Shown here piece by piece: positions 1-52,808 of a stretch of DNA of 52,808 nt (within the stretch, counting starts at the first letter, position 1; the number at the start of each line of letters is the position of its first letter). The notes beneath the pieces were generated by a model that worked only from the letters and a program-made list of their open reading frames with translations, ran no database searches and had not been told where the DNA came from. The DNA is taken from the NCBI GenBank assembly GCA_937864815.1, contig CALMJY010000019.1:1-52808 (forward strand), written 5' to 3'. The position numbers and the translations under genes were made by a program. This DNA is from an uncultured Bacteroidota bacterium (GTDB taxonomy: Bacteria; Bacteroidota; Bacteroidia; Bacteroidales; VadinHA17).

Positions 1-96
1 AATTTTCTGCGGTTCATGATTTAAAGGATTTATAGGTTAATCATCAATAAAATATACTGATTATTAAATAAAATAACCATAGATCAGATAAAGGTA

Positions 97-297
97 TTAG
101 CTCTTTTTCTTCCGGAATGCAAAAAAGAGCATAACCAGACCAAAGATAAGCATCAATACCCCCATATAAAGATTAACATTAACGCCCAGTGATTTCTGAT
201 ACATTCCTGAATCTGAACTTGTTACAATACCAAGTATTGATATTATCACACCGATTACTGAGAACATCAGACCTATTGGAATTCTTATATCTACCAT
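97..297 (-). CDS. small two-TM membrane protein downstream of SSS symporter
   Basis: 66-aa ORF with two hydrophobic segments and a basic C-terminus (FRKKKS); starts 12 bp after the symporter stop codon. Confidence 0.7.
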   Translation of the reverse strand: MVDIRIPIGLMFSVIGVIISILGIVTSSDSGMYQKSLGVNVNLYMGVLMLIFGLVMLFFAFRKKKS

Positions 298-309
298 TTT
301 AATTGCCTC

Positions 310-2040
310 CTACCAGAATATAACGGTTAAAATTAAACAAATTACAGCCACAAGTATTGCCAGTCCGGCAGGTCTTTCATACCAGGGCAGATGACTGTCA
401 TCGGCTTCCCTTGGAGTGAGTGAATAAACCAATCCTTTCAGGTCATCTTCAGATTTAAGCTGAGGGGTAACAAAGGTTAAACCAACAGTAGCAAATGTAC
501 TGACACTGAAAGCAATTATAGCTGTCCAGAAGTTCTGGGCCATCTCAACCGGATATGTATGAATAACCGCAATCCAGCCTCCCTTAAACAGGGTGCCTGC
601 ACCTGCAGGAACAGTAAGTCCGTGGTGAAGCAATGCCATCAGGAAACCCAGCAGTAATCCGGTAAATGCAGCGTGACCTGTTGTCCTTTTCCAGAACATT
701 CCAAGGAAAATGACTGCAAACAGAGGTGCATTAATCATAGAAAATATTGTCTGCAGGAAATCCATAATATTTCCAAATTTGCTGGCAATATATGCAGATG
801 CGATACTCAGAAGTATCCCGGCTACTGTTGCTATCCTTCCAACCTTAAGGTAATGCTTTCCGTCAGCTTCCTCATTGCCGGTCTGCGGTCGGATATAGCT
901 TTGATAAATATCATAGGTCCAAACTGTGTTAAAAGCCGAGACATTACCAGCCATGCCCGACATGAAGGATGCAAGCAGCGCAGTAATACCCAGTCCAAAC
1001 ACTCCTGCCGGTAGATAATACTTTAGAAGCATTATAATAGTATAATCATAAATCGGTTTACCGTTTGCCACAGGAAATTCAGAGTTAAATGCTGATCCCT
1101 GGTCGTTGAATAATGCCAGTGAAATAATACCTGGAACAATTATCAGAAAAGGAATGAACATTTTTGGCAGTGCCCCGATAAGTGGCACTTTTCGTGCAGC
1201 TGCCTTTGACTCTGCTGCAAATGCTCTCTGGACAATCAGGAAGTTAGTACACCAGTATCCGAATGAAAGTACAAACCCAAGTCCAAACAATATTCCGAAC
1301 CACTCCACTCCCATTGGATTCGATGCTGCTTCACCTGCATATTTCCATGTAGTTGTATATGTATCAGAGGCAAAATTATTTGCGACAGCAAACGTTTCAA
1401 GTTTTTCCTTAAGGCCGAACCATCCGCCGACATCCTTAAGGCTCAGGAAAACAAGGGGCAATAAACCAATCACAATGATAAAGAATTGAAGAACCTCATT
1501 ATATATAGCAGATGAGAGTCCGCCCAGGTAAGTGTATCCAAGAACTATCAGGGCTGAAACCCACAGGCTCAGGTTAAAATCCCAGCCCAGTACATTCTCC
1601 ATTAATATGGCAAGGGCATACATGGATATACCTGAGGCAAGTATTGTCATCAGTGCGAAGAGTATGGCATTCAGCCCCCTTGTTTTTTCATCATATCTTA
1701 ATTTCAGGAATTCCGGAACTGACCGGGCTTTTGAACCGTAATAAAAAGGCATCATGAATAGTGCAAGGAAAATCATTGCCGGAATCGCACCAATCCAGTA
1801 GAAATGTGTTGTAAGCATACCATATTTCATACCTGATCCGGTCATTCCCATCACTTCGAGAGCACCAAGGTTGGTTGAAATAAATGCCAGTCCTGCAACC
1901 CATGCCGGCATCGATCGCCCGGCTTCAAGGAATGCATTTGCATTTTTCATGTATTTTCTCAGGAACCAGCCAATTCCCAGAACAAATAAGAAATAGATTA
2001 TCATTATCAGATAATCGATCCAGTGTAACTCAAGTCTCAT
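310..2040 (-). CDS. sodium:solute symporter (SSS family)
   Basis: 576 aa, many TM segments; SSS-like N-terminus (DYLIMIIYFLFVLGIGWFLRKYMKNANAFLEAGRSMPAWVAGLAFISTNLGA). Confidence 0.9.
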   Translation of the reverse strand: MRLELHWIDYLIMIIYFLFVLGIGWFLRKYMKNANAFLEAGRSMPAWVAGLAFISTNLGALEVMGMTGSGMKYGMLTTHFYWIGAIPAMIFLALFMMPFYYGSKARSVPEFLKLRYDEKTRGLNAILFALMTILASGISMYALAILMENVLGWDFNLSLWVSALIVLGYTYLGGLSSAIYNEVLQFFIIVIGLLPLVFLSLKDVGGWFGLKEKLETFAVANNFASDTYTTTWKYAGEAASNPMGVEWFGILFGLGFVLSFGYWCTNFLIVQRAFAAESKAAARKVPLIGALPKMFIPFLIIVPGIISLALFNDQGSAFNSEFPVANGKPIYDYTIIMLLKYYLPAGVFGLGITALLASFMSGMAGNVSAFNTVWTYDIYQSYIRPQTGNEEADGKHYLKVGRIATVAGILLSIASAYIASKFGNIMDFLQTIFSMINAPLFAVIFLGMFWKRTTGHAAFTGLLLGFLMALLHHGLTVPAGAGTLFKGGWIAVIHTYPVEMAQNFWTAIIAFSVSTFATVGLTFVTPQLKSEDDLKGLVYSLTPREADDSHLPWYERPAGLAILVAVICLILTVIFW

Positions 2041-2154
2041 AAACTAATGATTTAAATTTTTAATTTTCAAGTAATCCGATATAAAATAATTATTATTCCG
2101 GCTCAGGTAAAAATACATTATATGATCGGTTTTCAATGAAATTTGATGCTATTT

Positions 2155-2182
2155 TTTGAACAATATGGAAATACTATATTTG
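2155..2182 (+). promoter_or_regulatory. Bacteroidota-type promoter of truA (-33 TTTG 2155-2158, -7 TATATTTG 2175-2182)
   Basis: Match to TAnnTTTG with TTTG 20 nt upstream; ends 4 nt before the ATG at 2187. Confidence 0.6.
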
Positions 2183-2186
2183 CTAT

Positions 2187-2951
2187 ATGATGTCAGCAGA
2201 AAACCGCTACTTTATATTCCTCTCTTACAGGGGTACAAATTTCCATGGCTGGCAGATCCAGCCCAATGCCTTAACTATTCAACAAACATTAGATTCTGCC
2301 TTATCACTTGCTCTTGGAGAACAAATAGCTACTACAGGAGCCGGCAGAACAGATGCAGGAGTTCATGCCTTGGTATTCTGTGCCCATTTTGATTCTGACA
2401 AACCGGACATCAATACCGATAAAAAACTGCTTTTCAGGTTAAACAGGCTTCTCCCCGCAGATATAGCGATTAGTGATATCCGGAAAGTTATTCCTGATGC
2501 TAATGCCAGATACAGTGCTGTCTCAAGGACTTACAAGTATTACATCTCAAGAAAAAAAGATCCGTTCTTTGAAACATCCAGCTGGTTTATTTATGGACAC
2601 CTGGATATTGAGGCTATGAATATGGCCTGCAAAATACTTTTGAGATATGATGATTTTACAAGCTTCAGTAAACTGCATTCTGATGCCAAAACAAATATGT
2701 GCAGGATATATTCAGCTGAATGGATTTATACTTATGACAAGTTGGTATTCACCATAAAAGCTGATCGTTTTCTAAGGAATATGGTAAGAGCAATTGTTGG
2801 GACAATGGTTGAAATCGGATCAGGAAAAACTGATCTGGATGGATTTGAAGAGATCATTAATGGGAAAAACAGATGCCTGGCTGGAAAATCAGCTCCTGCA
2901 AAAGGTCTTTTCCTTACTGAGATTGAATATCCTAAGGAAATATTTATCTGA
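2187..2951 (+). CDS. truA: tRNA pseudouridine(38-40) synthase TruA
   Basis: YRGTNFHGWQIQPN, TGAGRTDAGVHA and FLRNMVRAIVGTMVEIG motifs of the TruA family. Confidence 0.95.
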   Translation: MMSAENRYFIFLSYRGTNFHGWQIQPNALTIQQTLDSALSLALGEQIATTGAGRTDAGVHALVFCAHFDSDKPDINTDKKLLFRLNRLLPADIAISDIRKVIPDANARYSAVSRTYKYYISRKKDPFFETSSWFIYGHLDIEAMNMACKILLRYDDFTSFSKLHSDAKTNMCRIYSAEWIYTYDKLVFTIKADRFLRNMVRAIVGTMVEIGSGKTDLDGFEEIINGKNRCLAGKSAPAKGLFLTEIEYPKEIFI

Positions 2952-3027
2952 ACAGCATAAATTTTATGAGGTGATAATTATCATTTAATTGTTCTGTTAG
3001 TAATTTCACAATACAGGAAATTAATTA

Positions 3028-3035
3028 TATTTTTG
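3028..3035 (+). promoter_or_regulatory. putative -7 box TATTTTTG of the nuo operon
   Basis: TAnnTTTG match 35 bp upstream of nuoA; no clear -33 box seen. Confidence 0.4.
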
Positions 3036-3069
3036 GACGCACATTAAACAATTTTAAATACCATTATAT

Positions 3070-3420
3070 ATGAGTAATGAATGGTTAATTCTATTCTTTA
3101 TTGTTGGGGCTTTATTTGTGGGGGTAGTAGTTATCTTTGCAGGTTTAGTAGCACCCAAATCTACAAATCCACAGAAATTTGATCCATATGAATGCGGTAT
3201 ACCCACTGAAGGTTTAACCTGGCTTCAGTTTAACGTGGGTTACTATCTTTTTGCAATCCTTTTCCTGATTTTCGATGTTGAAACAGTTCTGGTGTTTCCA
3301 TGGGCAGTTGTAATGAAGGAAGTTGGACTTGCTGCATTTGTTGAGATTGTTATATTCTTTGTTATACTGGGTCTTGGTCTGCTCTATGCCTGGAAAAAAC
3401 ATGCTCTGATATGGGAATAA
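3070..3420 (+). CDS. nuoA: NADH-quinone oxidoreductase subunit A
   Basis: [11 protein letters not shown]...[26 protein letters not shown], a NuoA signature. Confidence 0.95.
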
Positions 3421-3971
3421 AAGGAATGAAATATGAAGAATTCAAGGACAATGAAAGCCTTGAACTTCTAAGGGAATCCGGAACACCGGTTCTTCTTGTA
3501 ACAATTGATGATGTAATCAACTGGGGAAGAAAAAACTCACTCTGGCCACTTACATTTGCAACAAGCTGTTGCGGTATTGAAATGATGGCTACAGGTGCAC
3601 CCCGCCATGACTTTGCAAGATTCGGCATGGAAGTATACCGGGCAAGCCCCCGTCAGGCAGATGTAATTGTCGTAGCAGGAACAATTGTAAACAAAATGGC
3701 TCCGGTTCTTAAAAGATTATATGATCAGATGTCAGAACCCAAATATGTTGTAGCAATGGGAGCCTGTGCAATATCGGGAGGTCCATTTTTCCTCAATTCA
3801 TACAGCGTGGTTAAGGGAGTAGAGCATGTTATACCGGTTGATGTTTATATACCAGGATGTCCTCCCCGACCTGAAGCTTTATTATATGGAATGCTACAGT
3901 TACAGCGTAAGATAGAGACTGAGAATATCAAGTCCCGCAAACTGAGAACGGCAAAGAATGATTCAAAATAA
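3411..3971 (+). CDS. nuoB: NADH-quinone oxidoreductase subunit B
   Basis: [57 protein letters not shown]; overlaps nuoA by 10 bp. Confidence 0.97.
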
Positions 3972-3992
3972 ATCCCGGAAATATTAATAGAA

Positions 3993-4448
3993 ATGGATAA
4001 AACTCAACTTGGAGAATTTGTGAAATCTGTTAATCCAGATGCTGCAATAGTTGAAGGCAAACAATACCCTGAGGTAACTGTAGCCGATACAGAACTCCAT
4101 TCCCTCGCAAAAAAACTCAGGGAAAGTGAAGATACATGGTTTGACTTTCTGGTTTGTATTACCGGTGTTGACTATGGTGATGTTTTTGGAGTGATTTATC
4201 ACCTGAGGTCTTCAAAGCACGGTCATATGATTGTTCTTAAAACCAAAACTTCAGAAAGAGCTAAACCTGTACTTAATTCGGTTTGTGATATATGGAATAC
4301 GGCTGAATTTCATGAAAGGGAGGTGTATGACCTTCTTGGAGTTAAATTCAATCATCATCCTGACCTCCGGAGACTTTTTCTTGACAGTTCATGGGGTTTT
4401 CCTCTCAGGAAAGACTATGTGGATGATATTAATATTGTCAGCAAATAA
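3993..4448 (+). CDS. nuoC: NADH-quinone oxidoreductase subunit C
   Basis: WNTAEFHEREVYDLLGVKFNHHPDLRRLFLDSSWGFPLRKDY. Confidence 0.95.
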   Translation: MDKTQLGEFVKSVNPDAAIVEGKQYPEVTVADTELHSLAKKLRESEDTWFDFLVCITGVDYGDVFGVIYHLRSSKHGHMIVLKTKTSERAKPVLNSVCDIWNTAEFHEREVYDLLGVKFNHHPDLRRLFLDSSWGFPLRKDYVDDINIVSK

Positions 4449-4450
4449 TT

Positions 4451-5575
4451 ATGGAAGAGATAATAAAGGAAGTTGTCATAGACGAGCAGGAGGAGTACAC
4501 AATCAATATGGGTCCCCAGCATCCGTCAACACATGGCGTTTTAAGACTTGTCGTTTCCCTGAAAGGTGAGATTGTAAAAAATATAGAACCACATATTGGA
4601 TATATACACAGGGGTATTGAAAAAATGTGTGAGAGTATCACATATCCCCAGATTATACACCTCACAGACAGAATGGACTATTTGTCTGCTGCAATTAATA
4701 ATGAAGCAGTCTGCCTGGCAGTAGAAAAAGCTCTCGAGGTCGAAATCCCGGATCGTATAAAGATTATAAGAACTATAATATCAGAACTTACCCGTATCCA
4801 GTCTCATCAGCTTTTCTGGGCATCGTATGGTATGGATATGGGAGGGCAGACTTGTTTCTTCTACGGCCTTCGTGACAGGGAAAAAGTTCTTGATATATTT
4901 GAAGAAACCACCGGTGGCAGAATGATAGTAAGTTACAATTGTCCCGGGGGACTTATGTATGATATTCATCCAAATTTCCAGAAGAGGGTAAAGGAATTCA
5001 TTAAATATTTCCGTGGAGTTCTCTGGGAATATGATGCTATACTTTCCGGTAATGTCATTTTCCGAGAAAGAACCATAGGCATAGGCAGGCTAAAACTTGA
5101 AGATGCCATATCATATGGAATTACAGGACCTTCAGGCAGAGCTTCAGGTTTTTCATGCGACATAAGAAAGCAGGAGCCTTACAGTGCCTATGACAGGGTT
5201 AAATTCAATGAAGTTTTATATACTGAGGGAGATACATATCACAGATATCTTGCCAGGATTGAGGAAATGAGAGAATCAATGAACATAATTGACCAGCTTA
5301 TTGACAATATTCCCGAGGGTCCCTATTTTGTCAAAATGAAACCGGTTATCAAACTACCTGAAGGGGAGTACTTCCAGCGGGTCGAAACTGCACGAGGTGA
5401 GTTGGATGTATTTATAAAAAGTGACGGCAACAAAAATCCTTACAGGGTAAAATTCAGATCTCCAAATTTTGTAAACCTTGGTGTTCTCAATCATATTTCA
5501 AAAGATTTCAAGATTGCCGATCTTATTGCAATAGCCGGTTCTCTTGATTTTGTAATACCTGATATTGACAGATAA
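4451..5575 (+). CDS. nuoD: NADH-quinone oxidoreductase subunit D
   Basis: NMGPQHPSTHGVLRLVVSLKGE, HIGYIHRGIEK, TDRMDYLSAA. Confidence 0.97.
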   Translation: MEEIIKEVVIDEQEEYTINMGPQHPSTHGVLRLVVSLKGEIVKNIEPHIGYIHRGIEKMCESITYPQIIHLTDRMDYLSAAINNEAVCLAVEKALEVEIPDRIKIIRTIISELTRIQSHQLFWASYGMDMGGQTCFFYGLRDREKVLDIFEETTGGRMIVSYNCPGGLMYDIHPNFQKRVKEFIKYFRGVLWEYDAILSGNVIFRERTIGIGRLKLEDAISYGITGPSGRASGFSCDIRKQEPYSAYDRVKFNEVLYTEGDTYHRYLARIEEMRESMNIIDQLIDNIPEGPYFVKMKPVIKLPEGEYFQRVETARGELDVFIKSDGNKNPYRVKFRSPNFVNLGVLNHISKDFKIADLIAIAGSLDFVIPDIDR

Positions 5576-5580
5576 TAATA

Positions 5581-5596
5581 GGCGTAAGGCGTAAGG
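5581..5596. repeat. short tandem heptamer repeat GGCGTAA x2 plus GG
   Basis: ggcgtaaggcgtaagg directly after the nuoD stop codon. Confidence 0.8.
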
Positions 5597-5627
5597 TAGA
5601 ACGGATAAAAAAGATAAAAGTATATAT

Positions 5628-6764
5628 ATGTTACTGAATACAATTTCAAACGCATTAAGTACACTGTCAGAACCCTGGTGGAAGATATTTTATGATTTTT
5701 CATCTCTCACACAAGCAATCGATGAGGGATTGAGAAGTTCATTGTCTCCGTTCTGGGCTGTGACTATCGAAATGTTGATTATAGGAGTGGTCTTCCTCCT
5801 GTTTTATGCATTAATCGGACTATTTCTTGTAATTGCCGAGAGAAAGGTGTGTGCATTTATACAGAACAGGCTGGGGCCCAACAGAATTGGCCCATATGGA
5901 TTATTTCAGACTATAGCAGATCTGGTAAAACTCTTATTTAAAGAGTTAATTCCCATAAAAAATGCTGATGGCTTTCTCTTTAATCTGGCACCATATATTG
6001 TTATAATTGTAAACTTTATGGTGCTGGCAGCCTTACCCTATGGGAAAGGCCTTCATGCAATTGACTTCAACATAGGAATATTCTACGTAATTGCTGTCTC
6101 TTCAATGAGTGTTATTGGTGTACTCCTGGCAGGCTGGTCAAGTAACAGTAAATACTCACTGATTGGTGCAATGAGAAGTGGTGCTCAGATAGTCAGCTAT
6201 GAACTGTCAATAGGCCTTGCAATTATCACTGTGGTGGTTCTTGCCGGATCAATGCAATTATCGGAAATCGTTGAAGCCCAAAGAACCGGCTGGTTTATTT
6301 TTAAAGGACATGTACCTGCATTTTTAGCCTTTATCATTTATATAATTGCAGGAACCGCTGAAACAAACCGCGGTCCTTTCGATATGGCTGAAGCCGAATC
6401 AGAACTAACTGCCGGATACCATACTGAATATTCAGGAATTAAGTTTGCATTTTTCTACCTGGCTGAATATATAAATATGTTCATTGTGGCTGCGGTAGCT
6501 GCAACCTTGTTTCTGGGTGGCTGGATGCCCTTCCATGTTGGTAACTGGGAAGGTTTCAACCGTATTATGGATTTCATTCCTCCTTTTTTCTGGTTCTTTG
6601 GCAAGACATTCTTTGTAATATATCTTATAATGTTGTTTAAGTGGACGTTCCCACGTCTGAGAATCGACCAGCTTCTTACCCTTGAATGGAAATATTTACT
6701 GCCGATAAATCTTGTTAACGTTCTAATTATGGCTTTTTTGGTTCTGATGGGTTGGCATTTCTAA
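5628..6764 (+). CDS. nuoH: NADH-quinone oxidoreductase subunit H
   Basis: [73 protein letters not shown]. Confidence 0.97.
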
Positions 6765-6792
6765 TCATCAGAACAGATATAATTATATCAAT

Positions 6793-7272
6793 ATGAATAG
6801 TATAATTCAATATTTTAAAGAAATAATACAGGGTGTCGGATCACTGCTTAAAGGGATGCGTGTCACAAACAGATATTTTTTCAGCCCTGGTAAAATTGTC
6901 ACCCAGAAGTATCCAAACAACAGGAAAGATCTTGTTATGTTTGAAAGGTTCAAAGGTGAAGTGGTAATGCCACATAACGAAAGCAATGAGCATAAATGCA
7001 CAGGATGCGGTATCTGCGAAATAAATTGTCCCAATGGTACAATTGAAGTAATATCCAAAACAATAATTACGGAGGATGGTAAGAAAAAACGAGTGATTGA
7101 CAAGCATATATACAGACTTGGCATGTGTACCTTCTGCGCTCTTTGTGTTAAGACCTGCCCTTCAAATGCCCTTGCATTTTCCCAGGAATTTGAACATGCT
7201 GTATTTAACAGAGCATTGTTAATCAAGACATTAAATAAACCAGGTTCCCAATTAATGAAAGGAGTTGAGTGA
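6793..7272 (+). CDS. nuoI: NADH-quinone oxidoreductase subunit I (two 4Fe-4S clusters)
   Basis: CTGCGICEINCP and CTFCALCVKTCP motifs, operon context. Confidence 0.93.
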   Translation: MNSIIQYFKEIIQGVGSLLKGMRVTNRYFFSPGKIVTQKYPNNRKDLVMFERFKGEVVMPHNESNEHKCTGCGICEINCPNGTIEVISKTIITEDGKKKRVIDKHIYRLGMCTFCALCVKTCPSNALAFSQEFEHAVFNRALLIKTLNKPGSQLMKGVE

Positions 7273-7808
7273 TGACAAGTAATCAATTGATGTTTATTTT
7301 ATTCTCTGCCATGATTGTTGTTTTTTCAATCCTGACAGTAACAACCAGGAGGATACTCAGAGCCGCTGCTTTCCTTCTTATGGTTCTTTTATCTACTTCG
7401 GGTCTCTATTTCATGCTCAATTACCAGTTCATGGCAGCAGTGCAGCTTACATTATATGCAGGCGGTATAGTTGTTCTTATAATTTTCTCAATTTTGCTGA
7501 CCAGTCATATCAGTCAGAAATTTGAACCTGTTGAATTGAAAAAATCAATTTTTTCTGCTCTTGCAGCAGTAGCAGGTGCTATTCTCTGCATATTAACAAT
7601 TCTCGATTACAGCTTTTCGGCCACTACTGTGGCTGCTCAGGAGGTAAATATGAAACTTATCGGAAAGAGCCTTCTATCAGTTGATTATGATGGTTATGTT
7701 CTTCCTTTTGAAGTAATATCGATATTGTTGCTTGCAGCTATGATAGCTGCGATCGTAGTAGCTAAAAAAGGCGGACCTGCAAAAACAAAAACACCTACAC
7801 TTAATTAA
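7269..7808 (+). CDS. nuoJ: NADH-quinone oxidoreductase subunit J
   Basis: QFMAAVQLTLYAGGIVVLIIFSILLT; operon position; GTG 7269 or ATG 7272 start. Confidence 0.92.
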   Translation: MMTSNQLMFILFSAMIVVFSILTVTTRRILRAAAFLLMVLLSTSGLYFMLNYQFMAAVQLTLYAGGIVVLIIFSILLTSHISQKFEPVELKKSIFSALAAVAGAILCILTILDYSFSATTVAAQEVNMKLIGKSLLSVDYDGYVLPFEVISILLLAAMIAAIVVAKKGGPAKTKTPTLN

Positions 7809-7815
7809 CAAAACC

Positions 7816-8133
7816 ATGATCACGGGAATTCCAATACACTACTTTTTGATTCTTGCAACTCTGATGTTTTTTGCAGGAGTTTATGGCTTTCTTACAAGGA
7901 GAAACCTCATTACAGTTCTTATGTCAGTTGAACTGATTCTTAATGCTGTAAATATAAATTTTATGGCATTCAACAGGTATCTGTATCCCCATAAAATGGA
8001 AGGCATGTTTTTCAGCCTTTTTGTAATAGCAGTTGCCGCCTCTGAAGCAGCGGTGGCTATAGCAATTATAATCAACATCTACAGAAGATTTTCAACGATC
8101 AATGTGGAAGATGCTCACGAAATGAAATACTGA
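7816..8133 (+). CDS. nuoK: NADH-quinone oxidoreductase subunit K
   Basis: LMSVELILNAVNINFMAFNRY; VAASEAAVAIAIIINIYRR. Confidence 0.95.
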   Translation: MITGIPIHYFLILATLMFFAGVYGFLTRRNLITVLMSVELILNAVNINFMAFNRYLYPHKMEGMFFSLFVIAVAASEAAVAIAIIINIYRRFSTINVEDAHEMKY

Positions 8134-8158
8134 TTAATAAATATACAGGAAACGCAAA

Positions 8159-10078
8159 ATGGTAAATTTCGGTTATACAATCTGGATCCTTATTCTGCCT
8201 TTTCTTATGTTTCTTCTGCTCGGATTAGCAGGACATAAGTTAAAGCCGAAGCTATCAGGATTATTAGGGACAATAGGTCTGGGAATAATTACAGCACTGT
8301 CATATGTAACTGCATATAAATACTTTTTTACATCCGAAAAGGTTGATGAAGCGTTTCAGAAGCTTACTGCTTTCAACAGTGTATGGCTGCAATTAACAGA
8401 GAATCTTCATATTGACATTGGGATTCTGCTTGATCCCATCTCAGTAATGATGCTTATTGTTGTCACCACAGTATCATTTATGGTTCATATTTACAGTATC
8501 GGTTATATGCATGGAGAAAAGGGATTTGAGCGTTTCTTTGCTTTCCTGTCATTGTTTACTTTTTCCATGCTTGGACTGGTGGTAGCCACCAATATATTCC
8601 AGATGTATATTTTCTGGGAACTGGTAGGTGTCTCATCTTACCTTCTTATAGGTTTCTATTATACAAAACCATCCGCTGTAAGGGCATCCAAGAAAGCGTT
8701 TATCGTTACAAGATTTGCTGACATGGGATTCCTCATCGGGATACTCATTTTGTCATTTAATACAAAAACATTTGATTTTATAACACTTACAAGCCTTTCA
8801 GGACCTGCAATAACACAGACAGGCGGAGCAGCATTTATGGGTCTGTCTGTTCTGACATGGTCTATGATTTTTGTTTATATGGGTGGCGTTGGCAAATCTG
8901 CAATGTTCCCGTTTCATATATGGCTTCCTGATGCCATGGAAGGTCCGACCCCTGTTTCAGCACTCATACATGCAGCTACCATGGTTGTTGCAGGTGTATA
9001 CCTTGTAGCTCGTATGTTTCCAATTTACTCAATTGCAGCTCCTGATGCACTTGAAGTTGTTGCTTATGTGGGAGCTTTCTCTTCACTTCTGGCAGCTGTG
9101 ATAGCATGTACTCAAACAGATATTAAAAGGGTCCTGGCCTATTCCACTATGTCACAGATCGGATATATGATGCTTGCACTGGGAGTCTCAGGATATGGCG
9201 GACATGACGGATTGGGCTATATGGCCTCTATGTTCCACCTCTTCACACATGCAATGTTTAAGGCACTTCTATTCCTTGGAGCAGGAGCAATTATTCATGC
9301 TGTACACAGCAATTATATGACAGAGATGGGCGGATTAAGGAAGTATCTTCCAATAACACACGCCACCTTTCTGATTGCATGCCTTACGATTGCCGGTGTA
9401 CCTCCTCTTTCAGGATTTTTCAGTAAAGATGAAATACTTACAGCTGCATTGCACCACAATAAACTCCTGTTTGCAGTTGAATATGCAGTCGCAGGACTTA
9501 CTGCATTTTATATGTTCAGGCTATATTTCAGCATATTCTGGGGCAAGGAAAGACATTATCATCATACACCACATGAGGCTCCTCTGACTATGACAGTTCC
9601 CCTGATGATTCTTGCGGTTGGATCTGTATTTTCCGGGTTTATTCCGTTCAGCAAACTCGTTACCTCCGACAGCAGACCTTTTGAATCCCACATAGAAATG
9701 GCAGTAGCTATTCCTTCAGTGCTAATAGGTTTGGTCGGAATCTTCGTAGCTTATATAATGTACAGCAAGGAAACAGCAATCCCTGATAAACTTGCCACCA
9801 CATTTAAGTATAGTTACAAATGGGCGTATAATAAGTTCTATATTGATGAGGTTTACCTGTTTGTTACAAAAAATATTATTTTCAGGTATATATCAACCCC
9901 AATAGCCTGGTTTGACAGGCATATCGTAGATGGAACAATGAACCTGATTGCACTTGTCACTCAGCTGGTTTCTTTCAGGATACGTGGTTTTCAATCAGGT
10001 CAGTTACAGAAATATGGTTATGTTTTTGTAACCGGAGCCATCGCACTGGCTATAATTTTTGTTTATCTCTGGAAATAG
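8159..10078 (+). CDS. nuoL: NADH-quinone oxidoreductase subunit L
   Basis: WELVGVSSYLLIGFYYTKPSAVRASKKAF; MEGPTPVSALIHAATMVVAGVYLVAR. Confidence 0.96.
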   Translation: MVNFGYTIWILILPFLMFLLLGLAGHKLKPKLSGLLGTIGLGIITALSYVTAYKYFFTSEKVDEAFQKLTAFNSVWLQLTENLHIDIGILLDPISVMMLIVVTTVSFMVHIYSIGYMHGEKGFERFFAFLSLFTFSMLGLVVATNIFQMYIFWELVGVSSYLLIGFYYTKPSAVRASKKAFIVTRFADMGFLIGILILSFNTKTFDFITLTSLSGPAITQTGGAAFMGLSVLTWSMIFVYMGGVGKSAMFPFHIWLPDAMEGPTPVSALIHAATMVVAGVYLVARMFPIYSIAAPDALEVVAYVGAFSSLLAAVIACTQTDIKRVLAYSTMSQIGYMMLALGVSGYGGHDGLGYMASMFHLFTHAMFKALLFLGAGAIIHAVHSNYMTEMGGLRKYLPITHATFLIACLTIAGVPPLSGFFSKDEILTAALHHNKLLFAVEYAVAGLTAFYMFRLYFSIFWGKERHYHHTPHEAPLTMTVPLMILAVGSVFSGFIPFSKLVTSDSRPFESHIEMAVAIPSVLIGLVGIFVAYIMYSKETAIPDKLATTFKYSYKWAYNKFYIDEVYLFVTKNIIFRYISTPIAWFDRHIVDGTMNLIALVTQLVSFRIRGFQSGQLQKYGYVFVTGAIALAIIFVYLWK

Positions 10079-10101
10079 TACTCAGGAAAAGACTTTAAAC
10101 T

Positions 10102-11607
10102 ATGGATATTTTAACCCTATTTGTCGTAATACCGGTTCTGACAATAACTGCTATTCTTTTTATAAAGGACATAAAACATGTTCGCGTAGTTACTGCAATT
10201 GGAATGGGAATTCAGCTTATCATGGCTGCAGTTCTTGTATTCATGTATCTGGCAGCCAGGAAGGCTGGCGCATCTGAAGAAATGCTTTTTGTGAGAGATT
10301 ACCTCTGGTTCAAAAACCCTAATATACATTATGCAATTGGTGTGGACGGGATATCTGTGGCAATGATAGCCCTGACCTCATTAGTAGTATTTGCAGGTAT
10401 CTTTGCTTCCTGGGAGGTAGAATTCCTTACCAGGGAGTTTTTCGTATCGCTAATTCTGCTTGCCTCCGGAGTGTTCGGATTCTTTATCTCTATTGATTTG
10501 TTTACAATGTTCCTTTTCTATGAACTGGCTGTTATACCAATGTATCTTCTAATAGGAATATGGGGAAGTGGTCCGAAGGAATATTCAGCAATGAAGCTAA
10601 CCCTGATGCTTATGGGTGGATCGGCACTGATTCTTGCAGGTTTGCTTGGTATTTACTTCAACTCAGCGCCTGATGGTGGTCAGTTCACTTTTAATATTCT
10701 TGAAATTTCCAAGGTAACTATACCTATGTCAGCCCAAAGGCTGTTTTTCCCCCTGACATTTGTCGGATTTGGAGTTCTTGGAGCCCTTTTTCCATTCCAT
10801 ACCTGGTCACCTGACGGACATGCCTCCGCTCCCACTGCAGTATCAATGCTTCATGCGGGTGTATTAATGAAACTCGGAGGTTACGGTGCCTTCAGGGTGG
10901 CTATATTCCTTATGCCTGAAGCTGCAGTTGAGCTATCATGGATCTTTATAATACTTACATCAATAAGTGTTGTTTACGGAGCTTTCGGTGCTATAGTTCA
11001 GAAAGACCTTAAATATATTAATGCCTACTCTTCAGTAAGCCATTGCGGACTTGTGCTTTTTGCCATCCTTATGATGAACCAGACAGCACTTAATGGTGCG
11101 GTTATTCAGATGATCTCTCACGGGTTGATGACAGCGCTCTTTTTTGCACTCATTGGAATGCTCTATGGACGGACACATACAAGAATGATTAATGAGATGG
11201 GTGGACTTATGAAGGTTATTCCTTTTCTTTCAGTTTGCTATGTAATAGCTGGTCTAGCATCACTTGGCCTTCCGGGATTAAGCGGATTTGTTGCAGAGAT
11301 GACAATCTTTGTAGGTGCATTCCAGCACACAGATGTATTTCACAGGGTTGTGACCATTGTTGCAGTATCTTCAATTGTAATTACTGCAGTATACATTCTT
11401 CGTGTAGTTGCCATATTACTGCTTGGTCCAACCACAGATGAACATCATGAGCATCTTACAGACGCCAAATGGTTTGAAAAAGTATCAGTTGTTACACTTA
11501 TCGGATCTGTTGCAGGTATTGGCCTTGCTCCTTACTGGCTTTCTACAATGATCGGAGCAAGTCTTAGCCCGTTAGTCGAAAAGATAGTATCGGTAAATCC
11601 GTTTTAA
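10102..11607 (+). CDS. nuoM: NADH-quinone oxidoreductase subunit M
   Basis: FYELAVIPMYLLIGIWG; PFHTWSPDGHASAPTAVSMLHAGVLMKLGGYG. Confidence 0.96.
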   Translation: MDILTLFVVIPVLTITAILFIKDIKHVRVVTAIGMGIQLIMAAVLVFMYLAARKAGASEEMLFVRDYLWFKNPNIHYAIGVDGISVAMIALTSLVVFAGIFASWEVEFLTREFFVSLILLASGVFGFFISIDLFTMFLFYELAVIPMYLLIGIWGSGPKEYSAMKLTLMLMGGSALILAGLLGIYFNSAPDGGQFTFNILEISKVTIPMSAQRLFFPLTFVGFGVLGALFPFHTWSPDGHASAPTAVSMLHAGVLMKLGGYGAFRVAIFLMPEAAVELSWIFIILTSISVVYGAFGAIVQKDLKYINAYSSVSHCGLVLFAILMMNQTALNGAVIQMISHGLMTALFFALIGMLYGRTHTRMINEMGGLMKVIPFLSVCYVIAGLASLGLPGLSGFVAEMTIFVGAFQHTDVFHRVVTIVAVSSIVITAVYILRVVAILLLGPTTDEHHEHLTDAKWFEKVSVVTLIGSVAGIGLAPYWLSTMIGASLSPLVEKIVSVNPF

Positions 11608-11644
11608 TCAGATATAAATAAACTATCCAGGATAAAAATAAAAT

Positions 11645-13066
11645 ATGAGCCCAGAAAAATTTGTTATAATGCGCCATGAATTGCTGCTGACAGCTGCTGC
11701 ACTTATGGTTTTGATTGTTGAGGTATTCAGCCATCCTGATAAAAAGGGGAAAGTAATCACTCTTTCGGCAATCTGCTTTGGTTTAATTACTGTGCTTGGA
11801 TTACTTCCGTCACCAGAAGGTGAACTGTTTGGTGGAATGTATATCACAAATGCGGGCAGGCTCATGATGAAGAATATCCTGAATATTGGTGTATTGCTTG
11901 TCTTCCTTCAGTCAGCAGACTGGCTCAGAAGAGATGAAAACTCAGAAAAAATAAGTGAATACTTTGTCTTAATGATATCAACCCTGATCGGGATGAACTT
12001 TATGATTTCATCAGGTCACTTTCTGATGTTCTATATCGGTCTTGAACTGGCAACCATACCAATAGCTGCCCTGGCTGCATATGACAGGCACAGGAATATA
12101 TCTGCAGAAGCAGGGATAAAACTTATACTTATTTCAGCTCTTTCTTCCGGAATATTATTGTATGGGCTTTCATTGATATACGGAACAACAGGCTCGCTTT
12201 ATTTTGGTGAGATTGCAACTGTTTTCAGGGGCAGCAACCTTCAGTTACTTGGATTTATTTTCTTCTTTACAGGAATGGCATTTAAAATATCAATTGTACC
12301 CTTCCACTTATGGACTGCAGACGTCTATGAAGGTTCTCCCATAAATATCACTGCATACTTATCAGTTATTTCAAAGGGAGCTGCGGTATTTATTTTCATA
12401 ATTGTTCTTTTTACGGTATTTCCTGTAATTGTTGCTGCATGGCAGAAAGTAATCTATGTTACTTCTATTCTTACCATGACAATTGGTAACCTGTTTGCGA
12501 TAAGGCAGCAAAACCTTAAGAGATTCCTAGCATTTTCATCAATATCACAGGCAGGCTATATACTTCTCGGCTTCATAGGTGGAAACCAGCTGGGAATGGC
12601 ATCTGTTATATATTACATACTTGTTTATATATTCTCAAACCTGGGTGCTTTTGGTGTTGTTCTGGCTATCTCAAATGCATCAGGTAAAGAAAATGTTGAC
12701 GATTACAATGGTCTGTACCATACTAATCCCAAATTAAGCCTTATTATGATGCTGGCATTGTTTTCTCTGGCCGGTATTCCTCCTGTGGCAGGTTACTTTG
12801 GAAAATTTTTTCTCTTCACTGCCGCTGCTGAAAAAGGTTATTATACACTGGTGATAATAGCAGTACTGAATACAATTATCTCACTTTATTATTATCTCTT
12901 AATAGTAAAGGCAATGTTTCTTCTGAAAAGTGATAATCCGATTGAAAAGTTTAAAAGTACCTGGTATACAAGGTTTGCACTGGGATTATGTGTTGCCGGT
13001 ATTATTGTCACTGGTTTTGCCAGTGGTTTATTTGAACTGATAAGAAATTTAAGTTTTGGTATCTGA
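11645..13066 (+). CDS. nuoN: NADH-quinone oxidoreductase subunit N
   Basis: PFHLWTADVYEGSPINITAYLSVISKGAA; FSLAGIPPVAGYFGKF. Confidence 0.95.
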   Translation: MSPEKFVIMRHELLLTAAALMVLIVEVFSHPDKKGKVITLSAICFGLITVLGLLPSPEGELFGGMYITNAGRLMMKNILNIGVLLVFLQSADWLRRDENSEKISEYFVLMISTLIGMNFMISSGHFLMFYIGLELATIPIAALAAYDRHRNISAEAGIKLILISALSSGILLYGLSLIYGTTGSLYFGEIATVFRGSNLQLLGFIFFFTGMAFKISIVPFHLWTADVYEGSPINITAYLSVISKGAAVFIFIIVLFTVFPVIVAAWQKVIYVTSILTMTIGNLFAIRQQNLKRFLAFSSISQAGYILLGFIGGNQLGMASVIYYILVYIFSNLGAFGVVLAISNASGKENVDDYNGLYHTNPKLSLIMMLALFSLAGIPPVAGYFGKFFLFTAAAEKGYYTLVIIAVLNTIISLYYYLLIVKAMFLLKSDNPIEKFKSTWYTRFALGLCVAGIIVTGFASGLFELIRNLSFGI

Positions 13067-13081
13067 TCTAAAAATAGAAAT

Positions 13082-13435
13082 ATGGCTCTCAATAATGCAA
13101 AACATATTGTAAGCGAGATCAATGGTGTCCGTTGTACCATTGTTGAAACAGGAGCCTCGCTTGAACGGGCAGCCTTCCTTAAGGACCTCCTTACAACCAA
13201 TAACCTTGAGGTGATGGAAATAAGAGAACCTGCACAGGAAGGAGGAGGTGAAGACAAATACACCATAGGCGTTACAGATCTTTTATTCAATCCAGTTTTT
13301 GCTGTTTATGAGAAACAGCTTAAGACACCAGAAGGAGACCTGATAACATCAGGTTACTGGAACCAGGAGTGCATAAATTGTGATCCAAGGTACTGGATAA
13401 GAAGAAAAGGTGCCAGAAAAGGACTTGACGGATAG
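13082..13435 (+). CDS. conserved hypothetical protein encoded at the end of the nuo operon
   Basis: 117-aa ORF 15 bp after nuoN, same strand; FNPVFAVYEKQLKTPEGDLITSGYWNQECINCDPRYWIR. Confidence 0.75.
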   Translation: MALNNAKHIVSEINGVRCTIVETGASLERAAFLKDLLTTNNLEVMEIREPAQEGGGEDKYTIGVTDLLFNPVFAVYEKQLKTPEGDLITSGYWNQECINCDPRYWIRRKGARKGLDG

Positions 13436-14188
13436 TTAAATTCTGTCATCATTCCATATTTGCCAGGCTTTTTCTGCCTGAGAATGAAGCATTTTAAGAC
13501 CTGTTATCACAGTACATCCCTGCTTAAGTCCGGATTTAAGGAAAGCAGTTATTTCAGGATTGTAGACAAGGTCAAATAAAATATGTCCTTTACCCAGAAG
13601 GGAGTAATCAATATCTGGTTTAGTTTCAATCCCGGGAAACATTCCCAAAGGAGTTGTGTTTACAATCAACTGGATTTGAGCAATCAGACCAGGAGTAATA
13701 TCCTGATAGGTTATTGTATCTGTCTTTTTCTCCCGTGAAACAGAAATTATATTTGCTCCCATTTTTTTCAATACATAACAGACTGCCCGTGAGCTTCCTC
13801 CTGTACCAAGGACTAAAGCATGCCTAAGATTATTCCGGAAATATGGTTTTAGGGAGTCAGAAATGCCTGTAACATCACTGTTGAATCCGGAGAGAAATAA
13901 ACTACTCCCTCTCCTGCTTATTTTAATAACATTTACGGCTCCAATTTCTGATGCTTCGTTATCAATTGAATCAAGAAATCTCAGAATCTCAGATTTATAT
14001 GGAATCGTAACATTAAGGCCACAAAGATCAGGTTCAGCCTCTAACAAGTCTGTAATCTGAGTGATGTCAGTAATGGGATAATTTTCATATGATGAATCAC
14101 TTATCCGCTCGTTTTTAAACTTCTCTGTAAAATATTTCCGGGAAAATGAATGACCAAGCGGGTATCCTATAAGGCCAAACTTTCTCAT
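13436..14188 (-). CDS. aroE: shikimate dehydrogenase
   Basis: FGLIGYPLGHSFSRKYFTEKF, GLNVTIPYKSEI, LGTGGSSRAVCYVLKKMGA. Confidence 0.95.
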   Translation of the reverse strand: MRKFGLIGYPLGHSFSRKYFTEKFKNERISDSSYENYPITDITQITDLLEAEPDLCGLNVTIPYKSEILRFLDSIDNEASEIGAVNVIKISRRGSSLFLSGFNSDVTGISDSLKPYFRNNLRHALVLGTGGSSRAVCYVLKKMGANIISVSREKKTDTITYQDITPGLIAQIQLIVNTTPLGMFPGIETKPDIDYSLLGKGHILFDLVYNPEITAFLKSGLKQGCTVITGLKMLHSQAEKAWQIWNDDRI

Positions 14189-14198
14189 ATGGACATGT

Positions 14199-14972
14199 TT
14201 ACTTAACCAGACCTTCAGGAAGAAACTGAAAGAATGTATCTCCCCTTAACCCCAATCTCAAAGTCTCAAGTGGAATGATTTCATTGGGTGCAATATTTCC
14301 AAGATTAACATTTGCACCAAAATGCTTTATGAACCATGCCTGCTGTGATTTAAGAGGTGCTTCCCAAAGAACATTCTCAAGTTTTACATGATCGGATATT
14401 GCAGTTATTATCTTGCTATTTATAGATCCATCTTCATTATATATGCCAGTTGTTCCAGATTCTCTTGCTTCAGCAATAACCTTAACAGAACCGGCATCGA
14501 GTTCAGATTTCATCATTGCCACCCATTCATCGGGCGTATAAACGACATCCTTTTTCTTTGAGCCGACCTCTGATATAACAGTCCTTTTACCGGCAAGTCG
14601 ACTTATGTATTTAAGCTTGACTTTATGATCAATGTCATATGATCCATCAGAAACCTCAACTAACGTAAGTTCGTATTTATCAAGAAGTTCAATATATTCA
14701 TCAAACATATTCCGCACTACATAGGCCTCGAAGAGCGTCCCTCCGAAATAAGGAACTGTACCTGCCTTTTTATAAATGGAAATCTTTTTTTCAAATCCGG
14801 GTGTTATCAGCGAGGTTCCAAAACCAAGCTTTACAAAATCAGTATATTCGGATCCGACAGACATAAAATCCTCAGCCTCTCTTATACTCAGACCTTTATC
14901 CATAACCATGGTAAGTCCTGAATTCCTTGGTTTTACAGGTCTTTCAGGCAAAAAAGGAAGTGCCACTTTCAT
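14199..14972 (-). CDS. comA: phosphosulfolactate synthase (ComA family)
   Basis: KPRNSGLTMVMDKGLS, DFVKLGFGTS, YFGGTLFEAYVVRN, VEVSDGS, WEAPLKSQQAWFIKHFGANVNLGNI. Confidence 0.85.
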   Translation of the reverse strand: MKVALPFLPERPVKPRNSGLTMVMDKGLSIREAEDFMSVGSEYTDFVKLGFGTSLITPGFEKKISIYKKAGTVPYFGGTLFEAYVVRNMFDEYIELLDKYELTLVEVSDGSYDIDHKVKLKYISRLAGKRTVISEVGSKKKDVVYTPDEWVAMMKSELDAGSVKVIAEARESGTTGIYNEDGSINSKIITAISDHVKLENVLWEAPLKSQQAWFIKHFGANVNLGNIAPNEIIPLETLRLGLRGDTFFQFLPEGLVK

Positions 14973-14988
14973 AAAATTTGAAGTTTAT

Positions 14989-16410
14989 TTATTTATACAC
15001 CAGATCATTAGTGTCAAGCAGCTTTTTCATTTTCCTGTTCAACATTTCTTTAGGAAAAAATTCGCTGAAATCATTGAAGGTTTCTTTCTCAACACCTATT
15101 GCAGCAGAAAGATGTTTATAGGCTTTTTCATTATTCCCGGTATGAAGGAAAAATGCAGCAAGAAGATAATTTATGCCCGGTACATCACCTGTTACCTTAT
15201 AGGCAACTTCAAGGTATGGCAACGCTTTAGTGGCCAGCCCGTCTTTCAATATTATTTTGCCCAGATCAGACCAAATCTCACTGTAATATGCATCGAGCTT
15301 CAAAGCTTCACGAAAACAGCGCATAGCAGCTTTTTTTTCACCGTTTAGCGAGTGTGCCTTACCAAGAAGATACCAGAATTCCGGATTTTCATCATCAAGA
15401 CGAACAGCTTTTCTGAAGAACAGAAGACTATCCTCAACTATTCCGCTGTTCAATGCAATAACTCCAAGTCCGAACCAAGGATCGGCAAAATCAGGGGCAA
15501 GTTCAATAGCTTCCTGGTAGTATTTTTTTGCCATCCTTATTTCACCCGTCTTCTCGTAACACTCAGCAAGGTAAGTCATAGCCTCGAAGCTATCAGGCTC
15601 ATTTTCAATATACTCATGATAAACAGGAATTGCCTCTGCATACCTATCAGTGTTGCTAAGGATATTTCCCTTATTGAACAATGCAAATGTATTCTGCGAA
15701 TTAATGGCAAGGGCATAGTCATATGCTTCCATTGCCTTTTCATGCTGATCAAGCTTGTTATAAATGATGCCCAGATTATACCATGCACTGTCGGAATATG
15801 GTTCTTCTTCGAGATACCACAAATAATACTGAATACTGTTTTCAAAATCCTCAATTTTTTCGTAAGCATATGCTAGATCATAAAGATGAGCCTTGAAATC
15901 AGGTTCAAGTTCAACCAGACGAAGCATATAAGGAATCATATATTCATAGTAATTGAGATTCTGGAGTACTGAAGTTATTGTAAAAAGAATGTGTTCAACT
16001 TCTTCAGAATCAAGCATCAGTGCATAATCAAACATTTTCTTTGCACCCTGGATATCACCCAATATTCCAAATGCAGTACCTTTTGCAATAAAAATTTCAT
16101 GATTCCCGGGTTCAATGCTCTCAAGTTTCTTTAGGAGCCGCAGCGCCTCAACTGCACGTCCCTTATCAAGAAGGACTCTGGCTTTTCTTAATTGTATAGA
16201 AACAGAATTCGGATGCTGCTCTGTTGCCAGTGTAGCAGCTTCAAATGCTTTTGATGAATTATTGCTTTCGATGTAATAATCAATAATAGTTTCAAATTCG
16301 ATCACATCAAAAAAACAGCGCTCATTGTTTTTTCTCATGCTTTCAAACTTCTGAACCGCATGCTTTATCTCCTCCTCGAATGAATAACTTAACTTATCCT
16401 CTTCCATCAC
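14989..16410 (-). CDS. tetratricopeptide repeat protein
   Basis: Repeated TPR-like units (e.g. SAWYNLGIIYNKLDQHEKAMEAYDYALAIN, PEFWYLLGKAHSLNGEKKAAMRCFREALKLD); GTG 16410 or ATG 16407 start. Confidence 0.9.
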   Translation of the reverse strand: MMEEDKLSYSFEEEIKHAVQKFESMRKNNERCFFDVIEFETIIDYYIESNNSSKAFEAATLATEQHPNSVSIQLRKARVLLDKGRAVEALRLLKKLESIEPGNHEIFIAKGTAFGILGDIQGAKKMFDYALMLDSEEVEHILFTITSVLQNLNYYEYMIPYMLRLVELEPDFKAHLYDLAYAYEKIEDFENSIQYYLWYLEEEPYSDSAWYNLGIIYNKLDQHEKAMEAYDYALAINSQNTFALFNKGNILSNTDRYAEAIPVYHEYIENEPDSFEAMTYLAECYEKTGEIRMAKKYYQEAIELAPDFADPWFGLGVIALNSGIVEDSLLFFRKAVRLDDENPEFWYLLGKAHSLNGEKKAAMRCFREALKLDAYYSEIWSDLGKIILKDGLATKALPYLEVAYKVTGDVPGINYLLAAFFLHTGNNEKAYKHLSAAIGVEKETFNDFSEFFPKEMLNRKMKKLLDTNDLVYK

Positions 16411-16427
16411 ACTGTTAAATATCGTTA

Positions 16428-16435
16428 CAAAATTA
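16428..16435 (-). promoter_or_regulatory. putative -7 box TAATTTTG for the TPR gene
   Basis: CAAAATTA on + strand, 18 bp upstream of the start codon. Confidence 0.4.
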
Positions 16436-16549
16436 ATACTATTTTAATTAAGCCTTATATACTGGTTTTTCAGTTATCAACAATTAAAAATTTTTATAAA
16501 CTACTAGTAATCAATAACATAATTAAATAATGCTAATATTTTCATTTTT

Positions 16550-16690
16550 TTTACATGCGAAACGCAACCTCCGGAGTCAAATATTCATCTTATCATTGTT
16601 AATGAACAGATTCAGACCTTAAATACCATAATTACCCTAGAATTAACCTAAATTCTACCTCTGAAGAACCGGGACCCTACCCGGTTTTTC
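16550..16690 (+). ncRNA. candidate structured ncRNA ending in an intrinsic terminator
   Basis: Hairpins TGCG-AAA-CGCA (16556-16566), TCATT-GTT-AATGA (16593-16605), TAGAATT-AACCTA-AATTCTA (16638-16657), then a terminator hairpin; lies between divergent genes. Confidence 0.35.
16667..16689 (+). terminator. intrinsic terminator-like hairpin AACCGGG-ACCCTA-CCCGGTT-TTT
   Basis: Perfect 7-bp GC-rich stem followed by T-tract on + strand. Confidence 0.6.
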
Positions 16691-16694
16691 ATTT

Positions 16695-16711
16695 TATATT
16701 TGGTATATTTG
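16695..16711 (+). promoter_or_regulatory. tandem -7 boxes TATATTTG-G-TATATTTG
   Basis: Two perfect TAnnTTTG matches 9 bp apart, 22 bp before the ATG at 16733. Confidence 0.5.
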
Positions 16712-16732
16712 CAGATATGGTTCCATACAGTA

Positions 16733-17740
16733 ATGAAAATGAAAGATACATTACAATCCAGATTAGTACTTATATTTTGTGTCGTATTATCAGCATTATT
16801 TTTTTCATGCAAAGAGGAAGAAAATCCCATTAAATTTCCATACGGAACATTTCCCGACTCTTTACAAATTCTCGAAGGACTGAATTCCCAGTATGATGAT
16901 TATAATACTGATATTTACCAGATTACCGGTGGTTTTAAGCTTATCTTTTCGAGTAACCGAAAAAGTTCCGGGGGACAATTCGATATTGAGCAAGGGATTT
17001 TATCATATGTATTTGACCAGACAAACGGCAATTTTTCGTTAACATCTGCAATATCAAATGACAGTTTCACAAATAAACTATTGTCTCAGGCAGTAACCTC
17101 CGGGGATGATTTTGGACCTTATCGTTTTTTCAGTACTGCTGACGGATTTGAGTATTTAATATTATCATCTGTAAATGTGGACGGGGACCTTGATCTTTAT
17201 TACCTTAAGAATTTGCCTGTTTACGGGTCGAATTCACCTGCTATTACTGGTCCGAATCCTGTAAATATCTTCAATTCAGGTTCAGACGATGTTTACATAT
17301 GCTTTGATTCCAACCTTGATACAGCATATTTTTCCTCAAACAGAGGAGGGAATTTTGATATTTTCCGTGACAGTGTCCCAAATGATTCACCTTTAAGCAC
17401 ATGGTTTGACAGAAACATAAGAATACCTTCAAAACCTGACAGCATTAACAGTACTGCAGATGATAAATGTCCATATGTTTTCAGGAATGTAATGGTTTTT
17501 GCTTCAAACAGGCTTGGAGGACTGGGAGGATATGATCTCTATTATTCTGTGCTTAAAAACCGTAAATGGAATTCACCTGTTAATTTCGGGCCAGACATAA
17601 ATACCATGTATGATGAATACAGGCCTGTTCTCGGATCTGTACAGGATTTCACCAACTCTTATCTTATCTTCTCTTCAAACAGACCTGGCGGAAAAGGGGG
17701 ATTTGATCTCTATTTTATGGGATTGGAGTTACCAAAGTGA
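16733..17740 (+). CDS. PD40/WD40-like beta-propeller lipoprotein
   Basis: FSSNR-type repeats ([60 protein letters not shown]); N-terminal signal with Cys ([11 protein letters not shown]). ATG start preferred over the TTG at 16700. Confidence 0.8.
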
Positions 17741-18602
17741 ATTGTGCTGCCATAAGTGTGTTTCGCAAAAGTGATACCCTGGTCATTGGCCCCACTCCAC
17801 CGGGCACAGGTGTAATATAGGAACACTTTGGAGCAACTCTTTCAAAATCAACATCTCCTGCTAACCGGAATCCAGATTTAGCATCAGGGGATGCAACACG
17901 GGTAGTCCCTACATCAATTACAACTGCTCCATCCTTAACCATGTCTTCTTTAACAAATCCGGGAGATCCGAGCGCTGCAATAACAATATCCGATGCTGAC
18001 ACAATTTCTTTTATATTCCTTGTACGGCTATGAACGAGAGTAACAGTTGCATCCATTCCTTTTTGAGAAAGAAGTATGCTTACAGGTCTTCCAACAATAT
18101 TACTACGTCCGATAACCACACAGCTTTTTCCTGAAGTCGGTATATTGTATCTCTTAATAAGTTCAATAATTCCGAATGGTGTTGCGGGCAGATATCCGGG
18201 CAGTCCTATCATCATCCTCCCGATATTAACAGGGTGAAATCCGTCGGCATCCTTTGAAGGATTAATTGCCTCAATAACCCTGTATTCAGAAATGTGATCA
18301 GGAAGAGGCAGTTGCACTATAAAACCATCGACATCCCTGTCCTCATTTAATTCACTGATTTTTTGAAGCAGGAAATCCTCCTTAACAGAGCTTTCATAGC
18401 GCAATAGAGTTGAATTGAAGCCTACCTCATGACAATCCTTCACTTTATTTGCCACATAGGTTTCGCTGGAACCATCATTGCCAACAAGTATTGCAGCAAG
18501 GTGGGGTGTTTTTCTCCCTGCTGCTTTAAGTTTCAGAACCTCCTGAGCAATTTCATGCTTTATTTCTGAAGCAACCTTTTTCCCGTCAATAAGAGTATAC
18601 AT
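17715..18602 (-). CDS. folD: bifunctional methylenetetrahydrofolate dehydrogenase/cyclohydrolase
   Basis: [65 protein letters not shown]. Confidence 0.97.
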
Positions 18603-18610
18603 TGTGGTAT

Positions 18611-19930
18611 TTATTTTCTGCCCATCATTTTGGCAACATTCCCACCCTTTGTCATCATCTTCATCATTCGCCTTGTCTCATCAAACTGTTTAATGAGCTT
18701 GTTTACCTCCTGAACTGAAGTTCCGCTTCCCATCGCTATTCTTTTACGCCTGCTTCCGTTAAGTACTACGGGATTTGTTCTTTCCTCGGGTGTCATGCTT
18801 CGTATTATTGCTTCAATGCTTTTAAAAGCATTATCGTCAATATCAAGATCTTTTACAGCTTTTCCTACACCGGGTATCATTGACATAAGGTCCTTGACAT
18901 TACCCATCTTCTTTATCTGCTGAATCTGGTTAATAAAATCGTCAAAATCAAACTGGTCTTTGGCAATTTTTTTCTGTAGTCGCCTTGCCTCCTCAGCATC
19001 GTACTGCTCCTGAGCTTTTTCAACAAGAGAGACTATATCTCCCATACCCAGAATCCTGTCAGCCATCCTGGCGGGGTAAAAGATATCTATTGCATCCATC
19101 TTTTCACCAGAACTCACAAACTTAATCGGCTTATTAACAACAGATTTTATTGACAGAGCTGCTCCACCGCGTGTATCCCCATCAAGCTTTGTAAGCACCA
19201 CGCCATCAAAATCAAGTCTTTCATTAAATTCACGTGCTGTATTGACAGCATCCTGGCCAGTCATGGAGTCGACTACAAACAAAATCTCATGCGGATTAAC
19301 CGCCTGTTTTACTGCTGAAATTTCATTCATCATCTGCTCATCAATAGCAAGGCGTCCAGCGGTATCAATTATAACCAGGTCATTCCCATTTTTCTTTGCT
19401 TCCCTGACAGCATTACGTGCAATTAAAACCGGGTCAATGTTACCGGTTTCAGTATAGACCGGCACTTCAACCTGGGAGCCAATGATCTTAAGCTGTTCAA
19501 TAGCTGCCGGCCTGTATATATCACATGCAACCAGAAGAGGATTTTTACTCCTTTTTAATTTTACCCATTTTGCAAGTTTCCCGCTGAAAGTAGTTTTTCC
19601 GGATCCCTGAAGCCCGGCAATCAGTATAACAGAAGGATTGATTTTAATATTAATATCAGTTTTATCCCCACCCATCAGGTCAACAAGTTCATCATGAACA
19701 ATCTTGACCAACATCTGTGATGGATTAACTGATTTAAGCACTTCCTGCCCAATGGCTTTCTGCTTAACAGTATCGGTAAACTGTTTGGCTATCTTAAAGT
19801 TAACATCTGCATCAAGAAGTGCCCTTCTAACTTCCTTAAGTGTTTCAGCAATATTTATCTCAGTTATCCTGCCCTGTCCTTTAAGCAGCTTAAAGGATTT
19901 TTCCAGCCTTTCACTTAAATTCTCAAACAT
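18611..19930 (-). CDS. ffh: signal recognition particle protein Ffh
   Basis: [47 protein letters not shown]-domain [11 protein letters not shown]. Confidence 0.97.
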
Positions 19931-19967
19931 ATTGTCGTTTATAGTATTTGTAATTAATTGGTTGTTA

Positions 19968-21755
19968 CTACATTCTCTCAGGCATTTCTATCCCAAGCAT
20001 CCACATTCCTTTAAACAGTATTTCACCTGTCATCCTTGATAGTGCAAGTCTAAGATTACGGACTCTTTCGTCACTTTCCCCAAGTATTGAAAAGTCATGG
20101 TAAAACTGGTTATATTCCCTGGCCAGTTCATAACAATAATTTGCAATCAGCGCAGGTGAATAGCCTTCTGCAGCTGCAATAACAGTTTCAGGGAACTTGC
20201 GGAATATTCTGATAAGTCCAATTTCTTTTTCTCCTGCATTCATATTGGTGATTAAGGACAAGTTTTCATTTATCCCACTTTGTTCCGCTTTTCTGAATAC
20301 AGATTTAATTCTGGCATACGTATACTGAATAAACGGACCTGTATTTCCGTTGAAATCTATTGATTCAACTGGATTAAAGGTCATATTCTTTTTTGGATCG
20401 ACCTTTAAAATAAAGTATTTCAGTGCACCCAGACCAATTTTACGGAATATCTCATCCTTTTCTGCAGGTGTGAAATCAGAAAGCTTCCCGAGTTCAAGTG
20501 ATACGTCACGAGCTGTATCTATCATTTCTGAAATCAGATCATCAGCATCAACTACAGTACCTTCACGTGATTTCATTTTTCCTTCAGGCAATTCTACCAT
20601 GCCGTATGAAAAATGGTACAGGCCATCACTCCAGTTAAATCCCATTTTCTTGAGCAAGGCTTTCAGTACATGAAAATGATAGTTTTGTTCATTTCCAACC
20701 ACATAAATGTTCTTATCAAACTTATATTCATTATAGCGATCTACGGCAGTACCAAGGTCCTGCGTCATATATACCGCTGTACCGTCTGACCTTAGCAATA
20801 GTTTTTGATCCAGACCCTCCTCAGTAAGATCTGCCCAAATAGAAGAATCTTCATTTTTGTAAAGGATTTTTTTACTCAGAGCATCCAGAACAATCTTTTT
20901 TCCATGCTTATAAGTCTCTGATTCATAGTAAATTTTATCAAAATCCACACCCAGCTTATGGTATGTTTCATCAAAACCGGCATAGACCCAGGAATTCATC
21001 ATCTTCCAGAGGTCAACTACCTCTTTATCGCCTGCCTCCCATTTAAGAAGCATCTCCCTGGCTTCCTTCATCATAGGAGCAGCATTCCGTGCTGCATTTT
21101 CGTCCATTCCTGAATTAACGAAACTCTCAATCTGAATTTTGCACTCCTTCTCAAAAATTACATAGTACTTTCCAACAAGGTGATCACCTTTCATACCACT
21201 TGATTCAGGCGTCTCTCCATTTCCGAATTTCTGCCACGCCAGCATTGATTTGCATATGTGAATACCCCTGTCGTTGACAATATTGGTTTTAATTACATTA
21301 TGACCACAACTTGAAAGAATACGGTATATCGAAAATCCGAGCAGGTTATTACGGATATGACCAAGATGCAGGGGTTTATTTGTATTTGGAGAAGAGTATT
21401 CGACAAGAATTGTTCCGGGAACCGCTACTCTGCAACTCTCCACCAAATTATCTGCAGATGCTGTTTTGACAAAGTACTCAATCCACCACCTGCCTGAAAT
21501 TTCAAGATTCAGGAATCCTTTTATAACATTGAATGCTGAAACAACCGGGAAATTCTTTATGATATATTCTCCTATTTTCTCCCCGGTGCTCTCAGGCGTA
21601 TTTTTTGAAAATCTGAGCAGAGGAAAAACAACGAGGGTAAAATCTCCTTTGAAATCTTTTCTTGTTTCCTGTACCTGAATCAATTCTTCGGGTACATCAC
21701 TATTATACAGAATCTTAACAGCTTCTCTTATATTTTCCCTTAGGATTACTTCCAT
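19968..21755 (-). CDS. argS: arginyl-tRNA synthetase
   Basis: EYSSPNTNKPLHLGHIRNNLLG; MVELPEGKMKSREGTVVDADDL; C-terminal MTGEILFKGMWMLGIEMPERM. Start moved to ATG 21755 because the ORF-track TTG (21782) lies in a -7 box. Confidence 0.95.
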   Translation of the reverse strand: MEVILRENIREAVKILYNSDVPEELIQVQETRKDFKGDFTLVVFPLLRFSKNTPESTGEKIGEYIIKNFPVVSAFNVIKGFLNLEISGRWWIEYFVKTASADNLVESCRVAVPGTILVEYSSPNTNKPLHLGHIRNNLLGFSIYRILSSCGHNVIKTNIVNDRGIHICKSMLAWQKFGNGETPESSGMKGDHLVGKYYVIFEKECKIQIESFVNSGMDENAARNAAPMMKEAREMLLKWEAGDKEVVDLWKMMNSWVYAGFDETYHKLGVDFDKIYYESETYKHGKKIVLDALSKKILYKNEDSSIWADLTEEGLDQKLLLRSDGTAVYMTQDLGTAVDRYNEYKFDKNIYVVGNEQNYHFHVLKALLKKMGFNWSDGLYHFSYGMVELPEGKMKSREGTVVDADDLISEMIDTARDVSLELGKLSDFTPAEKDEIFRKIGLGALKYFILKVDPKKNMTFNPVESIDFNGNTGPFIQYTYARIKSVFRKAEQSGINENLSLITNMNAGEKEIGLIRIFRKFPETVIAAAEGYSPALIANYCYELAREYNQFYHDFSILGESDERVRNLRLALSRMTGEILFKGMWMLGIEMPERM

Positions 21756-21779
21756 CTTTCTTTTTAAAAATTCAGGTTC

Positions 21780-21787
21780 CAAAGATA
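21780..21787 (-). promoter_or_regulatory. putative -7 box TATCTTTG for argS
   Basis: CAAAGATA on + strand; predicted TSS about 20 nt before ATG 21755. Confidence 0.45.
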
Positions 21788-21981
21788 GTATTTTAAACTA
21801 TTGATATACAAGAAACATAGTCAAAATGGGAAGTGAAAGGTCCTTCAATTTCACCATACTTATGCCAATTGACCAAAATATTTGACCACTGATATCTTCT
21901 TTTTGATAAAGGGAAACCCGATAATTGAAAAGTTGGATTATTTTTAGATAGTAATTTCCCTGAATTTTATTCTAGGAATAA

Positions 21982-22449
21982 ATGATTGTAAAGGTGGGAT
22001 TGAAGAATTTATATATTGAACCAACTGCCAAAACTCCCCAGATTGATCTCAATTGTGTTAATGGGGAACTTATACTCTCGGGAAGATCCATCCCTGAAAA
22101 TTCAGCAGAACTATACGGCAGTGTACTGAATTGGGTTCATGAGTATATACAGAATCCCAGACAAATTACAAATCTCAGGCTCAATCTCGAATATTTCAAT
22201 ACATCTTCTTCAATCTGGCTTGCCAGGATAGTTAAGACACTCAGTACCATTAAGAACAATGAATATACAGTTATGATTCATCTGTATTTCAATATTGATG
22301 AATATAATAATATGGATTCAGAAGATATCAGAGATGCACTTAGCCCGATTATTGATATTATTGGCTCACCATCAATCAGTATCGGTATCAAAATTTACGG
22401 AACTGATTCTAACGGACAAATATTGAAAGAATCAATGGTACTTATTTGA
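21982..22449 (+). CDS. SiaC-like (DUF1987) regulatory phosphoprotein
   Basis: EPTAKTPQIDLNCVNGELILSGRSIPENSAELYGSVLNWVHEYI resembles the SiaC/DUF1987 family (TP.I......G.L.i.GRSiPEn). Confidence 0.7.
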   Translation: MIVKVGLKNLYIEPTAKTPQIDLNCVNGELILSGRSIPENSAELYGSVLNWVHEYIQNPRQITNLRLNLEYFNTSSSIWLARIVKTLSTIKNNEYTVMIHLYFNIDEYNNMDSEDIRDALSPIIDIIGSPSISIGIKIYGTDSNGQILKESMVLI

Positions 22450-22496
22450 TTTTTTCTTTCTAACTAATCAAATTACTTTATCTGATCTTCGTTTTT

Positions 22497-22519
22497 TTGG
22501 CATAACTTTATTATGCCAA
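22497..22519. promoter_or_regulatory. inverted repeat TTGGCATAA-CTTTA-TTATGCCAA
   Basis: Perfect 9-bp arms 15 bp upstream of the Memo-AMMECR1 ATG. Confidence 0.55.
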
Positions 22520-22534
22520 TTCATATCTTATTTC

Positions 22535-24040
22535 ATGAGATCAGTAATATTAATATTGCTACTTATTTTTTCTATCATGGAAACAAATGCACAAAACAAA
22601 CATGTTGACAGAAGGCCCATTGCAGCGGGGAGATTCTATTCTGCCGGAAAGGATGCATTAATGAAAGACATTTCAAAGCTGTTTGAGGAGTGTAAAAAAA
22701 GTGATGAGAAACTTGATGTCAGAGCAATCGTTTCACCACATGCTGGTTATGTTTTTTCTGGCAAAATTGCAGCATCAGCTTTTTCCTCCGTTGACAGAGG
22801 GAAGATAATTAAAAATATATTTATTATAGGATCAAGCCATGTTATGGCATTCGACGGAGCATCAGTATACAATACAGGTGATTACATAACACCTCTTGGC
22901 ACTGCTACTGTTAACATTGAGATAGCTGAAAAGCTGAAAAAAGAAAACAAAGTATTTGATTTTCCAACCACATCTCATATTCAGGAACACAGCATAGAGG
23001 TCCAGATACCATTCATTCAGTATTATTTTACAGGTAATCCTACCATTATACCGGTAATAATCGGTACAACAAATGATAATACCATAAAAAAAATAGCTGA
23101 TGCGTTAAAACCCTGGTTCACAGAAGACAACCTGTTCGTTATAAGCAGTGATTTTTCTCATTACCCTTCCTATAAGGATGCTATAAGTGCTGATAATGCC
23201 ACTGCAACAGGATTGGCTTCAGGAAATACTCAAACATTCCTGAAATCGCTTAGTTACAACTCATCAAAAAATATTGACGGACTGGCTACAAGTATGTGTG
23301 GATGGACCTCAGGACTTACCTTGCTTTATCTCTCGGAATCTGACAATTCACTCAAATACAAATTACTGGATTACTGTAACTCCGGTGATTCAGAATATGG
23401 CGATAAAGACAGGGTAGTCGGCTACTATGCCATTGCACTTTTTGAAAGTGACAATAAAAATAGTAGTAAATTGAAGGATAAGGAAAGTTTTCATATCAGT
23501 GAAACTGAAAAAAACCGGTTGTTTGAAATTGCAAGGACAAGCATAAGCTCACGGTTAAATAATAATAAATACATTGCCCCGGATCCTGATAAAATGCCTG
23601 ATTTGCTGAAAATGAACTACGGAGCCTTCGTTACTATAAAGATAGATGGCATTCTGAGAGGTTGTATCGGTAGATTTATCTCTTCCGATCCGCTTTATGA
23701 GGTGGTAAAAGCTTCCGCTTTGTCTTCTGCATTTGAAGATCCCAGATTTACCCCTTTAACCAGAGAGGAATATGAGAAGATTACAATAGAAATAACAGTT
23801 CTGGGGCCTTTGCAGAAGATATCCACTCCAAATGAAATAGTGCTTGGCAAGCATGGTATTTATATTAAAAAAGATTTCAGGTCGGGTACAATGCTGCCAC
23901 AGGTAGCAATTGAACAGGGATGGAATACCGAACAATTCCTTGGCTATACTTCAAGGGATAAAGCTGGTATCGGATGGGATGGATGGAAAACGGCCGAATT
24001 ATTTGTATATGAGGGCTTTGTTCTTGAAGAAAAAGAATAA
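22535..24040 (+). CDS. AmmeMemoRadiSam system protein B/A fusion (Memo + AMMECR1 domains), predicted secreted
   Basis: Signal peptide MRSVILILLLIFSIMETNAQ; Memo motifs SPHAGYVFSG, GSSHVMAFDGAS, EHSIEVQIPFIQ, SSDFSHYP, CGWTSG; AMMECR1 motif LRGCIG. Confidence 0.9.
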   Translation: MRSVILILLLIFSIMETNAQNKHVDRRPIAAGRFYSAGKDALMKDISKLFEECKKSDEKLDVRAIVSPHAGYVFSGKIAASAFSSVDRGKIIKNIFIIGSSHVMAFDGASVYNTGDYITPLGTATVNIEIAEKLKKENKVFDFPTTSHIQEHSIEVQIPFIQYYFTGNPTIIPVIIGTTNDNTIKKIADALKPWFTEDNLFVISSDFSHYPSYKDAISADNATATGLASGNTQTFLKSLSYNSSKNIDGLATSMCGWTSGLTLLYLSESDNSLKYKLLDYCNSGDSEYGDKDRVVGYYAIALFESDNKNSSKLKDKESFHISETEKNRLFEIARTSISSRLNNNKYIAPDPDKMPDLLKMNYGAFVTIKIDGILRGCIGRFISSDPLYEVVKASALSSAFEDPRFTPLTREEYEKITIEITVLGPLQKISTPNEIVLGKHGIYIKKDFRSGTMLPQVAIEQGWNTEQFLGYTSRDKAGIGWDGWKTAELFVYEGFVLEEKE

Positions 24041-24045
24041 TTATT

Positions 24046-26475
24046 ATGTACCATGTTACCGGAACCGGCATAACATTACTGATATTATACCTGATTAGTT
24101 ATCTTTTTTCACGGTTAGGGTATTTTACAATCTCACAGCATAAAAAATTCTGGAATATTGTACTGGCAACTACGTTCATTGTAACAGCCATTGCCGGGTT
24201 ATTTATGGCATTACAGATTTCCTATAAATGGGACATACCAAATGTAAAAACCATACTCAAGTGGCATGTAGAATTTGGAATCGGAATGGCAGCAACCGGG
24301 ATACTTCATTTTATCTGGCATCTTCCATACTTTGGGAGATTATTTTCGGAAGAAATCAGGAATAATACCGCAATCTCTGAAATTAATGTTCTTAAGGAAG
24401 GAACTTCATGGATTTCAGCTAACCTTTTCATAACCGGATTCGTAAGTTCATCAATACAGCTGCTTCTGATAAGGGAAATGATGAATATTTCAGGCGGATA
24501 TGAGCTTATTTCCGGCATTTTCCTGGGCACATGGCTAATAATGTCAGCTGCTGGTGCATTCTTCGCAGGAAAATCAACATTGCTGGAGGCTGGAAAGATC
24601 AACATGGTTTTTGCACTTAGTCCTCTGGTTTCACTTATACTTATGTTTCTCCTCTCCCGTCTGTTTCTCGAGATTGGAGAAACACCATCAGTTTTCATCA
24701 GTATAATTTATAACATACTGGTTTTGACCCCATTCTGTATATCATCCGGGTTTATTTTTGTAAAGCTTATTTCCATTGCGCAAAGAATCCCAGGGTATAA
24801 TCCGGGTAAATCATTTTCAATTGAAACAGCAGGTGGAATTACAGCCGGAATTCTGATCTCTCTGATGGTTTCAGAAGAACTCGGTACTTATAAGCTAATA
24901 CTTGTAATTATTCTGTTATCGTTTACCTATACTTTGCTAACATTTTATCTCAAACAAAAAGCCCTAAAACTTGTCACTAAAATTATTGTATCAATTGCTG
25001 TAACGGTCATCTTGATGTCTGATCCGGATATTCTGTTTCGTCAGCTTTTATTACATGCTGTCAAAGTTATTGAATCAAGGGATACTCCATACGGTAATAT
25101 AACTACAGGGACTTACAATGGTGAAAAGAGTATTTATTATAACCAGCGACTTCTGAAATATAATGATGACATCGTTGAACGTGAAGAAGACATCCATTAT
25201 GCTATGCTACAGCATAAATCACCTGAAAATGTAGTGGTTATTTCAGGATCACCTGAATCGCATTTACCTGAATTGCTTAAATATCCTGTTAAAAAGATAA
25301 TATATATTGAAAGGGACCCGGTTCTTGCTTCGATGATTTATACTGAAAGATTTAAGGAAAAAGTCATCATCTCAAATTCAGATGCATTTTCATTTATGAG
25401 AAATACTTCAGAAAAGGCAGATGTTATAATTATGCTTGTTCCGCCTCCCTCAACTCTACTACTTAACAGATATTATACCACAGAATTCTTTTCCGAAATC
25501 AAGGAATTTCTGAACACAGGAGGAATTTTTTTATGCTCTCCGGGCACAGCTGAAAACTACTATAACGACGCATCACTTAATCTGAATTCATCAATTTTCA
25601 ACAGCATGAAGGCAGTCTTCAGGAATGTGATTCCGGTTTCCGGTAATAAGTTATATTTTATAGCTTCTGAGGATACTCTTACCACTAATTTCTGTCAACT
25701 TTATACCAGTAGAGGAATAGCAAATCTATATGTCAGTGACGGCTATCTCTCAGATGATCTGATTGAGAAAAAAACAAAAGAAGTCTACAATCTTCTCAAT
25801 CCCTTAACAAGTCAGAATACTTTTAATTTTCCTCTGGCATACAGCTATTTCCAGGCATTTCGAATTAGTCGCAGCAAGAATGAGAAGGCATATGTAATTA
25901 TTTTACTTACTATACTCTTCGCATTACCATTAATATCTTTAAAAAGGAGAAATCTTACAATGTATTTCAGTGCTTCAGCTTTGGCCGGATTTGAAGTTAT
26001 TGCATTGCTTACACTTCAGTTGACAGCTGGCAATATGTACCAGATGACAGGACTTATTATTGCTGGTTTAATGGCAGGAATCGCTATTGGAGCTGGTTTT
26101 AATCTAAGAGTCCTGTCACGGTTTTCTCTGGTTTTAAAAGGGAGTACCCTTATTTCCTTTTATTTTATCACCGGACTTATTTATCAGGAGATAGTTCAAA
26201 TTGAAGGCAGGACAATTGCAATACTCGTTATACTGATTTTATCTTTTCTTCCGGGCTGCATTACCGGCAGTATTTTCAGAGATCTTACCATGAAAAAAAG
26301 TATCAGTAATGATTTACCCGTAATATACGCTGCGGACTTATCAGGATCTGCAATTGGCTTTATAGGAGTCTCGGGATTTCTGATCCCGATATTTGGAATT
26401 ACTGTAACAATTTTTTTTCTGGGAGTATTGGTTTTTACAGGTATCTTGTTTGGAACAATCCTTAACAAGCATTAG
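24046..26475 (+). CDS. multi-TM protein with degenerate spermidine-synthase-like domain (AmmeMemoRadiSam-associated)
   Basis: 809 aa; N-terminal His-containing TM segment, central YGNITTGTYNGEKSIYYNQRL...LNRYYTTEFF aminopropyltransferase-like region, further TM helices. Confidence 0.75.
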   Translation: MYHVTGTGITLLILYLISYLFSRLGYFTISQHKKFWNIVLATTFIVTAIAGLFMALQISYKWDIPNVKTILKWHVEFGIGMAATGILHFIWHLPYFGRLFSEEIRNNTAISEINVLKEGTSWISANLFITGFVSSSIQLLLIREMMNISGGYELISGIFLGTWLIMSAAGAFFAGKSTLLEAGKINMVFALSPLVSLILMFLLSRLFLEIGETPSVFISIIYNILVLTPFCISSGFIFVKLISIAQRIPGYNPGKSFSIETAGGITAGILISLMVSEELGTYKLILVIILLSFTYTLLTFYLKQKALKLVTKIIVSIAVTVILMSDPDILFRQLLLHAVKVIESRDTPYGNITTGTYNGEKSIYYNQRLLKYNDDIVEREEDIHYAMLQHKSPENVVVISGSPESHLPELLKYPVKKIIYIERDPVLASMIYTERFKEKVIISNSDAFSFMRNTSEKADVIIMLVPPPSTLLLNRYYTTEFFSEIKEFLNTGGIFLCSPGTAENYYNDASLNLNSSIFNSMKAVFRNVIPVSGNKLYFIASEDTLTTNFCQLYTSRGIANLYVSDGYLSDDLIEKKTKEVYNLLNPLTSQNTFNFPLAYSYFQAFRISRSKNEKAYVIILLTILFALPLISLKRRNLTMYFSASALAGFEVIALLTLQLTAGNMYQMTGLIIAGLMAGIAIGAGFNLRVLSRFSLVLKGSTLISFYFITGLIYQEIVQIEGRTIAILVILILSFLPGCITGSIFRDLTMKKSISNDLPVIYAADLSGSAIGFIGVSGFLIPIFGITVTIFFLGVLVFTGILFGTILNKH

Positions 26476-26509
26476 TTTTATTGCTTTATAGCAGGAACAA
26501 ATTAATAAA

Positions 26510-27646
26510 ATGCAGGAGTCCGTAAACAGAATAAGCAAACGAGATTTTATCAGAAGATCTCTTGCACTTTCCGCCGGTGTGATATGCTTCCCCTGTGAAA
26601 AAATTATTAATGCTGAATCAACAGATCAGAGCAGCATTTACAAAAGGCTGGCAATGTACCAGGAGGAAACTGCCCGTGGAATTATGTGCAGAGTATGTCC
26701 AAATGAATGTGTATTAAAGGAAGGTGAACTCAGCAAGTGCAATAACAGAAAAGTACATAATTCAAAACTATACACCCTGGCATATGGAAATCCCTGCTCT
26801 GTTAACATTGATCCGGTTGAAAAAAAGCCGCTTTATCACTTTTTTCCAGGATCAAGAGCTTATTCAATAGCCACTGCAGGTTGTAACCTTGTTTGTCTCA
26901 ACTGTCAGAACTGGACTATATCACAGACCAGTCCGGATAAAACAAGGAATTATAATCTTCCTCCCGAAGATGTAGTCTCTGATTGTATAAACAATAACTG
27001 TAAATCAATAGCTTACACGTATTCAGAACCGGTTACCTTTTACGAATATGTATATGAAACGGCCCGTATTGCCAGAAAGTCAGGTGTCAAAAACATAATG
27101 AAATCTAACGGGTACATTAATACTGAACCACTCAGGAATCTCTGTTCTGTAATTGATGCAGCCAATATTGACCTTAAGGCATTCACTGAAAGTACTTACC
27201 TCAAACTCACGGGCGGAAAACTGCAACCTGTACTCGATTCACTTAAAGTTTATCTCGAAATGGGTGTTTGGCTTGAAATTACAAATCTTGTTGTTCCTAC
27301 CTGGAGTGATAATCTTAAAGAAATAAGAGATATGTGCCGTTGGCTTAATAATAATGGGTTCAGCAAAACTCCCCTGCATCTCAGCAGGTTTTATCCTTTA
27401 CACAAACTTGAACAATTACCTCCCACACCTGTTGAAACACTTAATGAAGCTGCAAGGATTGCCAAAGAAGAAGGAATCAGATACGTATATACAGGAAATG
27501 TACCAGGAAATGAATTATCAAATACAATTTGCCCTGAATGCAAAACCATTCTTGTCATCAGAAATGGATTCAGGGTAACATCAAATACGATCAGGGGCGG
27601 AAAGTGCAGTAATTGCTCAAAGCCGGTTGAAGGGATATGGAATTAG
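26510..27646 (+). CDS. AmmeMemoRadiSam system radical SAM enzyme with Tat-like leader
   Basis: N-terminus SKRDFIRRSLALSAGV; radical SAM cluster CNLVCLNC (CX3CX2C); MCRVCPNEC and CPECKTIL..CSNC Cys motifs. Confidence 0.9.
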   Translation: MQESVNRISKRDFIRRSLALSAGVICFPCEKIINAESTDQSSIYKRLAMYQEETARGIMCRVCPNECVLKEGELSKCNNRKVHNSKLYTLAYGNPCSVNIDPVEKKPLYHFFPGSRAYSIATAGCNLVCLNCQNWTISQTSPDKTRNYNLPPEDVVSDCINNNCKSIAYTYSEPVTFYEYVYETARIARKSGVKNIMKSNGYINTEPLRNLCSVIDAANIDLKAFTESTYLKLTGGKLQPVLDSLKVYLEMGVWLEITNLVVPTWSDNLKEIRDMCRWLNNNGFSKTPLHLSRFYPLHKLEQLPPTPVETLNEAARIAKEEGIRYVYTGNVPGNELSNTICPECKTILVIRNGFRVTSNTIRGGKCSNCSKPVEGIWN

Positions 27647-27674
27647 CCCCAGTTATCAATTGAAATATCAGTGA

Positions 27675-29690
<2,016 letters not shown>

Positions 29691-29723
29691 TTCCTGCAAA
29701 AGATTATTTTAACAAAAAAAAGT

Positions 29724-29731
29724 TAGGTTTG
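29724..29731 (+). promoter_or_regulatory. -7 box TAGGTTTG immediately upstream of ORF 29736
   Basis: Perfect TAnnTTTG ending 4 nt before the ATG. Confidence 0.45.
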
Positions 29732-29735
29732 CAAT

Positions 29736-30281
29736 ATGGATTTATTCCGAAATATCAGACTCAGGGTCGGTAATACAATACTCAGAAAAAGGGTAGCAAG
29801 GACCAGCAGGAAAATGGAATACAGGAATTTCATCGATGTCAGAAGCATTTGTGTTGTATGGAATGCCTCTAAGCATGAAGATTTTAATACACTGGCCCGG
29901 TTTCATCAAAAAATGCAGGAACGGAATATTGAGATAAAAATAATCGGATATTATGGTGGCAAGCATTTACCTGATCAGTATACTGCGATCAGGTATCTTA
30001 CATTTATCAGAAAATCAGAGACAAATTTATTTTATATTCCTGAATCATCTGAAATTCAAGAATTTACTAATCGTAAATTTGACATACTTATAGATATAAA
30101 CTTTGAAAAGATCTTTCCACTTTTGTATATTACCAAACTTTCAAAAGCTTCATTAAAAGTAGGAATATTTGAACCGGAAGCTGATACACCATTTGACATT
30201 ATGATGGAAATAAAGAATCCTGTTCAACTTGATGAATACTTAAAGCAGGTAATTCAATATCTTGAAATGATTAAAAACTGA
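29736..30281 (+). CDS. conserved hypothetical protein (DUF6913-like)
   Basis: 181-aa ORF between ligA and dapA, intact and co-oriented; family assignment from memory of Bacteroidota homologues. Confidence 0.65.
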   Translation: MDLFRNIRLRVGNTILRKRVARTSRKMEYRNFIDVRSICVVWNASKHEDFNTLARFHQKMQERNIEIKIIGYYGGKHLPDQYTAIRYLTFIRKSETNLFYIPESSEIQEFTNRKFDILIDINFEKIFPLLYITKLSKASLKVGIFEPEADTPFDIMMEIKNPVQLDEYLKQVIQYLEMIKN

Positions 30282-30296
30282 TAAACTCAACATACG

Positions 30297-31184
30297 ATGA
30301 AGAAAATTAGAGGAACCGGGGTTGCAATTGTGACACCATTCAAAAATGACCTGAGTGTTGATTTCGCTGCATTGGGCAGAGTTGTCAAACATGTAATTGA
30401 TGGCGGAGTCAATTATATCGTAGCATTAGGTACTACTGGTGAATCGGTTACTATTACAAAAGATGAGAAGAAGGCAATTGTCTCCTATGTTGCTGAAGCA
30501 ATTGACGGTCGTGTACCCCTGATTGTAGGTATTGGCGGTAACAATACCCAGGAGGTGATCAATTCATTAAGGCAGATGAAACTTACAGGGGTTGATGGGA
30601 TTTTATCAGTGGCACCATATTATAATAAACCCACCCAAAGAGGCCTGTTCCAGCATTTCAAAGAGATTGCAGCCAGCAGTACACTTCCAATTATTATATA
30701 CAATGTCCCCGGCAGAACTTCATGTAACATTACTGCAGAAACATGTATCGAACTGGCGAACGAATGCGAAAATATTGTTGCAGTCAAGGAGGCATCAGGC
30801 GATATGACTCAGATTATGAAAATAATAAAAGGCAAGCCTGAGCATTTTGCAGTAATATCGGGCGATGATATGCTTACAATTCCTATTATTGCAGCGGGCG
30901 GAATTGGAGTTATTTCAGTCCTCGCAAATGCATTTCCTGCACAATGCAATGAAATAGTAACAAATGCACTTAAGACCAATTTTAAAATTGCAAGGGAGAC
31001 TCACTTCCGTTTCCTGGAGATGATAGAATTACTGTTCACAGAGGGTAATCCTGCCGGTGTAAAGGCTATGATGAATACAATGAACCTTTGTCATAATACT
31101 GTCAGATTACCGCTGGTACCTGTAAGCCGTTCAACTTATTCCAGGATACAGAAAGCAATTGAGGAAGTCAGCAAAAAACACTAG
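30297..31184 (+). CDS. dapA: 4-hydroxy-tetrahydrodipicolinate synthase
   Basis: GTGVAIVTPFK, ALGTTGESVTI, YYNKPTQRGLFQHF, IIYNVPGRT, AVKEASGD, SGDDMLTIP. Confidence 0.96.
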   Translation: MKKIRGTGVAIVTPFKNDLSVDFAALGRVVKHVIDGGVNYIVALGTTGESVTITKDEKKAIVSYVAEAIDGRVPLIVGIGGNNTQEVINSLRQMKLTGVDGILSVAPYYNKPTQRGLFQHFKEIAASSTLPIIIYNVPGRTSCNITAETCIELANECENIVAVKEASGDMTQIMKIIKGKPEHFAVISGDDMLTIPIIAAGGIGVISVLANAFPAQCNEIVTNALKTNFKIARETHFRFLEMIELLFTEGNPAGVKAMMNTMNLCHNTVRLPLVPVSRSTYSRIQKAIEEVSKKH

Positions 31185-31192
31185 TTTGATTC

Positions 31193-34100
31193 TCAGTCCG
31201 GTGCACCCGGCTGATGCTGCAGTCCGTGGCAGTTCTTGTATTTTTTCCCGCTGCCACAGGGACAGGGATCATTCCTTCCCACTTTCTTCTCCACTCTGAC
31301 AGGTTCAGTTCTGGGGGTCCTTTCAGGGGCACCTCCTCCTGTACTGCTGTATTGTGAAAAATCACTTTTGGAAGCCCGCAGGTTACTCATATCAACCTGA
31401 CGCTTTCTCTGTGCTTCGCGCACCTGATCCGGATCCTGTGTGGGTATATGACCTTTCATCAGAATGCTTACAACATCCTTGTTGACTTTTACAAGCATTG
31501 TCTTGAAAAGATCAAATGATTCAAACTTATAAATCAGAAGCGGGTCTTTCTGTTCATATGTAGCATTCTGAACAGACTGCTTAAGGTCGTCCATTTCTCT
31601 TAGGTGTTCCTTCCATGCATCGTCAATAGTAGCCAATACGGCAGTTTTTTCATATGACCTGGCAAGTTCCCTCCCCTCCGATTCAGCTGTTGCTTTAAGA
31701 TTTGTAACAACCTGGAATACTTTTACACCGTCGGTAATGGGAACAACAACGTTTTCGTACTGGTGAGACATTCTGTCATAAACATCCTTAAGAACCGGGT
31801 ACGCCTGGGCTGATATTGACTCTGCCTTCCTCTTATAAGTATCAAGAACCTTAACATATACTTTTTCTGTAACCTCTGCTGCACCTGATTTTCTGAATTC
31901 ATTATCACGAACAGGTGAATCCATGGAAAACGATCTGATAAGATCAAAGTCAAATCCTTCAAAGTCACCGATCCCGTGATATGTATCAACCAGGTTCTCT
32001 GTAACGTCGTACATCATGTTTGCAATATCCACACTGAGTCTTTCACCAAGGAGTGCATGCCTGCGCTTACGGTAAATTACCTCTCTCTGGGAATTCATAA
32101 CATCATCATACTCAAGGAGTCGTTTTCTGATACCAAAATTGTTTTCTTCGACTTTTTTCTGTGCGCGTTCGATAGATTTTGTAATCATTGAGTGCTGAAT
32201 CATCTCACCATCCTTTAGCCCCAGCTTATCCATAATACCAGCAATCCTTTCCGATCCGAACAGTCTCATAAGTTCATCCTCAAGTGAAACGAAGAACTGT
32301 GATGACCCTGGATCACCCTGTCTTCCTGACCTTCCTCTCAGCTGCCTGTCGACCCTTCTGGATTCATGTCGTTCTGTACCTATTATAGCTAGACCACCGG
32401 CTTTCTTAACCTCCTCGGTAAGTTTGATATCTGTTCCCCTGCCTGCCATGTTTGTAGCAATCGTAATTGTACCGGGTTTCCCAGCTTCAGCTACGATTTC
32501 AGCTTCCCTCTGGTGCAGTTTTGCATTAAGAACATTATGTTTTAATCCCTTCATTTTAAGCATCCTGCTGAGAAGTTCAGATATTTCAACAGATGTTGTA
32601 CCTACCAGTACAGGTCTTCCCTGCCTGTGCATTTCACTTATTTCATCTATTACAGCATTATATTTCTCGCGCTTGGTTTTGTAGACAAGGTCTTCCCTAT
32701 CATTTCGGATTACCGGCTTATTAGTCGGGATAACAACCACATCAAGCTTGTAGATATTCCATAGTTCCCCGGCTTCAGTTTCAGCTGTACCAGTCATCCC
32801 GGCAAGTTTATGGTACATCCTGAAATAATTCTGGAGTGTAATAGTGGCATAAGTCTGAGTTGCAGCCTCAACTTTGACATTCTCCTTGGCTTCAATTGCC
32901 TGATGCAATCCATCTGAATACCTTCTGCCTTCAAGTATCCTGCCCGTTTGTTCATCAACAATTTTTACCTTGTTATCCATAACAACGTACTCAGTATCCT
33001 TATCGAAGAGTGTCCATGCCTTCAGAAGCTGAGTCATTGTATGTACGCGTTCAGATTTCACAGAAAAATCCTGAAGAAGTTCATCTTTTGCCAGAAGCTT
33101 TTCCTTATCCCCCAGACCTGACTTTTCGATGTCAGCAATCTTCGAACCTACATCAGGAAGAATAAAAAAGCTTGCATCCTCTACTGATGTTGAAATAAGA
33201 TCAAGCCCTTTCTCTGTAAGCTCAATGGAATTGGCCTTTTCATCGATAATAAAGTAGAGCTCATCAGTGACCTTGGGCATCTCTTTACTATTATTCTGCA
33301 TGTAGAAATTTTCAGTTTTCAAAAGAAGAGACTTGTTTCCCTCCTCACTTAAAAACTTTATAAGGGCATTATTCTTTGGCAGTCCCTTATATGCCCGCAG
33401 GAGCAGCAGACCGCCCTCTTCAGTTTTATTTTCGGCAATTAATTTTTTAGTGTCAGCAAGTATCTGAGTAACAAGCCTTTTTTGTGCATTTACAAGCTTA
33501 TCAACTTTTGGCTTAAGTTCATCAAACTGGGATGTATCACTTTTTGCAGTTGGTCCGGATATAATAAGAGGTGTCCTGGCATCATCTATGAGCACTGAGT
33601 CAACCTCATCAACAATTGCATAATGATGTTTGCGCTGAACAAGGTCTTCAGGATTAATAGCCATATTGTCCCTAAGGTAGTCAAATCCGAACTCGTTATT
33701 GGTTCCAAAGGTGATATCTGCATTGTATGCCTTTCTCCTCTCAGGTGAATTTGGCTGATGTTTGTCAATACAATCGACTGAAAGGCCATGGAATTCATAA
33801 ATCGGGCCCATCCATTCTGAGTCTCTTTTTGAAAGGTAATCGTTAACTGTGACAATATGGACTCCCCTTCCGGCCAGGGCATTAAGGAATACCGGTAATG
33901 TGGCTACAACTGTCTTTCCTTCCCCAGTTCCCATTTCTGCTATCTTTCCCTTATGGAGCGCAACACCTCCAATAAGCTGAACATCGTAGTGCACCATATC
34001 CCAGGTGATCTCATTTCCTCCGGCAATCCATTTATTTTTCCAGATAGCCTTATTTCCCTCAATTGTAATGCTTTCACGTGTGGCTGCCAGATCCCTGTCA

Positions 34101-34507
34101 TATTGCCTTGCAGTAACCTCAAGTACTTTATTTTCCTTGAAACGCCTTGCAGTCTCCTTTACAATAGCAAAACCCCTTGGTACAAGCTGATCCAGAGCAA
34201 CTTCAAGCTTTTCATTTATCAGTTTTTCAATTTTGTCGATCGTGTTATAAATCTCCTCCTTTATATTAATGTCTTCCTCTGCCTCTGCTTTTTCCCTGAG
34301 TAATTTTATTTCGTTCTCATCACCCTCAATTTTGCTATTAATTTCAGCTTTCAGATCAGCTGTAAGGTCTCTGAGATTATCATTGGAAAGAGACTGTAAT
34401 TTCTGATACTCTGCATGAATTTTCTCAATATAGGGATTTATCTCCTTAAGGTCTCGTTCATATTTATTCCCGATAAAAAGTCCCAGTACACTATTTATAA
34501 TGCTCAT
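31193..34507 (-). CDS. secA: protein translocase subunit SecA
   Basis: [47 protein letters not shown], Zn motif [14 protein letters not shown]. Confidence 0.97.
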
Positions 34508-34541
34508 TTTATGCTGTTTTACGATTTTTTCAAAATTTCAG

Positions 34542-34549
34542 CAAAATTA
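34542..34549 (-). promoter_or_regulatory. putative -7 box TAATTTTG for secA
   Basis: CAAAATTA on + strand about 35 bp upstream of the start codon. Confidence 0.4.
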
Positions 34550-34629
34550 GCTTTATTTTCCAAAATAGAATTGGAAATAGCCTAATATCTTTCCTGAATG
34601 GTTTAAATGAATGCTTTGACTGGCTTTCC

Positions 34630-37089
34630 TTATTCTATGAGGCTGTATTTAAATGTTCTGATGCCATCTTCCAGATACAAAACAATGATATATAATCCTG
34701 ATGGAGAGCCTGTGATATTGATTATAGTTTCAGTACTTCCGGATGTTATTCCTTTTAAAACCGGCACTCCTGTTGAATTGAATACCTCAAATCTCACTGT
34801 TTCTCCGGTTGAAAGTGATCCACCTGCATCAGATAATTTTATTTGCCCCGTGCCCGGATTTGGGTAAAGCCGTATAGATTCGGTTTGAGTTTTCTCAATT
34901 CCGTCGATCAGAGGATTAATCTTAAGGTCCTGTATTGCCCATCCCCAGCCGTTTGCAAAAGGATCTGAGAAGAGCCGGAACCTGATCAGAAGAGTATCTC
35001 CGGTTTTGAATTTCTCTGATTGAGATAAGTACTCAGTATGGTGTACAAACATTGACTCCTTCGCGACAGCCGTTGAATTCTGATCAACAATCGAACTATT
35101 ATATGTTTTTAACCAGGTTGAATTATATCTTGAATCATATCCATCCCATAGCGGGAACCAGGTTTTACCAAAGTCCTTTGATCCCTCCACAACTACGTAA
35201 TCATAAAATTCCTCTGAACCGAATAATGAACCTTCCTCTCCAGGTTCAACAAGGGCTATATCGTCATATTCTATCAGCAGACCGCTTTTATCCAACTTCA
35301 GTGGATTCCTGAGCATAGCAATAAAATCGAGGCTCTTGTCATTATCATCAGGACTCTCATATGGATGCCCCGTATGGAGACCTGATTTGAGAAATCCTAT
35401 TGGCCTGGTAATTTCGAAACCTGAAAGGAAAAAGTCAGGAGTACTATTTGAAAAATCTGTTGTATAAGAAGATATGACTGGTCCAAAACCTTCGATACTG
35501 ACTGAGTAAAAACCACTGTCGGGACTTACAGAAACATTTGCACTTAATGCAGAATCCCTGGCAATAATCCGGTACCTCAGTGAATCTCCCCCATGCCAGT
35601 TAAGCATTCCGGATGTCAGAATAACTGAATATGCATTCGCCGAATCAGCTTTTAAACCTAAATATGAAGGTGCGTTTTCATTCATCCGGTATTCAACATA
35701 TACTGTATCGATCCCAATATTATCTGACACTTCAGCTACCAGTTTTACCGAATCCTCTGTCTCAAAATAATATTTTGAGGGAGTATGACTGAGAACAGGT
35801 TTAATTGTATCAGTGCCAATGAAAGACTTAAAGCGAAACATCTGATACAGTGATGGCAAATGAAATGATCGTTTGAAAACATCTTCCGCAAAAAAGTAGT
35901 ATTGTAATTCTTTATTATATGAAGGTATTGGTAAAACGACAGAGAATTTGTCATCAGAATTTAAAGAAGTCATATAGAGTGTATCACTGCTTTCAAAGCC
36001 ATCAAATGAAAATACAAGGGCAACTTTGTCCCGATTATAAGTTGAATCAGATTTTATTTCCACCTCCATTTTTACCTGAGATAGAATTTCCTCAGTATCA
36101 CCACCAGGTTCATGGATAATCCTCGTATTTATCCATCCCAGTTCAGATAAAATTGCCTGTGTATAGATGCCGGGATCGTGTATAACCTCCTCTTTGTCTA
36201 AGTAAGGGGTCATAAGGACATTAGTGGTTTCATCGAGATGAGAGATGCTGGAACCGTCATCCCAGGTAGCAGGAGCAAAAATTTTCAATCTGTTTTCACC
36301 AGAAAGATCCTTTAGTACAGGTCCTTTAAAATATAGCTGTTGCCCTGTCAACTCTTTACGCAATGCCATGGTATTGTTACGAAACTTCAAGGTATCTGTC
36401 AGCAATTCACCGCTAAAGTTCTCAATATAAGTGTCATAAATAACCGGAAGTGAACCGAAACCATAAAATCCGGTATTATCGTCAGTATCCATACTGTCGA
36501 AAAATCCTAAACCGTGACACATTTCATGGAGAATGACAGTAACAAGGTCATACTTTCCGCTTCCGGCAGGTACATTACCATCTGTTCCCAGATACCAGTT
36601 GGTTTTATTGTTGAGGGTAATGATAATATCTCCCTGCTGGTCAGAGTTCAGACTCCTTCCGGCAATTTTTTCTGCAAGTGCAACAGGATAAAAAGCAAGG
36701 GGTCTGAAAGCATTTATTGCCCAGCCACCTGCTATTGCGGTTACTGATGAATTTCCCAGTACACCATTTGTCTCTATCGCCTGCCAGTAAGCCAATACTG
36801 TGGTCCTGGTATCTGCAGGCAGTATGGATTCAAGAATTGAGACAGCATATTCAAAAGCAGCTTTAGATTCAGCAGTGAATCCGGAATAATAAACAGTTAT
36901 AGATCCTGTTCCCTTCCCATCCCTGTTTTTAAGAAACTTTCCGGGGGGAGGAATATAGATTCTGTTTGTCTTAGATCCTGCATAACAAACACCGGTAACA
37001 GATTTATTATAAATCAGTTCCTGGGAAAAAAGGGAGCTTTGCAGAAACTGTAAACAGAGAAAAAGATATAATATATATGATTTTCTCAT
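34630..37089 (-). CDS. secreted HExxH metalloprotease-like protein with T9SS type A sorting domain
   Basis: Signal peptide; HEMCHGLGFFD motif; C-terminal RLYPNPGTGQIKL...VRFEVFNSTGVPVLKG...GLYIIVLYLEDGIRTFKYSLIE. Confidence 0.8.
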   Translation of the reverse strand: MRKSYILYLFLCLQFLQSSLFSQELIYNKSVTGVCYAGSKTNRIYIPPPGKFLKNRDGKGTGSITVYYSGFTAESKAAFEYAVSILESILPADTRTTVLAYWQAIETNGVLGNSSVTAIAGGWAINAFRPLAFYPVALAEKIAGRSLNSDQQGDIIITLNNKTNWYLGTDGNVPAGSGKYDLVTVILHEMCHGLGFFDSMDTDDNTGFYGFGSLPVIYDTYIENFSGELLTDTLKFRNNTMALRKELTGQQLYFKGPVLKDLSGENRLKIFAPATWDDGSSISHLDETTNVLMTPYLDKEEVIHDPGIYTQAILSELGWINTRIIHEPGGDTEEILSQVKMEVEIKSDSTYNRDKVALVFSFDGFESSDTLYMTSLNSDDKFSVVLPIPSYNKELQYYFFAEDVFKRSFHLPSLYQMFRFKSFIGTDTIKPVLSHTPSKYYFETEDSVKLVAEVSDNIGIDTVYVEYRMNENAPSYLGLKADSANAYSVILTSGMLNWHGGDSLRYRIIARDSALSANVSVSPDSGFYSVSIEGFGPVISSYTTDFSNSTPDFFLSGFEITRPIGFLKSGLHTGHPYESPDDNDKSLDFIAMLRNPLKLDKSGLLIEYDDIALVEPGEEGSLFGSEEFYDYVVVEGSKDFGKTWFPLWDGYDSRYNSTWLKTYNSSIVDQNSTAVAKESMFVHHTEYLSQSEKFKTGDTLLIRFRLFSDPFANGWGWAIQDLKINPLIDGIEKTQTESIRLYPNPGTGQIKLSDAGGSLSTGETVRFEVFNSTGVPVLKGITSGSTETIINITGSPSGLYIIVLYLEDGIRTFKYSLIE

Positions 37090-37598
37090 TTAGCAGCCTG
37101 TGAATCTGCAGCCGGAGCACGCAAACTCATAATATCCCTGTCAAACTGATACATATTAACTTTCCCGACAAGCTTTACCTTATCAATAATAGCCCTTACA
37201 GATGCTTCCTCCTCAAGCTGTTCCGTAACGAACCACTGCAGGAAACTGTGAGTATTAAAGTCTTTCTCATCAAGCGACAGGGAAACGATTTCATTAATAC
37301 TAGCAGTTACGAATTCTTCATGTTTAAGAACTTCACTGAAAACATGTTCAACACTTTTGTAATCAGATACCGGCTTTTTTATGGCTGGCATAAATGCCTT
37401 ACCTCCTCTTTCATTAATATACTTAATGAATTTCAGCATATGAAGTTTTTCTTCTTCTGCCTGCGCATATAGCCAGCCGGCTATGCCCGCAAACCCGTTT
37501 GTTTCAGCCCATATAGCCATTGCAAGGTAAAGGTTAGATGAAAAAGCTTCTCTTTCAACCTGACGATTACAGATATCTTCAATTTTCTTCTTTAACAT
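37086..37598 (-). CDS. ferritin
   Basis: REAFSSNLYLAMAIWAETNGFAGIAGWLYAQAEEEKLHMLKFIKYINERGG, WFVTEQLEEEA. Confidence 0.93.
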   Translation of the reverse strand: MLKKKIEDICNRQVEREAFSSNLYLAMAIWAETNGFAGIAGWLYAQAEEEKLHMLKFIKYINERGGKAFMPAIKKPVSDYKSVEHVFSEVLKHEEFVTASINEIVSLSLDEKDFNTHSFLQWFVTEQLEEEASVRAIIDKVKLVGKVNMYQFDRDIMSLRAPAADSQAAK

Positions 37599-37635
37599 AC
37601 TCTTCTAGTGTTAATTTATATATAAAACAATCATT

Positions 37636-38016
37636 TCAATTATCTTGTTCAGGAGCAAGCAACTCCTCTATTTTAGAAATAAGATCATTTATTGAAAAGG
37701 GTTTTGATAAAACTGCATGAGCTCCAAGTGCTTTGGCCAGATTCAGGTATCCGCCAGGACCTGCTTTCCCGCCTCCTGATATTGCAATTATTCTTAGAGA
37801 AGGTTTAAGTTCTTTCAGTTTCATAATTACCTTAAGGCCATCTTCTTCCGGCATAATTAAATCAGTTACAACAAGATCAGTCATCGATGGTTTAAAATGT
37901 GATAATGCCTCTTTACCGTTAGCAGCCTCTAAAACTGTGTATTTTCTTCGTATAAGAGAAGTCTTTATCATCTCCCTCAATTCCGACTCGTCCTCAATTA
38001 TGAGAACTCTGGCCAT
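37636..38016 (-). CDS. single-domain response regulator (CheY-like receiver)
   Basis: VLIIEDESELREMI, DLVVTDLIMPEEDG, AISGGG, LSKPF; intact Asp and Lys. ATG 38016 preferred over TTG 38037. Confidence 0.9.
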   Translation of the reverse strand: MARVLIIEDESELREMIKTSLIRRKYTVLEAANGKEALSHFKPSMTDLVVTDLIMPEEDGLKVIMKLKELKPSLRIIAISGGGKAGPGGYLNLAKALGAHAVLSKPFSINDLISKIEELLAPEQDN

Positions 38017-38107
38017 ACTTGCTGTTATATCTGGCAATTCTCTGAATTATTAGTTTATTGAACTTTAGTTTATTTTAAAATGCAAAATTAACACTAAATA
38101 ATCATTT

Positions 38108-40027
38108 CTAAAAAGATATCTGAATGGCATTTTTTATTTCCTTTAATGATACTGGCTTTACAAGATGCTGTTTCATAATGCCCGAATTTAGGAGTTTTTC
38201 CTCAAAAATGCTGCAATTCTGGCCTGTAACAATAATACACGGTGTCTCTGCATTTTTCTGAAGATAAATGTTCATAAAATCCTCTGGTTTTACCTGACCT
38301 GAATCGGTCATATAAATAATCAGATCAGGATGATTAACATCACCTGAAATTGCATTAACAAACTTTTGCCTGTCGGAAACATACATCAGGTCAAAGCCTG
38401 TATTCTCAAGAGCCATTGAAAGCATCCTCGATTCATGCTTGTTTCCTGCAATAAACAGAATTTTCTTCTTGGAACCATTAAATGATTCAGGAACTGTATC
38501 CTGCCTGGCTACAGGAAGATAAACAAAGAATTCAGAACCTTCATTTTTCTTGCTTGAAACAAGGATCTCTCCTTCCATTTCGGAGATAATACCATATGTT
38601 ACCGACAATCCGAGACCTGTCCCCTTGCCAATTTCGCGTGTTGTAAAAAATGGTTCGAATATTCTTCTAAGAACTGACGGTTCCATACCCTGACCAGTAT
38701 CTTTAAAAGAAAGAAATACATATTCGTCTGCAACTATATCCTTATTAAGCTGATCCTTGACAAGCCTGCCATCAATTACTTCCATTCTTACCGATAGTAT
38801 TCCGCCTTTCTCCTCCATTGCCTGAATGGCATTAGTCATAAGATTAATAAATACCCTGAATAGTTGTGTAGGATCGGCAAGCACTTTGACATCGGGCTGA
38901 ATAAATCTACTTTGTAATTCTATATTTTCCGGAATAGAAGACTTAATAAACCCAAGTGTTTCTTTGAGTACTTCCTCTACACTTACCGCGATTTTATCCT
39001 GCTCCACCTGCCTGCTGAATGTCAGAATCTGGTTTGTTATAGATTTGGCACGCAGAACTGCACTCTGGATTTTCGCCACCTTTTCCGAATTATCAGAATT
39101 CTGAGGCAGATCCTCCATCAGCAATTCTGAATAACCGGAGATAGTGGAAAGTATATTATTGAAATCATGGGCAATACCACCGGCCAGTGCCCCAATTGTC
39201 TCCAGATTATGAGCCTGAATCAGACGATTCTCCAGCATAAGTTCCCGGGAGGCATCTTCCACAACAAAATCGAGATAAGATTTTGTGTCTGTACTGTCGA
39301 AGGCCAGAAATCCGCTGATCCTGCAGGATATCTCTTTACCAAGACAGTCGTGGAGGGTAATTCTTCCAAAATTCACAATATGCTTTTCGAGAAGCTGCTC
39401 ACATTGAATATCAAAAAGAAAATCCTGGGGATAAAAAGTTCTGAAATTTGCTTTATTGATTGAGTTCTCATCATAGCATTCCATTATATCAAGAAACGAT
39501 CTGTTGGCATGAACAATAGAACCATCGGGCAAACACCTTACTATACCAATAGGGAGGTTTGTTTCCCTTTTTATAAGCTCTTCCTCTTTCTCCTTTATTT
39601 TCAGCTCCTTCTGTTTAGTTTCATGGATATCAAATGTTTCTGCTAACAAATGAGTTATACCTTCACCCCTGACTACAAGGGGTCTGAATGTAACCTCAAA
39701 AAATCTTTCACCGGATCCGGGAGTATTGAAGGCTGCCTCGTATTTGATAGTTTCACCTGAAAAGCAACGGTCAATATTGCTCTTAATGAAGTCGCAAAAA
39801 GTTTGAGTACCCCATATATCTGACAGAGATTTGCCTAAAATCTGGTCTACTGAAATATTATGTGCATTACAAAATGCCAGGTTTACTTTTTCATATATAT
39901 AATCCCTGTTGATTACACTAATCATCGACCTTGAATGGTTAATGATACTTTCTGAAATTTCCCTATCCTGTTCAATTGATTTCCCTTTTTTCGGACCTGC
40001 CAGCTGCACTTTTTTGTTTGATTTCAT
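38108..40027 (-). CDS. PAS-containing soluble hybrid histidine kinase with degenerate C-terminal receiver
   Basis: H-box GGIAHDFNNILSTISGYSEL, N box NLMTNAIQAME, DTGQGMEPSVLRRIFEPFFTTREIGKGTGLGLS; two PAS-like N-terminal regions. Confidence 0.9.
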   Translation of the reverse strand: MKSNKKVQLAGPKKGKSIEQDREISESIINHSRSMISVINRDYIYEKVNLAFCNAHNISVDQILGKSLSDIWGTQTFCDFIKSNIDRCFSGETIKYEAAFNTPGSGERFFEVTFRPLVVRGEGITHLLAETFDIHETKQKELKIKEKEEELIKRETNLPIGIVRCLPDGSIVHANRSFLDIMECYDENSINKANFRTFYPQDFLFDIQCEQLLEKHIVNFGRITLHDCLGKEISCRISGFLAFDSTDTKSYLDFVVEDASRELMLENRLIQAHNLETIGALAGGIAHDFNNILSTISGYSELLMEDLPQNSDNSEKVAKIQSAVLRAKSITNQILTFSRQVEQDKIAVSVEEVLKETLGFIKSSIPENIELQSRFIQPDVKVLADPTQLFRVFINLMTNAIQAMEEKGGILSVRMEVIDGRLVKDQLNKDIVADEYVFLSFKDTGQGMEPSVLRRIFEPFFTTREIGKGTGLGLSVTYGIISEMEGEILVSSKKNEGSEFFVYLPVARQDTVPESFNGSKKKILFIAGNKHESRMLSMALENTGFDLMYVSDRQKFVNAISGDVNHPDLIIYMTDSGQVKPEDFMNIYLQKNAETPCIIVTGQNCSIFEEKLLNSGIMKQHLVKPVSLKEIKNAIQISF

Positions 40028-40057
40028 AACAATGATATTTGATCATATCTGGTCATA

Positions 40058-41812
40058 TTAATTTAAATCCAGATTAAAAGTCTTTTTCATTTCCTTAAGC
40101 ACAGGATATTTGCTGAACAGGTAATTGTATTTCTGTTCATCAGAATAAAGAATGTCATTTTTTTCTGTAAGATCCACGATTGTTTCAATGTCAATTTCCT
40201 TAATATTGAATTTGTTTTCCAGAAATAATATCAACCGCTGCTTATAATACTGAACAAATGTATCCTTTTGAGTAGCGTTGCTCAAATGTATCTTGATTGT
40301 ATGACTGTTTTCCATCTCCGGTTTAATGGCCTTAAACATACTTACAATCCTGGTCCCTTCGCCGTCAAGCTGACCTACAAATTCCTGCCAGACTTTTTCA
40401 AGAGCCTCTGGATTTAACTCAGTTTTACTTTCTTTACTATCCTGAACGGGTAAGGGAACAATTACATCACCTGAAGGCCTATTTACATAATCATTTCCGT
40501 GATCAGCACTTAGAATATCTTTTATTGAAATGGACTTAGCCGATTTCTCTATTTTAGGATCATGTTTACCCGGAACAAATCCCGCGGATGCTTCAGTTTT
40601 TTCGTTTGATTTTTCTGCCTTTCTGACAATCTGAGATTTTGATGGAAGTGGCAGTTCATCCTCCTCTTTCACTGAAGCTATATGCTCAGACTTTTTTTTT
40701 TCCTGATCCCCGAATGAATCAGCCATTACTCTGCATAATCTGATAAGAGACAGCTCAACATGCAATCTTTGATTCTTGCTTGACTTATATGCCAGATCAC
40801 AGGCAGAGCCAATTTCTAATGCTTTAAACAGAAAATCCACAGAGCATTTGACTGTCTGCTTAATATAAAGTTGTTTTACTGCAGGGGTCGCTTCAAATAG
40901 TTTCACTGTTGTCTCATCCTTACAGACAAGCAGGTCACGCAGATGACTGTTAAGTCCGGAAATATAATTGTGGCCGTCAAATCCCTTCTCAAGGATTTCA
41001 TTAAATGTAAGTAATACAGCAGATACATCACCAGTCAAGGCACCATCGACTGTCTTAAAATAATATTCATAATCCAGTACATTGAGGTTATCAATTACAT
41101 CCCTGTATTTAACATTTTTTCCACAAAGGCTTACTATCTGGTCAAAAATAGAAAGGGCATCCCTGAGAGCTCCGTCAGCTTTCTGTCCGATCACATGCAA
41201 TGCTTCCTCTTCAGCTATTATTCCCTCATTTTTAGCAACATACATCAGACGATTAACAATATCCTCAATACGTATCCTGTTAAAATCAAAGATCTGACAC
41301 CGGGATAAAATTGTTGGTATTATTTTATGTTTTTCGGTTGTGGCAAGGATAAAAATTGCGTGTGCCGGTGGTTCCTCCAGGGTTTTCAGAAAGGCATTGA
41401 ATGCAGAGGACGATAACATATGTACCTCATCTATAATATATATGCTGTATTTTCCAATCTGCGGAGGAATCCTTACCTGGTCATTAAGACTCCGGATATC
41501 CTCCACTTTGTTATTCGAGGCAGCATCCAGTTCATGAATATTAAAGGATCTCAATGCTTTGAATGAAAGACATGATTCGCATTTATCGCAAGCTTCTGCA
41601 CTATCTCCAAGGTTTATACAATTAATCGTTTTTGCAAATATCCTTGCACATGTTGTTTTACCTACTCCTCTGGGGCCGCAAAACAGATAGGCATGTGCAA
41701 GATGATTGTTTTTAATAGCACTCTTCAGCGTATTTGTAATCGTATCCTGACCAACCACCATGTCAAAACTTGCAGGACGATATTTTCGGGCTGAAACGAT
41801 AAAATTTTCCAT
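40058..41812 (-). CDS. dnaX: DNA polymerase III subunit gamma/tau
   Basis: ARKYRPASFDMVVGQDTI, FCGPRGVGKTTCARIFAK, CDKCESC, EVHMLSSSAFNAFLKTLEEPP. Confidence 0.97.
   Translation of the reverse strand: MENFIVSARKYRPASFDMVVGQDTITNTLKSAIKNNHLAHAYLFCGPRGVGKTTCARIFAKTINCINLGDSAEACDKCESCLSFKALRSFNIHELDAASNNKVEDIRSLNDQVRIPPQIGKYSIYIIDEVHMLSSSAFNAFLKTLEEPPAHAIFILATTEKHKIIPTILSRCQIFDFNRIRIEDIVNRLMYVAKNEGIIAEEEALHVIGQKADGALRDALSIFDQIVSLCGKNVKYRDVIDNLNVLDYEYYFKTVDGALTGDVSAVLLTFNEILEKGFDGHNYISGLNSHLRDLLVCKDETTVKLFEATPAVKQLYIKQTVKCSVDFLFKALEIGSACDLAYKSSKNQRLHVELSLIRLCRVMADSFGDQEKKKSEHIASVKEEDELPLPSKSQIVRKAEKSNEKTEASAGFVPGKHDPKIEKSAKSISIKDILSADHGNDYVNRPSGDVIVPLPVQDSKESKTELNPEALEKVWQEFVGQLDGEGTRIVSMFKAIKPEMENSHTIKIHLSNATQKDTFVQYYKQRLILFLENKFNIKEIDIETIVDLTEKNDILYSDEQKYNYLFSKYPVLKEMKKTFNLDLN
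40692..40701 (-). other. A10 slippery homopolymer within dnaX
   Basis: T10 on + strand = GAAAAAAAAAAG in the dnaX mRNA at codons 371-374. Confidence 0.7.
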
Positions 41813-41845
41813 AAAGTCACTACTTATTCACTTTTTTTTTCAATG

Positions 41846-41853
41846 CAAATATA
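41846..41853 (-). promoter_or_regulatory. putative -7 box TATATTTG for dnaX
   Basis: CAAATATA on + strand about 34 bp upstream of the dnaX ATG. Confidence 0.4.
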
Positions 41854-41976
41854 GCTTAAAAAGCCACGCCTTACATTGTCAAGGCAAATAATGCACCAGG
41901 CACTGAGTCAGAAATGAAAAATGGCAGATTAATCAAATTTTCAGAAGAATATTTTCTTATAATCCAAATTTTATTG

Positions 41977-41984
41977 TACTTTTG
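41977..41984 (+). promoter_or_regulatory. putative -7 box TACTTTTG of the rpsF-rpsR-rplI operon
   Basis: Perfect TAnnTTTG, 39 bp upstream of the rpsF ATG. Confidence 0.5.
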
Positions 41985-42023
41985 CGAGCCAAAATCAATT
42001 AAACTAAATTAAGAATTAAAATT

Positions 42024-42377
42024 ATGTTGAATCAGTACGAAACCGTTTTCATTGCAACTCCCGTTTTGTCTGAGAACCAGATGAAGGAAGCGGTACAGAA
42101 GTTCAAGAAGGTCATCACCGATAATAAAGGTGAGATCGTTCATGAAGAGAACTGGGGCCTGAAAAAACTGGCCTATCCAATCCAGAAGAAATCAACAGGT
42201 TTTTATTACCTGCTTGAATTCAAGGGTACAGGTGATCTTGTAGAAAAACTTGAAGTCCAATATCGTCGTGACGAAAGGATTATAAGGTTTTTGACTTTCA
42301 GGATGGAAAAATTTGCCATCGAATACGCAGAAAAGAAAAGAAGACAGAAAGAATCAGGAAAATCTAAGGAGGAATAG
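42024..42377 (+). CDS. rpsF: 30S ribosomal protein S6
   Basis: [51 protein letters not shown]. Confidence 0.97.
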
Positions 42378-42380
42378 GAT

Positions 42381-42650
42381 ATGGCACAGAACGAATCAGA
42401 AATCAGATATTTGACACCTCCCACAGTTGAGGTAAAAAAGAAGAAATATTGCCGTTTCAAGAAAAACAGGATAAGGTATATTGATTACAAGGATCCTGAA
42501 TTTTTGAAAAAATTTCTCAATGACCAGGGTAAGATCCTTCCAAGAAGAATTACCGGTACATCACTTAAATATCAGAGGAAAGTGTCAAAAGCTGTAAAAA
42601 GAGCAAGGCATATTGCACTTCTTCCTTATGTAACTGACCTATTAAAATAA
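42381..42650 (+). CDS. rpsR: 30S ribosomal protein S18
   Basis: [50 protein letters not shown]. Confidence 0.97.
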
Positions 42651-42662
42651 GGAGGATATACT

Positions 42663-43109
42663 ATGGAAATTATACTACTACAGGATGTTAATAAACTTGG
42701 GCAGAAGGATGACATCGTCAATGTAAAAGACGGTTATGGAAGAAATTATCTTATCCCAAGAGGGTTCGCTTTAGCTGCAACAACTTCGGCAAAAAAGATG
42801 CATGCCGAGAATTTAAGGCAGAGAGCACATAAAGAGGAGAAGATAAAAGCAGCGGCTCAGGAAATAGCTACTAAACTTGAAGGTTTTAAAATAACTGTTG
42901 GAGCAAAAACAAGTTCTTCAGGAAAGATATTCGGATCTGTAAATACCATTCAGATAGCTGAATCTCTTAAAGAGAAAGGCTTTGACATCGACCGTAAAAA
43001 CATCACACTTCCTCTTGATCAGATTAAAGAGGTTGGAAGCTATAAAGCTGTTGTTAAACTTCACAGAGATGTTAAGGTTGAAATAGAATTCGAAATAATA
43101 GGAGAATAA
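42663..43109 (+). CDS. rplI: 50S ribosomal protein L9
   Basis: MEIILLQDVNKLGQKDDIVNVKDGYGRNYLIPRGFA. Confidence 0.97.
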   Translation: MEIILLQDVNKLGQKDDIVNVKDGYGRNYLIPRGFALAATTSAKKMHAENLRQRAHKEEKIKAAAQEIATKLEGFKITVGAKTSSSGKIFGSVNTIQIAESLKEKGFDIDRKNITLPLDQIKEVGSYKAVVKLHRDVKVEIEFEIIGE

Positions 43110-43134
43110 TCTGAGGTCAACCTGTAAAATATAG

Positions 43135-43158
43135 AGGGCTCTTCCGGAGCCCTTTTTT
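43135..43158 (+). terminator. intrinsic terminator AGGGCTC-TTCCG-GAGCCCT-TTTTT
   Basis: Perfect 7-bp stem plus T-tract, 25 bp after the rplI stop. Confidence 0.85.
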
Positions 43159-43175
43159 ATTTCTGAATACTGATC

Positions 43176-45800
43176 CTAGTATTTATCATGGAAGTCTTTC
43201 TTTCTTTCATATTTAAGATCTCCAAGAACAGATGACTTGGCTCTGATTGTAAAATTCCATCCCTTCATTGAACCATTTGGAATCCAGTTTAAGACCATAA
43301 TCCAGCAGTGCAGGTCACGCCTGATCCCGATCTGGGTCATTGTAAGAGTTTTGCTTGTAAAATCATAACCACTGGTATAATCCATCATCATTTTCTTAGT
43401 AATTGTTACGCTGCCCACAAATGAAAGTGTCTGTGTAACAGTGGATTTCAGGGCAGGTTTTGAATAGTTAAGGCTGTAACTTACATTGAATGTCCATGGC
43501 ATTTCAAATTCAGAGTACCCATAAAGGTCAGTCCTGATGCCTGACATATTATCACTTTCTCCTTCCCTGCTTTCAGACATGGCCGGACCTCCAAGGGCCT
43601 GCTGGTTGCCAGTACCTGAACCGCCACCTGCTCCTTTTCCCATAATAAGCCTGTCAAGACTGAAATCAACACTGGCACCGAAACCGGTAAGCCTCATTAA
43701 TTTATTGTTTGCCTCAAGGGCAAAAGAACTAAGTGATTTACCGGTTGAATCTATTCCGTAAAGTGAAAATCCGGCCCTTCCCGATATATTAATATTTTCC
43801 ATTAATGTTGTTCGCGCAGTCATTGATATTGGCGACCATCTCATGGAATCAGCAAAAATATCATATCCTGTATTGATGCCGAAGTTGTCAATTATCTTAA
43901 CCTTTTTGGCAATACCAGTAGTATCATTTTTCTCAAATACTTTAGCCTCTACGAGGTTAACAAGCCCAAATGATAATGTCCCGCTCTTATTCGAAAGTGA
44001 TGGCGTTCCGTAAATATTTCCCTCAAATACAGAATATTCTTCAAAATTCTGACCGGAAGCATCCTTCTGAACAGTTTCGTACATATCTGAACTTAAACCG
44101 GGGATTTCAGGAATATAGCTGAATCCGACAGAGGGTTTAATTACGTGGCGTACCGCCTGCACCCGTGATTCAGGATTAAGGAAAGTATACATTCCGAATA
44201 TCTGCGGATTGAATCCGGCAGATATAGCAGGATTAACGGCCTGACCATAAAACATTCCTCTTAATGTATCCTTAACAACCTGGTTAGCTGTCGCATCCCA
44301 TGTTTTCTTAATTTTCTGAGAATACAGAACGCCTGAATAAGTTAGTGATGGTGATACATTGAAGTTTTTAAACGGACGGAGCTGGATACTGAGAGGTGCA
44401 TCGTGCTTAAAGCCATTCTGCATGCTTTCAAGACTCTCTCCTGTAAATAGCAGACTATCATATGTACTTATCCTGTTATCAAGAGATGATGAATACTGGA
44501 ACTGCAGTTCCTGATACCATTTGGTTTTTCCTGACTGACGTCCCATTTTAAGAGGATAAATCCTCGCCATATTAAAGCTAACTTTCGGCAGGTTTACATC
44601 AACAGTTTTGTTTTTTACGTTCTGACTATGGTTCATACTCGTTGAAAGATTAAACGGAGTACCTGCCCAGGACTTTGAATAGCTTACACTTGATTGCCGG
44701 GTTGTTGTAACATGGTCATTAACATTATAGCTGTTCTCCTTATCGTAACCTGCCGAACTCATATTCACACTTGCAGAAAACCTCGAACCCGGTGCAGCTT
44801 TGGGATCCTGGCTAAACATCCAGCCGAGCCTCCAGTTAGTAGCCTGCGAATAATCTTCCAGACCTTTGTGTCCTGTTATATTATTAGCGTAACTGAAACT
44901 AAGGTTACCATTATATTTATATAGCTTATTATAATTTGTAACAGCATTTGCAAGCCATGTCCCATTAGAATACACGTCTCCCTTTATACTAAGGTCCATA
45001 TAACTGCTGATACTGAAGTAATATCCCATATCCTTGAATGAGTATCCTCTCTCCCTTTCCTGTCCAAAACTTGGAAAAAGAATACCTGAAGCAGAATTTC
45101 TGGTATTGATAGGGAAATAACCGAAAGGAATTACAAGAGGAAGAGGTATGCCTTCCACAACAAGATTTCCAGGACCTGATACTATCTTTTCACCAGGATA
45201 AACTCTGGCCTTTGGCATATTTATATAAAAATGCGGAGTATCTGCATCACAGGTCGAGTATGTACTTTTGGAAATATTGGATGTACCATCTTCCAGAAGC
45301 TTTGTATAAGTGCTGTGAACAAGTCCATCGTCCTGTTTGGTAACAATATTTTTTACAAGAGCCTTTTTGGTTTTGAAATTATACGTCAGTTCATCGGCTT
45401 TAAATTCATTGCTTCCTTCCCTGAAGACAGGTGTTCCAATAAATTTACCACTTGTATCAGGTCTTCCTGCTGCGTACAGGAGATTGTTGCTCATATTGAA
45501 GATCATCGAATCGGCTTTGATCTCAATATCGCCATAATTAACAACTGCCTGATTCAGAAGGATTACCCTTTTATTCTTGATATCCCTCCTTACTGTACCA
45601 GATGCCTGGTAAGTAACTTTTTCATCTATTGCATTTGAGGAGATCTTTCTGAATCCTGGTTTCAGGCTGTCAACTATAATAGTATCAAGCTTTATGATGT
45701 TACTATCAGGAAGGACTTTCTTATCCTGACCGGCTAAGGAAAAAGAGGTGGCCAAAAACAGGCACAAAACAACGATCCGCTTTTCTTTAAAAAAATACAA
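43176..45800 (-). CDS. lptD: LPS-assembly protein LptD-like (OstA) outer-membrane protein
   Basis: GTVRRDIKNKRVILLNQAVVNYGDIEIKADSMIFN (OstA-like N-domain), IPFGYFPINTRNSASGILFPSFGQE, beta-strand-rich C-terminus. ORF-track TTG (45851) lies in a -7 box, so start placed at TTG 45800 (uncertain). Confidence 0.8.
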   Translation of the reverse strand: MYFFKEKRIVVLCLFLATSFSLAGQDKKVLPDSNIIKLDTIIVDSLKPGFRKISSNAIDEKVTYQASGTVRRDIKNKRVILLNQAVVNYGDIEIKADSMIFNMSNNLLYAAGRPDTSGKFIGTPVFREGSNEFKADELTYNFKTKKALVKNIVTKQDDGLVHSTYTKLLEDGTSNISKSTYSTCDADTPHFYINMPKARVYPGEKIVSGPGNLVVEGIPLPLVIPFGYFPINTRNSASGILFPSFGQERERGYSFKDMGYYFSISSYMDLSIKGDVYSNGTWLANAVTNYNKLYKYNGNLSFSYANNITGHKGLEDYSQATNWRLGWMFSQDPKAAPGSRFSASVNMSSAGYDKENSYNVNDHVTTTRQSSVSYSKSWAGTPFNLSTSMNHSQNVKNKTVDVNLPKVSFNMARIYPLKMGRQSGKTKWYQELQFQYSSSLDNRISTYDSLLFTGESLESMQNGFKHDAPLSIQLRPFKNFNVSPSLTYSGVLYSQKIKKTWDATANQVVKDTLRGMFYGQAVNPAISAGFNPQIFGMYTFLNPESRVQAVRHVIKPSVGFSYIPEIPGLSSDMYETVQKDASGQNFEEYSVFEGNIYGTPSLSNKSGTLSFGLVNLVEAKVFEKNDTTGIAKKVKIIDNFGINTGYDIFADSMRWSPISMTARTTLMENINISGRAGFSLYGIDSTGKSLSSFALEANNKLMRLTGFGASVDFSLDRLIMGKGAGGGSGTGNQQALGGPAMSESREGESDNMSGIRTDLYGYSEFEMPWTFNVSYSLNYSKPALKSTVTQTLSFVGSVTITKKMMMDYTSGYDFTSKTLTMTQIGIRRDLHCWIMVLNWIPNGSMKGWNFTIRAKSSVLGDLKYERKKDFHDKY

Positions 45801-45848
45801 CTTAAATACTATTTTTGTATAGTTTTTGTGTTTACTGTTAAGCCAGCG

Positions 45849-45856
45849 CAAAACTA
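45849..45856 (-). promoter_or_regulatory. putative -7 box TAGTTTTG for lptD-like gene
   Basis: CAAAACTA on + strand. Confidence 0.4.
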
Positions 45857-45875
45857 ATAAAAAACCGCAACTTAA

Positions 45876-47033
45876 ATGACACTGGTTATTAAAAACGGGA
45901 AACTCCGCCGCAATTATATATATACTATTAAAATTATCCTGACCGCTTCATTTCTCCTGTTGCTATTTGACTCAACTGCAACAGATAGTCCTGATAAAAA
46001 ATGGGTAATAGTAATTGACGCCGGACACGGAGGAAAAGATCCGGGTGCACTTGGTTCATTCAGCAGGGAAAAAGATATTACTCTGGCAGTAGCACTTAAG
46101 ACCGGTGAATATATTGAGAAGAATCTTAAAAATGTCAGTGTAATATATACAAGAAAAACCGATACCTTTGTTGATCTTAAAGACAGGGCTAACTTAGCCA
46201 ACAAAAACAAAGCTGACCTGTTTATCTCAATCCATGCTAACTGGGCACCTACAAAAAAAATAATCGGAGCGGAAACTTTCATAATGGGGCATGCAAAAGA
46301 TGATGCAAACCTGCAGGTTGCTATGAAAGAAAATTCTGTCATACTTCTCGAAAGTGATTACTCTACAAAGTATGAGGATTTTGATCCAAATTCACCTGAA
46401 TCATATGTGATGTTCACTCTTATGCAGAACATATATCAGGATCAAAGTACTTTGCTGGCTTCCAAAATTCAATCTCAATACAAGGAAAGGCTAAGCAGGT
46501 CAGACAGGGGTGTCAAACAGGCTGGATTCTGGGTACTGTATATGACTACAATGCCATCCGTACTCACAGAACTTGGTTTTATCACCCACTCTTCTGAGGA
46601 AAAATATCTTAACTCAAAAGAAGGACAGGACTATCTTGCCTCGGCTATTTTCAGGGCTTGCAGGGAGTACATCAGTGAAACAGAAAGCAGAAGCGGTATA
46701 TCAGCTGTCAAGAAAACTGATGAGCCGGTTGAAAAAGAGTCTTCAGCTTTCAGGCAGTCAGCTGAGAGTTTACTCTTTATGGTTCAGGTCGGAACCTCCT
46801 CGGTAAGAACTGATATTAAACCAGAAAATTTCAAAGGACTAAAAGACATTACAGAAATAACTGAAAATCAAAGATATAAATATGCATCAGGAAGCTTTAA
46901 GGAGTATGAGGAAGCTGTTAATCACAGAAAAAAAATCATTGAAAAGTATCCGGATGCATTTGTAATAGCAGTTGAAGGGAACAAAACAGTACCTTTGCAG
47001 CAGGCTATCGAAAATAAGAAGAAGAAATTTTAA
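45876..47033 (+). CDS. N-acetylmuramoyl-L-alanine amidase
   Basis: VIDAGHGGKDPGALG, LFISIHANWAP, VLTELGFITHSSEEKYL; C-terminal SPOR-like region. Confidence 0.92.
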   Translation: MTLVIKNGKLRRNYIYTIKIILTASFLLLLFDSTATDSPDKKWVIVIDAGHGGKDPGALGSFSREKDITLAVALKTGEYIEKNLKNVSVIYTRKTDTFVDLKDRANLANKNKADLFISIHANWAPTKKIIGAETFIMGHAKDDANLQVAMKENSVILLESDYSTKYEDFDPNSPESYVMFTLMQNIYQDQSTLLASKIQSQYKERLSRSDRGVKQAGFWVLYMTTMPSVLTELGFITHSSEEKYLNSKEGQDYLASAIFRACREYISETESRSGISAVKKTDEPVEKESSAFRQSAESLLFMVQVGTSSVRTDIKPENFKGLKDITEITENQRYKYASGSFKEYEEAVNHRKKIIEKYPDAFVIAVEGNKTVPLQQAIENKKKKF

Positions 47034-47044
47034 ACCAACACCCG

Positions 47045-47989
47045 ATGAAGAAAATTTCGAATGAAGTTAAAGTGGGCGCAACCGCGATACTGACTTTGAT
47101 TGTATTTATATGGCTATATAATTTTCTTAAAGGCAAGGATTTCTTTCAGAATGTGGCATACTATTATACTATATATGACAAGGTGGGAGGATTATCTGAA
47201 TCAAATCCTGTTGAAATCAACGGATACAAGGTAGGAGTTGTTCAGTCAATTGAATTTCTTGATGAGACAAGTGGTAAGCTAATGGTATCACTATCAGTTG
47301 GACGGGATTTTAAACTGCCAAAAAATACTGTTGCAGAAATTACCCAGATCTCACCACTTGGAGGTATGAAAGTTCAGTTTGTTTATGGAGAAGGTCCAGG
47401 ATTTTATGAGGAGGGAGATACACTTCCCGGCCGGTTGGCTCCTTCAATTTTTGATATGATTGATAATGAAATACTGCCTCTCAAAGACAAGATAGCAGGA
47501 CTTATAGTATCACTTGATTCTGTGGTCATATCACTTGATGACCTGATGGATGAAGAATTCAAATCTGATCTCAGCGGTACAATTGATAATCTGAATAATA
47601 CAACCGGAAGTCTTGAAAGAATAGTTGGATCAAAAGAAACGGAACTGAAAAACAGCATTCAGAATCTTAACAGATTTTCAGGTATGCTTGCAGAAAACTC
47701 TGATGAGATGGCAAATACTCTTACCAATCTCAGCAATATCTCGGACACCCTTGCAGCTGCAGATATTTATGGCACTATACAAAATCTCAAATCAAGTCTT
47801 GAAAAGACATCTGCTGTACTGGAAAATATGAATAACGGAAAGGGAACTGCCGGACAACTTATGACAAATGATACTCTTTATACAAATCTTTCCAGAAGTC
47901 TTGAGAGCCTTAACCTCCTTCTTGAAGATATGAAAGCAAATCCGAAGAGGTATGTTCACTTTTCTATCTTTGGAAAAAAACAGAAATAA
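47045..47989 (+). CDS. MCE/MlaD family lipid-transport substrate-binding protein
   Basis: N-terminal TM then YDKVGGLSESNPVEINGYKVGVVQSIEFL, MCE domain; coiled C-terminus. Confidence 0.9.
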   Translation: MKKISNEVKVGATAILTLIVFIWLYNFLKGKDFFQNVAYYYTIYDKVGGLSESNPVEINGYKVGVVQSIEFLDETSGKLMVSLSVGRDFKLPKNTVAEITQISPLGGMKVQFVYGEGPGFYEEGDTLPGRLAPSIFDMIDNEILPLKDKIAGLIVSLDSVVISLDDLMDEEFKSDLSGTIDNLNNTTGSLERIVGSKETELKNSIQNLNRFSGMLAENSDEMANTLTNLSNISDTLAAADIYGTIQNLKSSLEKTSAVLENMNNGKGTAGQLMTNDTLYTNLSRSLESLNLLLEDMKANPKRYVHFSIFGKKQK

Positions 47990-48339
47990 CAAAAATGATT
48001 TTTAGTAAAATTCAGATAATCTTAACATTAAAAATCAAGTCTGAATTAATGTCAAAATAATCCTCATTTTAAACCTGTAATGTCATTTTTTGATCAACAT
48101 TTCATAATGAATTGTGTTACACACACAAACCAAATTATGTTTTTATATATATCTGATAATCAATATATTAAAAAATATAAAAAAAAAATTTTACATAAGT
48201 TGCTGATCATTAAAAACATATAATATTTTTATAAAAGTCAAGCAAAAAAAATTTTTTTTATTAGAATTTTTTTTACAAATATTGTACATGAATCAGCACG
48301 ATTGGGATCAGTTAATTTTTTTTTAAAACAACAACCTAA

Positions 48340-49770
48340 ATGAACAAATCTCACCTTGACGTTTGGAATAACTGTCTGCAAATAATTAAAGATATTATTC
48401 CATCCATCAGTTATAAAACATGGTTTGAACCCATAGTTCCATTGAAGATTGAGAATAATATCCTTACAATACAGGTTCCTAGTCCTTTTTTCTACGAATA
48501 TCTCGAGGAACAATACATAGAGATACTCAGGAAAACACTCAGACGTGAGATTGGTGCTGATGCCAAACTTGAGTACAATGTTGTCATGGAAAATGCTAAT
48601 TATTCAAATGGCAAACCCTATACAGTCAGGTACCCCTCTAGAAATAAAACTGAACTTAATAATAAACCTGTCCAGGTTCCATTCGATATCACCCAACCCT
48701 CAATAAGAAACCCGTTTGTAATACCAGGAATTAAAAAAGTCCACTTTGATCCCAAGCTGAATCCCGATTATAATTTTAACAATTATGTTGAGGGTGAATG
48801 CAACAGGCTGGCCAGATCGGCCGGAATTGCAGTAGGTAATAATCCGGGAGGAACCGCATTCAATCCGCTTATGATATATGGGGATTCAGGGCTGGGAAAA
48901 ACTCATCTTGCCCAGGCAATAGGTATTCTTGTAAAAGAAAAACATCCTGACAAAACTGTACTTTATGTAAATGCCAATAAATTCCAGACTCAGTTTGTAG
49001 AATCTGTAAGAAACAATAATAAAAATGATTTCCTCCATTTTTATCAGATGATTGATGTTCTGATACTGGATGATGTTCATGAGTTTGCAGGGAAGGAAAA
49101 GACACAGGATACCTTCTTCCATATCTTCAATCATCTCCACCAGTCAGGTAAACAGTTGATCCTTACAAGCGACAGGCCACCTGTTGAATTACAGGGTATG
49201 GAGCAAAGGCTTCTTTCAAGATTCAAATGGGGCCTTCAGGCAGATCTGCAACGTCCTGACTATGAGACACGGCTTGCTATTCTGAAAAAGAAAGCCTATA
49301 ACGATGGTATTGAGCTACCTGAAGATATTTTCGAATTCCTTGCAATAAATATATCCAATAACATCAGGGAACTGGAGGCAGTACTTATTTCCCTATATGC
49401 TCAATCAACCCTGAACAGGAAAGAGATAACTCTTGATCTTGCAAGGATGATGGTAGAAAAACTGATAAGCACATCAAGAAGGGAAATCACAATTGAGTAT
49501 ATTCAGAAAATTGTCTGCGATTACTATAAGATCCCAATCGAACTTATTCAGGGAAAAACCAGGAAGAGAGAGATTGTTCAGGCCAGACAGGTATCAATGT
49601 TTTTTTCAAAAAGTCTTACAAAAGCCTCCCTCGCAAGCATTGGATCACATATTGGAGGCAAGGACCATGCAACAGTGCTGCATGCCTGTAAAACAGTTAA
49701 TAATCTTATAGATACCGATAAACATTTCAGGAACCAGATTACCGAAATAGAAAAGAAACTGAAAGTGTAA
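48340..49770 (+). CDS. dnaA: chromosomal replication initiator protein DnaA
   Basis: NPLMIYGDSGLGKTHLAQAIG, DVLILDDVHEFAGKEKTQDTFFHIFN, SRFKWGLQADLQRPDYETR, GGKDHATVLHA. Confidence 0.97.
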   Translation: MNKSHLDVWNNCLQIIKDIIPSISYKTWFEPIVPLKIENNILTIQVPSPFFYEYLEEQYIEILRKTLRREIGADAKLEYNVVMENANYSNGKPYTVRYPSRNKTELNNKPVQVPFDITQPSIRNPFVIPGIKKVHFDPKLNPDYNFNNYVEGECNRLARSAGIAVGNNPGGTAFNPLMIYGDSGLGKTHLAQAIGILVKEKHPDKTVLYVNANKFQTQFVESVRNNNKNDFLHFYQMIDVLILDDVHEFAGKEKTQDTFFHIFNHLHQSGKQLILTSDRPPVELQGMEQRLLSRFKWGLQADLQRPDYETRLAILKKKAYNDGIELPEDIFEFLAINISNNIRELEAVLISLYAQSTLNRKEITLDLARMMVEKLISTSRREITIEYIQKIVCDYYKIPIELIQGKTRKREIVQARQVSMFFSKSLTKASLASIGSHIGGKDHATVLHACKTVNNLIDTDKHFRNQITEIEKKLKV

Positions 49771-49772
49771 GA

Positions 49773-49800
49773 AAGGCTGAAGGCTTAAGGCTTAAGGCTG
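49773..49800. repeat. tandem heptamer repeat AAGGCT(G/T) x4
   Basis: AAGGCTG AAGGCTT AAGGCTT AAGGCTG; overlaps the 3' end of the SUMF1-domain CDS. Confidence 0.85.
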
Positions 49801-52580
49801 AGATCCCTAACGCACCTGAAGCCCACTGTGGAACTTCTGTCAAAACCAGGTGAAACAAGCAGCAATATCTGTGTTTTATCGAGCGACTGTGGTCCACCCT
49901 GAAGGTACCACCAGCTTGAGTCGGGTTTATAATAGCTACCTCCTCTTATAATTCCAAAGTAGCTGGTACCATTGAAATATATATCGTTTGTCATTTGCCA
50001 GACATTGCCAACAAGATCCATCACACCATAAGGGCTCTGACCCTTCGGAAAAGCATCAACAGGAGTTTGTCTGTCAAAAGAATTGTTACAGTATGTTGCA
50101 TGAAAATCATTGCCCCATGGCCAGATACGATTATCATTCCCCTGGGCTGCAAGCTGCCATTCAGCCTGAGTCGGAAGTCGTTTACCGGCCCATTTTGCAT
50201 AGGCTTTCATATCCTCCAGGCTTAAGTTAACAACAGGATATTTCTCCTGTCCCTGTCTGAACCTGCCTGATTTCCAGTGTCTGAGATATCCAGAAGTATC
50301 AGACGGATAATAACCAGACATAGTTATGAACTCAAAATATTGTGAATTGGTAACGGGATATCTGTCGATTAAAAAACTATCAACAGTGACAGAAACTCCT
50401 GAAATCTCAGGATAAGGAATAAACTCATCTCCGGGCTTTAGATTAAGCGATACTTTTGACTTGGGAACCAATACCATTTCATCAGATATGGCAGTTATTG
50501 CCAGAGTTGGAACAACCTTGCTGACAATCCATGGTTTACCACCGGCTATCCTTAAAACATTCTCATCTTTCAGGACTTTATTTTCAATAACCTGGATTAC
50601 CAGCTTCCCTTCATAATACCCGAATAGATTCCTGATAGATATTGATGTATCACAGGGTAATGTTAATTCAACATTTTTACAATCATATGCCGGATTTCCT
50701 TTCCATATCAAAAGGCTGCCTGAAATACTGCATCTGATTTTAAGTGAATCCCCGATAATTATTGAATTCAAAAGAGCCGGGAAACCTGCTATACAATCAA
50801 CAGATCCTTCCCTGCGGCTTCCCGAGAAGGAAGGGTCCCAGCCTTCAGCACTAACCGGCAGATATTTGATGCCATTTTCAATCTGAGGTACTACAGGTTC
50901 ATGATTCCAGAGTGAAACATAATGTAATGAATCATTATCTTCTGCCTGAAAAATCCTCTCCCTGATACCATTGGAATTCATGTTAAGGATGGTGTAAACA
51001 ACTTTTCCACCAGCTTTCCAACGGTTTACATATATATTGTCGACTTTTGACGGAATCAGAGGTGTCCAGTACTGGTCCAGGAAGGTATCATTGTTCTGTC
51101 GCAGGATGAGTGTTGTTCGGGACAGAAAAGAAAGATCCCGTTCAAAAGACTCTCCTCTCCCACCCGGACGGAACATATTCAACTCAGTTCCATATCCATT
51201 AAAAAAAGCTACAGCAATTTCACGGTGAAGAATATCTTCTCCCACGTCGCAAACCCTGAATATGGAAAAATCAGGTTTAATAAGTTTATTAAGGTTTAAT
51301 TCAGGACTCAGGAACAGGGCATTATGGACTCTGCCCGAAATAATTCCCTGCATATCCCGTGGAATTGCCATACCTTCAGAATACATAATCACCCCTTTCT
51401 TAACGCTGTCAACTGCTTCCTGAAGCTCGGGTCCGGAATTGCCCCTTGTATCGAGCACCACTCCATCAGCTTCAGTCTGGGCAACAAGTCTTGACATTCC
51501 CTGGTAATGCTCTTCCTTCCGCGTACTATTGTCCCATGGATTATATGAAATGAAAAATTTTGTACCAGTCATCTGTGACATCCTGACAAAACTTCTGAGC
51601 TGATCTGTTCCCCCGGGCAGGTCATTATAAAGATCCCACTGATTTCTCTGATCGAGTCCAAGCCGTGGCCATGTGGGCCAGATCCCGAATACGTCAAGAT
51701 TACCAAACATGGTTTTATATTTCTTTAGGAACTCTGCGTAAGTATATTTTCCTGAAAACCGGTCATAAAATTCCCTGTCCCAGGCCATCTGAAGAACTAT
51801 AAGATAACTCTCTCTTATCCATGATAGATCGGCTCTCTCAAACAGTGAATTATCAAATTTATCAACATCATAAATATACCTGTCGCGGAATATCTTACGC
51901 AATCCATTCTGCCATTCACCGGTAAAGAGTTCTGTATACATCTTATAATGAACGCTGGCACCAGGCGGAAGAATTGTTTCATATCTTTTTTTCTGTCCAC
52001 CATCAATGTCTTGCCTCCTTGTAACCGAGCATACAGAATAAGTTTTTCCGCATCTGAATGAAGTATATCCCATTTCCCAGGCATTATCAGGCAGAATTAC
52101 TCTGACTGGTTTGCAACCCGGACGAAACAGCCATGCCCTAGCAAGATCTGCCGGTCCTTTTCCGGTTATTTGAACTGAAGATGAATCCTCTCCAAATGGA
52201 ACCAGGTTGCTGATGGTAATTGTATCCTTCCCTATATTTCTGAAATTCAGATCCCCTTTCCATGTTACACCTGAAGAATCAGATACAATGAAACTTGTCT
52301 GAAGAATATCATCATATATTTGAGAATACTTATTTCCGGTTTTTACAACTTTTGTTGCTGTCGATTTTCTTTTCTCATTATTTAAGAGGAAACTGTACAA
52401 AGGACGATCATTATTAATAATCACTGTGGTCGAGTCAGTCATTAACAAAGAATCAATCCGAAGTCCATTTTCATAAGATAAATGAACATCTTCAATATCC
52501 TGTGACATGGAAACTGAACGAAAGAAGGACAGAATACTAAAAATGAATACTGAAACCCTTAATCCCCCTGAACTATGCAT
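49785..52580 (-). CDS. secreted glycosidase-like protein with C-terminal SUMF1/FGE-like domain
   Basis: C-terminal SUMF1-like motifs (YPVTNSQYFEFITMSGY, GKRLPTQAEWQLAAQG, WPWGNDFHATYCNNS, GVMDLVGNVWQMTND, IIRGGSYYKP, VGFRCVRD); N-terminal WPTWPRLGLDQRNQW...DGVVLDTRGNSG...MYSEGMA TIM-barrel-like. ATG 52580 preferred over TTG 52622. Confidence 0.75.
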   Translation of the reverse strand: MHSSGGLRVSVFIFSILSFFRSVSMSQDIEDVHLSYENGLRIDSLLMTDSTTVIINNDRPLYSFLLNNEKRKSTATKVVKTGNKYSQIYDDILQTSFIVSDSSGVTWKGDLNFRNIGKDTITISNLVPFGEDSSSVQITGKGPADLARAWLFRPGCKPVRVILPDNAWEMGYTSFRCGKTYSVCSVTRRQDIDGGQKKRYETILPPGASVHYKMYTELFTGEWQNGLRKIFRDRYIYDVDKFDNSLFERADLSWIRESYLIVLQMAWDREFYDRFSGKYTYAEFLKKYKTMFGNLDVFGIWPTWPRLGLDQRNQWDLYNDLPGGTDQLRSFVRMSQMTGTKFFISYNPWDNSTRKEEHYQGMSRLVAQTEADGVVLDTRGNSGPELQEAVDSVKKGVIMYSEGMAIPRDMQGIISGRVHNALFLSPELNLNKLIKPDFSIFRVCDVGEDILHREIAVAFFNGYGTELNMFRPGGRGESFERDLSFLSRTTLILRQNNDTFLDQYWTPLIPSKVDNIYVNRWKAGGKVVYTILNMNSNGIRERIFQAEDNDSLHYVSLWNHEPVVPQIENGIKYLPVSAEGWDPSFSGSRREGSVDCIAGFPALLNSIIIGDSLKIRCSISGSLLIWKGNPAYDCKNVELTLPCDTSISIRNLFGYYEGKLVIQVIENKVLKDENVLRIAGGKPWIVSKVVPTLAITAISDEMVLVPKSKVSLNLKPGDEFIPYPEISGVSVTVDSFLIDRYPVTNSQYFEFITMSGYYPSDTSGYLRHWKSGRFRQGQEKYPVVNLSLEDMKAYAKWAGKRLPTQAEWQLAAQGNDNRIWPWGNDFHATYCNNSFDRQTPVDAFPKGQSPYGVMDLVGNVWQMTNDIYFNGTSYFGIIRGGSYYKPDSSWWYLQGGPQSLDKTQILLLVSPGFDRSSTVGFRCVRDLSLKP

Positions 52581-52808
52581 AAACTGAAACAAATATTCTG
52601 CAATATAATTCTTAGAACGCAATTCTGAAATTGTAATTATATCAAATGTAAAAAGTTATAATTATACTTTTATGATCAATATTTTTAAAACAATGAGTAA
52701 GAAATTAATCACAAGCTTATCTAAAAGAGAGTCCACTAGCGTCATCGTATTTCCGCCCGCTGAATTACGCATCTAGAGTAGATCTTCGGCATCCTTATTG
52801 TTACTCCG

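Follow-up and report, generated by a model that had tools for sequence, protein, structure and literature searches.

A probably extracytoplasmic AmmeMemoRadiSam system in Bacteroidota with a membrane protein that may handle SAM and electrons

The window, a stretch of 52,808 nucleotides from an uncultured Bacteroidota bacterium, contains three open reading frames on the same strand, separated by intergenic gaps of 5 and 34 bp (Table 1). They encode a Memo-AMMECR1 fusion, a polytopic membrane protein with a spermidine-synthase-like (SpeE-like) domain, and a radical SAM enzyme. A preliminary description had reported three tightly packed, co-oriented genes of these families, and both the coordinates and the families were borne out by profile searches.

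Table 1. Features of the operon (positions in the window) and the radical SAM genes of two related loci (positions in loci L083 and L084; L numbers label the loci compared).
Feature	Position	Strand	Basis or remark
Memo-AMMECR1 fusion (AmmeMemoRadiSam proteins B+A)	22535..24040	+	Family profiles, orthologue alignment
Signal peptide of Memo-AMMECR1	22535..22591	+	Sec type; hydrophobic leader kept in 11 orthologues
Polytopic membrane protein: 3-TM N-terminal domain + 7 TM + SpeE-like domain + 7 TM	24046..26475	+	
N-terminal 3-TM domain of the membrane protein (aa 1-105)	24046..24360	+	Invariant His; weak DUF4405 similarity
SpeE-like domain of the membrane protein (aa 336-545)	25051..25680	+	Predicted periplasmic
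Radical SAM enzyme, AmmeMemoRadiSam family (amrS, TIGR04337)	26510..27646	+	Profile match
Tat-type leader of the radical SAM enzyme	26510..26614	+	Conserved motif residues
Radical SAM protein of L083, canonical Tat leader and CxxCH	8842-10092		Gene order: radical SAM, Memo-AMMECR1, membrane protein
Radical SAM protein of L084, canonical Tat leader and CxxCH	9071-10315		Gene order: radical SAM, Memo-AMMECR1, membrane protein

The genes flanking the operon, named from their sequences, are housekeeping genes (ffh and argS upstream; ligA, dapA and secA downstream), and these surroundings are conserved across eleven related Bacteroidales loci. The preliminary description had proposed checking neighbourhood conservation across Bacteroidota. 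The trio recurs, and in more distant members of the phylum the Memo, membrane-protein and radical SAM genes adjoin inside unrelated neighbourhoods. Because the three genes stay together there, the trio itself is the unit. The neighbourhood comparison of loci found no further operon partner conserved across lineages, and plasmid matches supplied few useful neighbour genes. Directly upstream of the operon, a small protein of 155 aa (21982-22449) is conserved in several related loci.

The Memo-AMMECR1 protein (501 aa) joins a Memo domain (aa 28-299; PF01875, 8e-56) to an AMMECR1 domain (aa 331-494; PF01871, 1.6e-48), with NCBIfam scores above the cut-offs for both TIGR04336 (228 bits, cut-off 26) and TIGR04335 (158 bits, cut-off 99). 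A genome search identified it as the sole Memo and the sole AMMECR1 found in the genome. It begins with the signal peptide MRSVILILLLIFSIMETNA, followed by Q after the cleavage point; sequence inspection and hydropathy reveal a short basic n-region, a hydrophobic core and an SPase I or II site. The Memo ligands H69, H102 and C255 and the AMMECR1 motif LRGCIG (374-379) are conserved across 11 orthologues. Both earlier observations on this protein, a cleavable-type signal peptide and intact Memo and LRGCIG motifs (together with the CX3CX2C cluster of the radical SAM enzyme), were confirmed, the residues being conserved in the 11 orthologues and the leader keeping both its sequence and its length over 10 orthologues, as does that of the radical SAM enzyme. 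Lipobox-like Memo signals occur in L080-L085 and other relatives, and Memo proteins of the leaderless class carry no signal.

The radical SAM enzyme (378 aa) belongs to AmmeMemoSam_rS TIGR04337 (339 bits, cut-off 220). Besides the CX3CX2C cluster (C125/C129/C132), it has an N-terminal cysteine set (Cys60/63/67/77) and a C-terminal one (Cys341/344/366/369). Forty-odd positions, including all three cysteine sets, are common to exported and leaderless enzymes. The AlphaFold model of this protein is poor (pLDDT 55), too weak to build on. The operon resembles the known AmmeMemoRadiSam system (TIGR04335, TIGR04336, TIGR04337; amrB, amrS) in having all three families above cut-off and the same metal and cluster residues. 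Among characterised radical SAM enzymes, the closest in sequence are the glycyl-radical-enzyme activases PflA and YjjW, which act in the cytosol; the enzyme studied here differs from them in its Tat leader and in the extra cysteine sets at both ends. A second TIGR04337 enzyme is encoded in the same genome (G000:C206:18704-19678; L046/L086). It is leaderless and lies close to a contig end, which follows just behind it; a second Memo or AMMECR1 to accompany it was not found in the assembly.

The leader of the radical SAM enzyme reads SKRDFIRRSLALSAGVICFPC...INA, with a putative cleavage site before E. Its length is fixed and K10, R11 and F13 are invariant among 11 sequences, which makes it a KRxF-type leader with Lys-Arg in place of Arg-Arg. 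Tat leaders with KR have precedent: the pair is natural in TtrB and tolerated in TorA and SufI mutants (PMC1182353). The leaders of relatives are canonical RR ones (SRREFI in L083, SRREFV in L084, SRREFLK in L169, RR in L177), and in L174 and L175 an N-terminal membrane anchor takes the place of the Tat leader. An absence of Tat genes had been named beforehand as grounds for abandoning export of the enzyme; the genome search found TatC and three TatA/B-type genes. Judged by sequence, the protein has what is expected of a Tat substrate: an SRRxFLK-type motif in its KR variant, a moderate h-region and Tat genes in the genome. The Tat-like leader of the preliminary description thus gains a conserved Tat anatomy and is refined to a KR form with canonical RR counterparts in relatives. 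The resemblance to TtrB extends to that protein being an Fe-S protein; it is no radical SAM enzyme, however, and serves in electron transfer as a subunit of a respiratory enzyme.

Another sign of export comes from L083 and L084, where a CxxCH heme-c motif lies between the leader and the enzyme domain of the radical SAM protein. Covalent heme c attachment occurs only outside the cytoplasm, so the motif is an independent pointer to export, with the proviso that a lone motif may bind another metal instead. The signals are diverse and point to one location: KR-type Tat leaders, SRREF-type Tat leaders (L083, L084, L169, L177), anchors (L174, L175) and Memo lipoprotein signals. The leaders could in principle be mis-called 5' ends of an ordinary cytosolic AmmeMemoRadiSam system, as most members of the three families are leaderless. 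This explanation is extremely improbable, since dozens of genomes share the leaders, with both sequence and position conserved.

The distribution of export signals was compared with that of the membrane protein across 92 Bacteroidota loci, comprising the first loci and 40 from the window's order. The radical SAM protein carries an export signal in 42/42 loci with the membrane protein nearby, and about 44 of the 50 loci without it have no such signal (6/50 were scored with one), kinship being ignored in these counts. In the first phylum-wide set, the leader was present in 18/18 radical SAM proteins whose locus also holds a membrane-protein gene and in 0/63 of the others. A leader of the same type was found in 2 of 663 other ORFs of the same loci, and both resemble ordinary Tat leaders. 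The Memo signal peptide and the radical SAM signal were concordant in 53/55 loci, again with relatedness ignored. When the leader label was placed on a tree of 65 radical SAM proteins, about five changes were needed, and well-supported branches require at least three of them. The link between leader and membrane protein is thus a repeated one rather than a single inheritance. This strict linkage of the exported proteins to a polytopic protein supports the membrane coupling suggested earlier. The modification role proposed with it would follow from the enzyme families.

Leaderless systems are also present close by. Some loci of the window's order (L178, L190-L194) pair a Memo-AMMECR1 fusion with a radical SAM protein, both leaderless, and lack the membrane protein. 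Seven sampled genomes have an exported copy as well as a leaderless one. The one true exception to the pattern is L087 (5983-8413), in the same order, where Memo-AMMECR1 bears a signal, the radical SAM enzyme has no leader and the membrane protein is absent. The 'leader' scored for L197 is probably spurious, lying ahead of the true start, and L187, scored 'none', appears leader-like by eye. A four-gene version has a second radical SAM gene, without a leader, immediately after the leader-bearing one (L167, 7943-8974; L168, 321-1346). A tandem of three radical SAM genes, mostly Tat-leadered, adjoins one membrane-protein gene in L176 (6952-10775) and in L177 (6653-9480).

These data bear on an alternative in which only Memo-AMMECR1 is exported: the radical SAM enzyme would stay in the cytoplasm, its leader a tether or a vestige, and the two halves would share a target molecule, which would pass through the membrane via the polytopic protein. 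SAM and the reductant are cytosolic, most of the window's clade has the KR form of the leader, L087 shows exactly this arrangement, and L167/L168 place a leaderless enzyme right behind a leader-bearing one. Against this, the full Tat anatomy is conserved, relatives have canonical RR, L083/L084 carry CxxCH, the anchors of L174/L175 would also place the enzyme outside, and the leader tracks the membrane protein in every locus that has it. We regard the alternative as unlikely.

The membrane protein (809 aa) has 14 helices flanking the SpeE domain, seven on each side. The match of this domain to spermidine synthases is clear in fold, both by Pfam (PF01564, 1.9e-12) and by PDB matches, and the AlphaFold model of the protein is of moderate quality (pLDDT 69.5). 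The Pfam match and the helix bundles agree with the earlier view of the middle protein as polytopic with a spermidine-synthase-like domain. Among the 14-TM relatives, most inside loops average 2-3.6 K/R against 0.1-1.9 outside, and the SpeE domain is therefore predicted, from both flanks, to be periplasmic. The positive-inside rule also predicts an outside catalytic domain for the canonical membrane-bound spermidine synthases of Bacteroidota (L057-L078). Because these enzymes have cytosolic substrates, the rule may mislead for the SpeE domain. With this prediction, the Tat genes and the co-varying export signals, the earlier proposal that all three products are envelope-localised is partly supported.

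The residues of the SpeE-like domain depart from those of a spermidine synthase. The dcSAM-binding Asp of GGGDG is lost in 43/43 membrane proteins and the first (catalytic) Asp of DxPDP in 41/43; the protein in the window has LVPPP at the latter position. In 22 canonical controls the catalytic Asp is kept by all, and the Asp of GGGDG is kept except in two with GGGEG. E422 and D446 occupy the positions that contact ribose and adenine in spermidine synthases; neither varies within the window's group, and the adenosyl-contact positions are mostly kept more widely. This pattern is as expected of a binder of adenosyl compounds that does not carry out aminopropyl transfer, and the computation supports reading the domain as a putative defunct aminopropyltransferase. 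In L172 (7864-9990), the membrane-protein gene is split into two ORFs, possibly by a frameshift or an assembly error.

The matches to spermidine synthases in Pfam and the PDB would allow the middle gene to be an ordinary membrane-bound polyamine aminopropyltransferase that lies in the operon by chance. The loss of both aspartates, including a catalytic Asp that the canonical controls keep, and the persistence of the gene beside Memo and radical SAM genes in unrelated neighbourhoods make this very improbable. The protein shares with membrane-bound spermidine synthases and fused MFS-SpeE proteins (PRK03612-type, PF01564) a SpeE fold after membrane helices; it differs in that the SpeE domain is followed by a further helix bundle, in lacking the dcSAM and catalytic Asp, and in its AmmeMemoRadiSam linkage. 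As judged from its fold and residues, it is of spermidine-synthase descent yet falls outside the catalytic definition of that family, which is given by the GGGDG Asp and the DxTDP/DxPDP Asp.

The N-terminal 3-TM domain was gained in the window's lineage, and roughly half of the relatives lack it. H74, H88 and H92 are invariant in 22/22 sequences and H32 is present in 21/22. A single helix carries both H74 and H88, with the 14-residue spacing that is typical of diheme b cytochromes. The H-x3-G-x9-H pattern in one helix of DUF4405 (PF14358), a putative b-type cytochrome-like family, aligns with H74/G78/H88, and an hhalign comparison set H74/H88 on the DUF4405 histidines (p = 4e-4; control segments, p about 0.05 or more). 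The domain differs from DUF4405 in its two extra conserved histidines (H32, H92) and in its Pfam score, which is below the cut-off in every member (16.3 bits against 26.7). A heme-b role is for that reason a lead rather than a finding, and the domain is best described as containing a possible heme-b site. A search for homologues elsewhere in Bacteroidota returned only noise outside the known set. This histidine domain, the lost aminopropyltransferase residues and the leaderless relatives go beyond the preliminary description.

The invariant histidines and the heme-c motif of two relatives suggest redox wiring, and there is no obvious SAM source outside. Both observations would suit an exported radical SAM protein that had become an Fe-S electron carrier or metal protein and lost its radical chemistry. 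This reading is quite improbable, since the core positions conserved in leaderless enzymes, among them the cluster cysteines and conserved positions further downstream, are all kept in 17 exported ones.

The trio, its export signals, their tight co-variation and the intact enzyme residues are all supported by computation. Because the soluble parts carry export signals and are paired with a dedicated membrane protein, the radical chemistry of AmmeMemoRadiSam is probably carried out beyond the cytoplasm in many Bacteroidota. By family the operon is an AmmeMemoRadiSam member; by its predicted anatomy, with export signals and a constant MFS-like/SpeE-like membrane neighbour that contrast with the mostly leaderless known systems, it is a compartment-switched variant. 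An extracytoplasmic system whose membrane protein may handle both SAM and electrons is thus the likely reading. We infer that the enzyme uses SAM for radical chemistry and that its target belongs to the envelope; the membrane protein would deal with SAM or SAM-derived products and, in the window's lineage, would also relay electrons.

In such a scheme, the radical SAM enzyme would fold round its clusters in the cytoplasm and then be exported by Tat, and Memo-AMMECR1 would be exported by Sec to the periplasm, or held at the membrane as a lipoprotein in relatives. Both would work beside the dedicated MFS-like membrane protein, its SpeE-like domain facing the periplasm. SAM could be handled by this domain, mounted on the MFS-like core, with its adenosyl contacts kept and aminopropyl transfer lost; electrons may arrive through the invariant-histidine TM domain or, in the two relatives, the heme-c motif on the enzyme itself. 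The full mechanism, in which a true radical SAM enzyme turns over outside the cytoplasm and draws SAM and electrons via a membrane protein built from an MFS-like core, a SpeE-derived domain that binds adenosyl compounds and a heme domain of b type, is put forward tentatively. Radical SAM enzymes are not known to work outside the cytosol, as they require SAM and a strong reductant. No extracytoplasmic source of SAM or of a low-potential reductant is known, which counts against the extracytoplasmic reading, as do the KR motif of the window's lineage and the exception L087.

The literature searched, whose coverage leaves out most subscription journals, yielded no account of a radical SAM enzyme that is exported or periplasmic. 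A comparative study of Memo domains by Burroughs et al. 2019 (J Biol Chem) reportedly put forward modification of nucleotide bases and of isoprenoids; of the two, isoprenoids would be the better match for an envelope location. If the extracytoplasmic reading is true, SAM would be available and a low-potential electron route would exist in the periplasm. The exported version would narrow the possible Memo/AMMECR1 substrates to the envelope, and its membrane-protein partner may reveal how SAM and electrons are supplied. The system may also offer a handle on the shared function of Memo and AMMECR1, whose human homologues are linked to disease.
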